A stretch of 56,795 bases of DNA from Thermomonospora catenispora. GTDB lineage: Bacteria > Actinomycetota > Actinomycetes > Streptosporangiales > Streptosporangiaceae. Where the stretch lies: positions 122,443-179,237 of the forward strand of contig NZ_RRYT01000009.1 in assembly GCF_006363815.1 (NCBI RefSeq), read 5' to 3'. Of the stretch, positions 1 through 56,795 are shown piece by piece. A program made the position numbers and the translations under genes. Position 1 is the first letter of the stretch, and each line of letters starts with the position of its first letter. Below the pieces are notes generated by a model. It was not told where the DNA came from. It saw nothing but the letters and a program-made list of their open reading frames with translations, and searched no databases.

Positions 1-671
1 CCAGCGCGTCGGAGGGACGGCTGACCTCGACCTCGTGGGGCGCCTGCGGGCCGGCGGCCGCGGCCAGCAGGTCGCGGACGGCCTCGATCCGGTCCTCGGC
101 GACGCGGGTGCAGACGACCGTGGGGTTCCCCCGGAAACCGAGCCGCCGCTCGGCGGCCTCCCAGCCGACCAGCACGGAGTCGTCCGGTTCGAGGACCGGC
201 TCGACCGGCTCCAGGACGCCGACCACGGTGAACCAGCGTCCGTCGAGGCACACCTGCACGTCGGGGCCGGCGGCGCCGATGCCGAGCCGTTCGGCCGCGG
301 CGGAGCCGAGCACCACCGCCGGGTACCGGGCGGTCGCGGCGTTCAGCCAGGCCCCGTGCCGGACCCGCGCCCGGACGGTGGAGCGGCCCCGGGTGGGCGG
401 CCCGGACGGCGATCCCGCCGCTCTCCTCTTCGGGGACGCGGTCGGTGCGGTACACCTCGACGTCCTCGAGCAGCGCGGTGCCCGACACCGCCTCCACGCC
501 GGGGATCCGGCCGATCATCCCGATCGCCTCCTCCGGCATCGCGGCCCGGTCGCCGAACAGGTCGTTGCCCGGGGCGACGGTGAGCAGGTCGGTGCCCAGC
601 CGGTCCGGCGCGACGCCCCGGAAGGGCGGCGGGCTGGTGGTGACGGCCCGGCTGCCGCGCGCCCGGGACGC
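1..671 (-). pseudogene. Remnant of MacB/FtsX-type ABC transporter permease (truncated, frameshifted, runs off the left edge)
   Basis: Two minus-strand reading frames together give a recognisable MacB/FtsX-family permease periplasmic domain. Upstream, codons starting at 602 and below read PDRLGTDLLTVAPGNDLFGD and continue to GGIAVRAAHPG near 390. The homologous text then continues only in the next frame, as TVRARVRHGAWLNAATARYP and LGSAAAERLGI, to the window edge. The switch lies at the CCCC run at 387-390 and fits a one-base insertion. The usual N-terminal transmembrane segment and start are missing: an in-frame TAG at 672-674 closes the frame just before the recognisable part, and no good start follows. 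So the gene has lost its 5' end as well as its frame. A sequencing error could explain the frameshift but not the missing N-terminus. Confidence 0.7.
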
Positions 672-703
672 CTAGATCCGCCCGCAGCGGGCACCCTGCG
701 GCC

Positions 704-946
704 ATGCGGGAGAGACAAGCGGACGTCCACGAGCTGACCGACCTGGAGCTGTACGTCTACGACGCGGTCGCCAGCGTCGACACCGACGGCCGGGCGCTGG
801 ATGAGATCGACGTCATCCAGATCGCCGCCGAGACCGGGCGCGACCGGGAGGAGGTGCGGCGGGCGCTGGACCGCCTGGTGGAGCTGAACCATCTCCGGTC
901 CCGTTCGGCGGGATACGTGCTGGGGCCGCACGACTGGGCGCCCTAA
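704..946 (+). CDS. Small winged-helix-like hypothetical protein (80 aa)
   Basis: An 80-residue acidic protein of unknown function. Residues 10-68 read as helices and a turn (DLELYVYDAVASVDTDGRALD, then VIQIAAETGRDREEVRRALDRL, then a short GYVLGP strand). This resembles a compact winged-helix fold in which the second helix would contact DNA, although the protein is too short for an effector domain. The ATG at 704 has no clear Shine-Dalgarno sequence. The stop is one base before a possible upstream GTG of the acyl-CoA dehydrogenase, so the two may be co-transcribed. Fold is inference; no family was recognised. Confidence 0.6.
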   Translation: MRERQADVHELTDLELYVYDAVASVDTDGRALDEIDVIQIAAETGRDREEVRRALDRLVELNHLRSRSAGYVLGPHDWAP

Positions 947-998
947 CGTGGGCGACCGGCCCCACGCCGAGGAGAAGGGGGCCGGAAGGGGCTCGGGC

Positions 999-2087
999 AT
1001 GCGGCTGGCCGTCACCGAGGAGCAGCGGGAGCTGCGCGCGACGCTGCGCCGGTTCTTCGCCGAGGTCTCCCCCTCCCGGGAGGTGCGCCGGCTGATGGCC
1101 ACCCCCGAGGGGTACGACCCGGCGGTGTGGCGGCGGATGGCCGAGCAGCTCGGGCTGCCGGGGCTGGCGGTCCCCGAGGAGCACGGCGGGGCCGGGTGCG
1201 GGATGCGGGAGCTGGCGATCGTGCTGGAGGAGATGGGCCGCGCCCTGGTGTGCGCCCCGTTCTTCGCCAGCGCCGTGCTGGCCGTGCACGCGCTGCTGGC
1301 CTCGGGCGATGAGAAGGCCCGGCGGGATCTGCTGCCCGGCCTGGCGGACGGGACCGTGATCGGGACGCTGGTCCACACCGGGGACGGCGACGGGACCTCC
1401 GTCACGGCCGAGGGGGACCGGCTGACCGGGACCGCGGCGTTCGTCCTCGACGGGCACGTCGCCGATCTGATCCTGATGGCGGCGCGCACTCCGGAGGGGG
1501 TGTCGCTGTTCGCGGTCGACGGCGACGCCCCCGGGCTGACCCGGACCCTGCTGCCCACGCTGGACCAGACCCGGCGGCTGGCGCGGCTGGAGTGCTCCGG
1601 CGTCCCGGCCCGGCCGGTCGGCCCGCCGGGGGCGGGGGCGGAGATCCTGGCGCGGACCCGAGACGTCGCGCTGGTCGCGCTGGCCGCCGAGCAGCTGGGC
1701 GGGGCGCAGCGGGTGCTGGAGATGAGCGTGGAGCACGCCAAGGCCCGCCGCCAGTTCGGCCGGCCGATCGGCGGTTTTCAGGCCGTCAAGCACAAGTGCG
1801 CCGACATGCTGGTGGAGGTCGAGTCGGCCCGGTCGGCGGTGCTGCACGCGGCGACCGTGGCCGACGAGGAGCCGGCGGAGCTGCCGACGGCGGCGGCGCT
1901 GGCCCAGGCGTACACCTCGGAGGCGTTCTTCCGCGCGGCCGGGGAGAACATCCAGATCCACGGGGGCATCGGGTTCACCTGGGAGCACGACGCGCACCTG
2001 TACTTCAAGCGGGCCAAGGCCTCGCAGCTGCTGTTCGGCTCCCCCGCCGCGCACCGGGAGCGGGTCGCGAGGCTGATCGGGCTGTAG
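999..2087 (+). CDS. Acyl-CoA dehydrogenase family protein
   Basis: A 362-residue FAD-dependent acyl-CoA dehydrogenase that would oxidise an acyl-CoA to the enoyl-CoA in the cytoplasm. The N-terminal helical domain (about 1-110) holds LGLPGLAVPEEHGGAG at 51-66. The middle beta domain is shorter than usual. The C-terminal helical domain carries RRQFGRPIGGFQAVKH at 250-265 and IHGGIGFTWEHDAHLYFKRA at 320-339, the signature of the FadE subclass that often forms heteromers in actinobacteria. A GTG at 948 would add 17 residues, but ATG 999 is preceded by GGAAGGGG at 984-991 and starts at the family's usual position. The substrate (fatty acid, steroid side chain or other) cannot be told, and no partner subunit gene adjoins it, so it may act alone. 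Confidence 0.9.
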   Translation: MRLAVTEEQRELRATLRRFFAEVSPSREVRRLMATPEGYDPAVWRRMAEQLGLPGLAVPEEHGGAGCGMRELAIVLEEMGRALVCAPFFASAVLAVHALLASGDEKARRDLLPGLADGTVIGTLVHTGDGDGTSVTAEGDRLTGTAAFVLDGHVADLILMAARTPEGVSLFAVDGDAPGLTRTLLPTLDQTRRLARLECSGVPARPVGPPGAGAEILARTRDVALVALAAEQLGGAQRVLEMSVEHAKARRQFGRPIGGFQAVKHKCADMLVEVESARSAVLHAATVADEEPAELPTAAALAQAYTSEAFFRAAGENIQIHGGIGFTWEHDAHLYFKRAKASQLLFGSPAAHRERVARLIGL

Positions 2088-2090
2088 GGT
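2085..2090 (+). promoter_or_regulatory. -10 hexamer TAGGGT for a leaderless transcript of the ADP-ribosylglycohydrolase gene
   Basis: TAGGGT overlaps the stop codon of the acyl-CoA dehydrogenase gene and ends seven bases before ATG 2098. There is no Shine-Dalgarno sequence between them. This is the spacing expected when transcription starts at the start codon. No good -35 is visible. Confidence 0.4.
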
Positions 2091-2097
2091 CGGCGGC

Positions 2098-3144
2098 ATG
2101 CCCCCCATCGCACACGCCGCCGGCGGCTGCCTGTTCGGGCTCGCCTATGGGGACGCCCTCGGGGCGCCGACCGAGTTCCTGTCCATGGAGCAGATCCGTC
2201 GCCGCTACGGGCCCCTGGGGCCGGCCGACCTGCCCGGCCCGCCCGACGCGCCCGCGCTGGTCACCGACGACACGCAGATGACGATCGCGGTGGCCGAAGG
2301 GCTGCTGGACGCGCTGGAGCGTCCCCCGCTCACGCCCGAACGGGTGCTGCCGCACTGGCGGCGGCGCTTCATCGACTGGCTCCACGATCCGCGGAACGAC
2401 CGGGCCCCCGGCAACACCTGCCTGCGGGCCTGCCGGGACCTGGACCGCGGCGTCCCGTGGGTGCGGGCGACGGTGCACGACTCGAAGGGGTGCGGGGCCG
2501 TCATGCGGGTCGCGCCTGTGGGCCTGGTGCGCGGCCTCACCGACGAGCAGCGGGCGGGGGCGGCGCAGCTGCAGGCGGCGCTGACGCACGGGCATCCGAC
2601 CGGGCTGGCGGCCGGTGAGCTGACCGCGTTCGCCGTGTGGTGGCTGCGGGAGGGCATGGACCCGGCCGAGCTGCCCGCGGCGCTGCGGGAACGCTGCCAC
2701 CGGCAGCGGACCGTCTACCGCTCCCGCTGGCTGGAGGACCTGTGGCGGCGTCCGAGCGGGGACGGCGCGTCGCGGCAGGGGGCCGCGGACTCCCCGGAGG
2801 CGTTCATCGCCCGGGGGTGGGACGAGTGCCTGGCCGCGTTGGACCGGCTGGAGTCGGCGCTGGCGCGGGCCGACCGGGACGCCGACCCGTGCCTGATCAC
2901 CGGGGCGGGCTGGGTGGCCGAGGAGGCGATGGCGACCGGGCTGCTGTGCTTCCTGCTGTTCCCCGACGACCCGGTGTCGGCGATCCGGCGGGGTGCGGCC
3001 AGCTCCGGCGACTCGGACTCGATCGCCTGCCTGGCCGGGGCGTTCGCGGGCGCCCATCTGGGCCTGGAGGCGTGGCCCGCCGCATGGGCCGAGCGCATCG
3101 AGTACGCCGATGAGCTGGCCCGCCTCGCCCGCGCCTGGGACTGA
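2098..3144 (+). CDS. ADP-ribosylglycohydrolase (DraG/ARH family)
   Basis: A 348-residue all-alpha hydrolase predicted to remove ADP-ribose from a modified target, using two Mg ions. Family metal-site motifs are present in order: GDALGAPTEF at 18-27, TDDTQMT at 56-62, SKGCGAVMRVAP near residue 130, THGHPTG near 162 and GDSDSIACLAGAF at 304-316. The two acidic motifs that bind the dinuclear metal look intact, so the enzyme is probably active. It lies ten bases after the dehydrogenase gene but has its own possible leaderless promoter. No ADP-ribosyltransferase (DraT or a toxin) is visible in the window, so the substrate is unknown. It could also act on free ADP-ribosyl metabolites, as some ARH proteins do. 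Confidence 0.9.
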   Translation: MPPIAHAAGGCLFGLAYGDALGAPTEFLSMEQIRRRYGPLGPADLPGPPDAPALVTDDTQMTIAVAEGLLDALERPPLTPERVLPHWRRRFIDWLHDPRNDRAPGNTCLRACRDLDRGVPWVRATVHDSKGCGAVMRVAPVGLVRGLTDEQRAGAAQLQAALTHGHPTGLAAGELTAFAVWWLREGMDPAELPAALRERCHRQRTVYRSRWLEDLWRRPSGDGASRQGAADSPEAFIARGWDECLAALDRLESALARADRDADPCLITGAGWVAEEAMATGLLCFLLFPDDPVSAIRRGAASSGDSDSIACLAGAFAGAHLGLEAWPAAWAERIEYADELARLARAWD

Positions 3145-3155
3145 ACCCGGGATCG

Positions 3156-3170
3156 GGCCGGAGGCCGGCC
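3156..3170. terminator. Weak hairpin between convergent genes
   Basis: GGCCGG, loop AGG, CCGGCC lies 12 bases after the ADP-ribosylglycohydrolase stop and about 100 bases from the stop of the converging aldolase gene. The arms are only six base pairs and no T tract follows. It could end transcription from the left. Confidence 0.3.
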
Positions 3171-3267
3171 GAGGGGCGAAGGCGCCGCGCGCTGCGCGAC
3201 CGCGGGCGGGGCTCCGGAGATCTCGCGCGGCGGCCGGGGCGGCGGCGCCGTGCCGCGAGGGCCGTCT

Positions 3268-3912
3268 TCACTCCTGCGGAAGGGGCTTGGGGCGCAGGCC
3301 GCGCTCGGCGGCCCGGCGGAGCTGCTCGTCGGTCAGCGCCCGGGGCTCGCCGATGGAGCGGGCGCGGACGTAGACGCCGCACAGCCACTCCAGGATGAGG
3401 GCGTTCTCGAAGGCGTCCTCCAGGTCGGCGCCGATGGCGACGCCGCCGTGGTTGGCCATCAGGGCGGCGCGCATGCCGCCCGCCATGGCCTTGCGGACGT
3501 TGACGGCCAGCTCCGGGGTGCCGTAGGTGGCGTATTCGGCGACCCGCACCACTCCGCCCAGCAGCAACGTGTAGTAGTGGATCGGTGGCAGTTCGGTCAT
3601 CGTGGCCGCGATGACCGCACCGTGGGTGGAGTGAGTGTGCACGATCGCCGGAGCCCTGGTCTCCTCGTAGATCGCCAGGTGCATGGGGGTCTCGGAGGAG
3701 GGTTCGCGCGTCCCCTCCACCACGGCTCCGGTCAGGTCGATCACCGGCGGGTCCTCGGGGGTCATCTGCTCCAGCCGCATCCCGGCCGGGGAGATCGCCA
3801 CCAGATCGCCGCGGCGGACGCTGATGTTGCCCGCCGCGCCGAGGACCACGCCGGTCTCCACCATTCGACGACCGATCCGGCACAGTTCGCGACGCTCGTC
3901 CGCCAACAGCAT
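3268..3912 (-). CDS. Class II aldolase/adducin family protein (L-fuculose-phosphate aldolase-like)
   Basis: A 214-residue zinc-dependent sugar-phosphate aldolase-type protein. The expected catalytic set is visible at the same numbering as E. coli FucA: Glu74 in SSETPMH, His92 and His94 in VHTHSTH, and His155 in ANHGG. AAGNISVRRGD at 26-36 is the phosphate-binding loop. This supports retro-aldol cleavage of a phosphorylated ketose, or decarboxylation in some relatives. ATG 3912 was chosen because a GGAAGGG sits just upstream (minus strand) and the fold begins there; the long upstream open frame has no homology. It is downstream of the ACT-domain gene but separated by about 270 bases with a strong hairpin, so it is probably transcribed on its own. 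The natural substrate cannot be read from sequence. Confidence 0.88.
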   Translation of the reverse strand: MLLADERRELCRIGRRMVETGVVLGAAGNISVRRGDLVAISPAGMRLEQMTPEDPPVIDLTGAVVEGTREPSSETPMHLAIYEETRAPAIVHTHSTHGAVIAATMTELPPIHYYTLLLGGVVRVAEYATYGTPELAVNVRKAMAGGMRAALMANHGGVAIGADLEDAFENALILEWLCGVYVRARSIGEPRALTDEQLRRAAERGLRPKPLPQE

Positions 3913-3986
3913 CTCGGTGCGCCCTTCCCGCTCGGGAGTCTCCGCGGTGAGGCTACCGCCCGCCGCGCGGGCGGAAGGCGGACGGA

Positions 3987-4030
3987 ACACGGCCTTCGGT
4001 GCGGCCGCGCCACCGCACCGAAGGCCGTGT
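3987..4030. terminator. Perfect 18-bp inverted repeat (strong hairpin)
   Basis: Left arm 3987-4004 (ACACGGCCTTCGGTGCGG), loop 4005-4012, right arm 4013-4030, exact complement. On the minus strand it lies about 150 bases after the ACT-domain gene's stop and about 75 bases before the aldolase start. It may terminate the first gene, act as a leader attenuator for the second, or be a protein-binding site. No clear T tract follows on the minus strand, so factor-independent termination is not certain. Confidence 0.55.
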
Positions 4031-4092
4031 CGTACGGGAAGACGTTCACGACACCCCGATGGTTTCCCCCTTTGACGTTTTTCGTCGCACTT

Positions 4093-4153
4093 GTTCCGTG
4101 CGCATGTTTCTCGCCGCTCCTGTTCCCTGTGCACGTTCCCTGCGCGTGTTCCT
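4093..4153. repeat. 13-bp periodic repeat array (GTTCC core, five units)
   Basis: On the plus strand GTTCC or GTTTC cores begin at 4093, 4106, 4122, 4135 and 4148, with spacings of 13, 16, 13 and 13 bases. Each is followed by a TG(C/T)GCA-like segment (consensus about GTTCCCTGCGCAC). No gene covers the stretch. It sits between the ACT-domain gene's stop and the hairpin at 3987-4030. Regular spacing suggests repeated binding sites or slippage duplication; function is unknown. Confidence 0.55.
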
Positions 4154-4181
4154 GCGCACGGCCCCCGCGGCCTCGTCCCCC

Positions 4182-4859
4182 TCAGCCGCCGCTTCCGGCC
4201 ACCGCTGGGTCGGCCGACTCCGAGATCGCCCGCAGTCTCGCCCCCAGCACCGCCTCGGCGGCCCCCACCAGCTGGGTCAGCCGGAGCACCTCGGTGCGGT
4301 GGAACGGCGGAGCCCCGGTCCGCGCCACCAGCAGCGCCAGCTCCCCGCCGCCGATCGGCACCACCGCGTACCGGGTGCCGTCCTCGGCGGTGAACCCGCG
4401 CGGCCGCAGCGGCTCCAGCGGGGGCACCCGGATCCCGCCGAGCACTCCGAGGCTGGTGTGCACCGGCACGGCGTCGTTCTCGCCCTCGACCCGCAGCAGC
4501 CCGGCCCAGTCGGCGCTCAGCATGGCCGGCACCGCGTCGGTCAGGATCGCCAGGCCGTCGCTCTCCCGGGCCGCGGCCAGCTGGCCGATCAGCGCGGCGT
4601 CCTGGTTGATCCCCGGCGGCTCCGCGGTCGGCCAGATGCCGATCACGTCGACCCCCGGGATCGAGGACAGCCCTTCGCACAGCCGGTCGATGCCGGCGCC
4701 GGTCGGCCAGGCCACCGTGAAGTCGTCCATGGCCCGGCCGCTGTCCCGTTCCAAGACGGCCATCTGGACCACGTCGGCGCCCGCCGCCCCCAAAATCCGG
4801 GCGACCTTCCCCAGGGAACCCGGCCGATCGGGCAGCCGCACCCTGATCCGCAACAACAT
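4182..4859 (-). CDS. ACT-domain protein (amino-acid-binding regulator type)
   Basis: A 225-residue cytoplasmic protein. Residues 1-72 form an ACT domain (MLLRIRVRLPDRPGSLGKVA, then GADVVQMAVLERDSGRAMDDF), the fold that binds small ligands, usually amino acids. Residues 95-215 look like a second alpha/beta region of GAF type that is not a known catalytic domain (ADWAGLLRVEGENDAVPVHTS, YAVVPIGGGELALLVARTGAPPF). Start ATG 4859 is strongly supported by a GGAAAGGAGGTG Shine-Dalgarno sequence just upstream on the minus strand. It is divergent from the GrpE gene. The combination suggests a ligand sensor, but no DNA-binding or enzyme domain is attached. The ligand is unknown. Confidence 0.8.
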   Translation of the reverse strand: MLLRIRVRLPDRPGSLGKVARILGAAGADVVQMAVLERDSGRAMDDFTVAWPTGAGIDRLCEGLSSIPGVDVIGIWPTAEPPGINQDAALIGQLAAARESDGLAILTDAVPAMLSADWAGLLRVEGENDAVPVHTSLGVLGGIRVPPLEPLRPRGFTAEDGTRYAVVPIGGGELALLVARTGAPPFHRTEVLRLTQLVGAAEAVLGARLRAISESADPAVAGSGG

Positions 4860-4883
4860 CGGCACCTCCTTTCCCCCAGCCTG

Positions 4884-4889
4884 CGTATA
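4884..4889 (-). promoter_or_regulatory. Possible -10 element (TATACG) for the ACT-domain gene
   Basis: On the minus strand TATACG lies about 25 bases before ATG 4859, which would leave a short leader containing the strong ribosome-binding site. No good TTGACA-like -35 is seen. The rest of the divergent gap 4860-5109 holds no CIRCE or HAIR heat-shock operator that I can find. Confidence 0.35.
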
Positions 4890-5109
4890 CCTGGTTTCCA
4901 GCGTGTTACCTTGCTGTTTCCGTGTCGAGAAGCATCCGGTGAAATCGAATTCGCCGTGCCATCCCCCGGTTCGGCCCATGGTTCGGCGGCACGCCCGGGC
5001 CCACGGCATGCCGAAGACACCGCCGCGGTCAATGTTTCCCCAGGAAAATCACCGGTTTCGCACGGAGAGCGCAAAGTGCGGGTCTATCGCCGCACGTAAC
5101 GGCTCGTTA

Positions 5110-5832
5110 ATGTTGCTGCACGTGTCGAGTGCCCAGGACCATCCCGCCGGCCCGGTGCGCGGCGTCCCCTCGGCCGGCCGGGACGCATCCCCCGAGCAGC
5201 CGCAGCCTCCGCCCCGCGGCGCGTCGCGGGACGAGCCCGCCGCGCCGTCCGCCGCGACCGACCCGGACCGGTCGGCGTCCGCGCGGGTGGCCGCCGAACT
5301 GGCCCGGCTGGCGGCGGCGATCGAACGCGAGCATGAGCGCGCCGCGCACCGGGAGGCCGTGATCGACCGTCTCCACCAGGACGTTCAGACACTGCGGCGC
5401 GGCGAGCTGCACGCGATGTTCGATCCGGTGCGCGCGGTGCTGTTCCGGCTGCACGACCTGACCGCCCGTGAGGCGCGCCGGTGGGCCGAGGACCCGCCCG
5501 ACGCGGTGCACGCCGCCGCGCTGCTGGCCGCGATCCGCGACGAGATCGCCGAGGCGCTGGCCCGCACCGGGGCCGAGCGTTTCGTCACCCGGCCCGGCGA
5601 TCGTTACGACCCTGTCCGGCATCGGCCGATCGACATCGAGCCGGTCGCCGACCCCGCGCTGGACGGCACGATCGTCAGCGTGTGCGCCGACGGCTTCGAA
5701 CGGGCCGGCCGGGTGATCCGCAAGGCCGAGGTGCGGGTGGGCCGGCACCGCGCCCCGGACGCCGACGGCGACGACGGCGACCCCGCGGCCCGTTCCTCCC
5801 CGCTTCCCCGATCAAGCAGTTCGAACAGGTGA
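5110..5832 (+). CDS. GrpE-like nucleotide exchange factor of the Hsp70/GTPase cluster
   Basis: A 240-residue protein that should act as the ADP-release factor for the Hsp70 encoded seven bases downstream. The first 55 residues are a disordered Pro/Ala/Glu-rich tail. Residues about 57-100 form a long charged coiled coil (VAAELARLAAAIEREHERAA). A helical part follows (FDPVRAVLFRLHDLTAREARRW). The C-terminal beta domain has the GrpE pattern DRYDPVRHRPI, then DGTIVSVCADGFERAGRVIRKAEVRVGR. ATG 5110 was chosen because it is the first start downstream of the intergenic stretch and is in frame with the conserved region. The Shine-Dalgarno sequence is poor, so a start slightly downstream (GTG 5122) is possible. 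It is diverged and is probably not the housekeeping GrpE. Confidence 0.78.
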   Translation: MLLHVSSAQDHPAGPVRGVPSAGRDASPEQPQPPPRGASRDEPAAPSAATDPDRSASARVAAELARLAAAIEREHERAAHREAVIDRLHQDVQTLRRGELHAMFDPVRAVLFRLHDLTAREARRWAEDPPDAVHAAALLAAIRDEIAEALARTGAERFVTRPGDRYDPVRHRPIDIEPVADPALDGTIVSVCADGFERAGRVIRKAEVRVGRHRAPDADGDDGDPAARSSPLPRSSSSNR

Positions 5833-5839
5833 GCTGAAC

Positions 5840-7423
5840 ATGGCTGTCTATGGGATCGACCTGGGAACCACCTACTCCTGCATCGCCTCCATCGACGAGG
5901 TCGGACGTCCCACGGTCCTGCGCAACCTCGAGGGCACCGACACCACTCCCTCGGTGGTCTACTTCGAGACCAGCGACAACGTGATCGTCGGGCAGGCCGC
6001 CAAGGACACCGCGGTGCTGGAGCCCGACAACGTGGTGAGCCTGATCAAGCGGGACATGGGCCGCGACATCACCTACCCGATCCACGAGTTCGGCTACACG
6101 CCCGAGGAGCTGAGCGCGTTCATCCTGCTCAAGCTGGCCACCGATGCGCGCACCACCACCGGGGAGGACGCCCGGGACGTGGTGATCACGGTGCCGGCCT
6201 ACTTCGGGGCGGCCGAACGGGACGCCACCCGCAAGGCGGGCCGGATCGCCGGGCTGAACGTGATCGACATCATCTCCGAGCCGATCGCCGCGGCCATCAC
6301 CTACGGGGTGCTCAACCCCGAGCAGGACCGCACGATCCTGGTGTACGACCTGGGCGGCGGCACGTTCGACACCACGGTGATCGCGTTGCGCGACGGCCAC
6401 ATCGAGGTGGTGTGCACCGACGGCGACCACGAGCTGGGCGGGGCGGACTGGGACGCCCGGATCGTGGAGTACCTGGCCGAGCGGTTCCGCGAGGAGCACC
6501 CCGACGCCGGCGATCCGCTGGACGACAAGCAGACCGAGCAGCAGCTGCGTCGCGACGCCGAGGACGCCAAGAAGGCGTTGAGCGTGCGCACCGCCCACAC
6601 CGTCCGGGTGATGCACGGCGGCCGGGCCGCGGCGATCGAGCTGACCCGGGAGAAGTTCGAGGAGATCACCAAGGACCTGCTGGACCGCACGATCGAGATC
6701 ACCGGCCGGACCCTGGCCACCGCCGCCGAGAAGGGCGTGACCGACTACGACGAGCTGGTGCTGGTCGGCGGGTCCACCAAGATGCCCGCGGTGGCCGCCC
6801 GGCTGGAGGCCGAGCTGGGCCTCAAGCCCCGGCTGCAGGACCCGGACCTGGCGGTGGCCAAGGGCGCGGCGCTGTACGCGTTCGAGGAGACCTACCGGCG
6901 GCTGCTGGCGGCCGGCGCCACCGAGGAGGCCGAGGAGATGGCGGCCAGGGCGGGCCTGTCGGCCGAGCAGCGGCGGCAGATCGCCGGCCGGCAGATCAAG
7001 ACGGTGGCCTCGCACGCCTTCGGGATCGTGGTGATGGACCGGGAGACCGGGACCGAGCACGTGGCGCACCTGGTGCACGCCAACGACGAGCTGCCGGCCT
7101 CGCACACCGAGGACTTCTTCACCGTCTACGACGACCAGACCTCCGCCGACGTGCGGGTGATGGAGCAGGCCGGCAGCGTGGAGTCGCCGGACCTGATGGA
7201 CAACACCGAGATCGCCACCGGGGTGATCAAGATCCCGCCGGGCAAGAAGGCCGGCTGGCCGGTCGAGGTCACCTTCGAGCTGGACGCCTCCGGGCTGCTG
7301 CACGTGACCGCGGTGGAGAAGGAGACCGGGGAGAGGCTGGAGCTGAAGGTCGACGTGGGCGGCATGTCGGAGGAGGAGGTCGAGCGCTCCCGCGCCGCCC
7401 TGTCCCGGGTGCAGGTGAGCTGA
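5840..7423 (+). CDS. Hsp70 family protein lacking the helical lid (DnaK-like)
   Basis: A 527-residue Hsp70 chaperone ATPase. The nucleotide-binding domain (1-350) is complete: GIDLGTTYSC at 5-14, ITVPAYFGAAERDAT at 116-130, YDLGGGTFD at 169-177 and LVGGSTKMP near 306-314. After an inserted charged helical segment (about 335-385, EEAEEMAARAGLSAEQRRQI) comes a substrate-binding beta domain (HAFGIVVMDRETG, then VTFELDASGLLHVTAVEKETGE) that ends at VQVS. The roughly 100-residue helical lid and C-terminal tail of housekeeping DnaK (about 610-640 aa) are missing, so clients may exchange rapidly or bind differently. It is translated right after the GrpE-like gene (GGTGAG upstream of ATG 5840). No DnaJ gene is in the window. 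This looks like a dedicated chaperone for the neighbouring GTPase proteins; that role is inference. Confidence 0.88.
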   Translation: MAVYGIDLGTTYSCIASIDEVGRPTVLRNLEGTDTTPSVVYFETSDNVIVGQAAKDTAVLEPDNVVSLIKRDMGRDITYPIHEFGYTPEELSAFILLKLATDARTTTGEDARDVVITVPAYFGAAERDATRKAGRIAGLNVIDIISEPIAAAITYGVLNPEQDRTILVYDLGGGTFDTTVIALRDGHIEVVCTDGDHELGGADWDARIVEYLAERFREEHPDAGDPLDDKQTEQQLRRDAEDAKKALSVRTAHTVRVMHGGRAAAIELTREKFEEITKDLLDRTIEITGRTLATAAEKGVTDYDELVLVGGSTKMPAVAARLEAELGLKPRLQDPDLAVAKGAALYAFEETYRRLLAAGATEEAEEMAARAGLSAEQRRQIAGRQIKTVASHAFGIVVMDRETGTEHVAHLVHANDELPASHTEDFFTVYDDQTSADVRVMEQAGSVESPDLMDNTEIATGVIKIPPGKKAGWPVEVTFELDASGLLHVTAVEKETGERLELKVDVGGMSEEEVERSRAALSRVQVS

Positions 7424-7436
7424 GCGAACGCGGGTC

Positions 7437-10031
7437 ATGGGCACCTCGTTCGACGAGGAGTACAAACGGGACGTGCTGGAGCCAGCGCGGGCGGCCGGCG
7501 ACCGGCCGCCCGAGGACCTGCGGGTGCGCTACCGGCTGACCGATCCGCTGACGCCCGAGCGGGTGGCCGAACAGGTCCGGCGGGTGCGGCAGTGCTGGCG
7601 GCGGTGCCGAGGCCAGCTGAAGTACCGCAAGCTGATCGACCGGCTGGAGGCCGAGCACCGGGAGCTGGCGCCGCTGTTCGCCGCGGCTGAGCGGGGCGAC
7701 CCGGGGCCGCTGAAGGAGCGGCTGCGCGGCGGGGCCGAGCGGGACGCCCGCCGGCTGGCGGACGCGCGGGCCCGGCTGGCCGACGCGGCGGGCGAGCTGC
7801 GCGCGGTGACCCCGGGCGAGCTGGAGGAGCTGGCGCGGGCCGCCGGGGTCGGCCGGGCGGAGCTGGAGCGGGCGGCCGCGGCCGACCGGATCGCGCTCCG
7901 CGAAGCCGACCGGCTGCCCGCCTCCCCGCCGTACGCGGGATACCGCAAGGTCCGGGAGGCGCTGGACGTGCTGGGGCACCGGCACCTGGCGGAGTTCCTG
8001 TTCGGGGACTCCCTGGGCGGCCCGATCCGGGTGCTCGGCGGGTTCGCCGCACCCGGGGTGCCCGGCGGGCCGGAGGCGCTGCCGCAGGCGGTGCAGGCCG
8101 CCGCCCGGCGGTGGGCGCGCCGCCCCCGCGACAGCTCCACCACCCATGCGAGCACGGTGCTGGCGGCGTTGCGGTCCGCCTCCCCGGACGACCTGATCTG
8201 CTACGACGTGGTGGCCCGGCTGCGGGAGCGGCGCCGGCAGCGGGCCTCGGAGCGGGCGCTGCTGCGGTATGCGACCCGGGAGCTGGGGATCGACCCGGCC
8301 GATGCGCACCGGCTGGTGTTCGCGGTGTCGCGGGAGGGCGGTCCCGGCGGCGGCCCGGCCGAGCGGCTGCGGGCGCTGCTGGACGCGGGCGAGGCGTACG
8401 CGGCGGCGGTGCTGGCCGACGCCCTGGACGAGGCGGGCGAGGAGGACGAGGAGGCGGCGCTGCTGGCGGACGAGGCGCGGCGACGCGTGGCGGCGGCGGT
8501 CCGGCTGCGGAGGGCCGCCGAGGAGCAGTCCGACCCCGACCGCGCCTGGGTGATGCTGGCGGACGCGCTGGAGCTGGTCCACGACCTGCCGGGGGCGCCG
8601 GACCTGCAGCGCCGGCTGCCGCCGCGTCCGGTGCCCCGGGCGACCGCCGCCGCCGAGGACGCCCGGGTGCGGATCTCCTGGGAGCCCAGCCCCTCCCCGG
8701 TCGGGGAGATCGGCTACGAGGTGGTGCGGCGGCGGGACCGGCCGCCCGAGGGGCCCGGCGACGGCGAGCCGATCCCCGCCGGGGAGAACGGCGCGGTGGA
8801 CCCCCGGCCGCCGGTGAACGCGCCGCTGTACTACGGCGTGATCGCCCGGCGCGGGGACGCCGCCGCGCCGATCGCCTGCTGCGGGCCGGTGGTGGTGCGG
8901 CCCGAGCCGCAGGCGGTGGAGCTGTCGGCCGGGGACGGCGCGGTGACCGGCCGCTGGCAGGTCCCCCCCGGTGCGGCGCGGGTGCTGGTCATGCGGGAGG
9001 GGCGTCCCGTGCCCGCGGAGCGCGACGGCTTCCGGGAGCGGGTGCCCAACGGGGTCGCCCACCACTACCGGATCTGTGCCGTCTACGTGGACGAGACGGG
9101 ACGGGAGACGGTCACGCCGGGGGTCGCGGTGACGGTGACGCCGCAGGCCCCGCCGCGGCCGGTGCACGAGCTGCGGATCGAGACCGACCCGGCCGATCCG
9201 CATCGGGTGCTGGCCTCCTTCCCCCAGCCCTCCGCCGGCACCGTCGAGTTCGTGCTGCTGGAGGAGCCGCCGCCGTGGCCGCCGGGGACGGTGCTGCCGG
9301 TCGCGGAGGTCCGCGCGGTCGCCCGGCGGGTGCCGGACACCCCCACCTCCCGCGGGTCGGCGCTGCGGCCGGGCGGCGGGGGCTGGCTGCTGGCCGTCAC
9401 GGTGGCCGGGCAGACCGCCGCGATCGGCGCCTGCCACCGCCATGTGAACCTGCCTCCCCCGACCGGGCTGGTGGCCGAGCGCCGCGGCGAGGAGCTGCAC
9501 GTCGGGTTCGACTGGCCGGACGGGGTCACCGAGGTGGAGATCGCCGTGCGGGACGAGACGGGCCGGCGGCGCACGGCCGTCAGCCGCGCCGCCTACGAGG
9601 CGGGCGGGGGCGTCCGCCTGCCCGTGCCGCCCGACGGGGCGGTCACGGTGGCGGTGGCGGCGGCCGGGATGCGCCAGGGCCGGCGGGTGACGGGCCCCGT
9701 CGTGGAGACGTCCGTCGCGGCCCGCGCCCGCGTCCGCTACGACGTGGAACGCTCGGGGCCGCCGTGGCGGCGCTCGCTGACGGTCCGGTTGAGCGCGGCG
9801 CGGCCGGTGCGGGTGGCGCGGCTGACGCTGGTCCGCCGCCTCGGGACGGTGATGCCGCAACGGCCCGGCGACGGGGAGGAGCTGGGCTCGTGGGAGGCGG
9901 TTCCGGTGCCCGGGGAGGTTTCGGTGCCCGCGCCCGCCGGGACGGGGCCATACTGGCTTCGCTGTTTCGCCGACGACGACGCCGTCGAGCTGATCGACCC
10001 CCCGATCCGCCGCCTGGAGCACAAGAGGTGA
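7437..10031 (+). CDS. Large protein with helical N-terminus and Fn3-like repeats, linked to Hsp70/GTPases
   Basis: An 864-residue protein without a known catalytic motif. Residues 1-100 are charged helices (DEEYKRDVLEPARAAGDRPP, then RVRQCWRRCRGQLKYRKLID) similar in feel to Hsp70-associated helical domains, but there is no HPD, so it is not a J-protein. Residues 90-390 are helical and rich in Ala/Arg/Glu. From about 400 to the end there are several beta-sandwich modules of fibronectin-III type (WEPSPSPVGEIGYEVVRR, RWQVPPGAARVLVMREG, ASFPQPSAGTVEFVLLEE, VGFDWPDGVTEVEIAVRDE), at least four. I recall similar proteins annotated with SaeA-type Fn3-like domains, but am not sure. It probably acts as an adaptor or client-binding partner. 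Its stop overlaps a GTG of the next gene. No signal peptide is seen, so a cytoplasmic location is likely. Confidence 0.75.
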   Translation: MGTSFDEEYKRDVLEPARAAGDRPPEDLRVRYRLTDPLTPERVAEQVRRVRQCWRRCRGQLKYRKLIDRLEAEHRELAPLFAAAERGDPGPLKERLRGGAERDARRLADARARLADAAGELRAVTPGELEELARAAGVGRAELERAAAADRIALREADRLPASPPYAGYRKVREALDVLGHRHLAEFLFGDSLGGPIRVLGGFAAPGVPGGPEALPQAVQAAARRWARRPRDSSTTHASTVLAALRSASPDDLICYDVVARLRERRRQRASERALLRYATRELGIDPADAHRLVFAVSREGGPGGGPAERLRALLDAGEAYAAAVLADALDEAGEEDEEAALLADEARRRVAAAVRLRRAAEEQSDPDRAWVMLADALELVHDLPGAPDLQRRLPPRPVPRATAAAEDARVRISWEPSPSPVGEIGYEVVRRRDRPPEGPGDGEPIPAGENGAVDPRPPVNAPLYYGVIARRGDAAAPIACCGPVVVRPEPQAVELSAGDGAVTGRWQVPPGAARVLVMREGRPVPAERDGFRERVPNGVAHHYRICAVYVDETGRETVTPGVAVTVTPQAPPRPVHELRIETDPADPHRVLASFPQPSAGTVEFVLLEEPPPWPPGTVLPVAEVRAVARRVPDTPTSRGSALRPGGGGWLLAVTVAGQTAAIGACHRHVNLPPPTGLVAERRGEELHVGFDWPDGVTEVEIAVRDETGRRRTAVSRAAYEAGGGVRLPVPPDGAVTVAVAAAGMRQGRRVTGPVVETSVAARARVRYDVERSGPPWRRSLTVRLSAARPVRVARLTLVRRLGTVMPQRPGDGEELGSWEAVPVPGEVSVPAPAGTGPYWLRCFADDDAVELIDPPIRRLEHKR

Positions 10032-10036
10032 CCCCC

Positions 10037-11299
10037 GTGGGCAGCCCGTCACGCATCGCCGCCAGGATCGCCCTGCCCGCCCTGCGCGCCGAGGACGAGG
10101 TCTGCTGCCCGTACTGCTTCGAGCGCGTGCCGCGCCGGCGGATCGCCTTCCGCTGCATGGGGCGGGCCGGGCGCGGCCAGGGCTGCGACCCGGTGCTGGA
10201 CGAGGAGCTGGCCGCCTACACCGGGTCGACGGCGGGCGCCTCGCTGCCGCCGGTCTTCGAGGCCGCGGGCCGCGGCGGCCGGGCCGACTGCCCGCACTGC
10301 GGGCGGACCACCGCCCGGCGGGTGTGCCCGCACTGCCACAACCCGCTGCCCCCGGCCTACTGCGACTCCCCCGGCCGGATCGTGGCGCTGGTGGGGGCCA
10401 AGAACACCGGCAAGAGCACCTATATCGCGGTGCTGCTGCACGAGCTGATGAACCGGGTCGGCACCGAGCTGGACGCCTCTCTGGTGGCCTGCGACGACCG
10501 CACCATCGACCGGTACAAGCGGGACTTCGCCCGGCCCCTGTACGAGGAGCGCCGACTGCTGCCGACCACCACCAGCGCCGCCACCGCCCCCCGCGAGCCG
10601 CTGGTGTACCTGCTGACGCGGACCCGCTCGGCGCGCCGGCTGCGGGCGCGGCTGCCGCTGGGCCGGGAGCGGGTCGCGTCGCTGGCGCTGGTGCTGTTCG
10701 ACACCGCGGGCGAGGACCTGCGCAGCCGGGACGTGCGGGATCTGCACCTGCGCTATCTGGAGGCGGCCGACGCGATCATCTTCCTGGTGGATCCGCTGCA
10801 GCTGCCGGGCGCCCGGACCATGGTCCGCGACGAGGCGCCGCCGCCCCCGCCGGCCGATCCGGACAGCGAGCCGATCAACGTGCTCGCCCGGGTCACCGAG
10901 GCGCTGCGGCGGCGGCACGGGCTGCGGCCGGACGAGCGGCTGCCGGTGCCGGTGGCGGTGGCGCTGACCAAGATCGACGCCTTGGCGCCGGTGCCGGCCG
11001 GGCAGTCCTGGCTGCACCGGGCCCGGCCGTCGCGCGGGGCGCTGGACCTGGACGATCGGGAGGCGGTGGACGCGCAGGTGCGCGGGCTGCTGCACGAGTG
11101 GGGGGCGGGACAGCTGGAGGTGTACCTGCGTCAGCAGTACGCCGAGCACGCCCTGTTCGGGGTGTCGGCGCTGGGCGGGACGCCCGTCCGGGGCCGGGTC
11201 GGTCCCGGCGGGGTGCGGCCGCACCGCGTGGAGGATCCGCTGCTGTGGCTGCTGCATCGGTTCGGGATGCTGGACGGAACGCGTGGGAACGAGGGCTGA
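10037..11299 (+). CDS. Zinc-ribbon GTPase (TRAFAC/DO-GTPase type), soluble partner
   Basis: A 420-residue predicted GTPase. Two zinc-ribbon segments lead: CCPYCFERVPRRRIAFRC at 23-40 and CPHCGRTTARRVCPHCHNPLP at 86-105. The P-loop is GAKNTGKST at 120-128. The Walker B/G3 element is LVLFDTAGED near 222-231. The G4-like motif is ALTKID near 305-311, so Asn of NKxD is replaced by Thr. The family is one of the paired GTPases found beside GAP1 proteins. GTG 10037 is preferred because AAGAGGTGA (10023-10031) sits five bases upstream; GTG 10028, which overlaps the previous stop, is possible. It is followed three bases later by the GAP1 gene, so the two are translationally close. It has no membrane segment, unlike the second GTPase of the cluster. 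Confidence 0.83.
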   Translation: MGSPSRIAARIALPALRAEDEVCCPYCFERVPRRRIAFRCMGRAGRGQGCDPVLDEELAAYTGSTAGASLPPVFEAAGRGGRADCPHCGRTTARRVCPHCHNPLPPAYCDSPGRIVALVGAKNTGKSTYIAVLLHELMNRVGTELDASLVACDDRTIDRYKRDFARPLYEERRLLPTTTSAATAPREPLVYLLTRTRSARRLRARLPLGRERVASLALVLFDTAGEDLRSRDVRDLHLRYLEAADAIIFLVDPLQLPGARTMVRDEAPPPPPADPDSEPINVLARVTEALRRRHGLRPDERLPVPVAVALTKIDALAPVPAGQSWLHRARPSRGALDLDDREAVDAQVRGLLHEWGAGQLEVYLRQQYAEHALFGVSALGGTPVRGRVGPGGVRPHRVEDPLLWLLHRFGMLDGTRGNEG

Positions 11300-11302
11300 G
11301 AC

Positions 11303-13645
11303 GTGGCCTGGCAGCTGCACTACACCTCGGCGGCGAGCGGGCCGACCGGGCGTGCGGGGTTCCAGTTCGTCGCCGAGACCCCCGGCCTGCCGCCGCAGGT
11401 CCGATCGGCGGTCGCCCCGCTGCTGACCTACCGGCCCCCTCCCCGGGCGCCGCTGTCGCCGGACGCCGAGGAGCTGGCGGCGTTCCCGGTGGCGCTGGCC
11501 TATGAGCGGTCGGGCGGCCGTGCGGTGCTGGTGCGGTCCCGCTACCTGGGGCGGGACTACTCGGGCCGGGAGGGCAACTTCTTCGCGCACGCGGTGGTGG
11601 CCGAGCCCGAGGAGCTGGAGGGCCTGCGGCCGATCGAGCTGTGGGGGGCGGGTTTTTGGACCGACCGGCCCGCCGAGGGCGATCTGGCGGCGCTGGAGGA
11701 GCTGGATCCGGGCGAGGGCGTCTGTCCTCAGGAGCTGGCGGACCGGCTGGCCGAGGAGGGCTCCTACCGGCTGCTGGCCGCCCTGGTGGACGCGGCGGTG
11801 ACGGCGCTGGACCGGGGCCACGGCCGGGTGGTGCTGGTCGGCGCGGACGTCGAGCCGATCGTGCGCTGGATCGCGGTGCTGTCGTACTCGCTGCCGGTGA
11901 CCGCGGCGGCCCGGCTGTCGTTCACCACCTACAGCGCCGATCCCTGCGGAGCGCTGCACCGGGTGGTGGGGACGACCCCGGACGTGTGGGCGGCGGTGCA
12001 CCGCGACGAGCCGGCGTTCTTCGTCGACGAGCCCGCCGATCCTCCCGCCGCGGGAACGGGCAGCCGGTTCGCCCGGACGGTGGCCGAGTGCTGGCGGGCC
12101 CGTGACTTCGCCGGGCTGGACGCGCTCGGGGAGCTGGTGGCGGTGCAGCTGGCCGACGGCGACCGGCTCGCCGGGGCGGAGGGGGCGCCGCTGGCGCAGG
12201 TGCTGGACCGTGCGGCGACGCTGCTGGCGCTGTGCCGGGGCGCCGATCCGGTGTCGGCCGAGGAGGAGGCCGCCGCGGCGGACCTGCTCACCCGGTTCGG
12301 CGCGCGGGTGCCCGAGTGGGTGTGGGCGGAGCTGGTGCCGTCGTTGCCGAGGGCGGGCTTCGATCTGGCGCTGGCGATGCACCGGTGGGCGCGGCGGACG
12401 GAGGCGGCCGAGGTCGCCGACCGGTGCGCGATCCGCTGCGTCATGGCGGCGCTGGAGGACCCCTCCCTCGGCGGCCGGCTGCGCGAGGTGCGGCTCTCCC
12501 CCGACGCGACGGTGCGGCTGGTCCCCGAGGTGGCCGGGGCCGTGGAGCGGGCGACGACGTTGACGGCGGTGGGGCGGCTGGTGGCGCTGGCGGCGCGGGC
12601 GGGCGTGGAGCCTCCCGTGGAGACGGTCCGCTCGGCGGCGGCCCGTTGCGCCCGCACCGCGGTGGACGACCTGCCGGAGGCGCTGGACGGCGTCCCCTCC
12701 CGGTGGCGGGAGCGCATCATCGAGGGCGCCGTCGCCGCCTTGGCGGAGGCCGGGCCGGAGGAGCTGCCGCGGCTGCTGACCGATGAGGTCTGCGACCTGC
12801 TGCAGGCCCGGGACTGGTCGGCCGCGCCGGCCGTGGGGCTGCGCGTGCTGGCGTCGGCGGGCCGCCGCCATCGGGACCGTCGGGTGGACGTCACCGGGGC
12901 GTTGCTGCGGCTTGAGGGGGTCGCCTCAGAGGAGGTGGACCGGGTCCTCGCCGAGGTGTGGGCGGTGCCGGCGAGCGCCGCCGAATGCACGGCGCTGCTG
13001 GAGGCGTTCGACGAGGCGGTGCCGGCCCGCCCGGCGCTGGCGGCCCTGCCGTCGCGGGCGTTCCGGCAGGCGGCGCTGGAGGGCGACGAGGCGCTGGAGG
13101 ATCCGGCGCTGCTGCGGATGGCCGGGCAGGTGCTGGCGGCCTTCCCCGCCGACCATGCGGCGTTCTGCGACGCCTCGGTGCTGCTGGAGTACGCCAAGAC
13201 CGTGGGGGCGGTGCAGGCCGAGGCGGCCGCGGCCGGGCTGGAGACGATGCACGCGACGACGGGGGCGACGCCCCAGGTGCGCAGCGGCGTCTTCATCGAG
13301 GCGGCCGACCGGCTGGCCAGGCGGGACACCCGGTTCCGCGCCGCGGTGCTGATCGCGGTGTCCGCGCCGGTGCGCGCCCGGCTGGCCGAGCGCTGGACCC
13401 GTCCGCGCGCCCGGGGACTGCTGGGCCGGTCCAAGCTGAGCATCGGCCCCCGGCGCGAACTGGTCGAGGTGGTGCTGCGGATGCGGCTGGCGGGGGTGCG
13501 CGAACCCCGGCTGGAGTCGTGGGCGCGGAAGACGGCCGGCGGCCGGCTGGCGACCCGGCGGCTGGAGGGGCGACTGGCCGATCCGGCGCTGCGGGCCGAG
13601 CTGCGCCGGCTGCTCGGCGAGGGCGCCGCCGGGCGGGAGGAGTGA
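11303..13645 (+). CDS. GTPase-associated protein 1 (GAP1)-like protein
   Basis: A 780-residue protein that matches the GAP1 N-terminal domain: QLHYTSAASGPTGRAGFQFV at 4-23, then YLGRDYSGREGNFFAHAVV near 82-100 and FWTDRP near 119. A middle region (SYSLPVTAAARLSFTTYSAD near 200) follows, then a long helical repeat-like C-terminal part (about 290-780), which could be a scaffold. No catalytic triad or NTP-binding motif was recognised. It sits between two GTPase genes, which is the defining context of the family. The name refers to association; GTPase-activating activity is not shown. GTG 11303 follows the previous stop by three bases with GAGGG upstream, and its own stop is four bases before the next ATG. 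The role is inferred as effector or organiser of the two GTPases. Confidence 0.8.
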   Translation: MAWQLHYTSAASGPTGRAGFQFVAETPGLPPQVRSAVAPLLTYRPPPRAPLSPDAEELAAFPVALAYERSGGRAVLVRSRYLGRDYSGREGNFFAHAVVAEPEELEGLRPIELWGAGFWTDRPAEGDLAALEELDPGEGVCPQELADRLAEEGSYRLLAALVDAAVTALDRGHGRVVLVGADVEPIVRWIAVLSYSLPVTAAARLSFTTYSADPCGALHRVVGTTPDVWAAVHRDEPAFFVDEPADPPAAGTGSRFARTVAECWRARDFAGLDALGELVAVQLADGDRLAGAEGAPLAQVLDRAATLLALCRGADPVSAEEEAAAADLLTRFGARVPEWVWAELVPSLPRAGFDLALAMHRWARRTEAAEVADRCAIRCVMAALEDPSLGGRLREVRLSPDATVRLVPEVAGAVERATTLTAVGRLVALAARAGVEPPVETVRSAAARCARTAVDDLPEALDGVPSRWRERIIEGAVAALAEAGPEELPRLLTDEVCDLLQARDWSAAPAVGLRVLASAGRRHRDRRVDVTGALLRLEGVASEEVDRVLAEVWAVPASAAECTALLEAFDEAVPARPALAALPSRAFRQAALEGDEALEDPALLRMAGQVLAAFPADHAAFCDASVLLEYAKTVGAVQAEAAAAGLETMHATTGATPQVRSGVFIEAADRLARRDTRFRAAVLIAVSAPVRARLAERWTRPRARGLLGRSKLSIGPRRELVEVVLRMRLAGVREPRLESWARKTAGGRLATRRLEGRLADPALRAELRRLLGEGAAGREE

Positions 13646-13649
13646 GCCG

Positions 13650-15380
13650 ATGCCCGTGCTCTGGGTGCTGCCGCTCCTGGCGGCCTGGGCGGTGCTCGCG
13701 CTCCTCTTCCCGGTGGTGTTCACGGCGACCGTGACGGTCGCCACGGCGGCGGCGCTGGGGTTCGCCTACCTGCAGGCGTGGCGGACGCTCACCCCGACCA
13801 GCGCGAAAGGCCCCTCGCCGGTCCCGGCCCCCGAGCTCGCCTACCGGCACTACCTGCTGGAGCAGGTGTGGCGCGACTGGTGGGCGGTGGCGCGGACCGC
13901 GGTCCCGTGGACGTGGCGGACGGGCCGTGCGGCGATGACGCGGATGACGCGGACGCTGCTGGGCGGGCTGTGGGGGTTCTTCCTGCTGCCGCTGTGGCTG
14001 GCGCTGTATCTGGGGGTGGCGGCGGCGGTGCTGCCCGCCTCGCTCCTCGGGGTGCTGCTGACGGTCTGCTACGGGCTGGTCGTGGCGGCGGGGCTGGCCG
14101 GGTGGCTGGCGTGCGTCGGGGTGCTGTGGCTGATCGAGCGGGCGTTCATGGCGTACGGGCGCATCCTGCAGACCTGCCCGCATCCGTTCTGCTACGCGAA
14201 GATCGCGCTGCCGGTGTACGAGTGCCCCGGCTGCGGCGCCCGGCATCGCCGGCTGGCGCCGGGCACGGCGGGGGCGTTCCGGCACGTGTGCCGGTGCGGG
14301 ACGCGGCTGCCGACCACGATCCCGCTGGGCCGCTACCGGCTGACCGCCTACTGTCCGCACTGTCACGGGCGGCTGCCGGAGCGGATCGGCCGGGTGCGGG
14401 TGGAGCCGCTGCCGTTCGTGGGCGGCCCGGCGGCGGGCAAGACCACGTTCATGTTCCTGGCGATCCGGGCGCTGCACGCGCGGGCGCGGGCGGCCCGCGG
14501 CAGGCTGGCGTTCGTGGAGCGGCTGCACGCGCAGGCGTACGCGAGCGCGATGCGGGAGTTCGAACGCGGCGGGCGGCTGGCCAAGACGGGGCCGGAGCTG
14601 CCGCTGGCGACGATGGTGGACGTGGAGCTGCCCGGCCGCAGGCACCGCATCCTGTACCTGTTCGATCCCGCCGGGGAGCACTTCACCGGGGCCACCGAGG
14701 TGGAGTCGCTGCGCTACCTGGACCACGGGGAGGCCCTGCTGTTCGTGGTGGACCCGTTCGCGCTGCCCACGGTGCGGCGGGCGCTCACCGAGGAGGAGCT
14801 GGCCGTGGTGGAACGGGCGGCCCCCTCCTCGGAGGAGGATCCCGCCGACACGCTGCAACGGGTGCTGAACGAGCTGCGCACCCGGCCGGACCGGGGCCGG
14901 CAGCGGCGGGTCGCGGTGGTGGTGACCAAGACCGATCTGCTGCGCGAGACGATGATCGGCCGGTCGCTGACGCGGGAGCAGGACGCCGGGGACGAGACCG
15001 GGAGGTCCTCCGGCGCGGCGGTGCGCCGCTGGCTGGAGGAGGTGGGCCTGGGGAACGCGATCCGGGCGCTGGACCAGCTCGCGGGCGAGGTGCGCTGCTT
15101 CGGCTCGGGGCTGGACACCGACCCGGCCGAGGTGGCGGATCTGCTCGGCTGGGTCACCGGGCTGCCGGTGGACGGCCCCACCGAGCCGGCCCCGGCCGAG
15201 GAGGTGCCGGGTACGGCACCGCTGCGAGACCCCTGGCCGGTGCGGGGCCGTGAGGACGGCCGGGTCCCCGCCGCCTACCAGGCGGGCCGGTGGTCGGTCT
15301 TCGCCGGCCTGGTGGCGCTGGGCGTCGCCGCGCTGGCGGTCGGCGTCGGCCGGGGCGTGCACGCCCTGCCGTGGCTGTGA
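13650..15380 (+). CDS. Membrane-anchored zinc-ribbon GTPase (DO-GTPase type)
   Basis: A 576-residue protein with a GTPase domain in a membrane frame. Hydrophobic segments lie at about 3-40, 104-135 and 137-163, and a last one at about 553-572. Zinc-ribbon pairs lie at 176-238 (TCPHPFCYAKIALPVYECPGC, CRCG, CPHCHG). The P-loop is GGPAAGKTT at 258-266. LYLFDPAGEHF near 335 is the G3 counterpart, with Pro in place of Thr, and VVTKTD near 428 is the G4-like motif. The zinc ribbons and the GTPase domain between the membrane segments should face the cytoplasm. A GGGAGGAG Shine-Dalgarno sequence precedes ATG 13650. It ends the six-gene set and probably places the complex at the membrane. Confidence 0.83.
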   Translation: MPVLWVLPLLAAWAVLALLFPVVFTATVTVATAAALGFAYLQAWRTLTPTSAKGPSPVPAPELAYRHYLLEQVWRDWWAVARTAVPWTWRTGRAAMTRMTRTLLGGLWGFFLLPLWLALYLGVAAAVLPASLLGVLLTVCYGLVVAAGLAGWLACVGVLWLIERAFMAYGRILQTCPHPFCYAKIALPVYECPGCGARHRRLAPGTAGAFRHVCRCGTRLPTTIPLGRYRLTAYCPHCHGRLPERIGRVRVEPLPFVGGPAAGKTTFMFLAIRALHARARAARGRLAFVERLHAQAYASAMREFERGGRLAKTGPELPLATMVDVELPGRRHRILYLFDPAGEHFTGATEVESLRYLDHGEALLFVVDPFALPTVRRALTEEELAVVERAAPSSEEDPADTLQRVLNELRTRPDRGRQRRVAVVVTKTDLLRETMIGRSLTREQDAGDETGRSSGAAVRRWLEEVGLGNAIRALDQLAGEVRCFGSGLDTDPAEVADLLGWVTGLPVDGPTEPAPAEEVPGTAPLRDPWPVRGREDGRVPAAYQAGRWSVFAGLVALGVAALAVGVGRGVHALPWL

Positions 15381-15509
15381 CGCTTCCCGCCCGAAGGCCG
15401 GAGGGACGAGGCCGGGGCGCGCCGCCGGGCTCGTCCGGCGCGGGAGAGCGGTGCGCGAGCCTGACGCACGGGATCGGTGTGACGGAGCTTACAGCCACCC
15501 CCGGAATGA

Positions 15510-15523
15510 GTTGAAGTTTCAAC
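15510..15523. promoter_or_regulatory. Palindromic operator candidate upstream of the nitroreductase gene
   Basis: GTTGAAGTTTCAAC: 6-bp perfect arms around a GT spacer, 49 bases before ATG 15572. Short A/T-containing palindromes of this kind are typical of MarR/HxlR-type repressors. Which regulator binds is unknown, and the only nearby repressor (TetR, 16301-16891) has its own distinct palindrome. Confidence 0.42.
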
Positions 15524-15571
15524 CTGTTGCGGAGAGGCGACCCTGACCGCCTCGATCAGAAGGTTCGCGAC

Positions 15572-16198
15572 ATGACGGCACCCACCATGCAGGACGACAC
15601 CGCCGCGCAGGAACTGGTTCTGGACCCGGCCGCCCAGGACCTGCTGTTCCGCCGGGCGCGCACCGCCAACGCCTTCACCGACGAGCCCGTCACCGACGAG
15701 CAGCTGCGGGCGATCTACGAGCTGGTGAAGTGGGGCCCCACCGCGATGAACTCCCAGCCGCTGCGTCTGGTTGCGGTGCGCAGCGGGGAGGCCCGCGAGC
15801 GGCTGGTGAAGCACCTCTCGCCGGGCAACCGGGACAAGACCGCCGCCGCGCCGCTGACGCTGATCGTCGCCGCCGACACCGACTTCCACGAGCACCTGCC
15901 GACGGTGTTCCCGCACGCCTCCGGCGCCAAGGACGCCTTCGCCGACCCCGAGGCCCGGGCCGGCACGGCCCGTTTCAACGCCGCCGTCCAGCTGGGGTAC
16001 CTGATCGTGGGCATCCGCGCGGCCGGACTGGCGGCCGGGCCGATGACCGGCTTCGACGCCGACGGGCTGTCGCGGGAGTTCTTCCCCGACGGCCGCCACC
16101 GGGCCATCGCCGCGGTCAACGTGGGCAAGCCCGGGCCCGGCGCCTGGTTCGCCCGCAACCCGCGCCTGGACTACGAGCAGGTCGTCACCACGGTCTGA
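15572..16198 (+). CDS. Nitroreductase family protein (RutE/HadB-like, malonic semialdehyde reductase type)
   Basis: A 208-residue FMN-dependent nitroreductase-fold oxidoreductase. It has the features of the RutE/HadB subgroup: RRARTANAFTDEPVTDEQLR near 28-47, YELVKWGPTAMNSQPLRLV near 50-68 (FMN and substrate contacts), SPGNRDKTAAAPLTLIVAAD near 88-107, GAKDAF and the C-terminal NVGKPGPGAWFARNPRLDYE. RutE reduces 3-hydroxyacrylate or malonic semialdehyde in pyrimidine breakdown, but no other rut gene is nearby, so a general quinone or aldehyde reductase role is equally possible. ATG 15572 was chosen (AGAAGG at 15559-15564) over upstream in-frame starts because the conserved part begins shortly after. 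A palindrome 50 bases upstream suggests repression. Confidence 0.88.
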   Translation: MTAPTMQDDTAAQELVLDPAAQDLLFRRARTANAFTDEPVTDEQLRAIYELVKWGPTAMNSQPLRLVAVRSGEARERLVKHLSPGNRDKTAAAPLTLIVAADTDFHEHLPTVFPHASGAKDAFADPEARAGTARFNAAVQLGYLIVGIRAAGLAAGPMTGFDADGLSREFFPDGRHRAIAAVNVGKPGPGAWFARNPRLDYEQVVTTV

Positions 16199-16300
16199 CC
16201 GTCTGCGCGGATCCACCGGGCCGGGGCGCGCGGGCCGCCCGCCGCCCCCGGGCCGCCGGGGCGGGCCGTGCGGGGCGGACGCATGCGGCGGGATCCGCGT

Positions 16301-16891
16301 TCAGCGGGGCTCCAGGGCCGCCAGGACGAAGTCGGCGACCTCCTCGGCGAGCACGGCCGCGGGCTTGGGGCCGTCCGCGCGGTACCACCGGGGCATCTCG
16401 TTGATCACCCCGAAGACCACCAGCGTCACCGTCTCGGCCGGGGCGACCGCGGTGAACGCCCCCTCGCGCTGGCCGCGCTCGATGACCTCGCGGAAGGCGA
16501 CGTGGTAGCGGCGGCGGTCGGCGCGGACGGCGGCCAGCCGGTCGGGGTCCAGCCGGTGCATCTCGCGGGCGAACACCTTGGCCTCGTCGATGTGCTCGGC
16601 GGTGGAGGTCACCAGCTCCCGGATCACCGCCCGCACGGTGGCGGCCGGATCCAGGTCGGCGGCCAGGATCCGTTCCAGGTCGGCCAGCTGCCGCCTGATC
16701 AGCGACCGGTAGATCTCGTGCAGCAGATCCTGCTTGGAGTCGAAGTAGTGGTACAGGCCGCCCTTGGTGACCTGGGCGGCCTCGACGATCTGCTGCACCG
16801 AGACGCCGTCGAAGCCGTGCTCGGCGAACAGCCGCACCGCGGCGGCCAGCAGCCGGCGCTCCACCGGGGAGGTGCGCGCCCCACCGGTCAT
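16301..16891 (-). CDS. TetR/AcrR family transcriptional regulator
   Basis: A 196-residue one-component repressor. The helix-turn-helix is at about 9-55 (VERRLLAAAVRLFAEHGFDG, VSVQQIVEAAQVTKGGLYHY, FDSKQDLLHEIYRSL), with the usual TKGGLYHYF recognition helix. The rest is a helical ligand-binding domain. It faces the phosphotriesterase-like gene across a 117-base gap that contains a perfect 20-bp palindrome of the well-known ACCGACCGGTCGGT type, so it very likely represses both genes. The resemblance of the C-terminal part to fatty-acid and acyl-CoA responsive TetR proteins is only general; the inducer is unknown. Start ATG 16891 gives the standard N-terminal length. Confidence 0.92.
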   Translation of the reverse strand: MTGGARTSPVERRLLAAAVRLFAEHGFDGVSVQQIVEAAQVTKGGLYHYFDSKQDLLHEIYRSLIRRQLADLERILAADLDPAATVRAVIRELVTSTAEHIDEAKVFAREMHRLDPDRLAAVRADRRRYHVAFREVIERGQREGAFTAVAPAETVTLVVFGVINEMPRWYRADGPKPAAVLAEEVADFVLAALEPR

Positions 16892-16971
16892 CGCGCCTCT
16901 TTTCCGTTCCGCTTCCGCTCTGTTCCCCGATCGGGTGTTCCCCGTCCCGCCCGTCTCGCCTAAGTTTGCCA

Positions 16972-16991
16972 GATACCGACCGGTCGGTATC
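16972..16991. promoter_or_regulatory. Perfect 20-bp TetR-type operator
   Basis: GATACCGACCGGTCGGTATC is an uninterrupted palindrome between the divergent TetR gene (start 16891) and hydrolase gene (start 17009). The core ACCGACCGGTCGGT is a recognised actinobacterial TetR-family operator form. It lies just before the GAGAAGGGAGA ribosome-binding site of the hydrolase, so a bound repressor would block that promoter or transcript start. Confidence 0.82.
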
Positions 16992-17008
16992 CGAGAAGGG
17001 AGAACCCC

Positions 17009-17986
17009 GTGGCCGTCGTGGAGACCGTGCGCGGCGCCGTCGACGTCGCCGAGCTGGGCCGCACCTACATGCACGAGCACGTGTTCGTGCTGTCCACCGA
17101 GCACGTCCACAACTACGGGCACGGCGCCTGGTGGGACGAGGAGGAGCGGGTCGCCGAGGCGGTGACCGCGCTGCGCGGGCTGGTCGAGGACGGCGTCACC
17201 ACGATCGTCGACCCCACGGTGTGGGGGCTGGGCCGCTACATCCCGCGGATCCAGCGGGTCGCCGAGCAGGTGCCGGAGCTGAACATCATCGTGGCGACCG
17301 GCCTGTACACCTACGACAAGCTGCCGTTCCAGCTCGACTTCCGCGGGCCGGGCACGCTGCTGGGCGGGCCGGACCCGATGGTGGAGATGTTCGTCCGCGA
17401 CCTCACCGAGGGCATCGCCGACACCGGGGTCAAGGCGGCGTTCCTGAAGTGCTGCGTGGAGGAGCCCGGGCTCACGCCCGGCGTCGCGCGGGTGCTGCGC
17501 GCGGTGGCCGCGGCGCACCGCGAGACCGGCGCCCCCATCACCGTGCACACCTCGGCGTCCGCGCGGACCGGGCGGATCGCGCTCCAGGTGTTCGGCGAGG
17601 AGGGCGTGGACCTGTCCAAGGTGGTCATCGGCCACGCCGGGGACAGCAACGACCTGGACTACCTGATGGAGCTGGCCGACAGCGGGGCGATCCTGGGGAT
17701 GGACCGGTTCGGGCTGGACGTCTACAACCCCACCGACCGCCGGGTGGCGACGGTGGCGGCGCTGTGCGAGCGCGGATACGCCGACCGGATGGTGCTCAGC
17801 CACGACGCGAGCTGCTTCATCGACTGGTTCGGGCCCGACCCCGGACAGCTGCGCGGCGCCGCCCCGAACTGGCACTACCGGCACATCGGCGCCGACGTGC
17901 TGCCCGCCCTGCGCGACCGCGGCGTCACCGACGCGCAGCTGGAGCAGATGCTGGTGACCACCCCGCGGCGTTACTTCACGCGCTGA
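17009..17986 (+). CDS. Phosphotriesterase-like amidohydrolase (lactonase/PTE family)
   Basis: A 325-residue TIM-barrel metal-dependent hydrolase. The binuclear metal site of the phosphotriesterase family is complete: His22 and His24 in YMHEHVF, the carbamylated lysine Lys147 in AAFLKCC, His180 in TVHTS, His209 in IGHAGDS and Asp266 in LSHDAS. Natural substrates in the family are mostly lactones and esters (including acyl-homoserine lactones in PLL enzymes); organophosphate activity is usually side activity. The long stretch VFVLSTEHVHNYGHGAWWDEEERVAE near the N-terminus is typical of the mycobacterial/actinobacterial branch. The GTG start has a strong GAGAAGGGAGA upstream. Divergent TetR control suggests induction by substrate. 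Which lactone or ester is hydrolysed is unknown. Confidence 0.9.
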   Translation: MAVVETVRGAVDVAELGRTYMHEHVFVLSTEHVHNYGHGAWWDEEERVAEAVTALRGLVEDGVTTIVDPTVWGLGRYIPRIQRVAEQVPELNIIVATGLYTYDKLPFQLDFRGPGTLLGGPDPMVEMFVRDLTEGIADTGVKAAFLKCCVEEPGLTPGVARVLRAVAAAHRETGAPITVHTSASARTGRIALQVFGEEGVDLSKVVIGHAGDSNDLDYLMELADSGAILGMDRFGLDVYNPTDRRVATVAALCERGYADRMVLSHDASCFIDWFGPDPGQLRGAAPNWHYRHIGADVLPALRDRGVTDAQLEQMLVTTPRRYFTR

Positions 17987-17999
17987 CCCGCCCCGCACG

Positions 18000-19085
18000 T
18001 CAGGCGCGGGCCCACGCCACGCGGACGTCGGCCGCTCCGCGCGCCTCGGCGAGCCGGGCGGCCTCGGCCTCGACGCCGCCGCGGATCCGCCCCTCCGGCG
18101 CGGCGAACGGGGTGACCGTCACCTCCAGGCGGCGGCCGACCGTCCGGGCGCGCCAGGTCCCGGCGATCTCCACGTCGGCGAGCAGCACGCCGGGGCGGCC
18201 CAACGCCCGCCACACCTCTTTCTGCCGGGCCTTGTCGGGCAGCAGCAGATCCCGGTCGCCGGTCTGCAGATACGGGTCGTGGGCGGACAGCAGCCGCACG
18301 CCGCGCGGCGGCGCGGCGGCCGTCAGCGCCTCCACCCGGTCGGCGGGCAGCAGCCGCGTCCGGCCCTCCACCCGGACCTCGGCGAGGTCGTCGGGCCAGG
18401 CCGGGCGGAGCGCCGTGACCGACGTGCCGAGGAACTTCGCCACGTCGGCCTTGCCGGCCGGCCCCTGCAGCCGCAGATAGCGGCGGATCAGCTCGTCGGT
18501 GCCGCGGGCCCGCTCCGGGACGGCGGGGATCTCCTCAGCGGGTCCGAGCATCGTGGTCCGCCCGCCCGGCAGCAGCCGCACCCCGGCGAAGATCCCCACC
18601 TGCTGGAACAGCTGCCCCGAGACGTGGACGGCCGCGCAGCTCGCGCAGTGGTGGCTGAACTCCGGCGGCAGCGCGTCGCTGACCGCCCGGCTGACCTCCC
18701 CTTTGGTCATCGGCCCGGTCACCGTCTCCCGCATCGCCCGGGCCGCCAGCTCGAACGCCTCGATCCCCCGCGGGGCGACCGCCGCGAGCTGGGAGCTGCG
18801 CATGCGGGCGGCCGCGTCGGCGTCGCTCAGCGGCCACAGCGCCGCGGCCAGGGCGGCCAGATCCGACCGGCGGTGCAGGTGCGGCGCGCCCCGCACGCTC
18901 CAGATCACCGCGGTGGAGTCCGCGGGCGGCGACCAGCGCCGCGCGAGCGCCCCCACCGTCGCGGCCCCCGGAGGCGTGTCCTGCAGCCCCAGGTCGACGG
19001 AGCCCGGTGCGCCCGCCGTCTCGTCGGTCAGTCCGTGCTCGGCCAGCCGGTACGCCAAGGCCCGGCTACGGTCCACCTCGATCAT
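18000..19085 (-). CDS. Winged-helix DNA-binding domain protein (AlkZ/HTH_42-like, possible DNA glycosylase)
   Basis: A 361-residue protein of the HTH_42 superfamily. Its winged-helix repeats include DLGLQDTPPGAATVGALARRW near 29-50, SVRGAPHLHRRSDLAALAAALWPL near 56-79, GPMTKGEVSRAVSDALPPEF near 114-133 and FAGVRLLPGGRTTMLGP near 154-170. Members include AlkZ/YcaQ DNA glycosylases that unhook interstrand crosslinks, but the QxQ or QxD catalytic motif I would expect is not clear here (LQDT is the nearest). DNA repair is therefore inferred from fold, not from active-site residues. ATG 19085 has GGAGGTGG just upstream on the minus strand. It is divergent from the FdhF-type gene. The weak C-terminal end carries beta-type sequence (RRLEVTVTPFA) typical of the family. 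Confidence 0.8.
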   Translation of the reverse strand: MIEVDRSRALAYRLAEHGLTDETAGAPGSVDLGLQDTPPGAATVGALARRWSPPADSTAVIWSVRGAPHLHRRSDLAALAAALWPLSDADAAARMRSSQLAAVAPRGIEAFELAARAMRETVTGPMTKGEVSRAVSDALPPEFSHHCASCAAVHVSGQLFQQVGIFAGVRLLPGGRTTMLGPAEEIPAVPERARGTDELIRRYLRLQGPAGKADVAKFLGTSVTALRPAWPDDLAEVRVEGRTRLLPADRVEALTAAAPPRGVRLLSAHDPYLQTGDRDLLLPDKARQKEVWRALGRPGVLLADVEIAGTWRARTVGRRLEVTVTPFAAPEGRIRGGVEAEAARLAEARGAADVRVAWARA

Positions 19086-19235
19086 GGCCACCTCCGCCGC
19101 CGATCCTCCCCCATGCGTCCGTCCTCCGCCATCGATCGCCGGCCCCGAGAGCGGGCCCGTTCCGCCCTCCCGCCGCCCGGCCGGACGGCCGGGGCCGCCC
19201 GCGGGCCTTCTGATCGGCGGAAACCTCCCTTGGGC

Positions 19236-19254
19236 GCACCCCCGCAGGGGGTGC
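19236..19254. promoter_or_regulatory. Palindrome GCACCCCCgcaGGGGGTGC in the FdhF-type gene promoter region
   Basis: Perfect 8-bp arms with a 3-base loop, 37 bases upstream of ATG 19292. It lies between a poor -35 (TTGGGC 19230-19235) and a possible -10 (CACAAT 19254-19259), exactly where a MerR-like or repressor-type operator would be. It could also be a leader hairpin. Confidence 0.45.
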
Positions 19255-19291
19255 ACAATCGAGGAACGGCCTGGTGACGGAAGGGTGAGCG

Positions 19292-21559
19292 ATGAGCCGG
19301 CGTGCACCGATCGAGGACTCGGGCGATGCCCTGCCGAAGGCGTCCCCGCCCAAGGAGTACGCGGCGGGGCTGCCCGGCGTGACCACGGCGCTGCGCCGCT
19401 CGTGGGAGCAGATGGGCGCCCGCCGGAGCGCGCTGACGCTGCTGCGGGTCAACCAGAAGGAGGGCTTCGACTGCCCCGGCTGCGCCTGGCCGGAGGGCGA
19501 CCGCCGGCACCGGGCCGAGTTCTGTGAGAACGGGGCCAAGGCGGTGGCGGAGGAGGCCACCGTCCGCCGGGTCACCCGGGAGTTCTTCGCCCGCCACCCG
19601 ATCAGCGAGCTGGCCGGGCGTTCGGACTACTGGCTGGGGCAGCAGGGCCGGCTGACCGAGCCGATGCTCAAGCGGGAGGGCTCGGACCACTACGAGCCGG
19701 TGGGCTGGGACGAGGCGCTGGGGATCCTGGCCGAGGAGCTGAAGGCGCTGGACTCGCCCGACGAGGCCGTGTTCTACACCTCGGGGCGGACCAGCAACGA
19801 GGCGGCGTTCGTCTACCAGCTGCTGGCGCGGGCGTTCGGCACCAACAACCTGCCGGACTGCTCCAACATGTGCCACGAGTCCTCCGGCTCGGCGCTCAGC
19901 GAGACCCTCGGCGTCGGCAAGGGGTCGGTGCTGCTGGAGGACCTGTACCGGGCCGATCTGATCTTCGTCGCCGGGCAGAACCCGGGCACCAACCATCCCC
20001 GCATGCTGTCGGCGCTGGAGCGGGCCAAGAGGAACGGCGCCCGGATCATCGCGATCAACCCGCTGCCGGAGGCGGGCCTGCTGCGGTTCAAGAACCCCCA
20101 GCGCCCCTCCGGGCTGGCCGGGCGCGGCACCCCGCTGGCCGACCGATTCCTGCAGATCAGGTTGAACGGGGACCTGGCGCTGTTCCAGGCCCTCAACCGG
20201 CTGCTGCTGGACCGGGACGCGATCGACCAGGAGTTCCTCCGCGAGCACACCGTGGGGCTGGAGGAGCTGGTCAAGCATCTGGAGCGGCTCGACTGGGACG
20301 AGGTGCTGGAGGCCACCGGGCTGACCCGCGAGCAGATCGAGGCCACCGCCGACGAGGTGGTGCGCTCCGAGCGGATCATCGTGTGCTGGGCGATGGGCCT
20401 GACCCAGCACCGCAACTCGGTGCCCACCATCCGCGAGATCGTCAACTTCCTGCTGCTGCGCGGCAACATCGGCAAGCCGGGCGCGGGCGTGTGCCCGGTC
20501 CGCGGGCACTCCAACGTGCAGGGCGACCGGACGATGGGCATCGTCGAGCGGCCCTCCCCGGCGTTCCTGGACGCGCTGGCCGCCGAGTTCGGCTTCGACC
20601 CGCCGCGCGAGCACGGCCTGGACACCGTCGGCGCCATCGAGGCGATGCGGGACGGCAAGGTCAAGGTGTTCATGGGGATGGGCGGCAACTTCGTGCGCGC
20701 CACCCCCGACTCGGCGGTCACCGAGGCGGCGATGCGCTCGTGCCGGCTGACCGCGCACGTGTCCACCAAGCTCAACCGCTCGCACACGGTCACCGGACGG
20801 CGCGCGCTGATCCTGCCGACGCTCGGCCGCACCGAACGGGACGTGCAGGAGTCAGGGCCGCAGTTCGTGTCGGTGGAGGACTCGATGGGCATGGTGCACG
20901 CCTCGCGCGGCCGTCTCGCCCCGGCGTCGGAGCACCTGCTGTCGGAGGTCGCGATCGTGTGCCGGCTGGGCCGGGCGCTCGGGCTGACCGGCTTCGACTG
21001 GGCGGGCATGGAGCGCGACTACGACGTGATCCGCTCCCACATCTCCCGGGTCGTCCCCGGCTTCGCCGACTTCAACCGGCGGATCCGCGAGCCCGGCGGC
21101 TTCGTCCTGCCGCATGCGCCGCGCGACCGCCGCGAGTTCCCCACCCTGGAGGGCAAGGCGCGCCTGACGGTGAACGAGCTGGAGGTGCTGCGGGTCCCGC
21201 CGGGGCGGCTGCTGCTGCAGACCGTGCGCAGCCACGACCAGTTCAACACCACGATCTACGGGCTGGACGACCGGTACCGGGGGGTGCGCGGCGGCCGGCG
21301 GGTGGTGTTCGTGCACCCCGACGACCTGGCCGCGCTGGGGATCGCCGACGGGACGATGGTCGACCTGGTGAGCGAGTGGCACGACGGTGTGGAGCGGCGC
21401 GCCCCCGGATTCCGCACCGTGGCCTACCCGACCGCCCGCGGATGCGCGGCGGCGTACTTCCCGGAGACCAACGTCCTGGTGCCGCTGGACAGCACCGCGG
21501 AGGTCAGCAACACGCCGACGTCCAAGTCGATCGTGATACGGCTCGAACCGGCGGGCTGA
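19292..21559 (+). CDS. FdhF/YdeP family molybdopterin oxidoreductase
   Basis: A 755-residue molybdenum-cofactor enzyme of the FdhF/YdeP group. The N-terminal part contains GFDCPGCAWPEGDRRH near 58-73, with Cys61 and Cys64, and FCENGAKAVAEEATVRRVT near 77-95; a full four-cysteine iron-sulfur site is not visible. The Mo-bisPGD domains follow: YTSGRTSNEAAFVYQLLARA near 156-175, NMCHESSG near 191-198, FVAGQNPGTNHPRMLS near 228-243, and the C-terminal LLLQTVRSHDQFNTTIYGLDDRYRG near 640-664. YdeP-type proteins are linked to acid resistance in E. coli, and the electron acceptor is unclear. ATG 19292 has GGAAGG upstream. No formate channel, chaperone or small subunit gene adjoins it, so true formate dehydrogenase function is doubtful. 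Confidence 0.88.
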   Translation: MSRRAPIEDSGDALPKASPPKEYAAGLPGVTTALRRSWEQMGARRSALTLLRVNQKEGFDCPGCAWPEGDRRHRAEFCENGAKAVAEEATVRRVTREFFARHPISELAGRSDYWLGQQGRLTEPMLKREGSDHYEPVGWDEALGILAEELKALDSPDEAVFYTSGRTSNEAAFVYQLLARAFGTNNLPDCSNMCHESSGSALSETLGVGKGSVLLEDLYRADLIFVAGQNPGTNHPRMLSALERAKRNGARIIAINPLPEAGLLRFKNPQRPSGLAGRGTPLADRFLQIRLNGDLALFQALNRLLLDRDAIDQEFLREHTVGLEELVKHLERLDWDEVLEATGLTREQIEATADEVVRSERIIVCWAMGLTQHRNSVPTIREIVNFLLLRGNIGKPGAGVCPVRGHSNVQGDRTMGIVERPSPAFLDALAAEFGFDPPREHGLDTVGAIEAMRDGKVKVFMGMGGNFVRATPDSAVTEAAMRSCRLTAHVSTKLNRSHTVTGRRALILPTLGRTERDVQESGPQFVSVEDSMGMVHASRGRLAPASEHLLSEVAIVCRLGRALGLTGFDWAGMERDYDVIRSHISRVVPGFADFNRRIREPGGFVLPHAPRDRREFPTLEGKARLTVNELEVLRVPPGRLLLQTVRSHDQFNTTIYGLDDRYRGVRGGRRVVFVHPDDLAALGIADGTMVDLVSEWHDGVERRAPGFRTVAYPTARGCAAAYFPETNVLVPLDSTAEVSNTPTSKSIVIRLEPAG

Positions 21560-21565
21560 GGGCTT

Positions 21566-21571
21566 TACGGT
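21566..21571 (+). promoter_or_regulatory. -10 hexamer TACGGT for a leaderless DUF1707-protein transcript
   Basis: TACGGT ends six bases before ATG 21578, just after the stop of the upstream molybdoenzyme gene. There is no Shine-Dalgarno sequence. A poor TCGAAC-like -35 is possible near 21543. Confidence 0.4.
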
Positions 21572-21577
21572 GGGTTC

Positions 21578-22222
21578 ATGACGAACCTCCCGGACCACCA
21601 GGCCGTTCCGGATCCACGTGACCTGCGGGCGTCCGACGCCGACCGCGAACGGGTGGCCCAGGCGCTGCGCGAGGCGGCCGGCGACGGCCGGATCAACCTC
21701 GAGGAGCTCGAGGAACGGCTGACCGCCGCCTATTCGGCGCGCACCTACGGAGAGCTGGAGGCGCTGACCCGCGACCTGCCGGTGTCCGGCACCGGCGCCG
21801 TTCCCATCGTCGCGGCCCCCGACCGGCGCATCACCGGCGGGAAGCCGACCTCCACGGTGGGCGTCGCGGTGATGAGCGAGTTCAAACGGCGCGGGCGATG
21901 GACCGCGCCGCGCCGGTTCACCGCGTTCGTCTACTGGGGCGGCGGGAAGATCGACCTCACCGAGGCCCGCTTCACCGGTCCGGAACTGCGGATCCGGGCG
22001 TTCGCGATCATGGGCGGGATCGACATCGTGGTGCCCGAGGACCTGGACGTCACCGTGAACGGCGTGGGGATCATGGGGGCGTTCGACGACAAGGCCACCG
22101 GACCGGGCGCGCCCGGCGCGCCCAAGGTCACGGTGAGCGGGTTCTCGTTCTGGGGCGGGGTGTCGGTCAAGCGCCGCAAGCGCGGGGACCGGATCGAGAA
22201 GCGGGCGGCGGAGCTGGAGTAG
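21578..22222 (+). CDS. DUF1707 SHOCT-like domain protein with C-terminal beta domain
   Basis: A 214-residue protein. Residues 12-66 are a DUF1707/SHOCT-like helical domain (PRDLRASDADRERVAQALRE, GRINLEELEERLTAAYSART, YGELEALTRDLP), common in actinobacteria and often on cell-envelope or antibiotic-response proteins. The C-terminal half (about 90-205) has beta repeats resembling the LiaF/YvqF C-terminal domain (AFVYWGGGKIDLTEARF, IRAFAIMGGIDIVVPEDLDV, VNGVGIMGAFDDKA, SGFSFWGGVSVKRRKR). No transmembrane segment is visible, so it probably works in the cytoplasm or binds a membrane partner. The stop is four bases from the stop of the convergent DivIVA-repeat gene. Biochemical function is unknown. 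Confidence 0.85.
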   Translation: MTNLPDHQAVPDPRDLRASDADRERVAQALREAAGDGRINLEELEERLTAAYSARTYGELEALTRDLPVSGTGAVPIVAAPDRRITGGKPTSTVGVAVMSEFKRRGRWTAPRRFTAFVYWGGGKIDLTEARFTGPELRIRAFAIMGGIDIVVPEDLDVTVNGVGIMGAFDDKATGPGAPGAPKVTVSGFSFWGGVSVKRRKRGDRIEKRAAELE

Positions 22223-22226
22223 CGGT

Positions 22227-22802
22227 TCACCGCCCGAGCCGCCGCCGGTAGCCGGCGACGAGGTCGTCCACCTGCCGGATGTCGTAGCCGCGCAGCACCA
22301 CGTCGAAGCGCGGCGGGAAGTCCCCGTCGGTCATCGGCGACAGCCGCACGTCACGGCCGCGCAGCGCCGGGTGCCCGGTCTCCGCCCACAGCCGGGCCAG
22401 GAACAGGCGGACCTGATGCCGGTCGTAGCCGCGCCAGCGCACCCGCAGGCCGTGCTCCCGGGCGACCTGCTCCAGCAGCCAGGGCGGTGCGCCGTCCACG
22501 GAGCCGGCCGTGGAACCGACCGCGGGACCGGCCGCGACGCCCGGTCTGAGGTCGGGCTCCTCATCGGGCGGCGCGGCGCCCTCCAGCGCGGCCAGCTTCC
22601 GGCGGTAGCGGCGCATCGCCTCGTCCACCTCGAACCGGTCGTAGCCGCGCACCACCACGTCGAACGGGGGGTCGGCCAGCTGCTCGGCCGTCACCGGCGG
22701 GCCCTGGAGCGGAGCGCCGGCCAGGGCGGCCTCGATCCGCGCCACCATCTCGTCCACCTGGTGGCGGTCGTAGCCGCGCAGCACCACCGAGAACTCCGGC
22801 AT
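22227..22802 (-). CDS. Protein with four DivIVA-type RGYDxxxV motifs
   Basis: A 191-residue protein that contains four copies of the DivIVA N-terminal signature RGYDRxxV at 9, 52, 124 and 171 (RGYDRHQVDEMV, RGYDRFEVDEAM, RGYDRHQVRLFL, RGYDIRQVDDLV). The single motif in DivIVA/Wag31 is the membrane-curvature-binding turn at the start of a coiled coil. Here each copy is followed by only about 20-30 helical residues, with Pro/Asp-rich linkers between. No long coiled coil follows, so it could not form normal DivIVA polymers. Start ATG 22802 is chosen because GGAGGTGA lies six to seven bases upstream (minus strand); GTG 22820 would add MAEVIA. It is followed upstream, after 70 bases, by the end of the P-type ATPase gene. 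It may bind DivIVA or curved membrane; function is unknown. Confidence 0.83.
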   Translation of the reverse strand: MPEFSVVLRGYDRHQVDEMVARIEAALAGAPLQGPPVTAEQLADPPFDVVVRGYDRFEVDEAMRRYRRKLAALEGAAPPDEEPDLRPGVAAGPAVGSTAGSVDGAPPWLLEQVAREHGLRVRWRGYDRHQVRLFLARLWAETGHPALRGRDVRLSPMTDGDFPPRFDVVLRGYDIRQVDDLVAGYRRRLGR

Positions 22803-22871
22803 CGCGATCACCTCCGCCACCGGAGGGTAGAGGGGGGCCGGACCCCGCGGCCAGGGCGTCGCCGGAGCCGG

Positions 22872-25800
22872 TCAGGACGCCGCGGCGGGCATCGCCCGGA
22901 CCAGGCCGAGGGCACGCAGCAGGCGCGGCCCCAGCGGCGAGGCGAGGAAGGCGACCGCCGCCGCGGCCACCACCATCGTCCAGGCGACCGGGCCGAGCGG
23001 GGTGCACCCGAAGAAGCGGCTGAGCACCGGGGTCTCGATGACGGCGAGCAGCACCAGCAGCGACGCCGCGCAGGTGGCCAGCACCGCCGGGCTGCGCCGC
23101 CCGACCTGCAGGGTCTGCACCAGCTGGGCGAGCACCAGCGCGGCCAGCGCCATGGTGGAGGCCCGTCGCCTGCGGCCGGTCAGTCGTCCGGCGTGCCAGG
23201 CCAGGACGGAGCCGCAGGCGGTGATCGCCCCGCGCAGCACGATCGCCTCGTGCAGGGGGTCGGCCAGCGGCCCGCCGCGGGCGGCGGCCGGAGGGGCGGT
23301 CTCGGCGTCCCGCCGCCCGCGCTCCGTCGGCGGCGCCAGCGCCACCGCCAGCGCGGGCAGCATGTCGGTGAGCGTGTTGACCAGCAGCAGCTGGCGGGTG
23401 GACAGCGGGGCCTTGCCGCCGAACGCGGTGCCGTAGAGGGTGAAGGCGATCTCGCCGGCGTTCCCGCCGACCAGGATGGACACCGCGTTGCGGACGCTCT
23501 CGGCCAGCGCGCGGCCCTCCAGCAGGGCCTCCACGATGGCGGGCAGGTCCCCGCCGCGCAGGATGAGGTCGGCGGCCGACTGGGCGGCCCGCGAATCCCC
23601 CTGGGCCAGCCCGATGCCCACGTCGGCGAGCCGGATCGCGGCGGCGTCGTTGGCGCCGTCCCCGGTCATCGCCACCGTCCGTCCGGCCCGTTGCAGCGCC
23701 TGCACGATCCGCACCTTGTGCTCGGGGCTGACCCTGGCGAACACCGAGGTGCGGGCGATCCGGGCGATGCGTTCCTTCTCCCCCAGGCGGTCCAGGTCGG
23801 CGCCGGTGAGCACCCGATCGGCCCCGGGGATGCCCAGCCCGGCGGCGATGGCCCGGGCGGTGGCGGGATGGTCGCCGGTGATCATGACGATCCTGATGCC
23901 GGCCCGGGTGAGCCGCCGCACCGCCTCGGGGGCGTCCGGGCGGAGCGCGTCGGCGATGCCGACGAACCCCAGCAGCGTCAGCTCGGCGGTCTCGGCGAGC
24001 GCGCCGGCCCGCTCGAGGTCCGCCTCGGCGGGGCGGGCCTCGGCGATCGCCAGGACCCGCAGGCCCTCCTCGGCCAGCCGGGCGATGGTCCGGCGGGCCT
24101 GCCGGCGGTGCCGTTCGGTCATCGGGCGGGTCGTCGCGTCGGCCGCCACCCGGGTGCAGCGCGGCAGCACCACCTCGGGCGCCCCCTTGACGGCGAGGAA
24201 CGGGGACTTCCGTCCGTTCTCCGGGGCCACGCCGACGGCGGCCGAGTAGCCGCGGCTGGGCTCGAAGGGGGTCTCGTGCAGCAGCCGCCAGTCCGCGCCG
24301 TCGCCGAGGCGGTCGCGGGCCGCCTCCAGCACCGCCCGGTCGGTGGCGTGCCTGACCTCGGCGGGGTCGTCGACGGGCGGGCAGGCCCGGGCCCCGGCGA
24401 TCAGCAGCCGGCGGCCGGGCTCCGAGGCGGGGTCGACGTCGCCGGCGGGTCCGGCCAGCCGCACCACCCGCAGCCGGCCCTCGGTGAGGGTGCCGGTCTT
24501 GTCGAAGCACAAGGTGTCGACCCGGCCCATGGTGCCGAGGGTGCGGGAGGTGCGGGCCAGCACGTTGCGGCGGGACAGCCGGCGGGCGGCGGCGAGCTGG
24601 GCGACCGTCGCCACCAGCGGCAGACCTTCGGGCACGGCGGCGACCGCCACCGCCACCCCGGAGGAGATCGCCTGCCGGATCGACACGCCGCGGGCGAACG
24701 CCAGCATCCCCACCAGCGCGCCGCTCAGCCCGGTGATCGGCAGCGCCAGCCGGGTCAGCTCGTTCAGCTGGACCTGCACCCCGGCCGGCGCCGGGGCCTC
24801 GCCGGCGAGCGCGGCGGCCCGTCCGGCCTGGGTGGCCGAGCCGGTGGCGACCACGACCGCGTGCGCCCGGCCGGTCAGCACCGTGGTGCCCTCGTAGACC
24901 ATGCAGGAGCGTTCGGCCAGCTCCGCGCCGGGGACGGGGTCGACGGACTTGAGCACCGGCATCGACTCGCCGGTCAGGCTGGCCTCGTCGACCTCCAGGT
25001 CCTCGGCGGCCAGCAGCCGCGCGTCGGCGGGCACCACGTCAGAGGGGCCGATGGCGATGACGTCGCCGACGTACAGGTCCTCGGCGGGGATGCGCTCCCA
25101 GCCGTCGTCCTCGGCGATCTCGCCGAGCGGCGGGAGGGGCTCGCCGGGGCGCAGCCGGCGGGCGGGGGGACGCTGGCCGAGCAGCAGTGCGCCGAGGGCC
25201 TGCTCGGCGCGCATCCGCTGCAGGCCGCTGACCATCGCGTTCCCGGCCATCACCCCGCCGACCAGGGCGGCGTCCACCCCCGACCCGACGACCGCGGAGG
25301 CCGCCGCGCCCAGCACCAGCACCGGGGTCAGCGGGTCGCGCAGCTCGTGGCCGACGGCGGCGATCAGGTCCGCCGCCGAGCGCAGCGGGCCGCGCTCGGG
25401 GAGCCGGCGGCGCCCGTTCCGCGCGGCGCGCAGGGCGATGTGCCGTGCGCGCAGCTCCCGGGCGCGTTCCAGCGCGGTGTCGGGGTCCAGGGCGTGCCAG
25501 GCGAGGCGGGGCAGAGGGCTCGGGGGACGGCGCCGGGCGAGCCTGCGGGCCGACAGCACGCCGCCGACCATCGCGCCCAGCGCGGCGGTGTACACCGGGG
25601 CCGTCGAGAAGGCCGAGGCGCCGCGTTTGTCGGCGACGACCAGCAGCGCGCCCAGCGAGGTGCCGCCGAGCGCCAGCCGGACCCCGCGTTCGCTGTTCTC
25701 CCGGGCCGCGCCGATCGCGGTGCACAGCCGCCACAGCTGCTCCAGGCCGGGGCCGCAGATCAGGTCGGCGCCCCAGCACTGGTCGCGGCCCTCGGCAGAG

Positions 25801-27392
25801 GCGCCGAGCACCGCCACCCCCACATCGGCGGCGAGGGCGGCCTCGGCGTCCCCGGCGGTGGCGACCAGCACCCCCTCGCCGGTGGACTGGAGCACCCGGA
25901 CGTGCTCGGCCAGCGGAGTGTCCGCCGCCAGCGCGTCGTCGGCCAGCGGCAGCAGCTCGGCGGCGGAGGCGTGCTCGGTCAGCAGCACCCGCGCCCCGCT
26001 GTCGCGGGCCGCGGCCAGCACGGCGTCGGCCAGCGGGTCGAGCCGGCAGCCGATCCGGACCCGCCCCAGGACGCCGCCGGCGTCGTCCACCACCTCCATC
26101 GCCAGCCCCCGCGGGTCGGCGGGCGAGCCGGGATCGAGCCGACGCAGCCTGCGGCCCCGGGCGTCGGGTCGTTCGCGCAGCGCGGGGTCGGCGGCCAGCA
26201 GCCGGGCGGCGATCCGCCACACCTGCGGGTCGTCGGCGTCCAGGACCTGCAGCTCCTGCCCGCACAGCACCGTGGAGTCCACGACGACCGTCGAGATGCG
26301 GTCGAGTCTGCGGTACGCCGAGCCCTGCAGCGGGACGACGCCCTGTCTGGCCAGCTCGCGGCCCAGCGCGGCGGCGAATCCCTCGCGGCCGAGCCGGGCG
26401 GCGTGCGGCACCGACGCCACGATCAGTTCCGCGGCCATGCCGGGGTCGCGGGCCAGGCCCAGCGCCCCCGCGGCGGCGAGCAGCGCGGCCGGCGCCGATC
26501 GGTCGGCGTAGCGTTCGACCGGGCCGGGCGCCAGCGGCACGGGCCGGGGGGTGCGCGGCACGCCGGCGGCGGGCAGGCCGCCCTCGCACAGCTCCTCCTC
26601 GCGGCGGCACCACACGGCGCGGCGCTCGGCCAGCTCGGCGAGCAGCAGTCCGCGGCGGAGGGCGTCCACGCCCAGCGAGGTCGGTTCCTGGGTGAGGCCG
26701 TGCACGACGGCGCCGGCGAACGCCAGCGTCAGCTCGGCGCCGTGGCCGCCGAGCCGGGACTCCAGCAGCCGCCGGACCCGGGGCTGGGCGTCTACCAGCG
26801 CGACGGCGGCGCGGACCCCGCGCGGCAGATGGGGCCAGCGCATCAGCCGCCCGGTGACGGCCAGGCCGAACGCGGCGCAGTCGGCGGCCAGCGCGATCGC
26901 CGCGGCGGTCACGGGGGCCTTCTCGGCGGGATGGCCGTGGCCGGGGAAGTCCTCGTCGGGGCCTTCGGCGATCCGGTGGGCCTTCTCCACGGCCTCGACG
27001 GCGTCGACGATGGCGTCCAGGGAGGTCTTGTCCTCGTCGAAGGAGGCGAGCACCTCGCCGGTGATCGCGTTCACCTCGGCCCAGTTCACCCCGTCGAGGG
27101 CGCGCACCGCCCGCCGCACGGCGTTCTGGATCCGGCGGTCGGCGCGGGCGCGCAGTCCGCGGACCTCGACGTAGGCGCGGCCGTCGCGGCTCCACACCCG
27201 GCGCTGCCTGCGCGGCCCGATCAGGTTGGCCAGCTCGATGCGTTCGGCCAGGCCGGACAGGTCCACCGTCGGCGGCCTGGGCATCGGCGGCGTCGGCGGG
27301 GCGGGCAACGCCCGCACGGCGCGCGCCGGTAAGGCCGCCGTCGCCGCGGCGGCCCGAGGTACCAGCTCCGCGGCCGATCGCAGCAGACCCAT
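22872..27392 (-). CDS. Giant P-type cation-translocating ATPase (CtpI-like)
   Basis: A 1506-residue P-type ATPase about twice the usual size, comparable to mycobacterial CtpI (about 1600 aa). Residues 1-160 include an HMA-like fold (VEVRGLRARADRRIQNAVRR, GVNWAEVNAITGEVLASFD). A long region with several hydrophobic segments and a degenerate ATPase-like part follows. The canonical core comes after about 700: SLTGESMPV, the phosphorylation motif CFDKTGTLTEG with Asp964, MTGDGANDAAAIRLADVGIG near 1230, and a last membrane block near 1300-1490. The transported ion cannot be assigned, because no CPC or DPC motif is evident. ATG 27392 has GGAG nine bases upstream; GTG 27434 would add 14 residues. 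It is alone or co-transcribed with the DivIVA-repeat gene. Mycobacterial homologues are membrane proteins of poorly known substrate. Confidence 0.87.
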   Translation of the reverse strand: MGLLRSAAELVPRAAAATAALPARAVRALPAPPTPPMPRPPTVDLSGLAERIELANLIGPRRQRRVWSRDGRAYVEVRGLRARADRRIQNAVRRAVRALDGVNWAEVNAITGEVLASFDEDKTSLDAIVDAVEAVEKAHRIAEGPDEDFPGHGHPAEKAPVTAAAIALAADCAAFGLAVTGRLMRWPHLPRGVRAAVALVDAQPRVRRLLESRLGGHGAELTLAFAGAVVHGLTQEPTSLGVDALRRGLLLAELAERRAVWCRREEELCEGGLPAAGVPRTPRPVPLAPGPVERYADRSAPAALLAAAGALGLARDPGMAAELIVASVPHAARLGREGFAAALGRELARQGVVPLQGSAYRRLDRISTVVVDSTVLCGQELQVLDADDPQVWRIAARLLAADPALRERPDARGRRLRRLDPGSPADPRGLAMEVVDDAGGVLGRVRIGCRLDPLADAVLAAARDSGARVLLTEHASAAELLPLADDALAADTPLAEHVRVLQSTGEGVLVATAGDAEAALAADVGVAVLGASAEGRDQCWGADLICGPGLEQLWRLCTAIGAARENSERGVRLALGGTSLGALLVVADKRGASAFSTAPVYTAALGAMVGGVLSARRLARRRPPSPLPRLAWHALDPDTALERARELRARHIALRAARNGRRRLPERGPLRSAADLIAAVGHELRDPLTPVLVLGAAASAVVGSGVDAALVGGVMAGNAMVSGLQRMRAEQALGALLLGQRPPARRLRPGEPLPPLGEIAEDDGWERIPAEDLYVGDVIAIGPSDVVPADARLLAAEDLEVDEASLTGESMPVLKSVDPVPGAELAERSCMVYEGTTVLTGRAHAVVVATGSATQAGRAAALAGEAPAPAGVQVQLNELTRLALPITGLSGALVGMLAFARGVSIRQAISSGVAVAVAAVPEGLPLVATVAQLAAARRLSRRNVLARTSRTLGTMGRVDTLCFDKTGTLTEGRLRVVRLAGPAGDVDPASEPGRRLLIAGARACPPVDDPAEVRHATDRAVLEAARDRLGDGADWRLLHETPFEPSRGYSAAVGVAPENGRKSPFLAVKGAPEVVLPRCTRVAADATTRPMTERHRRQARRTIARLAEEGLRVLAIAEARPAEADLERAGALAETAELTLLGFVGIADALRPDAPEAVRRLTRAGIRIVMITGDHPATARAIAAGLGIPGADRVLTGADLDRLGEKERIARIARTSVFARVSPEHKVRIVQALQRAGRTVAMTGDGANDAAAIRLADVGIGLAQGDSRAAQSAADLILRGGDLPAIVEALLEGRALAESVRNAVSILVGGNAGEIAFTLYGTAFGGKAPLSTRQLLLVNTLTDMLPALAVALAPPTERGRRDAETAPPAAARGGPLADPLHEAIVLRGAITACGSVLAWHAGRLTGRRRRASTMALAALVLAQLVQTLQVGRRSPAVLATCAASLLVLLAVIETPVLSRFFGCTPLGPVAWTMVVAAAAVAFLASPLGPRLLRALGLVRAMPAAAS

Positions 27393-27545
27393 CAAGGGCG
27401 TCTCCGTGGTGTCCTGGGCGCGTGCAAAGGCCACTACCCCGCACGTCGCCGCTTGACACCCGCGGCTCCCGGCCCCGCGGCGTCCGACGCCCCCGATCGG
27501 GGTCGCCGGGCGGCGACGGAGCCCTCGCGGTCCCGGTGAGGGAGG

Positions 27546-27564
27546 CGGTCCGGCCCGCGGACCG
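27546..27564 (-). terminator. Hairpin just after the carboxyltransferase gene
   Basis: CGGTCCG (27546-27552), loop GCCCG, CGGACCG (27558-27564) lies four bases beyond the stop of the carboxyltransferase gene on the minus strand. A terminator or 3' stabiliser is likely. It separates that gene from the P-type ATPase gene. Confidence 0.5.
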
Positions 27565-27567
27565 GGG

Positions 27568-29373
27568 TCACCAGGTGTCGACGAAGTCCCTGCGGTGCTC
27601 GGGGATCGGGACGTCGCGCAGCGCGGCGGTGATCCAGCGGCGGGTGTCGGCCGGGTCGATCACGTCGTCGATCTCGAAGACGGTCGCCACGTTGAGGGCC
27701 TTGCCGCGCTCGTAGGCGGCGGCGACGAGCCGTTCGAAGGCGGCCTCCCGTTCGGCGGGGTCGGCGATGGCCTCCAGCTCCCGCCGGAACCCGAGCCGGA
27801 CCGCGCCCTCCAGGCCCATCCCGCCCAGCTCCCCGGTCGGCCAGGCCACCGTGGCGACCGGGACCCGCAGGCTGCCGCCGGCCATGGCCTGCGCGCCCAG
27901 CCCGTAGGCCTTGCGCAGGATCACCATGCAGATCGGCACCCGCAGGTGCGCCCCGGTGACGAACAGGCGGCTGAAGTGCCGCACGGTCGCGCTCTCCTCG
28001 GCGTCGGGGCCGACCATGAACCCCGGGGTGTCGCACAGGGACACCACCGGCAGCCCGTGCGCGTCGCACAGCTGCAGGAAGCGGGCGGCCTTGTCGGCGG
28101 CGTCCCGGTCGATGGCGCCGCCGAGGTGGGCGGGGTTGTTGGCGATCAGCCCGTAGGGGCGTCCCTCGATGCGGATCAGCGCGGTGATGATCCCGACGCC
28201 GAAGTCGCGCCGCAGCTCCAGCACCGAGTCGGTGTCGGCCAGGGCGTCGACGACGGCGCGGACGTCGTAGACGCGGCGCCGGTCCTCGGGGATCAGCGTG
28301 CGCAGCCGCCGCTGGTCGGGCGCGGTCCACTCCCGCACCGGCCCCCGGAAGTAGGACAGGTAGCGGCGGGCCGCCGCGACGGCCTCGGCCTCGTCGGCGA
28401 CGGGGAGGTCCACGACCCCGTTGCGGGTCTGCACCTCGATCGGGCCGATCTGCTCGGGGGTGAAGACGCCCAGCCCGCCGCCCTCGATCATCGCCGGGCC
28501 GCCCATGCCGATGTTGGCGTCCCGCGTGGCGATCACCACGTCGCAGCAGCCCAGCAGCGCGGCGTTGCCCGCGAAGCAGCGTCCGGCCGCGATCCCCACC
28601 AGCGGCACCCGCCCGCTGAGCCGGGCGAACAGGTGGAACGCCATGGTGTCCAGCCCGGAGACGGTGGGGGTGTCGGTGTCGCCGGGCCGTCCGCCGCCGC
28701 CCTCGGCGAACAGCACCACCGGCAGGCGCCGCCGTTCGGCCAGCTCGAACATGCGGTCCTTCTTGATGTGGTTCATCGCGCCCTGGGTGCCGGCGAGCAC
28801 CATGTAGTCGTAGGACAGCACCATGGCGGGCTCGCCGTCGATCTCGCCGATCCCGGCCACCAGCCCGTCGGCGGGGGTGCGCTCGATCAGCTCCTGAAGC
28901 GGGCGGCGGGCGCGCTGCGCGGCGATGACCAGCGGGCCGTACTCGACGAACGTGCCGGGGTCGCACAGGTCGGCGATGTTCTCCCGGGCGGTGCGCCGTC
29001 CGGTGGCGTGCCGCCGGGCCACCGCCTCGGGCCGGGCGGCGTCCTGCACGAGCTCGTGCCGGCGGAGCGCCTCGGCCAGGTCCGGGCGGATCGCGTCGAG
29101 GTCCTCGGCCGGGTCGGGGCGTTCGGCGGCGGGCCCCTCGCCCTCGACGACGGCGGGCTCGAGACGGGCGAGGAGGTCGCCCTCGGCGACCGTGTCCCCC
29201 ACGGCCACGGTCAGCCGCCGCACGACGCCGGGCGCGGGGGCCTCCACGACGTGCTGCATCTTCATCGCCTCGAGCACCACCAGCGGGTCGCCGGCCGCCA
29301 CCCGCTGCCCGTCGGCGGCCTCGAGGCTCTCGACCGTGCCGTGCATCGGCGCGGTGACCCGGAGTTCCCTCAC
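27568..29373 (-). CDS. Biotin-carrier/carboxyltransferase fusion (acyl-CoA carboxylase type)
   Basis: A 601-residue protein that fuses a biotinyl domain to a biotin-dependent carboxyltransferase. Residues 1-75 form the biotinyl domain, with VVLEAMKMQHVV at 32-43 and Lys38 the biotin site. Residues about 110-600 form both carboxyltransferase halves: ARENIADLCDPGTFVEYGPL, the oxyanion-forming LFAEGGGGRPGD near 225-236, RCFAGNAALLGCCDVVIA, GMGGPAMIEGGGLGVF and the second half with SLCDTPGFMVGP and RKAYGLGAQAMAGG. Carboxyltransferase subunits are normally separate from the biotin carrier, which is fused to biotin carboxylase, so this order is unusual. No biotin carboxylase gene is nearby, so it must borrow that subunit. 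GTG 29373 has GAAGGGAAG upstream. The acyl-CoA substrate is unknown. Confidence 0.88.
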   Translation of the reverse strand: MRELRVTAPMHGTVESLEAADGQRVAAGDPLVVLEAMKMQHVVEAPAPGVVRRLTVAVGDTVAEGDLLARLEPAVVEGEGPAAERPDPAEDLDAIRPDLAEALRRHELVQDAARPEAVARRHATGRRTARENIADLCDPGTFVEYGPLVIAAQRARRPLQELIERTPADGLVAGIGEIDGEPAMVLSYDYMVLAGTQGAMNHIKKDRMFELAERRRLPVVLFAEGGGGRPGDTDTPTVSGLDTMAFHLFARLSGRVPLVGIAAGRCFAGNAALLGCCDVVIATRDANIGMGGPAMIEGGGLGVFTPEQIGPIEVQTRNGVVDLPVADEAEAVAAARRYLSYFRGPVREWTAPDQRRLRTLIPEDRRRVYDVRAVVDALADTDSVLELRRDFGVGIITALIRIEGRPYGLIANNPAHLGGAIDRDAADKAARFLQLCDAHGLPVVSLCDTPGFMVGPDAEESATVRHFSRLFVTGAHLRVPICMVILRKAYGLGAQAMAGGSLRVPVATVAWPTGELGGMGLEGAVRLGFRRELEAIADPAEREAAFERLVAAAYERGKALNVATVFEIDDVIDPADTRRWITAALRDVPIPEHRRDFVDTW

Positions 29374-29502
29374 GCTCGCTTCCCTTCGCCCTCACCCGGG
29401 CGGGCGCGGCGGACGCCTCGCCCGTTCCACCGTGCACGCGGCCCGCGGCGCCGGTCCGCACGCGGCCGCGGGATCGGTCCACCCGGCGCCCGGGGGTCGC
29501 CG

Positions 29503-29557
29503 CCGCACGGCCCCGTGCGGGCGCCGCGGCGGGCCCGCGACGGCGCGCGGGCCCGCC
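29503..29557 (-). terminator. Tandem strong hairpins between thiolase and carboxyltransferase genes
   Basis: A perfect 12-bp stem (29528-29539 GGCGGGCCCGCG with 29546-29557, loop six bases) begins 13 bases after the thiolase stop, reading the minus strand. A second one (CCGCACGG with CCGTGCGG, 29503-29520) follows directly. They should stop thiolase transcription, so the carboxyltransferase gene needs its own promoter in the rest of this gap. Confidence 0.62.
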
Positions 29558-29569
29558 GGAGAGGGCCTG

Positions 29570-30778
29570 TCAGGCCGAGACGCGCTCGAAGACGGCGGCC
29601 AGGCCCTGGCCGCCGCCGATGCACATGGTCTCCAGGGCGTAGCGGGCCTGGCGGCGCTCCATCTCGTACATCAAGGTGGCCAGGATCCGGCAGCCGGTCG
29701 CCCCGACCGGGTGGCCCAGCGAGATCCCCGAGCCGTTGACGTTCATCCGCTCGAAGTCGTCCTTGCCGAAGCCCCACTCCCGGGTCACGCCGAGGACCTG
29801 GGCGGCGAACGCCTCGTTCAGCTCGATGAGGTCCATGTCGGCCAGCCGCAGCCCGGCCCGCTCCAGCGCCCGCGCCGTGGCCGGCACCGGCCCCAGCCCC
29901 ATCAGCTCCGGCGGCACGCCGGCCACCGCCCACGACACCAGCCGGGCCCGGACGGTCAGGCCGAGCCGGTCGGCCTCCTCCCGGGTGGTCACCAGGCAGA
30001 CCGCGGCGCCGTCGTTCTGGCCGCTGGCGTTCCCGGCGGTGACGGTGGCCTCGGGGTCGATCTTGGCGCGCACCGGCCGCAGCGCGGCCAGCTTCTCCAG
30101 GGTGGTGTCGGCGCGGGGGTGCTCGTCGCGGTCCACCACGAGGGTCTCCTTGCGGGTGACCACCTCGACCGGCACCAGCTCCTCGTCGAACCGGCCCTCC
30201 CGCTGGGCGGCCACCGCGCGCTGGTGCGAACGCAACGCCAGCTCGTCCTGCTCCTCACGGGGGATGCCGTACTTGGCGCGGACGTTCTCCGCGGTCTCCA
30301 GCATCCCGCCGGGCACGGGGTGGTTCTCGCCGCCGGGGGTGACCCGGGCCCGGTCCAGCCGGTCCACCAGCTTGATCTCGGCGCCGGGGCGGCCCCAGCG
30401 CAGGCCGGTGGCGTAGTACTCGACCTGGCTCATGCTCTCCACGCCGCCGGCGATCACGGTGTCGGCGGCGCCGTCGCGGACCATCATCACCGCGTTGATG
30501 ACCGCCTGCAGGCCCGAGCCGCACCGGCGGTCGATCTGGCTGCCGGGGGTGTCCACCGGCAGTCCGGCGTCCAGGGCGGCGACCCGCCCGATGGCGGGGG
30601 CCTCCCCGTTGGGGTTGCACTGGCCGAGGATCACCTCGTCGATGCGCTCCGCACCGGTGCGCCGCAGCAGCTCGCTGATGACGATCGCGGCCAGCCGTTG
30701 CGGCGGGACGTCCTTGAGCGCCCCGCCGTACCGGCCGACGGGCGTGCGGACGGGCGAACAGACGACGACCTCACGCAT
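29570..30778 (-). CDS. Acetyl-CoA C-acyltransferase (thiolase)
   Basis: A 402-residue thiolase, which splits 3-ketoacyl-CoA with CoA (or joins two acyl-CoAs) in the cytoplasm. The active site is complete: Cys86 in QIDRRCGSGLQA, His356 in GHPVGATG and Cys386 in CIGGGQG. ATG 30778 has AGGAGGT upstream (minus strand), better than the upstream frame extension. It lies between a class III CoA-transferase gene and a biotin-domain carboxyltransferase gene, which points to acyl-CoA catabolism rather than biosynthesis. The substrate chain (beta-ketoadipyl, branched or long) cannot be told. Strong hairpins follow its stop. It may belong with the CoA-transferase gene as a two-gene unit, since they are 117 bases apart on the same strand. 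Confidence 0.93.
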   Translation of the reverse strand: MREVVVCSPVRTPVGRYGGALKDVPPQRLAAIVISELLRRTGAERIDEVILGQCNPNGEAPAIGRVAALDAGLPVDTPGSQIDRRCGSGLQAVINAVMMVRDGAADTVIAGGVESMSQVEYYATGLRWGRPGAEIKLVDRLDRARVTPGGENHPVPGGMLETAENVRAKYGIPREEQDELALRSHQRAVAAQREGRFDEELVPVEVVTRKETLVVDRDEHPRADTTLEKLAALRPVRAKIDPEATVTAGNASGQNDGAAVCLVTTREEADRLGLTVRARLVSWAVAGVPPELMGLGPVPATARALERAGLRLADMDLIELNEAFAAQVLGVTREWGFGKDDFERMNVNGSGISLGHPVGATGCRILATLMYEMERRQARYALETMCIGGGQGLAAVFERVSA

Positions 30779-30895
30779 GCGGTGACCTCCTGACGAGCGG
30801 CGATTCATCCCGAGTCTGCCGCATTCGCCGCGATGGCCCCGAACCGGGTCGCGTCGTTGTCCGCCCGCCCAACGCCGGGCCGCCCCGTCTGGGCG

Positions 30896-32056
30896 TCAGC
30901 CCTGTGCGACCACCCCGTCGGCCAGCAGCCCGTCCACGTCGTCGACGCCGAACTCCGTGAGCACCTCCCGGGTGTGCTGGCCGGGCAGGGCGGGCGGCGA
31001 GGAGATCTCCCCCGGCGTCCGGGAGAAGCGCGGCGCGGGCGCGGGCTGCAGATGCCCGTCGCGTTCGACGAACACCTCGCGCTCGGCGTTGTAGGGGTGC
31101 CGGGGGGCCTCGGTCAGCGACAGCACCGGCGCCACGCAGGCGTCGCCCGGCAGGAAGATCTCCGCCCACTCGTCGCGGGTCCTGGTCTTGAACGCCTCGG
31201 CGAACCGCTCGCGCAGCTTCGGCCAGCCCGCCCGGTCGTGCTGGCCGGGCAGGTCGTCGGCGTCCTCCAGGCCAAGCCGGCGCAGGAACTCGGCGTAGAA
31301 CTGCGGCTCGATGGCGCCGACGGCCACGTACTTGCCGTCGGCGGTCTCGTACACGTCGTACCAGGGGGCGCCGGTGTCCAGCATGTTCACCCCGCGCTCG
31401 TCCCGCCACAGGCCGCCGGCCAGGAAGCCGTGGATGAACGTGGTCAGGTGCGCGGTGCCGTCGACGATGGCGGCGTCCACCACCTGGCCCCGGCCGCTCT
31501 TTCGGGCCTCCAGCAGGGCGGCGAGCATCCCGACGAGCAGGTACATGCTGCCGCCGGCGAAGTCGCCGAGCAGGTTGAGCGGCACCTGCGGCGGGCCGCC
31601 CGCCCGGCCGATGGCGTGCAGCGCGCCGGTGGTGGCGATGTAGCCGATGTCGTGTCCGGCGCTCCGGGAGAGCCGTCCCTCCTGGCCCCAGCCGGTCATC
31701 CGGCCGTACACCAGCGTGGGGTTGACCGCCATGCAGTCGTCGGGGCCGAGGCCGAGCCGTTCGGTCACGCCCGGCCGGAATCCCTCGATCAGCGCGTCGG
31801 CCCGCTCGACCAGTTTCAGCACCACCTGCCTGCCCCGGTCGGACTTCAGATCGACGGCGATGGACCGCTTGCCCCGGTTGGTGAAGTCGGTGGCCGCCGC
31901 CCCCGGAGCGCCCGGGACCACCGCCGAGGGCCGGTCCACTCGGATCACCTCGGCGCCCAGGTCGGCCAGCAGCATGGCGGCGAACGGGCCGGGCCCGATC
32001 CCGGCCAGTTCGATCACCCTGATGCCCGCCAGCGGTCCGCGCTTCGACCCGCTCAT
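30896..32056 (-). CDS. Class III CoA-transferase (CaiB/BaiF; alpha-methylacyl-CoA racemase-like)
   Basis: A 386-residue CaiB/BaiF-family protein. The N-terminal PLAGIRVIELAGIGPGPFAAMLLADLGAEVIRVDRP and the pair His135 (SAGHDIGY) and Asp165 (NLLGDFAGG) match the catalytic His/Asp of alpha-methylacyl-CoA racemase (H126/D156 in the Mycobacterium tuberculosis enzyme). Racemisation of 2-methylacyl-CoA is therefore more likely than CoA transfer, and it would let beta-oxidation process branched or steroid side chains. ATG 32056 has GAAAGGGG upstream. It precedes the thiolase gene, supporting a role in branched acyl-CoA degradation. The alternative, formyl-CoA-type transferase, is less likely. Confidence 0.88.
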   Translation of the reverse strand: MSGSKRGPLAGIRVIELAGIGPGPFAAMLLADLGAEVIRVDRPSAVVPGAPGAAATDFTNRGKRSIAVDLKSDRGRQVVLKLVERADALIEGFRPGVTERLGLGPDDCMAVNPTLVYGRMTGWGQEGRLSRSAGHDIGYIATTGALHAIGRAGGPPQVPLNLLGDFAGGSMYLLVGMLAALLEARKSGRGQVVDAAIVDGTAHLTTFIHGFLAGGLWRDERGVNMLDTGAPWYDVYETADGKYVAVGAIEPQFYAEFLRRLGLEDADDLPGQHDRAGWPKLRERFAEAFKTRTRDEWAEIFLPGDACVAPVLSLTEAPRHPYNAEREVFVERDGHLQPAPAPRFSRTPGEISSPPALPGQHTREVLTEFGVDDVDGLLADGVVAQG

Positions 32057-32264
32057 CACGACCCCTTTCACACCCTGTTCCCAGGCACGGTGGAACGCCG
32101 GACGCACGGCCCGACCGTCCCAGTGTGCCGCACCACAGTAAGCGGTCCCTGACCCGCCCCTGGTGAGCGCGGCGCGGGCGCGGGGCCGTCCGGAGCCCGA
32201 TCACCGGGGGAGGGCGCCGGAGAGGGCGGGTCCGGCGACCGGGCCCGACGGGGTCCGGGCGGGT

Positions 32265-33875
32265 TCAGGCGGGGCGCGCGGTCACGGTGACCCGGCCGTC
32301 CGGTCGCCGGGCGAGGTCGGGGCCGGTGGCGACCAGCAGCCGCCCGGACACGCTGGCGACCTCGACGGGCCCCTTCACCCGGGGGACGGCGCCGGGCGCG
32401 GCGGCGGCCAGGTAGTACCAGGACTTGCGCGGCGACCGCCACCACAGGCCGCTCACCGGCCGCCGCCAGTCGCAGGGACCGGCCTGGTGGGACCGGCCGG
32501 AGGGCTCGATCAGGGTGGCCTGGGCGGAGGTCCGCCCGTCGGGATGGACGGAGCGGGTGCACACCCAGCGGGCGCGCCTGGTCTGCTCGGGCAGCCTGCC
32601 GGACCAGAACTCCCAGGCGGCGGCCTCGGTGACCGGCCGGGTCGGGGCGGGGAGGGCGCACCCCAGCCGTTCCCACAGCCTGAGCCCCGCCGAGCCGGGG
32701 GCGACCGCCTTGGGGTCGGAGCCGGCGGAGGTCCGGTGGAGGACGGCGACGGGCGTCGGGCCGCCCAGCTCGGCGAGCATCACCGAGCCCTTCGGTCCGG
32801 TGAGCCGCAGCACGGGGCCGCGGCGGCAGGGGGTGTCGGCGGTCACCGGTCCCACCACCCCCTGCCGGAGGGGCGTCTTCTCGCCGTCGGGGGTCTTCGC
32901 CGCGGTCACCCACGGCGCCACCAGGTAGCGCCCCTCCCCCAGCGGCAGCGCCTCCGCCCTGTCGCCGGCGGGGATCTCCTCCAGGGTCCGGGCGGGCTCG
33001 GTGTAGCGGACGACGCGATCGCCGTACCGCAGCAGCGCCGTCGAGGAGGCGCCGACCTTCCCGGCGTACAGCAGCTGCGGGGCCACGTCCCGGCCGGCCC
33101 GGCGCGCCCAGGCGGTGTGCGCGCGGGCGACGAACCCCTCGTCGGCGACCAGCGTGCCGCGCGCCGGCCACACCTGGAGGGTCCGGGGGGCGGTGGCCCA
33201 GTCCCGGGGCGGGGCCTTCACCAGGCTGCCCTGCAGGGCCTCGGCGGGGTTGGACGAGGGGCTGGTCTCCAGCACGAACACCGTCCCGACCAGCCCCACG
33301 GTGAGGGCGGTGGCCACCGCGATGGGCAGCCGGGTGCGCCGCCGCAGGGCGCGCCGATGCGCCTGCCGCACCGACAGGTCCGACAGCAGCCCGGCGGACC
33401 GGCCGCCCAGATCGGGGATCCCCTCGACCGTCTCGGCCGCCTCCAGCACGGCCGCCGGGTCCGGCACCCCCAGCTCGACCAGCTGGTCGCGAACGGCGTA
33501 CCGGGGCATCCTCTCCACCTCGCGCAGCACGTAGGCCACCCGGACCTCCGGGTCCAGCTCGGCCAGCGCCAGGGTCAGCGCGGGGTCGGGCAGTCGCGGG
33601 GGCAGCCCGCGCAGCCAGGGGCCCAGACCGATGCGCAGCCACCAGGCCGGCCGCATCGACCGCCGCAGCACACGAGTGCGCATCCGGGCGTAGCCGTACC
33701 GGCCCGGCCGGGCCGCGCGGCCGCCCAGCAACGGGAACTCCCCGTCGACGATCCGCTGCGCGACCGCCAGCCGGTGGATGCGCTTGCCCGTGCCGGGCAG
33801 GACGAGGTACGCCAGCCGGACCAGATCGCGATAGCGCCGCTCGAGCACGGCGCCGGGCGGGGCTTTCTGCGGCAT
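32265..33875 (-). CDS. Membrane protein with sigma-factor-like N-terminus and exported C-terminal domain
   Basis: A 536-residue protein without a clear family name. Residues 10-150 look like a degenerate ECF sigma factor: a region-2-like start (LERRYRDLVRLAYLVLP) and a region-4-like end (LDPEVRVAYVLREVERMPRY, then AVRDQLVELGVPDP). The central RNA-polymerase-contact motifs are not clear. A single hydrophobic segment follows at about 192-214 (LPIAVATALTVGLVGTVFVLE), then a 300-residue outside part rich in Trp, Pro and Arg, with a few cysteines (DTPCRRG, RLGCALP, RWVCTRS, AGPCDW) that could form disulfides. ATG 33875 has AGGAG eight bases upstream. Such sigma-like/membrane fusions are known in actinomycetes. 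It may sense something outside, but direct transcription activity is doubtful. Confidence 0.7.
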   Translation of the reverse strand: MPQKAPPGAVLERRYRDLVRLAYLVLPGTGKRIHRLAVAQRIVDGEFPLLGGRAARPGRYGYARMRTRVLRRSMRPAWWLRIGLGPWLRGLPPRLPDPALTLALAELDPEVRVAYVLREVERMPRYAVRDQLVELGVPDPAAVLEAAETVEGIPDLGGRSAGLLSDLSVRQAHRRALRRRTRLPIAVATALTVGLVGTVFVLETSPSSNPAEALQGSLVKAPPRDWATAPRTLQVWPARGTLVADEGFVARAHTAWARRAGRDVAPQLLYAGKVGASSTALLRYGDRVVRYTEPARTLEEIPAGDRAEALPLGEGRYLVAPWVTAAKTPDGEKTPLRQGVVGPVTADTPCRRGPVLRLTGPKGSVMLAELGGPTPVAVLHRTSAGSDPKAVAPGSAGLRLWERLGCALPAPTRPVTEAAAWEFWSGRLPEQTRRARWVCTRSVHPDGRTSAQATLIEPSGRSHQAGPCDWRRPVSGLWWRSPRKSWYYLAAAAPGAVPRVKGPVEVASVSGRLLVATGPDLARRPDGRVTVTARPA

Positions 33876-34113
33876 GGAAGGGCTCCTTCGAAAGCGGCTG
33901 AGAAAAGGTGCACCGGTGCGTCGGCGCACGGATGCGCCGGGACACCGCAGGCTAGGGAGCGCCGCAGAATGCCGTGCGGGAATTGAACCAAGGATTAACG
34001 TGGCGAACGCATATATCGCCTTTTATCCGCCCCGCCCTCGTCCCCGCGCCCCTTCCCGGCCGCGACCCGGCCCGCTCGTTCCGTCCTGAACGCACGAGCC
34101 GCCCGCAACGTCC

Positions 34114-34119
34114 TAATCT
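34114..34119 (+). promoter_or_regulatory. Possible -10 element (TAATCT) for the M50 peptidase gene
   Basis: TAATCT lies 33 bases before GTG 34152. Transcription would start near 34126 and leave a short leader that includes the GAGGTGA ribosome-binding site. The rest of the divergent gap 33876-34113 shows only small inverted repeats and an A/T-richer stretch near 33980-34030; I see no gene in it. Confidence 0.4.
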
Positions 34120-34151
34120 TGGCGACGGCGACGAGATCCCCCGAGGTGAAC

Positions 34152-34895
34152 GTGGACGCAGCAGGCATCGGCGAACTGTGGGACCGACTGACCGGCACGC
34201 AGCCCGATCCGCCGTGGTGGCTGGTGCTCCTGACCGGGATCGCCGCGCTCGGCGCGGTCGTGCACGGGCCCACCTGGCGGGTGGCCCGCAACGTGGTCAC
34301 CATCGCGCACGAGGGCGGCCATGCGCTGGCGGCGGTGCTGACCGGACGGCGGCTGGACGGGATCAAACTGCACTCCGACACCTCCGGGGTGACGGTCTCG
34401 CGGGGCAAGCCGGACGGACCGGGGATGGTGTTCACCGCGCTGGCCGGCTACATCACTCCCCCGCTGCTCGGGCTGGCGTTCGCCGTGCTGCTGAGTCGGG
34501 GGCGGATCACGCTGATGCTGTGGGTGTCGCTGGCGCTGCTGGCGGGGATGCTGGTGATGATCCGCAACGCCTACGGGGCGCTGGCGGTGGCGGCGACCGG
34601 CCTGCTGATCTTCCTGGTGTCCTGGCTGGGCACCGCCGAGGCGCAGGCCGCGTTCGCCTATCTGGCGACGCTGTTCCTGCTGCTGGCCGGATTGCGGCCG
34701 GTGATCGAGCTGCAGCGGATGCGGGCCCGGCAGATGGCCCCGTCCTCGGACGCCGACCAGCTCGCCCATCTGACCGGGGTGCCCGGCCTGGTGTGGGTGG
34801 GGCTGTTCGCCTTCGTGTCGCTGGCGGCGCTGCTGGCCGGCGGCAAGCTGCTGCTCCCCGACGCCGCGTCCCTGCCCGGGTTCCTGCGCCCGTGA
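34152..34895 (+). CDS. M50 family metallopeptidase (integral membrane)
   Basis: A 247-residue multi-pass membrane zinc peptidase. The zinc motif HEGGH is at 53-57, followed by ALAAVLTGRRLDGI. About six hydrophobic segments lie at 22-39, 93-110, 115-130, 137-155, 160-180 and 222-240. The second zinc ligand expected in M50 proteins is not clear, so activity is inferred. In this family small actinobacterial members of unknown substrate are common; site-2 proteases usually cut membrane anti-sigma factors. GTG 34152 is preferred because GAGGTGA is four to nine bases upstream; GTG 34146 is possible. It is divergent from the sigma-like membrane protein gene, which is suggestive of a regulatory pair but not proof. 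It is followed by the SWIM-protein gene 140 bases later. Confidence 0.8.
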   Translation: MDAAGIGELWDRLTGTQPDPPWWLVLLTGIAALGAVVHGPTWRVARNVVTIAHEGGHALAAVLTGRRLDGIKLHSDTSGVTVSRGKPDGPGMVFTALAGYITPPLLGLAFAVLLSRGRITLMLWVSLALLAGMLVMIRNAYGALAVAATGLLIFLVSWLGTAEAQAAFAYLATLFLLLAGLRPVIELQRMRARQMAPSSDADQLAHLTGVPGLVWVGLFAFVSLAALLAGGKLLLPDAASLPGFLRP

Positions 34896-35021
34896 GGGCC
34901 CGCCCGGCCCGGGGATGACCGCCCCGGCGGCCGGACGGCGCGCGTTCCGCACGGCCGCGCGTCACGCGCCCGCCCCCGCACGGTCGCATCCCGGCCGGAC
35001 GGAAACGTCACCGGCGGCCGA

Positions 35022-35027
35022 TAGCGT
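35022..35027 (+). promoter_or_regulatory. -10 hexamer TAGCGT for a leaderless SWIM-gene transcript
   Basis: TAGCGT ends seven bases before GTG 35035. The GGAAGG at 35029-35034 abuts the start codon and is too close to serve as a Shine-Dalgarno sequence, so leaderless initiation explains the start better. No strong -35 is seen. Confidence 0.42.
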
Positions 35028-35034
35028 CGGAAGG

Positions 35035-36414
35035 GTGAGCGAGCGCTGGGGCCGTGAGCAGGTCATCGAGCTGGCGCCGAGCGCCGTGCTGGCGCGGTCG
35101 GCGCAGGAGGCCGCCGACCCCGCCCGCTGGCACGGCACGGGCTGCGACGACGGCGGCGTGTGGGGCGAGTACCGGACCGGGACCCCCCACGGTCACGAGG
35201 TCTCCCATCACGTGTGCGCGGAGCCGTCGGGACCGGCGTTCGGCTGCTCGTGCCCGAGCCCCGTGCTCCCGTGCATCCACGTGCTGGCGCTGCTGCTGCT
35301 GTGGAGCGACGGCGGGGTGCGGCCCGGCGACCGGCCGGCGTGGACGGCCGAGCTGCTCGAGCGGCGCCGGCGGGCGGCCCGGACGCGACGGCGTCCCGGG
35401 CCGGCCCCCGCCCGGGCCTCCGTCGCCCGGACCCCCGCCGGCCGCGCCTCCGATCCGGCGACCGTGCGGCGCCGGGAGCAGCGCGTCGACGACGGCGTGG
35501 CCGAGCTGTCGACGTGGCTGCGCGACCGGATCGGGCGAGGACTGGCCCGGCACGCCGGCACCGACCGCCGGATGTGGGCCGACGCGGCGCGCCGGATGGT
35601 CGACCGGCAGGCGCCCGGGCTGGCGACCGCGCTGCACGCGATCAAGGACCTGTCCTCGCCCCGGTACGGCGCCGACCGGCCTGACCGGATGCTGGCGGAG
35701 CTGGGGCTGCTGGCCCTGCTGCTGCAGGCCCATCGCCGCCGCGCCGAGCTGCCCGAGCCGCTGCGCGCCACGGTCCGGGCCCGGATCGGTTTCCCCGTCC
35801 CGCAGGAGGAGGTGCTGCGGGAGGGCGAACGGGTCCGCGACGAGTGGTACGTGGCCGGTTCCCGGGACGTCGAGCAGGACCGCGTCATCGCCCGCCGGGT
35901 GTGGCTGCGCGGCCGCGGCACCGGCCGGTCCGCCCTGGTGCTGTCGTTCGCCCCGCCGGGACGCCCCCTGGACTCCTCGCTGACCGTGGGCACGGCGTTC
36001 GACGGCGAACTGGCGTTCTATCCGGGCGCCCAGCCGCTGCGCGCGCTCGTGGCCGAGCGCCACGGCCCGGCCCCCGCCGTCCCGCAGGGCACCACGGTGG
36101 ACGGGATGCTGCAGGAGTACGCCGACGCGCTGGCCCGCGACCCGTGGCTGGACGCCTGGCCCGCCGTGCTGCAGGACGTCCGGCTGGCGACCCCCGAGGG
36201 CTCCCCCGTCCGTCCCGACGCCCTCCACGTCATGGACCCCCACGGCGATGTGCTGCCGCTGTGCCTCCCGCCCGGCGACGACGCCCGCCGCGCCTCCTGG
36301 CGGCTGCTGGCCGTCTCCGGCGGCGCCCCGTTCACCGTGGCCGGCGAGTGGTCCCCCGACGGGCTGCGCCCCCTGTCGGCCTGGCATCACCGGGAAGGAG
36401 CGGTGGCGCTGTGA
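35035..36414 (+). CDS. SWIM zinc-finger protein (first gene of the MoxR/VWA cluster)
   Basis: A 459-residue protein with a SWIM zinc finger: Cys71, Cys73, Cys80 and His82 in FGCSCPSPVLPCIHVLALLLLW, the CxCxnCxH form. Family members in this position start with MSERW and VIELAP like this one, which supports GTG 35035 (seven bases after TAGCGT). The rest has no enzyme motif; it is helical, with a basic stretch (RRRRAARTRRRPGPAPA) and a long acidic-neutral C-terminal part of beta type (TGRSALVLSFAPPGRPLDSS, AGEWSPDGLRPLSAW). It is translationally linked to the DUF5691 gene (GTGA overlap at 36411-36414). SWIM fingers bind DNA or protein. It may choose targets for the ATPase system; that is inference. 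Confidence 0.83.
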   Translation: MSERWGREQVIELAPSAVLARSAQEAADPARWHGTGCDDGGVWGEYRTGTPHGHEVSHHVCAEPSGPAFGCSCPSPVLPCIHVLALLLLWSDGGVRPGDRPAWTAELLERRRRAARTRRRPGPAPARASVARTPAGRASDPATVRRREQRVDDGVAELSTWLRDRIGRGLARHAGTDRRMWADAARRMVDRQAPGLATALHAIKDLSSPRYGADRPDRMLAELGLLALLLQAHRRRAELPEPLRATVRARIGFPVPQEEVLREGERVRDEWYVAGSRDVEQDRVIARRVWLRGRGTGRSALVLSFAPPGRPLDSSLTVGTAFDGELAFYPGAQPLRALVAERHGPAPAVPQGTTVDGMLQEYADALARDPWLDAWPAVLQDVRLATPEGSPVRPDALHVMDPHGDVLPLCLPPGDDARRASWRLLAVSGGAPFTVAGEWSPDGLRPLSAWHHREGAVAL

Positions 36415-38075
36415 GCGGCCGCCGCACCGCCGAGGAGGCGCCCGACGGCCGCCGGCCGGAGCCGCGGGGCGCGCGCGCCGGAGGCGATGTGACGAGCGCA
36501 TGGGACGAGCACGTCGGCGCGGCCCTGCTGGGGACCCGGCGGCGCCCGGTCCCGGCGCTGCCCCCGGATCTGTCCCCCGGCCCGGCGGACGGGACGGACG
36601 AGGACGAGGACGCGGCGTGGCGGCTGCTGCAGCAGGCCGCGGTGCTGACGGTGGCGCGCCGGGCCGGACGGCGTCCCCGTCCGGCGCAGGGGTTCTCGCC
36701 GGTGGCGCCCTGCCCGGCGGAGAGCGCCCCGGTGGTGCCGCCGCCGGCGGCGCGGCGGCTGGAGCTGATCCTGGCCCGGAGCGATCCGGCGCTGCTGGCG
36801 GAGTGGCTGGAGACGGCGGCCGCGCGCGGATACCGGGCGCCCGCCGGCTCGCTGCCCCGGCTGTTGGACCTGGGGCGGAACACGACCTCGCTGCGACCGG
36901 CGATCGCCAAGGCGGTCGGGCGGCGCGGGGTGTGGCTGGCCCTGCACAACACCGACTGGGCGTACCTGGTCGGGATGAGCGCCGAGGTCATCGGCGACGA
37001 TCCGCGGGTGTGGCGGACCGGCACCCGCAACGAACGCGTCGCCTATCTGACGCGGCTGCGCCGGCGGGACCCCGAGGCCGCGGCGGAGACGCTGCGGGCG
37101 ACATGGACGCGGGAGTCGGCGCCGGACCGCGCCGCGTTCCTGGCCGTGTTCGAGCACGACCTGTCGGACGCCGACGAGGAGTTCCTGGAAGAGGCCCTGG
37201 ACGACCGGGGCAAGGACGTGCGGCGGGTGGCGGCCGATCTGCTGGCCCGCCTGCCGGGGTCGGCCTACGGGCGGAGGATGGCCGAGCGGGCCCGCCGCTG
37301 CGTGCGCCCTCACGTCCACGCGCTCGACGGGCGACGGCGGATCCGGCTCCTGGTGGAGCCGCCCGAGAGGCACGACGAGGACATGGCCCGGGACGGGATC
37401 CCGTTCCACCCGCCCGGCTCGTTCACGCCCGACTCCCCGACCGCCCGCCCGATCGGGGCGCGGGCGGGGTGGCTGCGCGAGATCCTGGCCCGCACCCCGC
37501 TGGCGGTCTGGACGGATCTGCTGGACCTGCCGCCGGAGGAGGCGGTGCGCCTGCCGGTCGCCGACGCCCGCGGGGAGGACGACGAACGCGCCGCCCGTGA
37601 CCTGCACGCCGGCTGGACGCGCGCCGTGGTGTGGCAGCGCGACGTCCGGTGGGCGCGGGCCCTGCTGGGCGACGGGGTGCTGACCGCCGAGGAGATCCGG
37701 GAGAAGGCCGAGCTGGTGGGCGTGCTCCCGGCGCAGGAGCGCGCCGCGACGGTCGGCGCCCTGCTGCGCCGGGTCGACCGTCCGGATCAGGCGGTCGCCC
37801 TGCTCGAACGCGTTCCCGGCCCGTGGACCGGCGGGCTGGCCGAGGCGGTGCTGACGCTGCTGTCCGCCCTGACGGCCGAGGAGGGCCGGGGGCGGGACGC
37901 CCGCCGCCGGCATCGTGAGCCGTCGTCGCTGTGCGAGCTGGCCGCCCATCGGCTGGCCCCGGACGCCGCCCCGCGCGTCCGCCGGATGGCCGACGCCCGG
38001 CCCGGCCACCGGCCGCTGGCCCGGCTCGCCCGCGTCCTCGGCTTCCGCGACGCGATGGCGCGGGAACTGACATGA
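36411..38075 (+). CDS. DUF5691 family protein
   Basis: A 554-residue protein. The signature TSAWDEHVGAALLGTRRRPVPALP near 27-50 matches the family. The rest is mostly alpha-helical and repeat-like, resembling HEAT-type helices (RVAYLTRLRRRDPEAAAETL, RRVAADLLARLPGSAYGRRM, PDQAVALLERVPGPWTGGLA), which suggests a scaffold. No catalytic residues were recognised. GTG 36411 overlaps the previous stop, and GGGAAGGAG (36391-36399) lies upstream; a start at GTG 36489 is nearer the conserved part and cannot be excluded. The gene is followed by the MoxR-type ATPase after 64 bases, where a six-base hairpin (38081-38097) might tune the coupling. Function is unknown. Confidence 0.85.
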   Translation: MSGRRTAEEAPDGRRPEPRGARAGGDVTSAWDEHVGAALLGTRRRPVPALPPDLSPGPADGTDEDEDAAWRLLQQAAVLTVARRAGRRPRPAQGFSPVAPCPAESAPVVPPPAARRLELILARSDPALLAEWLETAAARGYRAPAGSLPRLLDLGRNTTSLRPAIAKAVGRRGVWLALHNTDWAYLVGMSAEVIGDDPRVWRTGTRNERVAYLTRLRRRDPEAAAETLRATWTRESAPDRAAFLAVFEHDLSDADEEFLEEALDDRGKDVRRVAADLLARLPGSAYGRRMAERARRCVRPHVHALDGRRRIRLLVEPPERHDEDMARDGIPFHPPGSFTPDSPTARPIGARAGWLREILARTPLAVWTDLLDLPPEEAVRLPVADARGEDDERAARDLHAGWTRAVVWQRDVRWARALLGDGVLTAEEIREKAELVGVLPAQERAATVGALLRRVDRPDQAVALLERVPGPWTGGLAEAVLTLLSALTAEEGRGRDARRRHREPSSLCELAAHRLAPDAAPRVRRMADARPGHRPLARLARVLGFRDAMARELT

Positions 38076-38139
38076 GGGACCCCGCCCGACCGGCGGGAAG
38101 GCCGTCCCCGACCCGACGCATCTGGAAAGGACCGCCTGC

Positions 38140-39270
38140 ATGACCGACGGCACGACCGAAGCCGCGGGCCCGCCCGCCCGTGATCGCGCCGATCGCGCGG
38201 TGCTGCGGCCGCACGCCGAACAGCAGTTCGCCGACGAGCTGGCGCTGCTGGCCGAGCACGACGACCGGCCCCGGCCGCCGGGCTGGCGGCTGTCCCCGTG
38301 GGCGGTCACCACTTATCTGCTCGGCGGCGAACTGCCCGACGGCGAGGTGATCACCCCCAAGTACGTGGGACCGCGCCGGTTGATCGAGGTCGCGGTGGCG
38401 ACCTTGGCCACCGACCGGGCGCTGCTGCTGCTCGGCGTCCCCGGCACCGCCAAGACCTGGGTGTCGGAGCATCTGGCGGCGGCGGTGTGCGGCGACTCGA
38501 CGCTGCTGGTCCAGGGGACCGCGGGCACGTCCGAGGAGGCCCTCCGCTACGGCTGGAACTACGCCCGGCTGCTCGCCGAGGGCCCGTCCGAGCGGGCGCT
38601 GGTGCCCAGCCCGGTGATGCGGGCGATGCAGGAGGGCATGGTCGCCCGCATCGAGGAGCTGACCCGGATGCCCGGCGACGTGCAGGACACCCTGATCACC
38701 ATCCTGTCGGAGAAGACGCTGCCCATCCCGGAGCTGAACACCGAGGTGCAGGCGCGCCGCGGGTTCACCGTGATCGCCACCGCCAACGACCGGGACCGGG
38801 GGGTGAACGAGCTGTCGTCGGCGCTGCGCCGCCGGTTCAACACGGTGGTGCTGCCGCTGCCGGCCACCACCGATGAAGAGGTCGACATCGTCTCCCGCCG
38901 GGTGCGGCAGATCGGCCGGTCGCTGCAGCTGCCGGAGGTTCCGGCGGGGCTGACGGAGATCCGTCGGGTGGTCACCGTGTTCCGGGAGCTGCGGTCGGGG
39001 ATGACCGTCGACGGCCGCACCAGGCTGAAGTCCCCCTCCGGCACGTTGAGCACCGCGGAGGCCATCTCGGTGATCACCAACGGGCTGGCGCTGGCGGCGC
39101 ACTTCGGCGACGGCGTGCTGCGCGCCGAGGACGTGGCCGGCGGCATCGTCGGCGCGGTCGTCCAGGATCCGGTGTCCGACCGCGTGGTCTGGCAGGAGTA
39201 CCTGGAGACCGTCGTGCGCGAACGCGAGGAGTGGCGCGACTTCTACCGGGCCTGCCGAGAGGTCTCCTAG
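38140..39270 (+). CDS. MoxR-type AAA+ ATPase
   Basis: A 376-residue AAA+ ATPase of the MoxR class. The Walker A motif is GVPGTAKT at 99-106. The position of Walker B reads RIEELTRMPGDVQDTLITIL near 175-194, with EE where most MoxR proteins have DE. Sensor 1 is IATANDRDRG near 213-222, and an arginine-rich SSALRRRFN near 227-235 is the arginine-finger region. MoxR proteins remodel or insert metal in partner proteins together with VWA-domain proteins, and a VWA gene is three genes away. ATG 38140 has GAAAGGA upstream. The stop overlaps the GTG of DUF5682 by one base (TAGTG). It would power the system; the target is unknown. Confidence 0.9.
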   Translation: MTDGTTEAAGPPARDRADRAVLRPHAEQQFADELALLAEHDDRPRPPGWRLSPWAVTTYLLGGELPDGEVITPKYVGPRRLIEVAVATLATDRALLLLGVPGTAKTWVSEHLAAAVCGDSTLLVQGTAGTSEEALRYGWNYARLLAEGPSERALVPSPVMRAMQEGMVARIEELTRMPGDVQDTLITILSEKTLPIPELNTEVQARRGFTVIATANDRDRGVNELSSALRRRFNTVVLPLPATTDEEVDIVSRRVRQIGRSLQLPEVPAGLTEIRRVVTVFRELRSGMTVDGRTRLKSPSGTLSTAEAISVITNGLALAAHFGDGVLRAEDVAGGIVGAVVQDPVSDRVVWQEYLETVVREREEWRDFYRACREVS

Positions 39271-41657
39271 TGCCCCGCACCGAGTTCTACGGCATCCGTC
39301 ACCACGGTCCCGGCTCGGCGCGCTCCCTGCGCCGTGCGCTGGAGGAGTTCGCGCCCGACCTGGTCCTGGTGGAGGGGCCGCCGGAGGCGGACGCCATCGT
39401 CCGCCTGGCCGCCGACCCGCAGATGGTCCCCCCGGTCGCCCTGCTCGCCTACACCACCGACGCCGGGTCCGCCGGCGAGGACGGCCGCGCGGAGGGCCCG
39501 CGCGCCGCGTTCTGGCCGTTCGCCGAGTTCAGCCCCGAGTGGCAGGCCATCGGATACGCCCTCGAGGCGGGCGCGGAGGTCCGTTTCTGCGACCTTCCCG
39601 CCGCGCACCAGCTCGCCCTCGACCCTCCCGCCGACCCGGCCGGGGAGAGCGGATCGGAGGAGGAGGCCCCCGCACCGGAGCGGATCCGGGCGGACCCGCT
39701 GGGGTGGCTGGCCCGGGCGGCGGGATACGACGACGCCGAACGGTGGTGGGAGGACGTCGTCGAGCATCGCGGGGAGGGGCCGTCGTCGTTCCCGGCGATC
39801 GCGGAGGCCATGGCGGCGCTGCGCGAGGACCTGGAGAGGCGACCGCTCGAGGGGGAGCCCGCGCTCCCCGAGGCGTACCTGCTGCGGGAGCGGCGGCGCG
39901 AGGCCCACATGCGGCGGACGCTGCGGCGCGCCCTCCGGCAGGGGCACGAGCGGATCGCGGTGGTGTGCGGGGCCTGGCACGTGCCGGCGCTGCAGGCGCG
40001 GGTGCGCGCCGGGGAGGACGATCGGACGCTGCGCGGGCTGCCCAAGCGGAAGGTGGCGCTGACCTGGGTGCCGTGGTCGTACGGCCGGCTGGCGCGGCGG
40101 TCGGGCTATGGGGCCGGGGTGCGGTCCCCCGGCTGGTACCGGCATCTGTTCCTCTCCCCGGATCGTCCCGTCGAACGCTGGCTGACCCTGGCCGCCCGGC
40201 TGCTGCGCGAGGAGGATCTGCATGTCTCATCCGCCCATGTCATCGAGGCGGTGCGGCTGGCCGAGACGCTGGCGGCGCTGCGCGGTCGGCCGCTGGCGGG
40301 ACTGGAGGAGGTCACCGAGGCCGCCCGCGCGGTGCTGTGCGAGGGCGCCGAGGAGCCGCTGGCACTGATCCGGGAGCGGATGGTGGTGGGCGAACGGCTG
40401 GGCTCGGTGCCCGACGGGACGCCCATGGTGCCGGTGCAGCGGGATCTGCGGGCCGAGTGCCGCCGCCTCAAGCTCACGCCGTCCGCCCGGCCCAAGGAGC
40501 AGGACCTGGATCTGCGCCGTCCGCTGGACCTGGAGCGCAGCCGGCTGCTGCACCGGCTGCGGCTGCTGGACGTGCCGTGGGGCGAGCCCACGGCCTCCTC
40601 CGTTCAGGGCAAGGGCACGTTCCGGGAGACCTGGACGCTGCACTGGCGGCCGGAGCTCGACGTCGCGCTGATCGAGGCGGGGGCGTGGGGCACCACGGTG
40701 CGCGACGCGGCCGGCGCCCGGGCCCGGGCGCTGGCCGAGGGGGCGCGGACGCTCGCCGAGCTGACCGCGGTGGCCGAACGCTGCCTGCTCGCCGACCTGG
40801 ACGAGGCGCTGCCGGCCGTGGTGCACGCGCTGTCGGACCTGGCCGCCACCGACACGGATGTGAGCCATCTGATGGCGGCGCTGCCCGCGCTGGTGCGGAC
40901 GCTGCGGTACGGCGACGTCCGCGGCGCCCCCCTCGGCGGGCTGCGGACGGTCGTGGACGGCATGGTGGTGCGGATCTGCGTGGGCCTGCCGCCAGCCGCC
41001 CGCGGCCTGGACGAGGACGCCGCCCGGGAGCTGCTCGGCCTTCTCGACGCCGTACACGAGGCCCTGGCCCTGCTGGACCCCGGGCCCGGCGTCGAGGAGA
41101 CCGGCGCACGACCCGGCGGGAAGACCGACGAGAAAGCCGGGGAGGAGGCCGGGGAAGAGCCCGGTCCCATGGCGCGCTGGCAGGCCGCCCTCGCCGATCT
41201 GCTGGACCGGCCCGGCCTGCACGGGCTGGTGGAGGGCCGGCTGACCCGGATGCTGCACGACGCCGGGGCGTTGCCCGACGCGTCCGACCGGATGGCCCGG
41301 GCCGTGTCGGTCGGGGTGGAGCCGTCCCGAGCCGCCGCCTGGATCGAGGGCTTCCTGTCCGGCGACGGGCTCGTGCTGGTGCACGACGAGGCGCTGCTGC
41401 GCCTGGTGGACGGCTGGATCGCCGGGCTGACGGCGGACGCGTTCACCGCCGTGCTGCCCCTGCTGCGCCGCACGTTCAGCCGGTTCGGCGCCCCGGAACG
41501 GCGCGCCATCGGGGAGCGCGCCCGCGCGCTCGCCTCCTCCGCCGCCCCGGCCGCCCGCGGCGAGGAGCCGGATCCGGCGCGGGCCGCTCCGGCGGCCCGG
41601 GCGGTCGCCCGGATCCTCGGCTGGGACCGTCCCGCCGCAGAGGACGGCGGACGGTGA
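39270..41657 (+). CDS. DUF5682 family protein with TIKI/TraB-like GxxH motifs
   Basis: A 795-residue protein. The first 35 residues hold YGIRHHGPGSARSL (Gly8-His11, the first GxxH) and LVLVEGPPEAD with Glu35. A second GxxH is in VCGAWHVPAL (Gly234-His237). Two GxxH motifs and a glutamate are the mark of the TIKI/TraB/EreA/ChaN metalloenzyme class. The residues are visible; the assignment is mine and would make the N-terminal 260 residues a likely metal-dependent hydrolase. The C-terminal half (about 300-790) is helical and repeat-like and has a charged Glu/Gly linker near 615-640. GTG 39270 shares a base with the MoxR stop, so translation is coupled. It is the probable effector of the MoxR/VWA system, or its substrate. 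Some databases list no function for DUF5682. Confidence 0.84.
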   Translation: MPRTEFYGIRHHGPGSARSLRRALEEFAPDLVLVEGPPEADAIVRLAADPQMVPPVALLAYTTDAGSAGEDGRAEGPRAAFWPFAEFSPEWQAIGYALEAGAEVRFCDLPAAHQLALDPPADPAGESGSEEEAPAPERIRADPLGWLARAAGYDDAERWWEDVVEHRGEGPSSFPAIAEAMAALREDLERRPLEGEPALPEAYLLRERRREAHMRRTLRRALRQGHERIAVVCGAWHVPALQARVRAGEDDRTLRGLPKRKVALTWVPWSYGRLARRSGYGAGVRSPGWYRHLFLSPDRPVERWLTLAARLLREEDLHVSSAHVIEAVRLAETLAALRGRPLAGLEEVTEAARAVLCEGAEEPLALIRERMVVGERLGSVPDGTPMVPVQRDLRAECRRLKLTPSARPKEQDLDLRRPLDLERSRLLHRLRLLDVPWGEPTASSVQGKGTFRETWTLHWRPELDVALIEAGAWGTTVRDAAGARARALAEGARTLAELTAVAERCLLADLDEALPAVVHALSDLAATDTDVSHLMAALPALVRTLRYGDVRGAPLGGLRTVVDGMVVRICVGLPPAARGLDEDAARELLGLLDAVHEALALLDPGPGVEETGARPGGKTDEKAGEEAGEEPGPMARWQAALADLLDRPGLHGLVEGRLTRMLHDAGALPDASDRMARAVSVGVEPSRAAAWIEGFLSGDGLVLVHDEALLRLVDGWIAGLTADAFTAVLPLLRRTFSRFGAPERRAIGERARALASSAAPAARGEEPDPARAAPAARAVARILGWDRPAAEDGGR

Positions 41658-41706
41658 CCGCACGGCCCCGGCCGGCGGCGCGCCGGCCCCGACGGAGGGA
41701 AGGGTG

Positions 41707-42861
41707 ATGCAGGCCGACGAGGAACGGCTCAAGCGCTGGCGGATGGTGCTCGGCGGCGGGGACGCCGACGGCACCGGGGTGGGCCTGAGCGGGGACGACG
41801 CCGCGATGGACGCCGCCCTGCAGGCCGTGTACGAGCCGCGCCGATCCGACGGCAGGCGCGGCGCCGGGCTGGGCGAGTCGGCGCCGCGGCTGGCGCGGTG
41901 GCTCGGCGACATCCGCGCCTATTTCCCGTCCTCGGTGGTCCGGGTGATGCAGAAGGACGCCCTGGAGCGTCTCGACCTGACCCGCCTGCTGCTGGAGCCG
42001 GAGCTGCTGGACGCCGTCGAACCCGACGTCCACCTGGTCGGGGCCCTGCTGTCGCTCAACCGCGTCATGCCCGACACCGTCCGGCGGTCCGCCCGCGCCG
42101 TCGTCCGCACGGTGGTCGCGGAACTGGAGGACCGGCTGGCCCACCGCCTGCGCTCCGCGGTGACGGGCGCGCTGGACCGGGCGGCGCGCACGCACCGCCC
42201 GCGCCGCCCCGCCGACGTCGACTGGCACCGCACCATCCGCGCCAACCTGCGCCATCACGTTCCCCGGTACGGCACCGTGATCCCCCAGCGCCTGGTCGGC
42301 TTCGGCCGCAGACGGCAGACCGTCGAACGCGAGGTGGTGCTGTGCGTCGACCAGAGCGGCTCGATGGCGGCCTCGGTGGTCCACGCCGGGGTCATGGGGT
42401 CGGTGCTGGCCTCGATGCCCACGCTGCGCACCTCCCTGGTCGTCTTCGACACCGCCGTCGTCGATCTCACCGACCGGCTCTCCGATCCCGTCGAGGTGCT
42501 GTTCGGCGCCCAGCTCGGCGGCGGCACCGACATCAACCGCGCCCTCGCCTACTGCCAGGGCCTCATCACCCGCCCCGCCGACACCGTCGTCATCGTGATC
42601 AGCGACCTGCACGAGGGCGGCGATCGCGACGAGATGCTCAAGCGCGTCGCGGCCATGACCGCCGCCGGTGTTCAGGTGATCGTCCTCCTCGCCCTGTCCG
42701 ACGAGGGCGCCCCCGCCTACGACCACGCCAACGCCGCGGCGCTGGCCGGGTTGGGCGTCCCCGCCTTCGCCTGCACGCCCGACGCCTTCCCCGACCTGAT
42801 GGCCGCCGCCCTGGAGCGCCGCGACCTCACCGAATGGTCCGAACGCCACCTGTCATCGTGA
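41707..42861 (+). CDS. VWA domain-containing protein (MoxR partner)
   Basis: A 384-residue protein. The N-terminal part (1-190) is helical. The C-terminal von Willebrand A domain (about 205-375) has a complete MIDAS motif: Asp215, Ser217 and Ser219 in CVDQSGSMAASVV, the later Thr in GGGTDINRALAYC and Asp in VIVISDLHEGGD. It should bind Mg and a partner protein with MoxR. GTG 41704 precedes ATG 41707 and could also be used; GGAGGGAAGGG lies upstream. It is the last gene of the five-gene plus-strand cluster that starts at 35035. VWA/MoxR pairs work as chaperone-like systems for metal insertion or protein assembly in known cases (such as CoxS/CoxD or BatA/MoxR); which applies here is unknown. 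Confidence 0.9.
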   Translation: MQADEERLKRWRMVLGGGDADGTGVGLSGDDAAMDAALQAVYEPRRSDGRRGAGLGESAPRLARWLGDIRAYFPSSVVRVMQKDALERLDLTRLLLEPELLDAVEPDVHLVGALLSLNRVMPDTVRRSARAVVRTVVAELEDRLAHRLRSAVTGALDRAARTHRPRRPADVDWHRTIRANLRHHVPRYGTVIPQRLVGFGRRRQTVEREVVLCVDQSGSMAASVVHAGVMGSVLASMPTLRTSLVVFDTAVVDLTDRLSDPVEVLFGAQLGGGTDINRALAYCQGLITRPADTVVIVISDLHEGGDRDEMLKRVAAMTAAGVQVIVLLALSDEGAPAYDHANAAALAGLGVPAFACTPDAFPDLMAAALERRDLTEWSERHLSS

Positions 42862-43013
42862 CCCGTCATCGTGACCGCCTCGGTCGCCGGCCCGCCCGCC
42901 CACGGACCGTCCGCGGGCGGCGCCTCATCGCGCATCGGCCTCGCGGGACGGCCGGGTCCGCGCATCCTCGGGCCGTGCCGACCGGCGGCCCCGGCCGAGG
43001 CGGAGCGGCCGGG

Positions 43014-44915
43014 TCAAGGAGCGGCGGGACGGCGGAGCGCGCGGAGCAGAAGGGCGGCCACCGCGACGGTGCAGGCGATGTGAAAGGCGTAGGCCTGAAC
43101 CTGGTCGCCGCGGGTCAGCTCGGCCTGGAGCTGGACGGCGGCCCAGACGGCCCAGAGCGCCTCGCGGAAGACCCGGACGACGATCACGGCGAGGACGGCG
43201 GTGCGTCCGCCGTGCCAGGCGACGACGGCGGCCGCGATCGTGATCACGGAGAGCAGGGTGAAGACCCCGGCGGCGGCGACGAACTCCATCCGGCCTCCGC
43301 TGAGCGACGGGCTGGTCACCAACAGGCCGAGGGCCGCGATGTCCAGGGCGGACAGCAGCACGGCCAGCAGCAGCCCGGCGGCCAGCACGGGGGTGCGCCG
43401 CAGTCGCGTCCGCCTGCGGTGTCCGCCCGGCCGGGCGGACCGGGATCGCCGGTGCCCGGCCGGGGGCCGGGTCCTGCCGGCGGGACGTCCGCCGCCCGCC
43501 GGGGCGGCCCCGGAACGGGCGGCGGGCGGAGGCCCGTCCGCCGGATCCTCCTCATCGGCCGCGAAGAACTCCTCCAGGGGCGATGCGGAGGGCCGGGAGG
43601 CGGAGCGATCGTCGTCGTGCGGCGCGGGGGGCCGCTCGGGAACGGACGGACGGTCGGCGACCGGCCCCGGAAGGCCCCACCGTGGCGCGGGCGGACTCTC
43701 GGCGGGCGCGGTCTCCCGCCACCGCGCGCGGGGGGCGGCGCCGGAGTCCTCGGTCCCTCCGGTCCTCGGCGGACCGGCCGGTCCGCCGAGGACGGGCGTC
43801 GCGGCCTCCTCCTCCGGACCGGAGGAGGGGGCGGCGGGCCGGTCGGCGCCCGACCGGCGGTCGACGGAGACCCGCTTCCAGGAGCCGGTGTCCGGTTCGC
43901 GCGGCATCGTCGGCTCGCGATGGGCCTCCGCGGGCCCGGGGGACTCGGCGGGGCCTCCCGCGGCGGCCCGGGCGGCGGGCGGCGCGCCATGGGCGGCGGC
44001 GAGCGAATCCTCCGGTGTTCCGGCGGGGGTGCGGGAGACGGCGGGCATGGGACGCGATCCTCGTTCCGGAGCGGGGTCTGGACGGGTGCTGACCGGGGAC
44101 GGCGGGGGCGGGGCGGTGCCCAGCAGGGTGAGCAGGACCTGCTCGGCGGTGGGGCGGGAGCCGGGGTCTTTGTTCAGGCAGGCGGAGACCAGCCGGTGGA
44201 GGCGCTCGGGCAGGCCGGTCAGGTCGGGGTCCTCGTGCAGAACGCGGTACATCACGACGGGCATCGGGCCGCCGGCGAACGCCTCGCGGCCGGTGGCGGC
44301 GAAGACCATCGTGGCTCCCCAGGCGAACAGGTCGAGCGCCGGGCCCTGCTCGGCGCCGGCGAACTGCTCGGGGGCCATGTAGGCGGGGGTGCCGATGACC
44401 TGACTGGTCACCGTGGCCGAGGTGTCCAGCGCGCGGGCCACCCCGAAGTCGATCACGCGGGGGCCGTCCGGGCCCATGAGCACGTTGTGCGGCTTGAAGT
44501 CGCGGTGCACCACGCCCGCGCGATGGATGGCGGCCAGCGCGGTGATCGTGCCGATGGCCAGCCGGTCCAGGTCCGGTCCGGTGCGCGGCCCCTGCTCGGT
44601 GACCAGTTCCTGCAGGGACGGACCGGGCACGTACTCGCTGACGATGTAGGGCTGGTCGCCGGCCACGTCGGCGCCCAGCATCTGCGCCGTGCAGAACCCG
44701 GCCACCCGCCGCAGCACCGCCAGTTCCCGAACGAACCGCGCCCGGGCGTGCTCGTCGGCCAGCAGCCGGGCGTGCAGCAGCTTGATCGCCACCTGCGGGC
44801 CGGAGCCCCGGCGGCCCAGATAGACCACGCCCTGCCCGCCCTCGCCGAGCCGGCCCACGATTTCATAGCCGCCCAGCACAGGCGGGTCCCCGGGTTCGAG
44901 GGGAAGGGGGATCAC
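43014..44915 (-). CDS. Serine/threonine protein kinase with multi-pass C-terminus
   Basis: A 633-residue Hanks-type kinase. Kinase domain is residues 15-275: Gly-rich loop GRLGEGGQGVV at 21-31, Lys45 in VAIKLLH, the HRDFKPHN catalytic loop at 137-144, DFG at 156-158, and APEQF. It looks active. A disordered Pro/Arg/Glu-rich linker (about 285-510) follows. The C-terminus has about four hydrophobic segments (TPVLAAGLLLAVLLSALDIA, EFVAAAGVFTLLSVITIAAA, AVLAVIVVRVFREALWAVWA, FHIACTVAVAALLLRAL), instead of the single one usual in actinobacterial kinases such as PknB. GTG 44915 has GGAGG seven bases upstream (minus strand). It is divergent from a DUF6777 lipoprotein gene, a pairing also seen in other actinomycetes to my recollection. 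Substrates are unknown. Confidence 0.88.
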   Translation of the reverse strand: MIPLPLEPGDPPVLGGYEIVGRLGEGGQGVVYLGRRGSGPQVAIKLLHARLLADEHARARFVRELAVLRRVAGFCTAQMLGADVAGDQPYIVSEYVPGPSLQELVTEQGPRTGPDLDRLAIGTITALAAIHRAGVVHRDFKPHNVLMGPDGPRVIDFGVARALDTSATVTSQVIGTPAYMAPEQFAGAEQGPALDLFAWGATMVFAATGREAFAGGPMPVVMYRVLHEDPDLTGLPERLHRLVSACLNKDPGSRPTAEQVLLTLLGTAPPPPSPVSTRPDPAPERGSRPMPAVSRTPAGTPEDSLAAAHGAPPAARAAAGGPAESPGPAEAHREPTMPREPDTGSWKRVSVDRRSGADRPAAPSSGPEEEAATPVLGGPAGPPRTGGTEDSGAAPRARWRETAPAESPPAPRWGLPGPVADRPSVPERPPAPHDDDRSASRPSASPLEEFFAADEEDPADGPPPAARSGAAPAGGGRPAGRTRPPAGHRRSRSARPGGHRRRTRLRRTPVLAAGLLLAVLLSALDIAALGLLVTSPSLSGGRMEFVAAAGVFTLLSVITIAAAVVAWHGGRTAVLAVIVVRVFREALWAVWAAVQLQAELTRGDQVQAYAFHIACTVAVAALLLRALRRPAAP

Positions 44916-45035
44916 CAGCGGTCCTCCACCGATTGAAAAACCGACCGGAAAGCCGGCATCCGTTCTACGGCACAAATCACTGCGCCCAGACATCAAAGAC
45001 TATAGGAAGGGCGCAACCGAGGTTGGAGGATGCCA

Positions 45036-46112
45036 ATGGCGAGAATCAATTACGGACTATTCGGAAGCGGTCGGAGAAATGCCTCTCGGCGGGCGGTCGA
45101 GCGGCGGGCGGCGCTCGTTTCGACGGCGCTGGCGATGGCCGTCGGCGGGCTGGGCGGCTGCGCCGACGACCCCGGCCGGGTGATCACCCGGCTGGCCGTC
45201 GGCTCGCCCGGCGACGATGCGTACACACTGGTCCCGGGCACCGATCGGCCGGACGTGGTGCCCCGGCCGCAGGCCGGCGGGGAGACCGAGGGGGACGCCC
45301 CGGGACTGTACGGGGGGACCCGCCGCAAGGCGGCGTGCGATCCGGACGCGCTGTTGCGCTTCCTGCGCCGGAATCCGGACAAGGGAAAGGCGTGGGCGGC
45401 GGCCCACGGCCTCGACTTCTCCCAGTTGCCCCACTTTTTCCAAAAACTCACCCCGGTGATCCTTCGGGTGGACACGCTGGTCACCAATCACGGCTACAAG
45501 AACGGCGAACCGACCGCTTTCCCGGCCGTTCTCCAGGCCGGAGTCGGGGTATTTGTGGACGAATACGGCAGGCCGGCCGTCAAGTGCAATTGCGGCAATC
45601 CGCTGACCGCTCCGCCCCCCGGAGTCGACCCGCGGAAGGCCCGGTACGAAGGGGCCTCCTGGGACCGCTTCGACGACCGGACGGTGACGGTGATCAGGCC
45701 GCGCGACCGCGACAAGGGCCGGCTGACGACGATCACGCTGGTGGATCCGGCCGCGACCATGTCCTTCACCCGCCCGGCGGGCACCACGGGCGAGCAGGAC
45801 GGGCCGCCCGCCCCGCTGCCGCCCGGCGAGAGCCCCGCCCCCGCGGGAGGACCGAGCAGGGGCTCCGCGCCCGCCCCACGCCCGACCGGGTCCGTCTCGA
45901 CCGCGCCGCCGGAGGAGGGGTCCTCGCCCGGCACGCCCCAGCGCCCCGCCCCGGCCCGGCCGAGCGACGGAACGGGCGAGGCCTCCGGCGGACCGGCCGG
46001 CCCCGGGCCGGGCGACGGCCCGCGCCGGTCGCCGACGAGCCGTCCCAGGCCCGGCGACGCCTCCCGGTCTCCCTCGGCGAGCCCGGTCCGGCCCGGCCGG
46101 AACGTCTCCTGA
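45036..46112 (+). CDS. DUF6777 domain lipoprotein
   Basis: A 358-residue exported lipoprotein. Residues 18-42 are a signal peptide with an arginine-rich start (RRNASRRAVERRAALVSTAL) and lipobox GLGGC, with Cys42 the lipid site. The DUF6777 domain lies at about 55-235, with the conserved parts GLYGGTRRKAACDPDALLRFL, TPVILRVDTLVTNHGYKNGE and RPAVKCNCGNPLTAP; its cysteines (AACD and CNCG) may form disulfides. The remaining 110 residues are a disordered Pro/Gly/Ser-rich tail. ATG 45036 has GGAGG six bases upstream; ATG 45030 is too close to it. It is divergent from the Ser/Thr kinase gene, so it may be the outside sensor or partner of the kinase. That is inference. Confidence 0.86.
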   Translation: MARINYGLFGSGRRNASRRAVERRAALVSTALAMAVGGLGGCADDPGRVITRLAVGSPGDDAYTLVPGTDRPDVVPRPQAGGETEGDAPGLYGGTRRKAACDPDALLRFLRRNPDKGKAWAAAHGLDFSQLPHFFQKLTPVILRVDTLVTNHGYKNGEPTAFPAVLQAGVGVFVDEYGRPAVKCNCGNPLTAPPPGVDPRKARYEGASWDRFDDRTVTVIRPRDRDKGRLTTITLVDPAATMSFTRPAGTTGEQDGPPAPLPPGESPAPAGGPSRGSAPAPRPTGSVSTAPPEEGSSPGTPQRPAPARPSDGTGEASGGPAGPGPGDGPRRSPTSRPRPGDASRSPSASPVRPGRNVS

Positions 46113-46138
46113 CCGTCCGGGGGCGCCCGTCCTCCGGT

Positions 46139-46168
46139 GTCGGCCCCGCGCCCTTCCGCGGGGCCGAC
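46139..46168 (+). terminator. Hairpin after the DUF6777 gene
   Basis: Perfect 12-bp arms (GTCGGCCCCGCG 46139-46150, CGCGGGGCCGAC 46157-46168) with a six-base loop, 27 bases after the stop of the DUF6777 gene. It likely ends that transcript. It also lies 22 bases before the ArsR start. Confidence 0.6.
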
Positions 46169-46179
46169 ACCGGGACTAC

Positions 46180-46200
46180 AGTGTGAACATATGAGCATCT
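46180..46200 (+). promoter_or_regulatory. Possible ArsR/SmtB operator across the ArsR start
   Basis: The stretch around 46183-46198 (GTGAACATATGAGCAT) holds an imperfect dyad of the TGAACATATGxxCA type seen near SmtB/ArsR metal sensors. It overlaps ATG 46191, so the sensor could repress itself and the downstream exporter. The match is partial, and there is no Shine-Dalgarno sequence upstream of ATG 46191, so a leaderless transcript is possible. Confidence 0.38.
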
Positions 46201-46619
46201 CTTCAGACGAGCAGCGGAAGGCCGCCCCGGCGTCCCGCCCGCACGCGCCCGGGGACTGCGCCGTCCGGATGGTCGACCGGGAGAAGGTGGACATGGTCGC
46301 CGCGGCGCTGCCGGACGAGGACGTCATCGGCGACCTGGCCCAGATGTTCGGCCTGCTGGCGGATCCGGGCCGGCTGAAGGTCATCACCGCGCTGCTGGAG
46401 GGCGGAGAGATGTGCGTGTGCGACATCGCGGCCGCCTGCGGCAGCAGCGAGTCGGCCGTCTCCCACACCCTGCGCCTGCTGCGCGCCCACCGTGTCGTGC
46501 GCTCCCGCCGCGGCGGCCGGATGGCCTACTACCGCCTCGACGACTCGCACGTCCGCATGCTGCTCGATCTGGCGCTGGCCCATGTGGGCCACCCCGCGCA
46601 GGCCCAGGCCTCGGCGTGA
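46191..46619 (+). CDS. ArsR/SmtB family metal-responsive repressor
   Basis: A 142-residue winged-helix repressor. The DNA-binding helices are near 68-100 (CVCDIAAACGSSESAVSHTLRLL). Two possible metal sites are visible: the alpha3N-type Cys75/Cys77/Asp78 in MCVCDIA, and the alpha5-type Asp118/His120 with His131/His134 in DDSHVRMLLDLALAHVGHP. The second is the Zn/Co/Ni-sensing site of SmtB/CzrA, and the first is typical of Cd/Pb sensors. The next gene is a cation diffusion facilitator 87 bases downstream, so the pair is probably a metal-efflux unit with metal-controlled repression. ATG 46191 was chosen; an in-frame upstream ATG at 46137 would read through the hairpin at 46139-46168. Confidence 0.9.
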   Translation: MSISSDEQRKAAPASRPHAPGDCAVRMVDREKVDMVAAALPDEDVIGDLAQMFGLLADPGRLKVITALLEGGEMCVCDIAAACGSSESAVSHTLRLLRAHRVVRSRRGGRMAYYRLDDSHVRMLLDLALAHVGHPAQAQASA

Positions 46620-46706
46620 GACGCGTCCCGGCGCGCCGACGCCGCGAAGGCGTGACGGAACCGGCACGGGCGGGCGGAACCCGGTGAGAACGAGGGGAAG
46701 AGACCG

Positions 46707-47708
46707 ATGAGCGCAGGGCATGGGCACGGCCACGGGCACCACCACCTGTCGGTGTCCGCGGACCGGCGGTATCTGGCGGGGGCGCTGGCGCTGATCGCGA
46801 CGTACATGGCGGTCGAGGTGGCCGTCGGCCTGATCGCCCGGTCGCTGGCGCTGCTGTCGGACGCCGCCCACATGCTCACCGACGCGTTCGCCATCGTGTT
46901 CGCCCTGGTCGCCATGCGGATCGCGGCGCACCCGCCGCGCGGCGGGTTCACCTACGGGCTGCGGCGGGCGGAGATCCTGTCGGCGCAGCTGAACGGGCTG
47001 ACGCTGATCCTGCTGGCGGGTTACTTCTGCTATGAGAGCGTGCACCGGCTGCTGGACCCGCCCGCGGTGGACGGGGCGCTGGTGCTGTGGACCTCGCTCA
47101 GCGGCATCGCCGTCAACCTCGCCGCGACCTGGCTGCTCGGCAAGGCGGACCGCAACAGCCTCAACGTCGAGGGGGCGTTCCAGCACATCCTCAACGACCT
47201 GTACGCGTTCATCGCCACGGCGGTGTCCGGGCTGGTGGTGTGGACGACCGGGTTCGCCCGGGCGGACGTGCTCGCCTCGCTGCTGGTGGCCGGGCTGATG
47301 ATCAGGGCCGGGTACCGGCTGCTGCGCGACGCGGGCCGGGTGCTGATGGAGGCCGCGCCCGCCGGCATCGACCCCGCCGAGGTCGGTTCCCGGATGGCCG
47401 GGCGCACCTGCGTCAAGGAGGTCCACGACCTGCACGTGTGGGAGGTGACGTCGGGATATCCGGCGCTGTCGGCGCACGTGCTGGTGGAGGCCGGCGGCGA
47501 CTGTCACGCCGTGCGACGGGACCTGCAGCGGATGCTGGCGGACTCCTACGGCATCACCCACACCACGCTGGAGGTCGACCACGTCGGCGAGGACGGGACT
47601 CCGTGGGGCGCCGACGAGCACTGCCCGGACGCGCACGGTCCCCGGCACGTCCCCCGGGGCGAGCATCCCCCGCACGCCCATCCGGACGACGCGGCCTGCG
47701 GGCACTGA
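46707..47708 (+). CDS. Cation diffusion facilitator (zinc/cadmium/cobalt exporter, CzcD-like)
   Basis: A 333-residue CDF transporter with six membrane segments. Both metal-binding motifs are present: SDAAHMLTDA near 51-60 and QHILNDLYAF near 165-174, the HxxxD pairs of helices 2 and 5. The N-terminus (GHGHGHGHHH at 4-13) and C-terminus (DEHCPDAHGPRHVPRGEHPP) are His-rich, which helps metal uptake into the site. The cytoplasmic C-terminal domain is at about 220-300. ATG 46707 has GAGGGGAAGAG upstream. Exchange of metal for protons would detoxify Zn, Cd or Co. It lies downstream of the ArsR-type sensor, consistent with co-regulation. The stop is 56 bases from that of the converging esterase gene. 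Confidence 0.93.
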   Translation: MSAGHGHGHGHHHLSVSADRRYLAGALALIATYMAVEVAVGLIARSLALLSDAAHMLTDAFAIVFALVAMRIAAHPPRGGFTYGLRRAEILSAQLNGLTLILLAGYFCYESVHRLLDPPAVDGALVLWTSLSGIAVNLAATWLLGKADRNSLNVEGAFQHILNDLYAFIATAVSGLVVWTTGFARADVLASLLVAGLMIRAGYRLLRDAGRVLMEAAPAGIDPAEVGSRMAGRTCVKEVHDLHVWEVTSGYPALSAHVLVEAGGDCHAVRRDLQRMLADSYGITHTTLEVDHVGEDGTPWGADEHCPDAHGPRHVPRGEHPPHAHPDDAACGH

Positions 47709-47712
47709 CCTT

Positions 47713-47743
47713 CGGGCGCCTCAGGCCCGGTCCGCGGCGCCCG
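47713..47743. terminator. Bidirectional hairpin between CDF and esterase genes
   Basis: CGGGCGCC (47713-47720) and GGCGCCCG (47736-47743), 8 bp with a 15-base loop, fills the gap between the two convergent genes. It would serve both. Confidence 0.5.
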
Positions 47744-47764
47744 CCGGCCCCGCCCAGGCCCGGC

Positions 47765-48793
47765 TCACGTCCCGCCCAGACCCCCGATCAGCAGGGGCAG
47801 CGCGGCGCGCAGCTCGCGTTCCCACACCGGCCAGCAGCCCGCGTCGGAGTGCAGGTGCACGGTGGCGGGGATGCCCAGCTTCCGCAGCTTGCCGGCGAGC
47901 TCGGCGGTGCCCGCCCGCGCCGCGATCTCGACCGGGGAGCCGTCCCCCGCGCTGAGGTAGAGCGACATGCCCGCCAGCCGCCCGGCCAGGTCGTAGGGGT
48001 TGTTCCGCCGCCATATCGGCCGCTGCTCGACCGGATCGCCCCAGATCCGCCGCCAATCGGTCCCGGGCCGTCCGATCTCGGCGGTCAGCCGCACCACATC
48101 CGTCCCGTCCAGACGTCCGGGGTCGGTGCGCAGCAGGTGCAGCGGCCCGCTGAACGACGCGGCGGCACGGAACATCCTCGGATGCCGTGCCGCATAGGCC
48201 AGCGCCGCCCGCCCGCCGGTCGACACCCCGGCGACCGCCCCCTCCGGCCGGGCGCGGTACCCCCGCTGGAGGATCTGCCGCAGCTCGATCAGATGGAACG
48301 TCTCCCACCGGGGAGGTCCGCCGCGGCCGTAGTTCCACCAATCGGCGTGATCGCCGCACCGTCCGCCGTCCGGCATCACCACCAGGACGTCCAGGTCCGC
48401 GGTGAGACGCTCCACGGCGGTGTGCGCGGTCCAGGCCGCATGGCCGGACGGGCCGCCGGCGGACGGCGGGCCGCCGTGCAGCAGCCACAGCGTCGGCCAG
48501 GTCCGGGCCGCCGTCGGAGACCAGCCGCGCGGCAGCAGCAGCCGCGCCCGGCCGACCTCGTTCAGCACCGGGGAGCGGATCGCCAGGTCCAGGGTGCGGC
48601 CGTCGCGGAACCGCTCCCCCACCACCACGGCACCGTCGTCGGAACGGACCGGGGACCGCGGTCCGCCGGCCGGTCCGGCGGGCGCCGGGGCGATCGACCC
48701 GACGGCGGCACGGGCCCACACCAGGGCCGCCGCCGCCCCGGCGAGGGCCGTCCCCAGCGCCACGGCCGCCACGCCGCCTCGATCCCGCCGCAT
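47765..48793 (-). CDS. Exported or membrane-anchored esterase (alpha/beta-hydrolase, antigen-85-like)
   Basis: A 342-residue putative esterase. Residues 8-30 are a signal-anchor or signal peptide (GVAAVALGTALAGAAAALVW). The alpha/beta-hydrolase nucleophile is Ser191 in AGVSTGGRAAL (GxSxG). The pattern WPTLWLLHGGP near 100-110, VVMPDGGRCGDHADWWNYG near 138-156 and FHLIELRQILQRGY fits the esterase D/mycolyltransferase fold. His in VHLHSDAGCWPVWERELRAAL near 313-333 is the probable catalytic His. The enzyme would work outside on an ester, perhaps an envelope lipid. ATG 48793 has only a weak GAAGGCGGGG upstream. It is divergent from the lipid kinase gene. Confidence 0.84.
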   Translation of the reverse strand: MRRDRGGVAAVALGTALAGAAAALVWARAAVGSIAPAPAGPAGGPRSPVRSDDGAVVVGERFRDGRTLDLAIRSPVLNEVGRARLLLPRGWSPTAARTWPTLWLLHGGPPSAGGPSGHAAWTAHTAVERLTADLDVLVVMPDGGRCGDHADWWNYGRGGPPRWETFHLIELRQILQRGYRARPEGAVAGVSTGGRAALAYAARHPRMFRAAASFSGPLHLLRTDPGRLDGTDVVRLTAEIGRPGTDWRRIWGDPVEQRPIWRRNNPYDLAGRLAGMSLYLSAGDGSPVEIAARAGTAELAGKLRKLGIPATVHLHSDAGCWPVWERELRAALPLLIGGLGGT

Positions 48794-48844
48794 CTCGCCC
48801 CGCCTTCGCGCGCCTTCCCTTGAGGTGTCCCCGGCGGCGCGAGT

Positions 48845-48873
48845 CCGACAACGACCGCTTCGCCACTTATAAA
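48845..48873 (+). promoter_or_regulatory. Sigma-70-type promoter for the lipid-kinase gene
   Basis: -35 CCGACA at 48845-48850, 17-base spacer, -10 TATAAA at 48868-48873. Four of six and five of six bases match TTGACA and TATAAT, the best promoter I see in the window. Transcription would start near 48880. That rules out ATG 48874 as the translation start and supports ATG 48970. Confidence 0.6.
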
Positions 48874-48969
48874 ATGCATCTGCCTGATCGCGGCCGGAGT
48901 CGCGCCACCGCCACCTCCGAGGCGGCGTCCGCCCGCCCGGGCACCCTCGACGACGGGAACGGATCGGGA

Positions 48970-49905
48970 ATGCGCAGCAAAGAGGACCTCCAGGCCGCGA
49001 TCCGTGGCCCGCGACGCCGGGCCGCGCTGGTGGTCAACACCCGCTCGCGTCGCGGCCGTCGGCTGTTCGCCGCGTCCCGCAGGCTGCTGGCGGAGGCGGG
49101 CCAGTCGTTCGACGAGGTGCACCCGGTGGGGGACCCGGCACGACTGCCGGACGTGCTGCGCGACGTGCTGACCCGCGACCCCGACCTGGTCGTGGTGGGC
49201 GGCGGCGACGGCACGATCGCCGAGGCCGTCAGCCATCTGGCCCGGCGGGACGCGGTGCTGGGCGTGCTGCCGCTGGGGACCACCAACAACTTCGCCCGCA
49301 GCCTGGAGCTGCCGGTCACGCTGCGCGGGGCGGTGCAGGTGCTGCGCGACGGCAAGGTCGCCGACGTGGACGTGGGCCACGTGGCGGGCCGGGTGTTCGC
49401 CAACATGGTCAGCGTGGGCCTGTCGGTGGACATCGCCGAGCGGGTGCCGCACGGCCTCAAACGAGTGGTCGGCCGCGCCGCCTACGGGCTGACCGGGGCG
49501 TACCGGATGCTGTACCACCAGCCGTTCCGCGCGATCGTGGAGGTGGACGGCAAGACCTACGAGACGGTCACCCACCAGCTCAACATCGCCAACGGCAGCC
49601 ACCACAGCGGCCGCCGGTTCGCCGGGGACGCCAGCCCCGACGACCGGCTGCTGAACGTCTACCGGCTCGGCGACCGCTCACGGCTGCGGCTGACCGCCGA
49701 CATGCTGGCGCATCTGCTGTCCGGTCCGCGGCGGAGACTGGCCGACGACATGTTCCTCAACACCAGCAGCGAGGTGCGGGTGATCACCGACCCGCCGCTG
49801 AGGATCGACGTGGACGGGGAGATCGGGGCCCTCACCCCCGTCACCGTCGGGCTGCTGCCCAACGCGCTCAAGGTGCTGGTCCCGCGCTCTTTCGTCGACC
49901 GCTGA
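48970..49905 (+). CDS. Diacylglycerol kinase family lipid kinase
   Basis: A 311-residue lipid kinase of the DagK/YegS/BmrU type. It has the ATP-binding motifs VVVGGGDGTIAEAVS near 75-89 and LGTTNNFARSL near 104-114. Later parts are MVSVGLSVDIAERVPHGLKR and NIANGSHHSGRRFAGDASPDD, and the C-terminal beta sheet ends with IDVDGEIG. It should phosphorylate diacylglycerol or a related lipid in the cytoplasm at the membrane. ATG 48970 is chosen from the promoter position and because the conserved sequence starts soon after (RRAALVVNTRSRRGR); ATG 48874 would be upstream of the transcription start. It is divergent from an esterase, so both may work on envelope lipids. The exact lipid substrate is unknown. 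Confidence 0.88.
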   Translation: MRSKEDLQAAIRGPRRRAALVVNTRSRRGRRLFAASRRLLAEAGQSFDEVHPVGDPARLPDVLRDVLTRDPDLVVVGGGDGTIAEAVSHLARRDAVLGVLPLGTTNNFARSLELPVTLRGAVQVLRDGKVADVDVGHVAGRVFANMVSVGLSVDIAERVPHGLKRVVGRAAYGLTGAYRMLYHQPFRAIVEVDGKTYETVTHQLNIANGSHHSGRRFAGDASPDDRLLNVYRLGDRSRLRLTADMLAHLLSGPRRRLADDMFLNTSSEVRVITDPPLRIDVDGEIGALTPVTVGLLPNALKVLVPRSFVDR

Positions 49906-49947
49906 GCCCTTCATCCGCCGAACCCGGTTCGTCGCGATATCTCCGCA

Positions 49948-49965
49948 GGTCGCTAGGCTGCGACC
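49948..49965 (+). promoter_or_regulatory. Inverted repeat enclosing the -10 of the 55-aa gene
   Basis: GGTCGC (49948-49953), TAGGCT (49954-49959), GCGACC (49960-49965), directly followed by ATG 49966. The middle hexamer is a -10-like TAnnnT six bases from the start, so the transcript would be leaderless. The perfect six-base arms around it make a likely operator or RNA-polymerase-site palindrome. Confidence 0.45.
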
Positions 49966-50133
49966 ATGGAGCATCAAACGGACAAGGCGATCGTGGACGC
50001 GGTGCTGCGGATCCGCGACCGCTTCGGCGCGTACGGGCTGCGCGACATGATCGCGCTGGCGGAACGGGAACTGGCCGCGGCGGAGACCGCGATGCGGGAG
50101 CTCGGACCGCACGAGCAGGATCCGCCGGGCTGA
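49966..50133 (+). CDS. Small hypothetical protein (55 aa)
   Basis: A 55-residue protein, MEHQTDKAIVDAVLRIRDRF at the start. It is almost wholly helical and heptad-rich (DMIALAERELAAAETAMREL), so a short coiled-coil or two-helix protein. It starts at ATG 49966 directly after a palindrome with a -10-like centre, ends at TGA 50131-50133 and fills most of the gap before the FMO-type gene. Codon third positions are G/C-rich as in real genes here. There is no known family. The low length makes the call less certain, but the promoter layout supports it. Confidence 0.6.
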   Translation: MEHQTDKAIVDAVLRIRDRFGAYGLRDMIALAERELAAAETAMRELGPHEQDPPG

Positions 50134-50254
50134 GGACGCGCCGCCCCTCCCGGAACGCCCCGTTGACAGCCGCCCTGGAGAATGTCCTACTTGTCGCTTG
50201 ACACGGCAGGGTGCGCGGTGGGTCTCCCCCGCCCGGACGACCGGGGAGGGCCGG

Positions 50255-51709
50255 ATGGGATCCGACTACGAGGTCGCGATCATCGGCAGCGGATTCGGCG
50301 GGATCGGGGCGGCCGTCCGCCTCAAACAGGCCGGCGTGCACGACCTGGTGATCCTGGAGAAGGCCGACGAGCTGGGCGGCACCTGGCGGGACAACACCTA
50401 CCCGGGCGCCGCCTGCGACATCCCCTCCGTCCTGTACTCGTTCTCCTTCGAGCCCAAGCACGACTGGAGCCGCAGGTTCCCGCCGCAGCCGGAGATCCTG
50501 GACTACCTGCGGCGCTGCGCCCGCAAGCACGGGGTGCGGCGGCACATCCGGTTCGGCGCCGAGGTCACCGAGGCCCGGTTCGACGAGGCCGTCGGCCGGT
50601 GGCGGATCTCCACGACCGGCGGCCCGCTGACCGCCCGGGTGCTGATCTCGGCGTGCGGGCAGCTCAACCGCCCCGCCTGGCCGGACATCCCGGGCCGGGA
50701 GTCGTTCCGCGGGATCTCCTTCCACTCGGCGCGCTGGGACCACTCCGCGCCGCTGGACGGCCGGCGGATCGCGGTGATCGGCACGGGCGCGAGCGCGATC
50801 CAGTTCGTCCCCGAGCTGGCGCGGCGGGCACGGCGGCTGCACGTGTTCCAGCGGTCGGCGCCCTACGTCATCGGCAAGCCCGATCGCCCCTACACCGCGG
50901 TGGACCGGGCGTTGATGCGCAACGTTCCCGGCTGGTCGACGCTCCAGCGGGCGGTCACCTACACCCTGCTGGAGGCGCGGGCGCTGGCGTTCGTCAAATA
51001 CCCGGAGCTGTTCGCCCTGGTGATGCGGCGGTGGCGCAGGCACCTGGAGCGCCAGGTCCCCGACCCGCGGCTGCGGCGCGCGCTGACGCCGGACTACCCG
51101 ATGGGGTGCAAGCGGATCCTGCTCTCCGACGACTACTATCCGGCGCTCACCGAGCCGCATGTGGAGCTGGTGACCGACCCCATCGAACGGATCACCCCGG
51201 CGGGGATCGTCACCTGCGACGGCACGACGCGGGAGGTCGACGCGATCGTCTACGGCACCGGGTTCCGGGCCGGCGACTTCCTGGCCCCCATGAAGATCGT
51301 CGGCCTGGACGGGCTGGAGCTGAACGAGGCGTGGCGCGACGGAGCCCACGCCCACCTGGGCATCATGATCAGCGGCTTCCCCAACCTGTTCCTGTTGTAC
51401 GGCCCTTACACCAACCTGGGCCACAACTCGATCATCTACATGCTGGAGTCGCAGATCAGATACGTGGTGGGCTGCGTGCGGGCGATGCGGCGGGCCGGGC
51501 TGAGCTGGATCGACGTCCGTCCGGAGGTGACCGAGGAGTTCCGCCGCCGGATGCGCCGGCGGATGCGCGGGACCGTGTGGGAACGCGGCTGCACCAGCTG
51601 GTATCAGGACGCCGAGGGACGGGTGGTCAACAACTGGCCGGGCTTCACGTTCACCTACCGGAACGCGACACGCCGCCCCGACCCGCGACATTTCCGGGCG
51701 CGCCGCTAG
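50255..51709 (+). CDS. FAD-dependent flavin-containing monooxygenase (Baeyer-Villiger type)
   Basis: A 484-residue flavoprotein monooxygenase. The first dinucleotide fold has GSGFGGIGAA at 11-20 for FAD and ILEKADELGGTWRDNTYPGA; the typical FxGxxxHxxxW-like BVMO motif is seen in altered form as SFRGISFHSARWDHS near 151-165. The second fold, for NADPH, is IAVIGTGASAIQFVPELARR near 173-192. The end has YGTGFRAGDFLAPM and the segment FPNLFLLYGPYTNLGHNSII near 383-402. Both nucleotide sites look intact. ATG 50255 follows GGGAGGG (50244-50250). It probably oxidises a ketone or aldehyde. The next gene is an SDR, which could supply or use the product, so the two may work together. Confidence 0.9.
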   Translation: MGSDYEVAIIGSGFGGIGAAVRLKQAGVHDLVILEKADELGGTWRDNTYPGAACDIPSVLYSFSFEPKHDWSRRFPPQPEILDYLRRCARKHGVRRHIRFGAEVTEARFDEAVGRWRISTTGGPLTARVLISACGQLNRPAWPDIPGRESFRGISFHSARWDHSAPLDGRRIAVIGTGASAIQFVPELARRARRLHVFQRSAPYVIGKPDRPYTAVDRALMRNVPGWSTLQRAVTYTLLEARALAFVKYPELFALVMRRWRRHLERQVPDPRLRRALTPDYPMGCKRILLSDDYYPALTEPHVELVTDPIERITPAGIVTCDGTTREVDAIVYGTGFRAGDFLAPMKIVGLDGLELNEAWRDGAHAHLGIMISGFPNLFLLYGPYTNLGHNSIIYMLESQIRYVVGCVRAMRRAGLSWIDVRPEVTEEFRRRMRRRMRGTVWERGCTSWYQDAEGRVVNNWPGFTFTYRNATRRPDPRHFRARR

Positions 51710-51712
51710 GTT
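51685..51712 (+). promoter_or_regulatory. Promoter of the SDR gene inside the FMO gene's 3' end (leaderless)
   Basis: -35 GCGACA at 51685-51690, 16-base spacer, -10 TAGGTT at 51707-51712, which overlaps the FMO stop codon. Seven bases later comes ATG 51720, with no Shine-Dalgarno sequence. The SDR could therefore be made without the FMO. Confidence 0.45.
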
Positions 51713-51719
51713 TGTAGGC

Positions 51720-52478
51720 ATGCCGACCGCTCTCGTCACCGGCGCCACCTCGGGCATCGGCGCCGGCTTCGCCCGCCGTCTGGCCTCCGACGGCTTCGAC
51801 CTGATCCTGGTCGCCCGGGACACCGACCGCCTGGAGCGCACCGCGGCCGACCTGCACGACCGCTACGGGGCGTCCTGCGAGACGCTGTCCGCCGACCTGT
51901 CCACCGACGAGGGCATCGCCGCCGCCGAGAAGCACGCCGCCGGACGGGTCGACCTGCTGATCAACAACGCCGGGTTCGGCCAGCGCGGCATCTACCTGAA
52001 CGCGCCGGTGGCCGACGAGGTGAAGATGCTGCGGGTGCACTGCGAGGCGGTGCTGCGTCTGACCTCGGCCGCGCTGCCGGGGATGCTGGAACGCGGCCGG
52101 GGCGGTGTGATCAACGTGGCGTCGGTGGCGGCGTTCTTCTCCCGCGGCACCTACGGCGCCTCCAAGGCGTGGGCGGTGTCGTTCAGCCGGGCGGTGATGC
52201 GCGACCACGGCGGCCGGGGCGTGCACGTGATGGCGCTGTGCCCGGGGTTCGTGCGCACCGAGTTCCACGAGCGGGCCGGGATGAACGTCTCCGGCATCCC
52301 CGGCTTCATGTGGCTGGACCAGGACCTGGTGATCGACACCGCGCTGCGCGATCTGCGCCGCGGGGCGCTGGTCAGCGTGCCGGGCGCGCAGTACAAGGCC
52401 ATCGTGGCGCTGGGCCGGATGGTGCCGGGCGGGCTGCTGGACCGGATCGCCTCCCGGGCGGGCCGCCGGTTCGACTGA
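51720..52478 (+). CDS. Short-chain dehydrogenase/reductase (classical SDR)
   Basis: A 252-residue NAD(P)-dependent oxidoreductase. It has TGATSGIGAGFA at 7-18 (cofactor), NNAGFG at 82-87, and the catalytic Ser135, Tyr145 and Lys149 in VASVAAFFSRGTYGASK. The start is at ATG 51720, eleven bases after the FMO stop. It reduces a ketone or oxidises an alcohol of unknown type. The C-terminal part (SVPGAQYKAIVALGRMVPGGLLDRI) fits the family of SDRs found beside BVMOs in actinomycetes. It may share the FMO pathway but seems to have its own promoter. Confidence 0.92.
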   Translation: MPTALVTGATSGIGAGFARRLASDGFDLILVARDTDRLERTAADLHDRYGASCETLSADLSTDEGIAAAEKHAAGRVDLLINNAGFGQRGIYLNAPVADEVKMLRVHCEAVLRLTSAALPGMLERGRGGVINVASVAAFFSRGTYGASKAWAVSFSRAVMRDHGGRGVHVMALCPGFVRTEFHERAGMNVSGIPGFMWLDQDLVIDTALRDLRRGALVSVPGAQYKAIVALGRMVPGGLLDRIASRAGRRFD

Positions 52479-52535
52479 CCCGGGGTCGTCGGCGGCGGAG
52501 GAAACTCCTTTCGCGAGACATGGCCCGGGCTCGAC

Positions 52536-52541
52536 TAAGCT
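52536..52541 (+). promoter_or_regulatory. -10 hexamer TAAGCT for the leaderless Cpn10 gene
   Basis: TAAGCT ends six bases before GTG 52548, with no ribosome-binding site. No CIRCE operator, which controls groES in many actinobacteria, is seen in 52479-52547. Confidence 0.42.
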
Positions 52542-52547
52542 CTGAAT

Positions 52548-52868
52548 GTGTCCGAGCCGAAGTTCGAAGTCCAGATGCTGCACGACCGGGTCATGATCAA
52601 GGTCGAGCAGGAGTCCGGTGAACGCCGCAGCAGCGGGGGCATCGTCATTCCGGCCACGGTGCGGCAGTCCAACCGCCTGGCCTGGGGCGAGGTGTGCGGT
52701 GTCGGGCATCACGTGCGGACCGTCAAGGTCGGCGACCGGGTCCTGTTCCACCCCGAGGACCAGCTGGAGGTGGAGATCCAGGGCCAGGAGTATCTGGTCC
52801 TCAGGGAGCGGGACCTGCACGCGATCGCCAGTGAGCGGCCCGAACACGGCACCGGCCTGTACCTGTGA
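52548..52868 (+). CDS. GroES-like (Cpn10) protein, orphan
   Basis: A 106-residue Cpn10-fold protein. It has the core FEVQMLHDRVMIKVEQESGE, the mobile-loop-like GERRSSGGIVIPATVRQSNRLAWGEV near 24-49 and the beta parts RTVKVGDRVLFHPEDQLEVE and EYLVLRERDLHAI. The size fits GroES (95-100 aa) with a small C-terminal tail. No groEL gene follows, whereas housekeeping groES is normally right before groEL. It could still bind GroEL, or be a specialised paralogue; the mobile loop looks diverged. GTG 52548 lies six bases from TAAGCT. Two hairpins after its stop end the transcript. Confidence 0.83.
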   Translation: MSEPKFEVQMLHDRVMIKVEQESGERRSSGGIVIPATVRQSNRLAWGEVCGVGHHVRTVKVGDRVLFHPEDQLEVEIQGQEYLVLRERDLHAIASERPEHGTGLYL

Positions 52869-52882
52869 GCCGGTGGTGACGG

Positions 52883-52925
52883 CTCGGCCGGGGGCCGGGC
52901 CGAGGACGCGCCGGGCGGGCGCGTC
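52883..52925 (+). terminator. Tandem hairpins after the Cpn10 gene
   Basis: CTCGGCC/GGCCGAG (52883-52889, 52898-52904) and GACGCGCC/GGCGCGTC (52905-52912, 52918-52925) follow 14 bases after the stop. Both stems are perfect. There is no T tract. Confidence 0.55.
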
Positions 52926-53430
52926 GAGCCGCGCCGGCCGGTGGCCGCTGCCCGGAGCCGGAGGAGCACGGCGAACCGGGCCTGTGACCGCGTCGCCGCC
53001 GGTCTGAGAACCTCCTCCCCCGCCATCGGCCGCGGTCCTCATCGGACGGCGGCATGCGGTCCGTCCACGGGCTCGCCCGACGCCCGCCGGCGCGGCCGGC
53101 GGTGTCGAGGGTCCGGGGTCGCCTCGGTGCGCAGCGGCCGCACCGCCCTGCGACCGGGCCGCTCTCGGGACCGCCGGCGCCGGCGGGACGCGAAAGCCGG
53201 GGAACGCCTGAGGCGCCCCGCTCAGCGGGACGCGCGCACCACAACCGCCGCGCGGAACGCCCCAGAGGACGCCGAGCCCTCGCAGACCTCCCCCGAGACC
53301 TCCTCCGTGGGGCGACACGATCCCGGATCGGCGGCCGGGAGGGGCCGGTTGTCGCCGCCCCCGACGGGGGCGGCGCGCACCCGCCGCCGACCGGGTCGTC
53401 ATCGGGCGACACAGGCGCACATGTTGTGAA

Positions 53431-53436
53431 TAGGAT
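53431..53436 (+). promoter_or_regulatory. Possible -10 element (TAGGAT) for the substrate-binding-protein gene
   Basis: TAGGAT lies in the only A/T-richer patch before the gene, 68 bases before ATG 53505. A TTGACA-like -35 is not clear, GACACA at 53408-53413 being the nearest. The start is preceded by GGAG (53495-53498). Confidence 0.35.
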
Positions 53437-53504
53437 CACTTCGGCAGCAGATTCCTTCACCGGTCACACCGGTCCCGATCGCCCCCGTGAAGTTGGAGAC
53501 CGCC

Positions 53505-54812
53505 ATGCCACGCCCCTTCCTCCGCCCAGGCCGTCTCGGTGCCGCCGTCGTCGCCCTCATGCTGGCGCTGTCGGCCTGCGGAGGCCCCGCCGAGAAGGCG
53601 GCCACGGCGGGCGCCCCCGGCGTCACCGACGAGCCCTGTCCGAACGCCGTCGACGACTCCAAGGGCTGCATCTATCTGGGCGTGATCTCCGACCTGTCCT
53701 CGGGACCGTTCCACACGCTGGGCGTGCCGGCGACCAAGGCGCAGCAGGCGTTCTGGCGGCGGGTCAACCAGCAGGGCGGGATCGCCGGCTATGAGATCGA
53801 CGTCACCCGCTACGTGATGGACAACAAGTACGACGTCGACACCCACCAGCGGCTGTACCGCCAGATCCGCGGCAAGGTGCTGGCGCTGGCGCAGACCCTC
53901 GGCTCCTCGCACACCGCCCGGATCCTGCCCGAGCTGCGCGCCGACAAGATGATCGCGGTCCCGGCCTCGTGGAGCTCGGCGTGGGAGTTCGAGGACGTGA
54001 TCCTGGAGTCCGGCGTCAACTACTGCTTCGAGTCGATGAACGCGGTCGACTACGCGGTGGACGCCTGGGGGGCCGGCAGCCTCATGGTGATCCACTTCGA
54101 CAACGACTACGGCAGGGACGCCGTCGCCGGGGCCAGGATCGCCGCACAGCGCCGCGGGCTGGCGTTCTCGACGATCGCCACCTCGCCGGGGGCGGGCAGG
54201 CAGGCCGCGGCGGTGGCGGCGATCCTGGCCAGGCGGCCCCAGGCGGTGCTGCTGGCGGTCGGTCCCGCCGAGGTCGGCGGCATCGTGCCCCAGGCGGTCA
54301 AGAAGGGGTACCGGGGGCGGTTCATCGGCAGCACCCCCACCTGGAGCAAGGACCTGCTGGAGCTGAAGGACCCGCAGGCGGTCGCGGCGATCAGGCGGTC
54401 GTTCTGGAAGGCCTCCCCGTGGAAGCCGTACGCCGCCGACACCCCCGGTCACACCGCGATGCGCGAAGGGCTGGGCCTGACCGGGTCGGAGCCGAACGAC
54501 AACTACACCTCCGGATGGGTGTGGTCCTACCCGCTCAAGGCGGTGATCCAGCGGGCCGCCGCCGACGGCGAGCTGACCCGTGAGGGCCTGCTCAAGGCGA
54601 TGCGGCAGGTGAAGCGGATCGACTATGAGGGGATGCTGCCGGCCGAGGCGGGCGACCTGTCCGGGGACCCCGACGGCGCCGCCTTCCGCGGCTCGCTGAT
54701 GAGCGTCCCGGACCCCAAGGAGCTCACCGGCATCCGGATCATCAAGGACTTCTTCGTCGGCCCCACGGCCAAGGGCCACCGGCTCACCGCGCCGTGCGCC
54801 CCGCTGCGCTGA
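53505..54812 (+). CDS. Branched-chain amino-acid-type ABC transporter substrate-binding lipoprotein
   Basis: A 435-residue lipoprotein of the periplasmic-binding type (LivJ/Peripla_BP_6-like). The signal peptide (RLGAAVVALMLALSAC) ends at Cys25, the lipid site. The binding-domain text is clear: IYLGVISDLSSGPFHTLGVP near 55-74, AKVLALAQTLGSSHTA-like GKVLALAQTLGSSHTARILP near 122-141, and MVIHFDNDYGRDAVAGARIA near 190-210, then ARRPQAVLLAVGPAEVGGIV. ATG 53505 has GGAG six bases upstream; GTG 53487 would put six extra residues before the signal peptide. No permease or ATPase gene is adjacent, so it is an orphan. Its stop overlaps the last 29 bases of the convergent sbcC gene. Confidence 0.87.
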   Translation: MPRPFLRPGRLGAAVVALMLALSACGGPAEKAATAGAPGVTDEPCPNAVDDSKGCIYLGVISDLSSGPFHTLGVPATKAQQAFWRRVNQQGGIAGYEIDVTRYVMDNKYDVDTHQRLYRQIRGKVLALAQTLGSSHTARILPELRADKMIAVPASWSSAWEFEDVILESGVNYCFESMNAVDYAVDAWGAGSLMVIHFDNDYGRDAVAGARIAAQRRGLAFSTIATSPGAGRQAAAVAAILARRPQAVLLAVGPAEVGGIVPQAVKKGYRGRFIGSTPTWSKDLLELKDPQAVAAIRRSFWKASPWKPYAADTPGHTAMREGLGLTGSEPNDNYTSGWVWSYPLKAVIQRAAADGELTREGLLKAMRQVKRIDYEGMLPAEAGDLSGDPDGAAFRGSLMSVPDPKELTGIRIIKDFFVGPTAKGHRLTAPCAPLR

Positions 54813-56795
54813 AGGGGGCGGCGACGGCGACGGTGGAGCCGCCGCGCCCCCTGCGCACCTGGAGCCGAGCCGGGATCCGGCCGCGCAGCTCGGCGACGTG
54901 GCTGACGATGCCGACCGCCCGGCCGCCGTCCCGCAGCCCGTCCAGCACCTCCATCACCTCCTCGAGGGTGTCGGCGTCCAACGTGCCGAAGCCCTCGTCG
55001 ATGAACAGGGTGCCGATCTCGGTCCCGGCGGCGCTCTGCGCGGCGACCACGTCGGCCAGGCCCAGCGCGAGCGCCAGCGAGGTGATGAACGACTCGCCGC
55101 CCGAGAGGGTGGCCGGGTCGCGGGACTGCCCGGTCCAGGCGTCGACGACGCGCAGGCCCAGGCCGCCGGTGCCGCCCCGGCGGCCGTCGGCGGCGGCCTT
55201 GTCGGTGGTGTGCTCCAGCGCGTACCGGCCGGCGGACATGCGGGCCAGCCGTTCGTTGGCGGCGGCGACGACCTGTTCGAGGCGGGCGGCCAGCGCGTAG
55301 GCCGACAGCCGCATCCGCTCCCGGTTGTCGGGGTGCTGGCCGGTGACCAGCCGGGAGACCCGGGCGGCCACGGCGTGCCGCCGGGCGGCGGGCCGCCACC
55401 GCCGGACGGCGGCGGTCAGCTCGGCGTGCAGCGCGGCGAGCCGCCTGCTCCGGGCGCGGGCGCGCTCCAGCGCGCTGTGGGCCGCCTCGTGCTCCCGTTG
55501 CGCCGCCTCGAACGCCGCCTGAAGGGCGGGCAGGTCGGGGGCGGGCCCGGCGGCGGCCTCCACCAGGGCGGGATCCTCCGCCTCCCCCCGGGCCCGGGCC
55601 TCCTCGGCGTCGAAGCGGCGGATCCGCTCGGTCAGCCCGGTGCGCGCCCGATCGTCCAGCGCCGCCCTCGAGGCCTGGTCCAGGTCGTCGAACCCGGCGT
55701 CGACGGCGGCCCGCTCGGCCGCGGCGCGGGCCTCGGCCAGCGCCTCGTCGGCGACGGCGGCGTCGCGGACGGCCTCGACGGCGGCGGCGAGCCGGTCGGC
55801 GTCCCGGGCGAGCCGGTCGATGCGGGCCTCCAGGGTGGGGTCCTCGCCGCGGGCCTCATCCAGGTCCGTCCGCAGCCGAGTCAGCTCCGCCGTGATCTCC
55901 CGGTGGCGGGCCCGTGCGTCGGCGAGCTCGGCCGACACCGCCTCGCGCCGCTCCCGGGCCTGCTCGAGTTCCTCCTGGGCGCGCGTCAGCCGGTGCCCGA
56001 GCTCCTCCAGCCGGGCCGCCTCGGCGGTGAGCTCCGCCAGCTCCGCGGCGGCGTCGGCGTGCGCGGCGGCCAAGGCCTCCACCGGCTCCTCGGTCTCCTC
56101 CAGCAGCGCGTCCAGCTCGACCCGCAGCTCGGTCACCCGCCTCTCGGTCCGCCGGCGTTCCTCCAGGGCCCGCTCGTAGTCCTCCTGGGCCCGACGCTCC
56201 TGCTCCGGGGCGGGGACGTCGGTGCGGGCGGCGGCGGGGGCGGGGTGCTCGCGGGAGCCGCAGACCGCGCACGGCTCCCCGGGGGTCAGGCCGGCGGCCA
56301 GCTCGGCCGCCATGCCCTCCAGCCGGGCCTGCCGGATGTCCTGCAACCGGTCGCGCAGCCGCTGGGCGCGGTCGGTCGCGACGCGGTCCTCCTCCCGGGC
56401 GCGGGCGAGGTCGGCGAGGACGACCTCGCGGCGCTCGGCCGCCTCCAGCCGCTTCCGGGCGGCGTCCACGGCGGCCCGGGCCGCGGGCAGCCCGGCGGCC
56501 CGGAGGCGGGCGGCCTCCAGGTCGGCGCGGTGCCGCGCGACCTGCTCGGGAAGATCCCGTACCCGGGCCGAGGAGGCGGCCTCCTCGGCCCGGAGGCGGT
56601 CGATGTCCGCGGCCAGGGCCGTCGCCCGGGCGGCGAGCTCGCGTTCGCGGGCCGCCTCGTCGCGCAGCCCGGCCAGCCGGGCGATGTCGCCGCGCAGGTC
56701 CTGTTCGGCCTTGCGCAGCACGTCGGCGGAGGCGTCGGCGGGCACCAGGGCGCCGACCGCCGCCCGGGCCTCGGCGGCGCGCTCGCGGGCGCGGG
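54784..56795 (-). CDS. sbcC: SbcC-type exonuclease subunit (3' part; starts beyond the right edge)
   Basis: The C-terminal two-thirds of an SMC-like DNA-repair ATPase, with the frame open to the window edge, so the start is outside. It has a long coiled coil, broken by the zinc hook CAVC in GEPCAVCGSREHPAPA. A further coil follows, then the ATPase C-lobe: signature LSGGESFITSLALALGLADVV, Walker B IGTLFIDEGFGTLD and the D-loop/H-motif GIVSHVAELRGRI. SbcC works with the SbcD nuclease to process DNA ends and hairpins; sbcD would be expected upstream, to the right. Its stop lies inside the binding-protein gene, so the two genes overlap tail to tail by 29 bases. Confidence 0.9.
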   Translation of the reverse strand, partial: RARERAAEARAAVGALVPADASADVLRKAEQDLRGDIARLAGLRDEAARERELAARATALAADIDRLRAEEAASSARVRDLPEQVARHRADLEAARLRAAGLPAARAAVDAARKRLEAAERREVVLADLARAREEDRVATDRAQRLRDRLQDIRQARLEGMAAELAAGLTPGEPCAVCGSREHPAPAAARTDVPAPEQERRAQEDYERALEERRRTERRVTELRVELDALLEETEEPVEALAAAHADAAAELAELTAEAARLEELGHRLTRAQEELEQARERREAVSAELADARARHREITAELTRLRTDLDEARGEDPTLEARIDRLARDADRLAAAVEAVRDAAVADEALAEARAAAERAAVDAGFDDLDQASRAALDDRARTGLTERIRRFDAEEARARGEAEDPALVEAAAGPAPDLPALQAAFEAAQREHEAAHSALERARARSRRLAALHAELTAAVRRWRPAARRHAVAARVSRLVTGQHPDNRERMRLSAYALAARLEQVVAAANERLARMSAGRYALEHTTDKAAADGRRGGTGGLGLRVVDAWTGQSRDPATLSGGESFITSLALALGLADVVAAQSAAGTEIGTLFIDEGFGTLDADTLEEVMEVLDGLRDGGRAVGIVSHVAELRGRIPARLQVRRGRGGSTVAVAAPFSAAGRTAR

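Follow-up and report, generated by a model that had tools for sequence, protein, structure and literature searches.

What would an Hsp70/GrpE pair be doing in a run of genes for two GTPases and a GAP1 protein? Six consecutive genes on the + strand, at positions 5122–15380, raise this question. They lie in the window, the whole 56,795-nucleotide stretch of Thermomonospora catenispora DNA that was analysed. In order they encode GrpE, Hsp70, a protein of the Fn3 type, DO-GTPase 1 (GTP1), GAP1 and DO-GTPase 2 (GTP2). The cluster belongs to the GAP1-N2-type DO-GTPase systems with the HSP70/GrpE theme, a kind and combination known since Kaur, Burroughs, Iyer and Aravind described such systems from genome comparison in 2020 (eLife, PMC7159879). 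In the portion of that paper available to us, HSP70/GrpE is the second theme, at about 14% of GAP1-N2 neighbourhoods; the FNIII protein is typically fused to DnaJ or TPR, a subset has a second HSP70 without the peptide-binding domain, and conflict roles are proposed for the whole class from gene neighbourhoods. The initial annotation had described GTPase/GAP1 sets as proposed conflict or signalling systems; the published class includes HSP70/GrpE. We found no experiments on the GAP1-N2 DO-GTPase class in the literature, judged at the level of the records.

Layout of the cluster and its upstream region

The genes are separated by 7, 13, −4 (an overlap), 3 and 4 bases, which bears out the initial description of one operon-like unit on a single strand with short gaps or near-overlaps. 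Pfam matches and hydropathy likewise agree with its identification of GrpE, Hsp70, two zinc-ribbon GTPases, one of them in the membrane, and GAP1. The features are as follows.

5084–5113, + strand: promoter-like conserved block, with a CTATC element at 5084–5088 and a TAATGT −10-like hexamer at 5108–5113
5122–5832, + strand: GrpE, the dedicated nucleotide exchange factor of the Hsp70; PF01025 over the C-terminal part, E 8.9e-10
5840–7423, + strand: dedicated Hsp70 of 527 aa; PF00012, E 2.3e-109
7437–10031, + strand: putative Fn3 scaffold of 864 aa; predicted helical over 7437–8612, then Fn3-type sandwiches over about 8616–10028
10028–11299, + strand: GTP1, soluble DO-GTPase; PF19993, E 7.1e-10; no TM segment
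11303–13645, + strand: GAP1; GAP1-N2 (PF20013, E 1.3e-43) and GAP1-M (PF20014, E 9.4e-23)
11567–11569, + strand: codon of GAP1 Arg89, near-invariant candidate arginine finger in the predicted β4–β5 loop
13650–15380, + strand: GTP2, membrane-anchored DO-GTPase by hydropathy scan; PF19993, E 7.5e-20

The initial annotation had started GrpE at the ATG at 5110. This ATG overlaps a block that is conserved across related genera, yet the ATG itself is not conserved, whereas the GTG at 5122 is directly preceded by conserved sequence (TTA(A/G)GGT..ACTGCAC-GTG), so the GTG is the likelier start. The −10-like hexamer lies 8 bases before it. The promoter search pattern occurs in 56 of the 117 upstream regions, with TTA(A/G)GGT or TTAATGTT preceding the GTG in nearly all; among the 56, the matches at L150 and L184 are due to chance and those at L100 and L101 are out of register. 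It would seem likely from this arrangement that the mRNA of the cluster is leaderless and begins at the GTG. None of 85 upstream regions contained a match to HAIR (strict or relaxed), CIRCE or two sigma-factor patterns, with the HAIR and CIRCE patterns assumed. On these grounds we rejected heat-shock control of the cluster, and the earlier remark that it lacks a heat-shock operator stands.

Distribution and genomic setting

Named genomes scanned with the soluble GTPase gave 282 matches; as the best 80 were taken, these loci are biased towards close relatives. They come from Actinomadura, Thermomonospora, Sphaerisporangium, Actinoallomurus, Nonomuraea, Acrocarpospora and other genera. One MAG in this set is labelled Micromonosporaceae. 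The adjacency of the six families, which the initial annotation had suggested checking, is found throughout: among the best 80 of 282, gene order judged by gene ends is identical in all 80 as far as the contigs reach, 71 loci being complete and 9 cut by contig ends. In L100, counted as complete, two genes are split across two frames. The six proteins also diverge together, with distance correlations of 0.82–0.975 over 93 loci (107 before duplicates were removed). As the set recurs across genera, it is more than a chance assembly.

Of the 341 genomes of family f1, which we infer to be GTDB Streptosporangiaceae, 152 contain GAP1-N2, against 8 of 396 in a phylum sample, own genome counted. System-type Hsp70 (E 1e-110 or better) was found in 3 of 297 genomes of a second family (f20), probably Streptomycetaceae. 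In Actinomadura (g83) 62 of 65 genomes carry the soluble GTPase, fragmented in two of the 62; the three without a clear copy are assemblies of 570–800 contigs, one giving a weak match of the size that the second GTPase gives and two giving none. Within flanks of a few kilobases, a gene that we take to be aldolase-like lies upstream of the cluster at 44 of 84 loci, while by Pfam an ACT protein neighbours it at 42 and a phosphotriesterase lies downstream at 33. Given the constant order, the co-divergence, the recurrent neighbours and the presence in nearly all Actinomadura, the cluster looks like core equipment of one branch more than a mobile phage-defence island. The recurring chromosomal place and the vertical pattern favour core physiology over phage defence.

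Had the Hsp70/GrpE pair usually lain elsewhere, this would, by the initial annotation, have counted against its reading; the loci examined do not show it. In the window's family, Hsp70 is inside the cluster at 41 of 48 testable loci, hand-picked for enough flank, several of them from one genome, with four more loci cut by contig ends omitted. The other seven are L076, L178, L180, L196, L197, L198 and L202. L178 has GAP1 only and L076 only the GTPases and GAP1. The remaining five, all of genus g74, have the Fn3 protein, both GTPases and GAP1, the Hsp70 being absent. L198 gives a 29-bit match to the Hsp70 profile and no Pfam match. When eight g74 genomes were searched (E 1e-40), one alone (G135) had a system-type Hsp70; each of the other seven gave a single match with the size and score of DnaK. 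Because these five loci keep the other components and seven of the eight genomes are without a system Hsp70, the GTPase core can exist without Hsp70/GrpE. The N-terminal region of the Fn3 protein is still present in L180, L197 and L202, and in L196 and L198 the matched part starts late in the profile, at position 378 or 352.

The Hsp70 and the Fn3 protein

The Hsp70 was compared over 118 of 122 rows, from 117 loci with 102 distinct sequences as some records were fetched twice; ORFs at locus ends or outside 480–620 aa were omitted. Identity to the host DnaK is 46.6% in the NBD (350 aligned positions) and 27.2% in SBD-β (125 positions). All eight ATPase-domain positions checked against the host DnaK, whose roles are assumed, are retained in 118 of 118 rows. 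The residues corresponding to the J-docking site are replaced: every row has D or N in place of DnaK R167 and S, P or A in place of N170, and at T173 117 rows have I or V and one keeps threonine. In place of the host linker DVLLLDVTP there is a different conserved sequence, with LLL in none of the 118. Only 11–12 residues remain past the start of the DnaK lid, against 134 in DnaK (n = 118). In DnaK, R167, N170, T173 and the linker D388–L392 serve J-protein binding or stimulation, according to the part of PMC4022485 available to us. The sequences suggest that the system Hsp70 has probably lost control by J-proteins and, as its own GrpE adjoins, has probably kept its nucleotide cycle. A J-independent, lidless Hsp70 goes beyond the printed record that we found, and the portion of PMC7159879 available to us does not mention loss of J docking and lid.

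The absence of a J-protein, claimed in the initial annotation, agrees with our scans: a J-like pattern, run as a regular expression without a positive control, matched none of 17,874 ORFs, and no DnaJ match was found in 17 Fn3 proteins scanned singly or among the matches listed for 37. A weak TPR_19 match appears in 2 of the 37 Fn3 relatives, again among the matches listed. Firmicutes systems are said to carry DnaJ–FNIII fusions. A J-domain remnant at the N-terminus of the Fn3 protein was considered and rejected, as there is no DnaJ match in the 17 proteins, the helices are not J-like by eye and HPD, present in 11 of 135 Fn3 proteins, is never N-terminal, the earliest being at residue 160 or later.

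The 864-residue protein has no Pfam match at E 1, and its identification in the initial annotation as a big Fn3-type protein agrees with three other lines of evidence. Among the matches listed, 11 of 37 relatives have a Pfam fn3 match. A PDB search with the profile of the protein picks up fibronectin (E 1.2e-9). In the AF2 model (pLDDT 94.0, pTM 0.49), residues 1–392 are predicted to be all helical, followed from about 394 to the end by approximately five Fn3-type β-sandwiches; the structure matches listed are fibronectin and other Fn3 proteins, and Fn3 domains fill the lists. Since hydropathy gives no TM segment, the protein is probably cytoplasmic. At L165 (g52, probably Streptomyces), one reading frame combines two stretches. 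One resembles an Hsp70 ATPase (PF00012, E 1.5e-11), its phosphate-loop motifs appearing altered by eye; the other scores 138 bits with the system Fn3 profile and has no Pfam fn3 match. GAP1 and both GTPases adjoin. This single fused frame hints that Hsp70 and the Fn3 protein work together.

The GTPases, GAP1 and a possible switch

Both GTPases score above the cut-off for PF19993 (DO-GTPase2) and have CxxC pairs. In an alignment of 19 homologues GTP1 shows the zinc-ribbon pairs, the P-loop GAKNTGKS, DTAGED and TKID; its profile gave no match to PDB sequences at E 0.01. The alignment of GTP2 shows a zinc ribbon, the P-loop GGPAAGKT, DPAGEH and TKTD, and a hydropathy scan finds hydrophobic stretches at residues 1–41, 102–163 and 546–573, which would fit TM segments at either end and are compatible with more than one count of them.

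The AF2 model of GAP1 (pLDDT 94.7) suggests a DENN-like module over residues 1–295, comprising GAP1-N2 and GAP1-M, and an α-helical solenoid over 296–780. Among the structure matches listed for the N-terminal part, DENN modules are best, with the Rab GEFs DENND1A/1B at the top of them, and the VIA matches listed that span residues 1–295 are DENN proteins only. By sequence, no DENN match was found in a PDB profile search to E 10. Alignments A4 (70 rows) and A5 (88 rows) were thinned by similarity. Arg89 of GAP1 is present in all 86 non-gap rows of 88 and is the only arginine conserved at 95% or more. It sits between strands β4 (73–84) and β5 (90–100) of the model. The part of PMC12803157 available to us places the conserved arginine finger of DENN-type GAPs in the β4–β5 loop of the longin domain. 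The position of Arg89, compared after the DENN match and dependent on a longin reading of the model, fits this criterion and makes the residue a candidate arginine finger. This predicted DENN-GAP reading of GAP1 goes beyond the printed record that we found; neither DENN nor longin appears in the main text of PMC7159879.

We propose, at about an even chance, that a J-independent Hsp70 is coupled to a membrane GTPase pair that is switched off by a DENN-like GAP. The membrane and soluble DO-GTPases would associate on the cytoplasmic side of the membrane in a pair resembling the Rag GTPases, on which GAP1 would dock through its DENN-like module on the α-solenoid. Arg89 could then act as an arginine finger, speeding GTP hydrolysis and setting the pair to ‘off’. 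The cytoplasmic Fn3 protein may be the scaffold or sensor that joins the GTPases, GAP1 and Hsp70. Hsp70 would no longer be a general chaperone: because its ATPase residues are intact and J docking, canonical linker and lid are absent, it may use ATP to clamp or switch one dedicated partner, for which the Fn3 protein is the probable candidate, and its own GrpE would reset it. What the data show directly is the set of genes, their conservation, the missing J-docking, linker and lid features of the Hsp70, a likeness of fold in a predicted structure, and where Arg89 lies and how constant it is. We infer the pairing of the GTPases, the GAP chemistry, the Hsp70–Fn3 contact, the direction of the switch and that a process is controlled by it. 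That GAP1 proteins are bacterial DENN-type GAPs with Arg89 as finger, in a Rag/folliculin-like membrane switch of paired GTPases together with an Hsp70 freed of J-control, is a tentative claim which we put slightly below even.

Several other explanations have to be weighed against this. Monomeric DENN proteins of eukaryotes are for the most part regarded as GEFs, and with Rab GEFs as the best DENN matches among those listed, GAP1 might be a DENN-like exchange factor in which Arg89 is structural. We consider this unlikely, as Arg89 is the sole arginine so conserved and lies in the loop characteristic of DENN GAPs, and as the DENN GAP Avl9 likewise resembles DENND1B, as far as the available part of PMC12803157 goes. 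The DENN likeness might instead be a chance arrangement, with GAP1 a structural adaptor of new fold without catalysis. This is somewhat more doubtful than not: the VIA matches listed over the whole module are all DENN proteins and the position of Arg89, examined after the DENN match, agrees with the DENN reading. As for the chaperones, ATPase residues that are intact and an exchange factor of the GrpE type would also suit an ordinary extra Hsp70/GrpE pair, aided by the host DnaJ in folding or holding the GTPase complex. The changed or lost J-docking residues, linker and lid, and the lack of any heat-shock operator among the 85 upstream regions, make this very improbable.

The initial annotation had offered as a possible reading a surveillance complex that Hsp70 would keep closed until a cue such as phage. 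An anti-phage or other conflict system, with the Fn3 protein as sensor of an invader, the GTPases as switch and the assembly or an effector containing the infection, would follow the suggestion made for the whole class from gene neighbourhoods (PMC7159879, in the part available), and GrpE, GAP1 and the Fn3 protein do diverge faster than Hsp70. However, PADLOC defence families give weak partial matches only (best E 7.4e-4), and at E 1e-3 relatives of GTP1 occur in none of 50,697 phage records and in 2 of 72,556 plasmid records, both Rhodococcus plasmids at 27% identity. dN/dS is below 1 for all six genes in eight comparisons, lowest for Hsp70, although values from NG86 on GC-rich genes say only that they are below 1. 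There is no separate effector-like gene within the six, metabolic neighbours recur and 62 of 65 Actinomadura genomes have the soluble GTPase. Surveillance for phage thus lacks support here, and we regard a conflict role in general as improbable.

If GAP1 is a DENN-like GAP, the class gains its first mechanism, with a bearing on the origin of the eukaryotic DENN regulators. A eukaryotic-style off-switch for GTPases would be surprising in bacteria and, if true, a class of regulator so far described in eukaryotes exists there. The system Hsp70 would be a natural example of an Hsp70 that has escaped J-proteins and still depends on GrpE, and could help to show how the Hsp70 ATPase is triggered.

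Compared with the class of Kaur et al, as far as the available part of PMC7159879 describes it, the cluster shares the zinc-ribbon DO-GTPases, with predicted TM segments near either end of one of the pair, the GAP1-N2/M protein downstream of a DO-GTPase, the FNIII protein, HSP70 and GrpE, and its actinobacterial setting. It differs in that its FNIII protein shows no DnaJ domain and at most a weak TPR signal in relatives, such fusions being usual for the theme without defining it, and in being nearly fixed in Actinomadura, whereas the class is described as mobile. The system Hsp70 resembles the host DnaK/GrpE (L001/L004) in its ATPase domain and GrpE-type partner; unlike them it has a divergent SBD-β, no lid, another linker and replaced J-docking residues, in a cluster that shows no DnaJ gene and no heat-shock operator. 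Compared with the eukaryotic DENN modules of DENND1A/1B, DENND10, folliculin–FNIP2, C9orf72–SMCR8 and Avl9, residues 1–295 of GAP1 have a similar predicted order of fold, from a longin-like part through an α/β lobe to helices, with a conserved arginine in the β4–β5 loop, and the protein would likewise work beside GTPases. GAP1 differs in being bacterial, without detectable sequence similarity and fused to a long α-solenoid, with DO-GTPases as partners in place of Rab, Arf or Rag, and the likeness is known from a model. MglA/MglB, in the part of PMC3521125 available to us, similarly combines a bacterial GTPase, the Ras-like MglA, with a longin-related regulator; MglB, however, is a GAP of the roadblock domain, whereas GAP1 would approximate a full DENN module, and its GTPases belong to another family.

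Versions of the cluster in related genomes

The host's own genus (genomes G002 and G003) also carries the six-gene cluster as a second, more distant version, with a further Hsp70 gene nearby.

Locus L067, 4006-5619 and 18538-19998: second cluster version and further Hsp70 gene
Locus L068, 14086-15693 and 17588-19171: second cluster version and further Hsp70 gene

The J-docking residues are likewise missing from the extra Hsp70 of L068. The extra copy of L067 extends past the end of the locus and was left out of the J-docking count. In another genome, G004, the gene for the second GTPase is split across two overlapping frames: either the gene itself is frameshifted or the frameshift is an assembly error.

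Locus L066, 12095-13878, + strand: second GTPase gene of G004, two overlapping frames

Hsp70/GrpE is absent from five loci of genus g74 (L180, L196, L197, L198 and L202), which retain the Fn3 protein, the GTPases and GAP1. Some of the Fn3 proteins at these loci are longer, at 1242-1511 aa; the others match in the C-terminal part only. At L165, from a genome that is probably Streptomyces, a single open frame combines a region resembling an Hsp70 ATPase, one rich in proline and one that matches the profile of the system's Fn3 protein.

Locus L165, 9377-12247, - strand: shared open frame

Upstream block of the window's cluster

Within window 5084-5113, a conserved CTATC block lies 5' of the -10-like element. 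It looks unlike a common -35 box and is possibly an operator or the site of a special sigma factor.

Other chaperone-type proteins of the host genome

The host genome, G000, holds another unusual Hsp70-type protein, L003, with a long C-terminal part, on a different contig from its only GAP1 match. The window itself encodes a CoxE-like vWA protein, which we take to be of the MoxR-vWA chaperone type.

G000, contig C43, 209332-211362: L003 Hsp70-type protein
Window 41704-42861, + strand: CoxE-like vWA protein (PF05762, E 1.6e-56)
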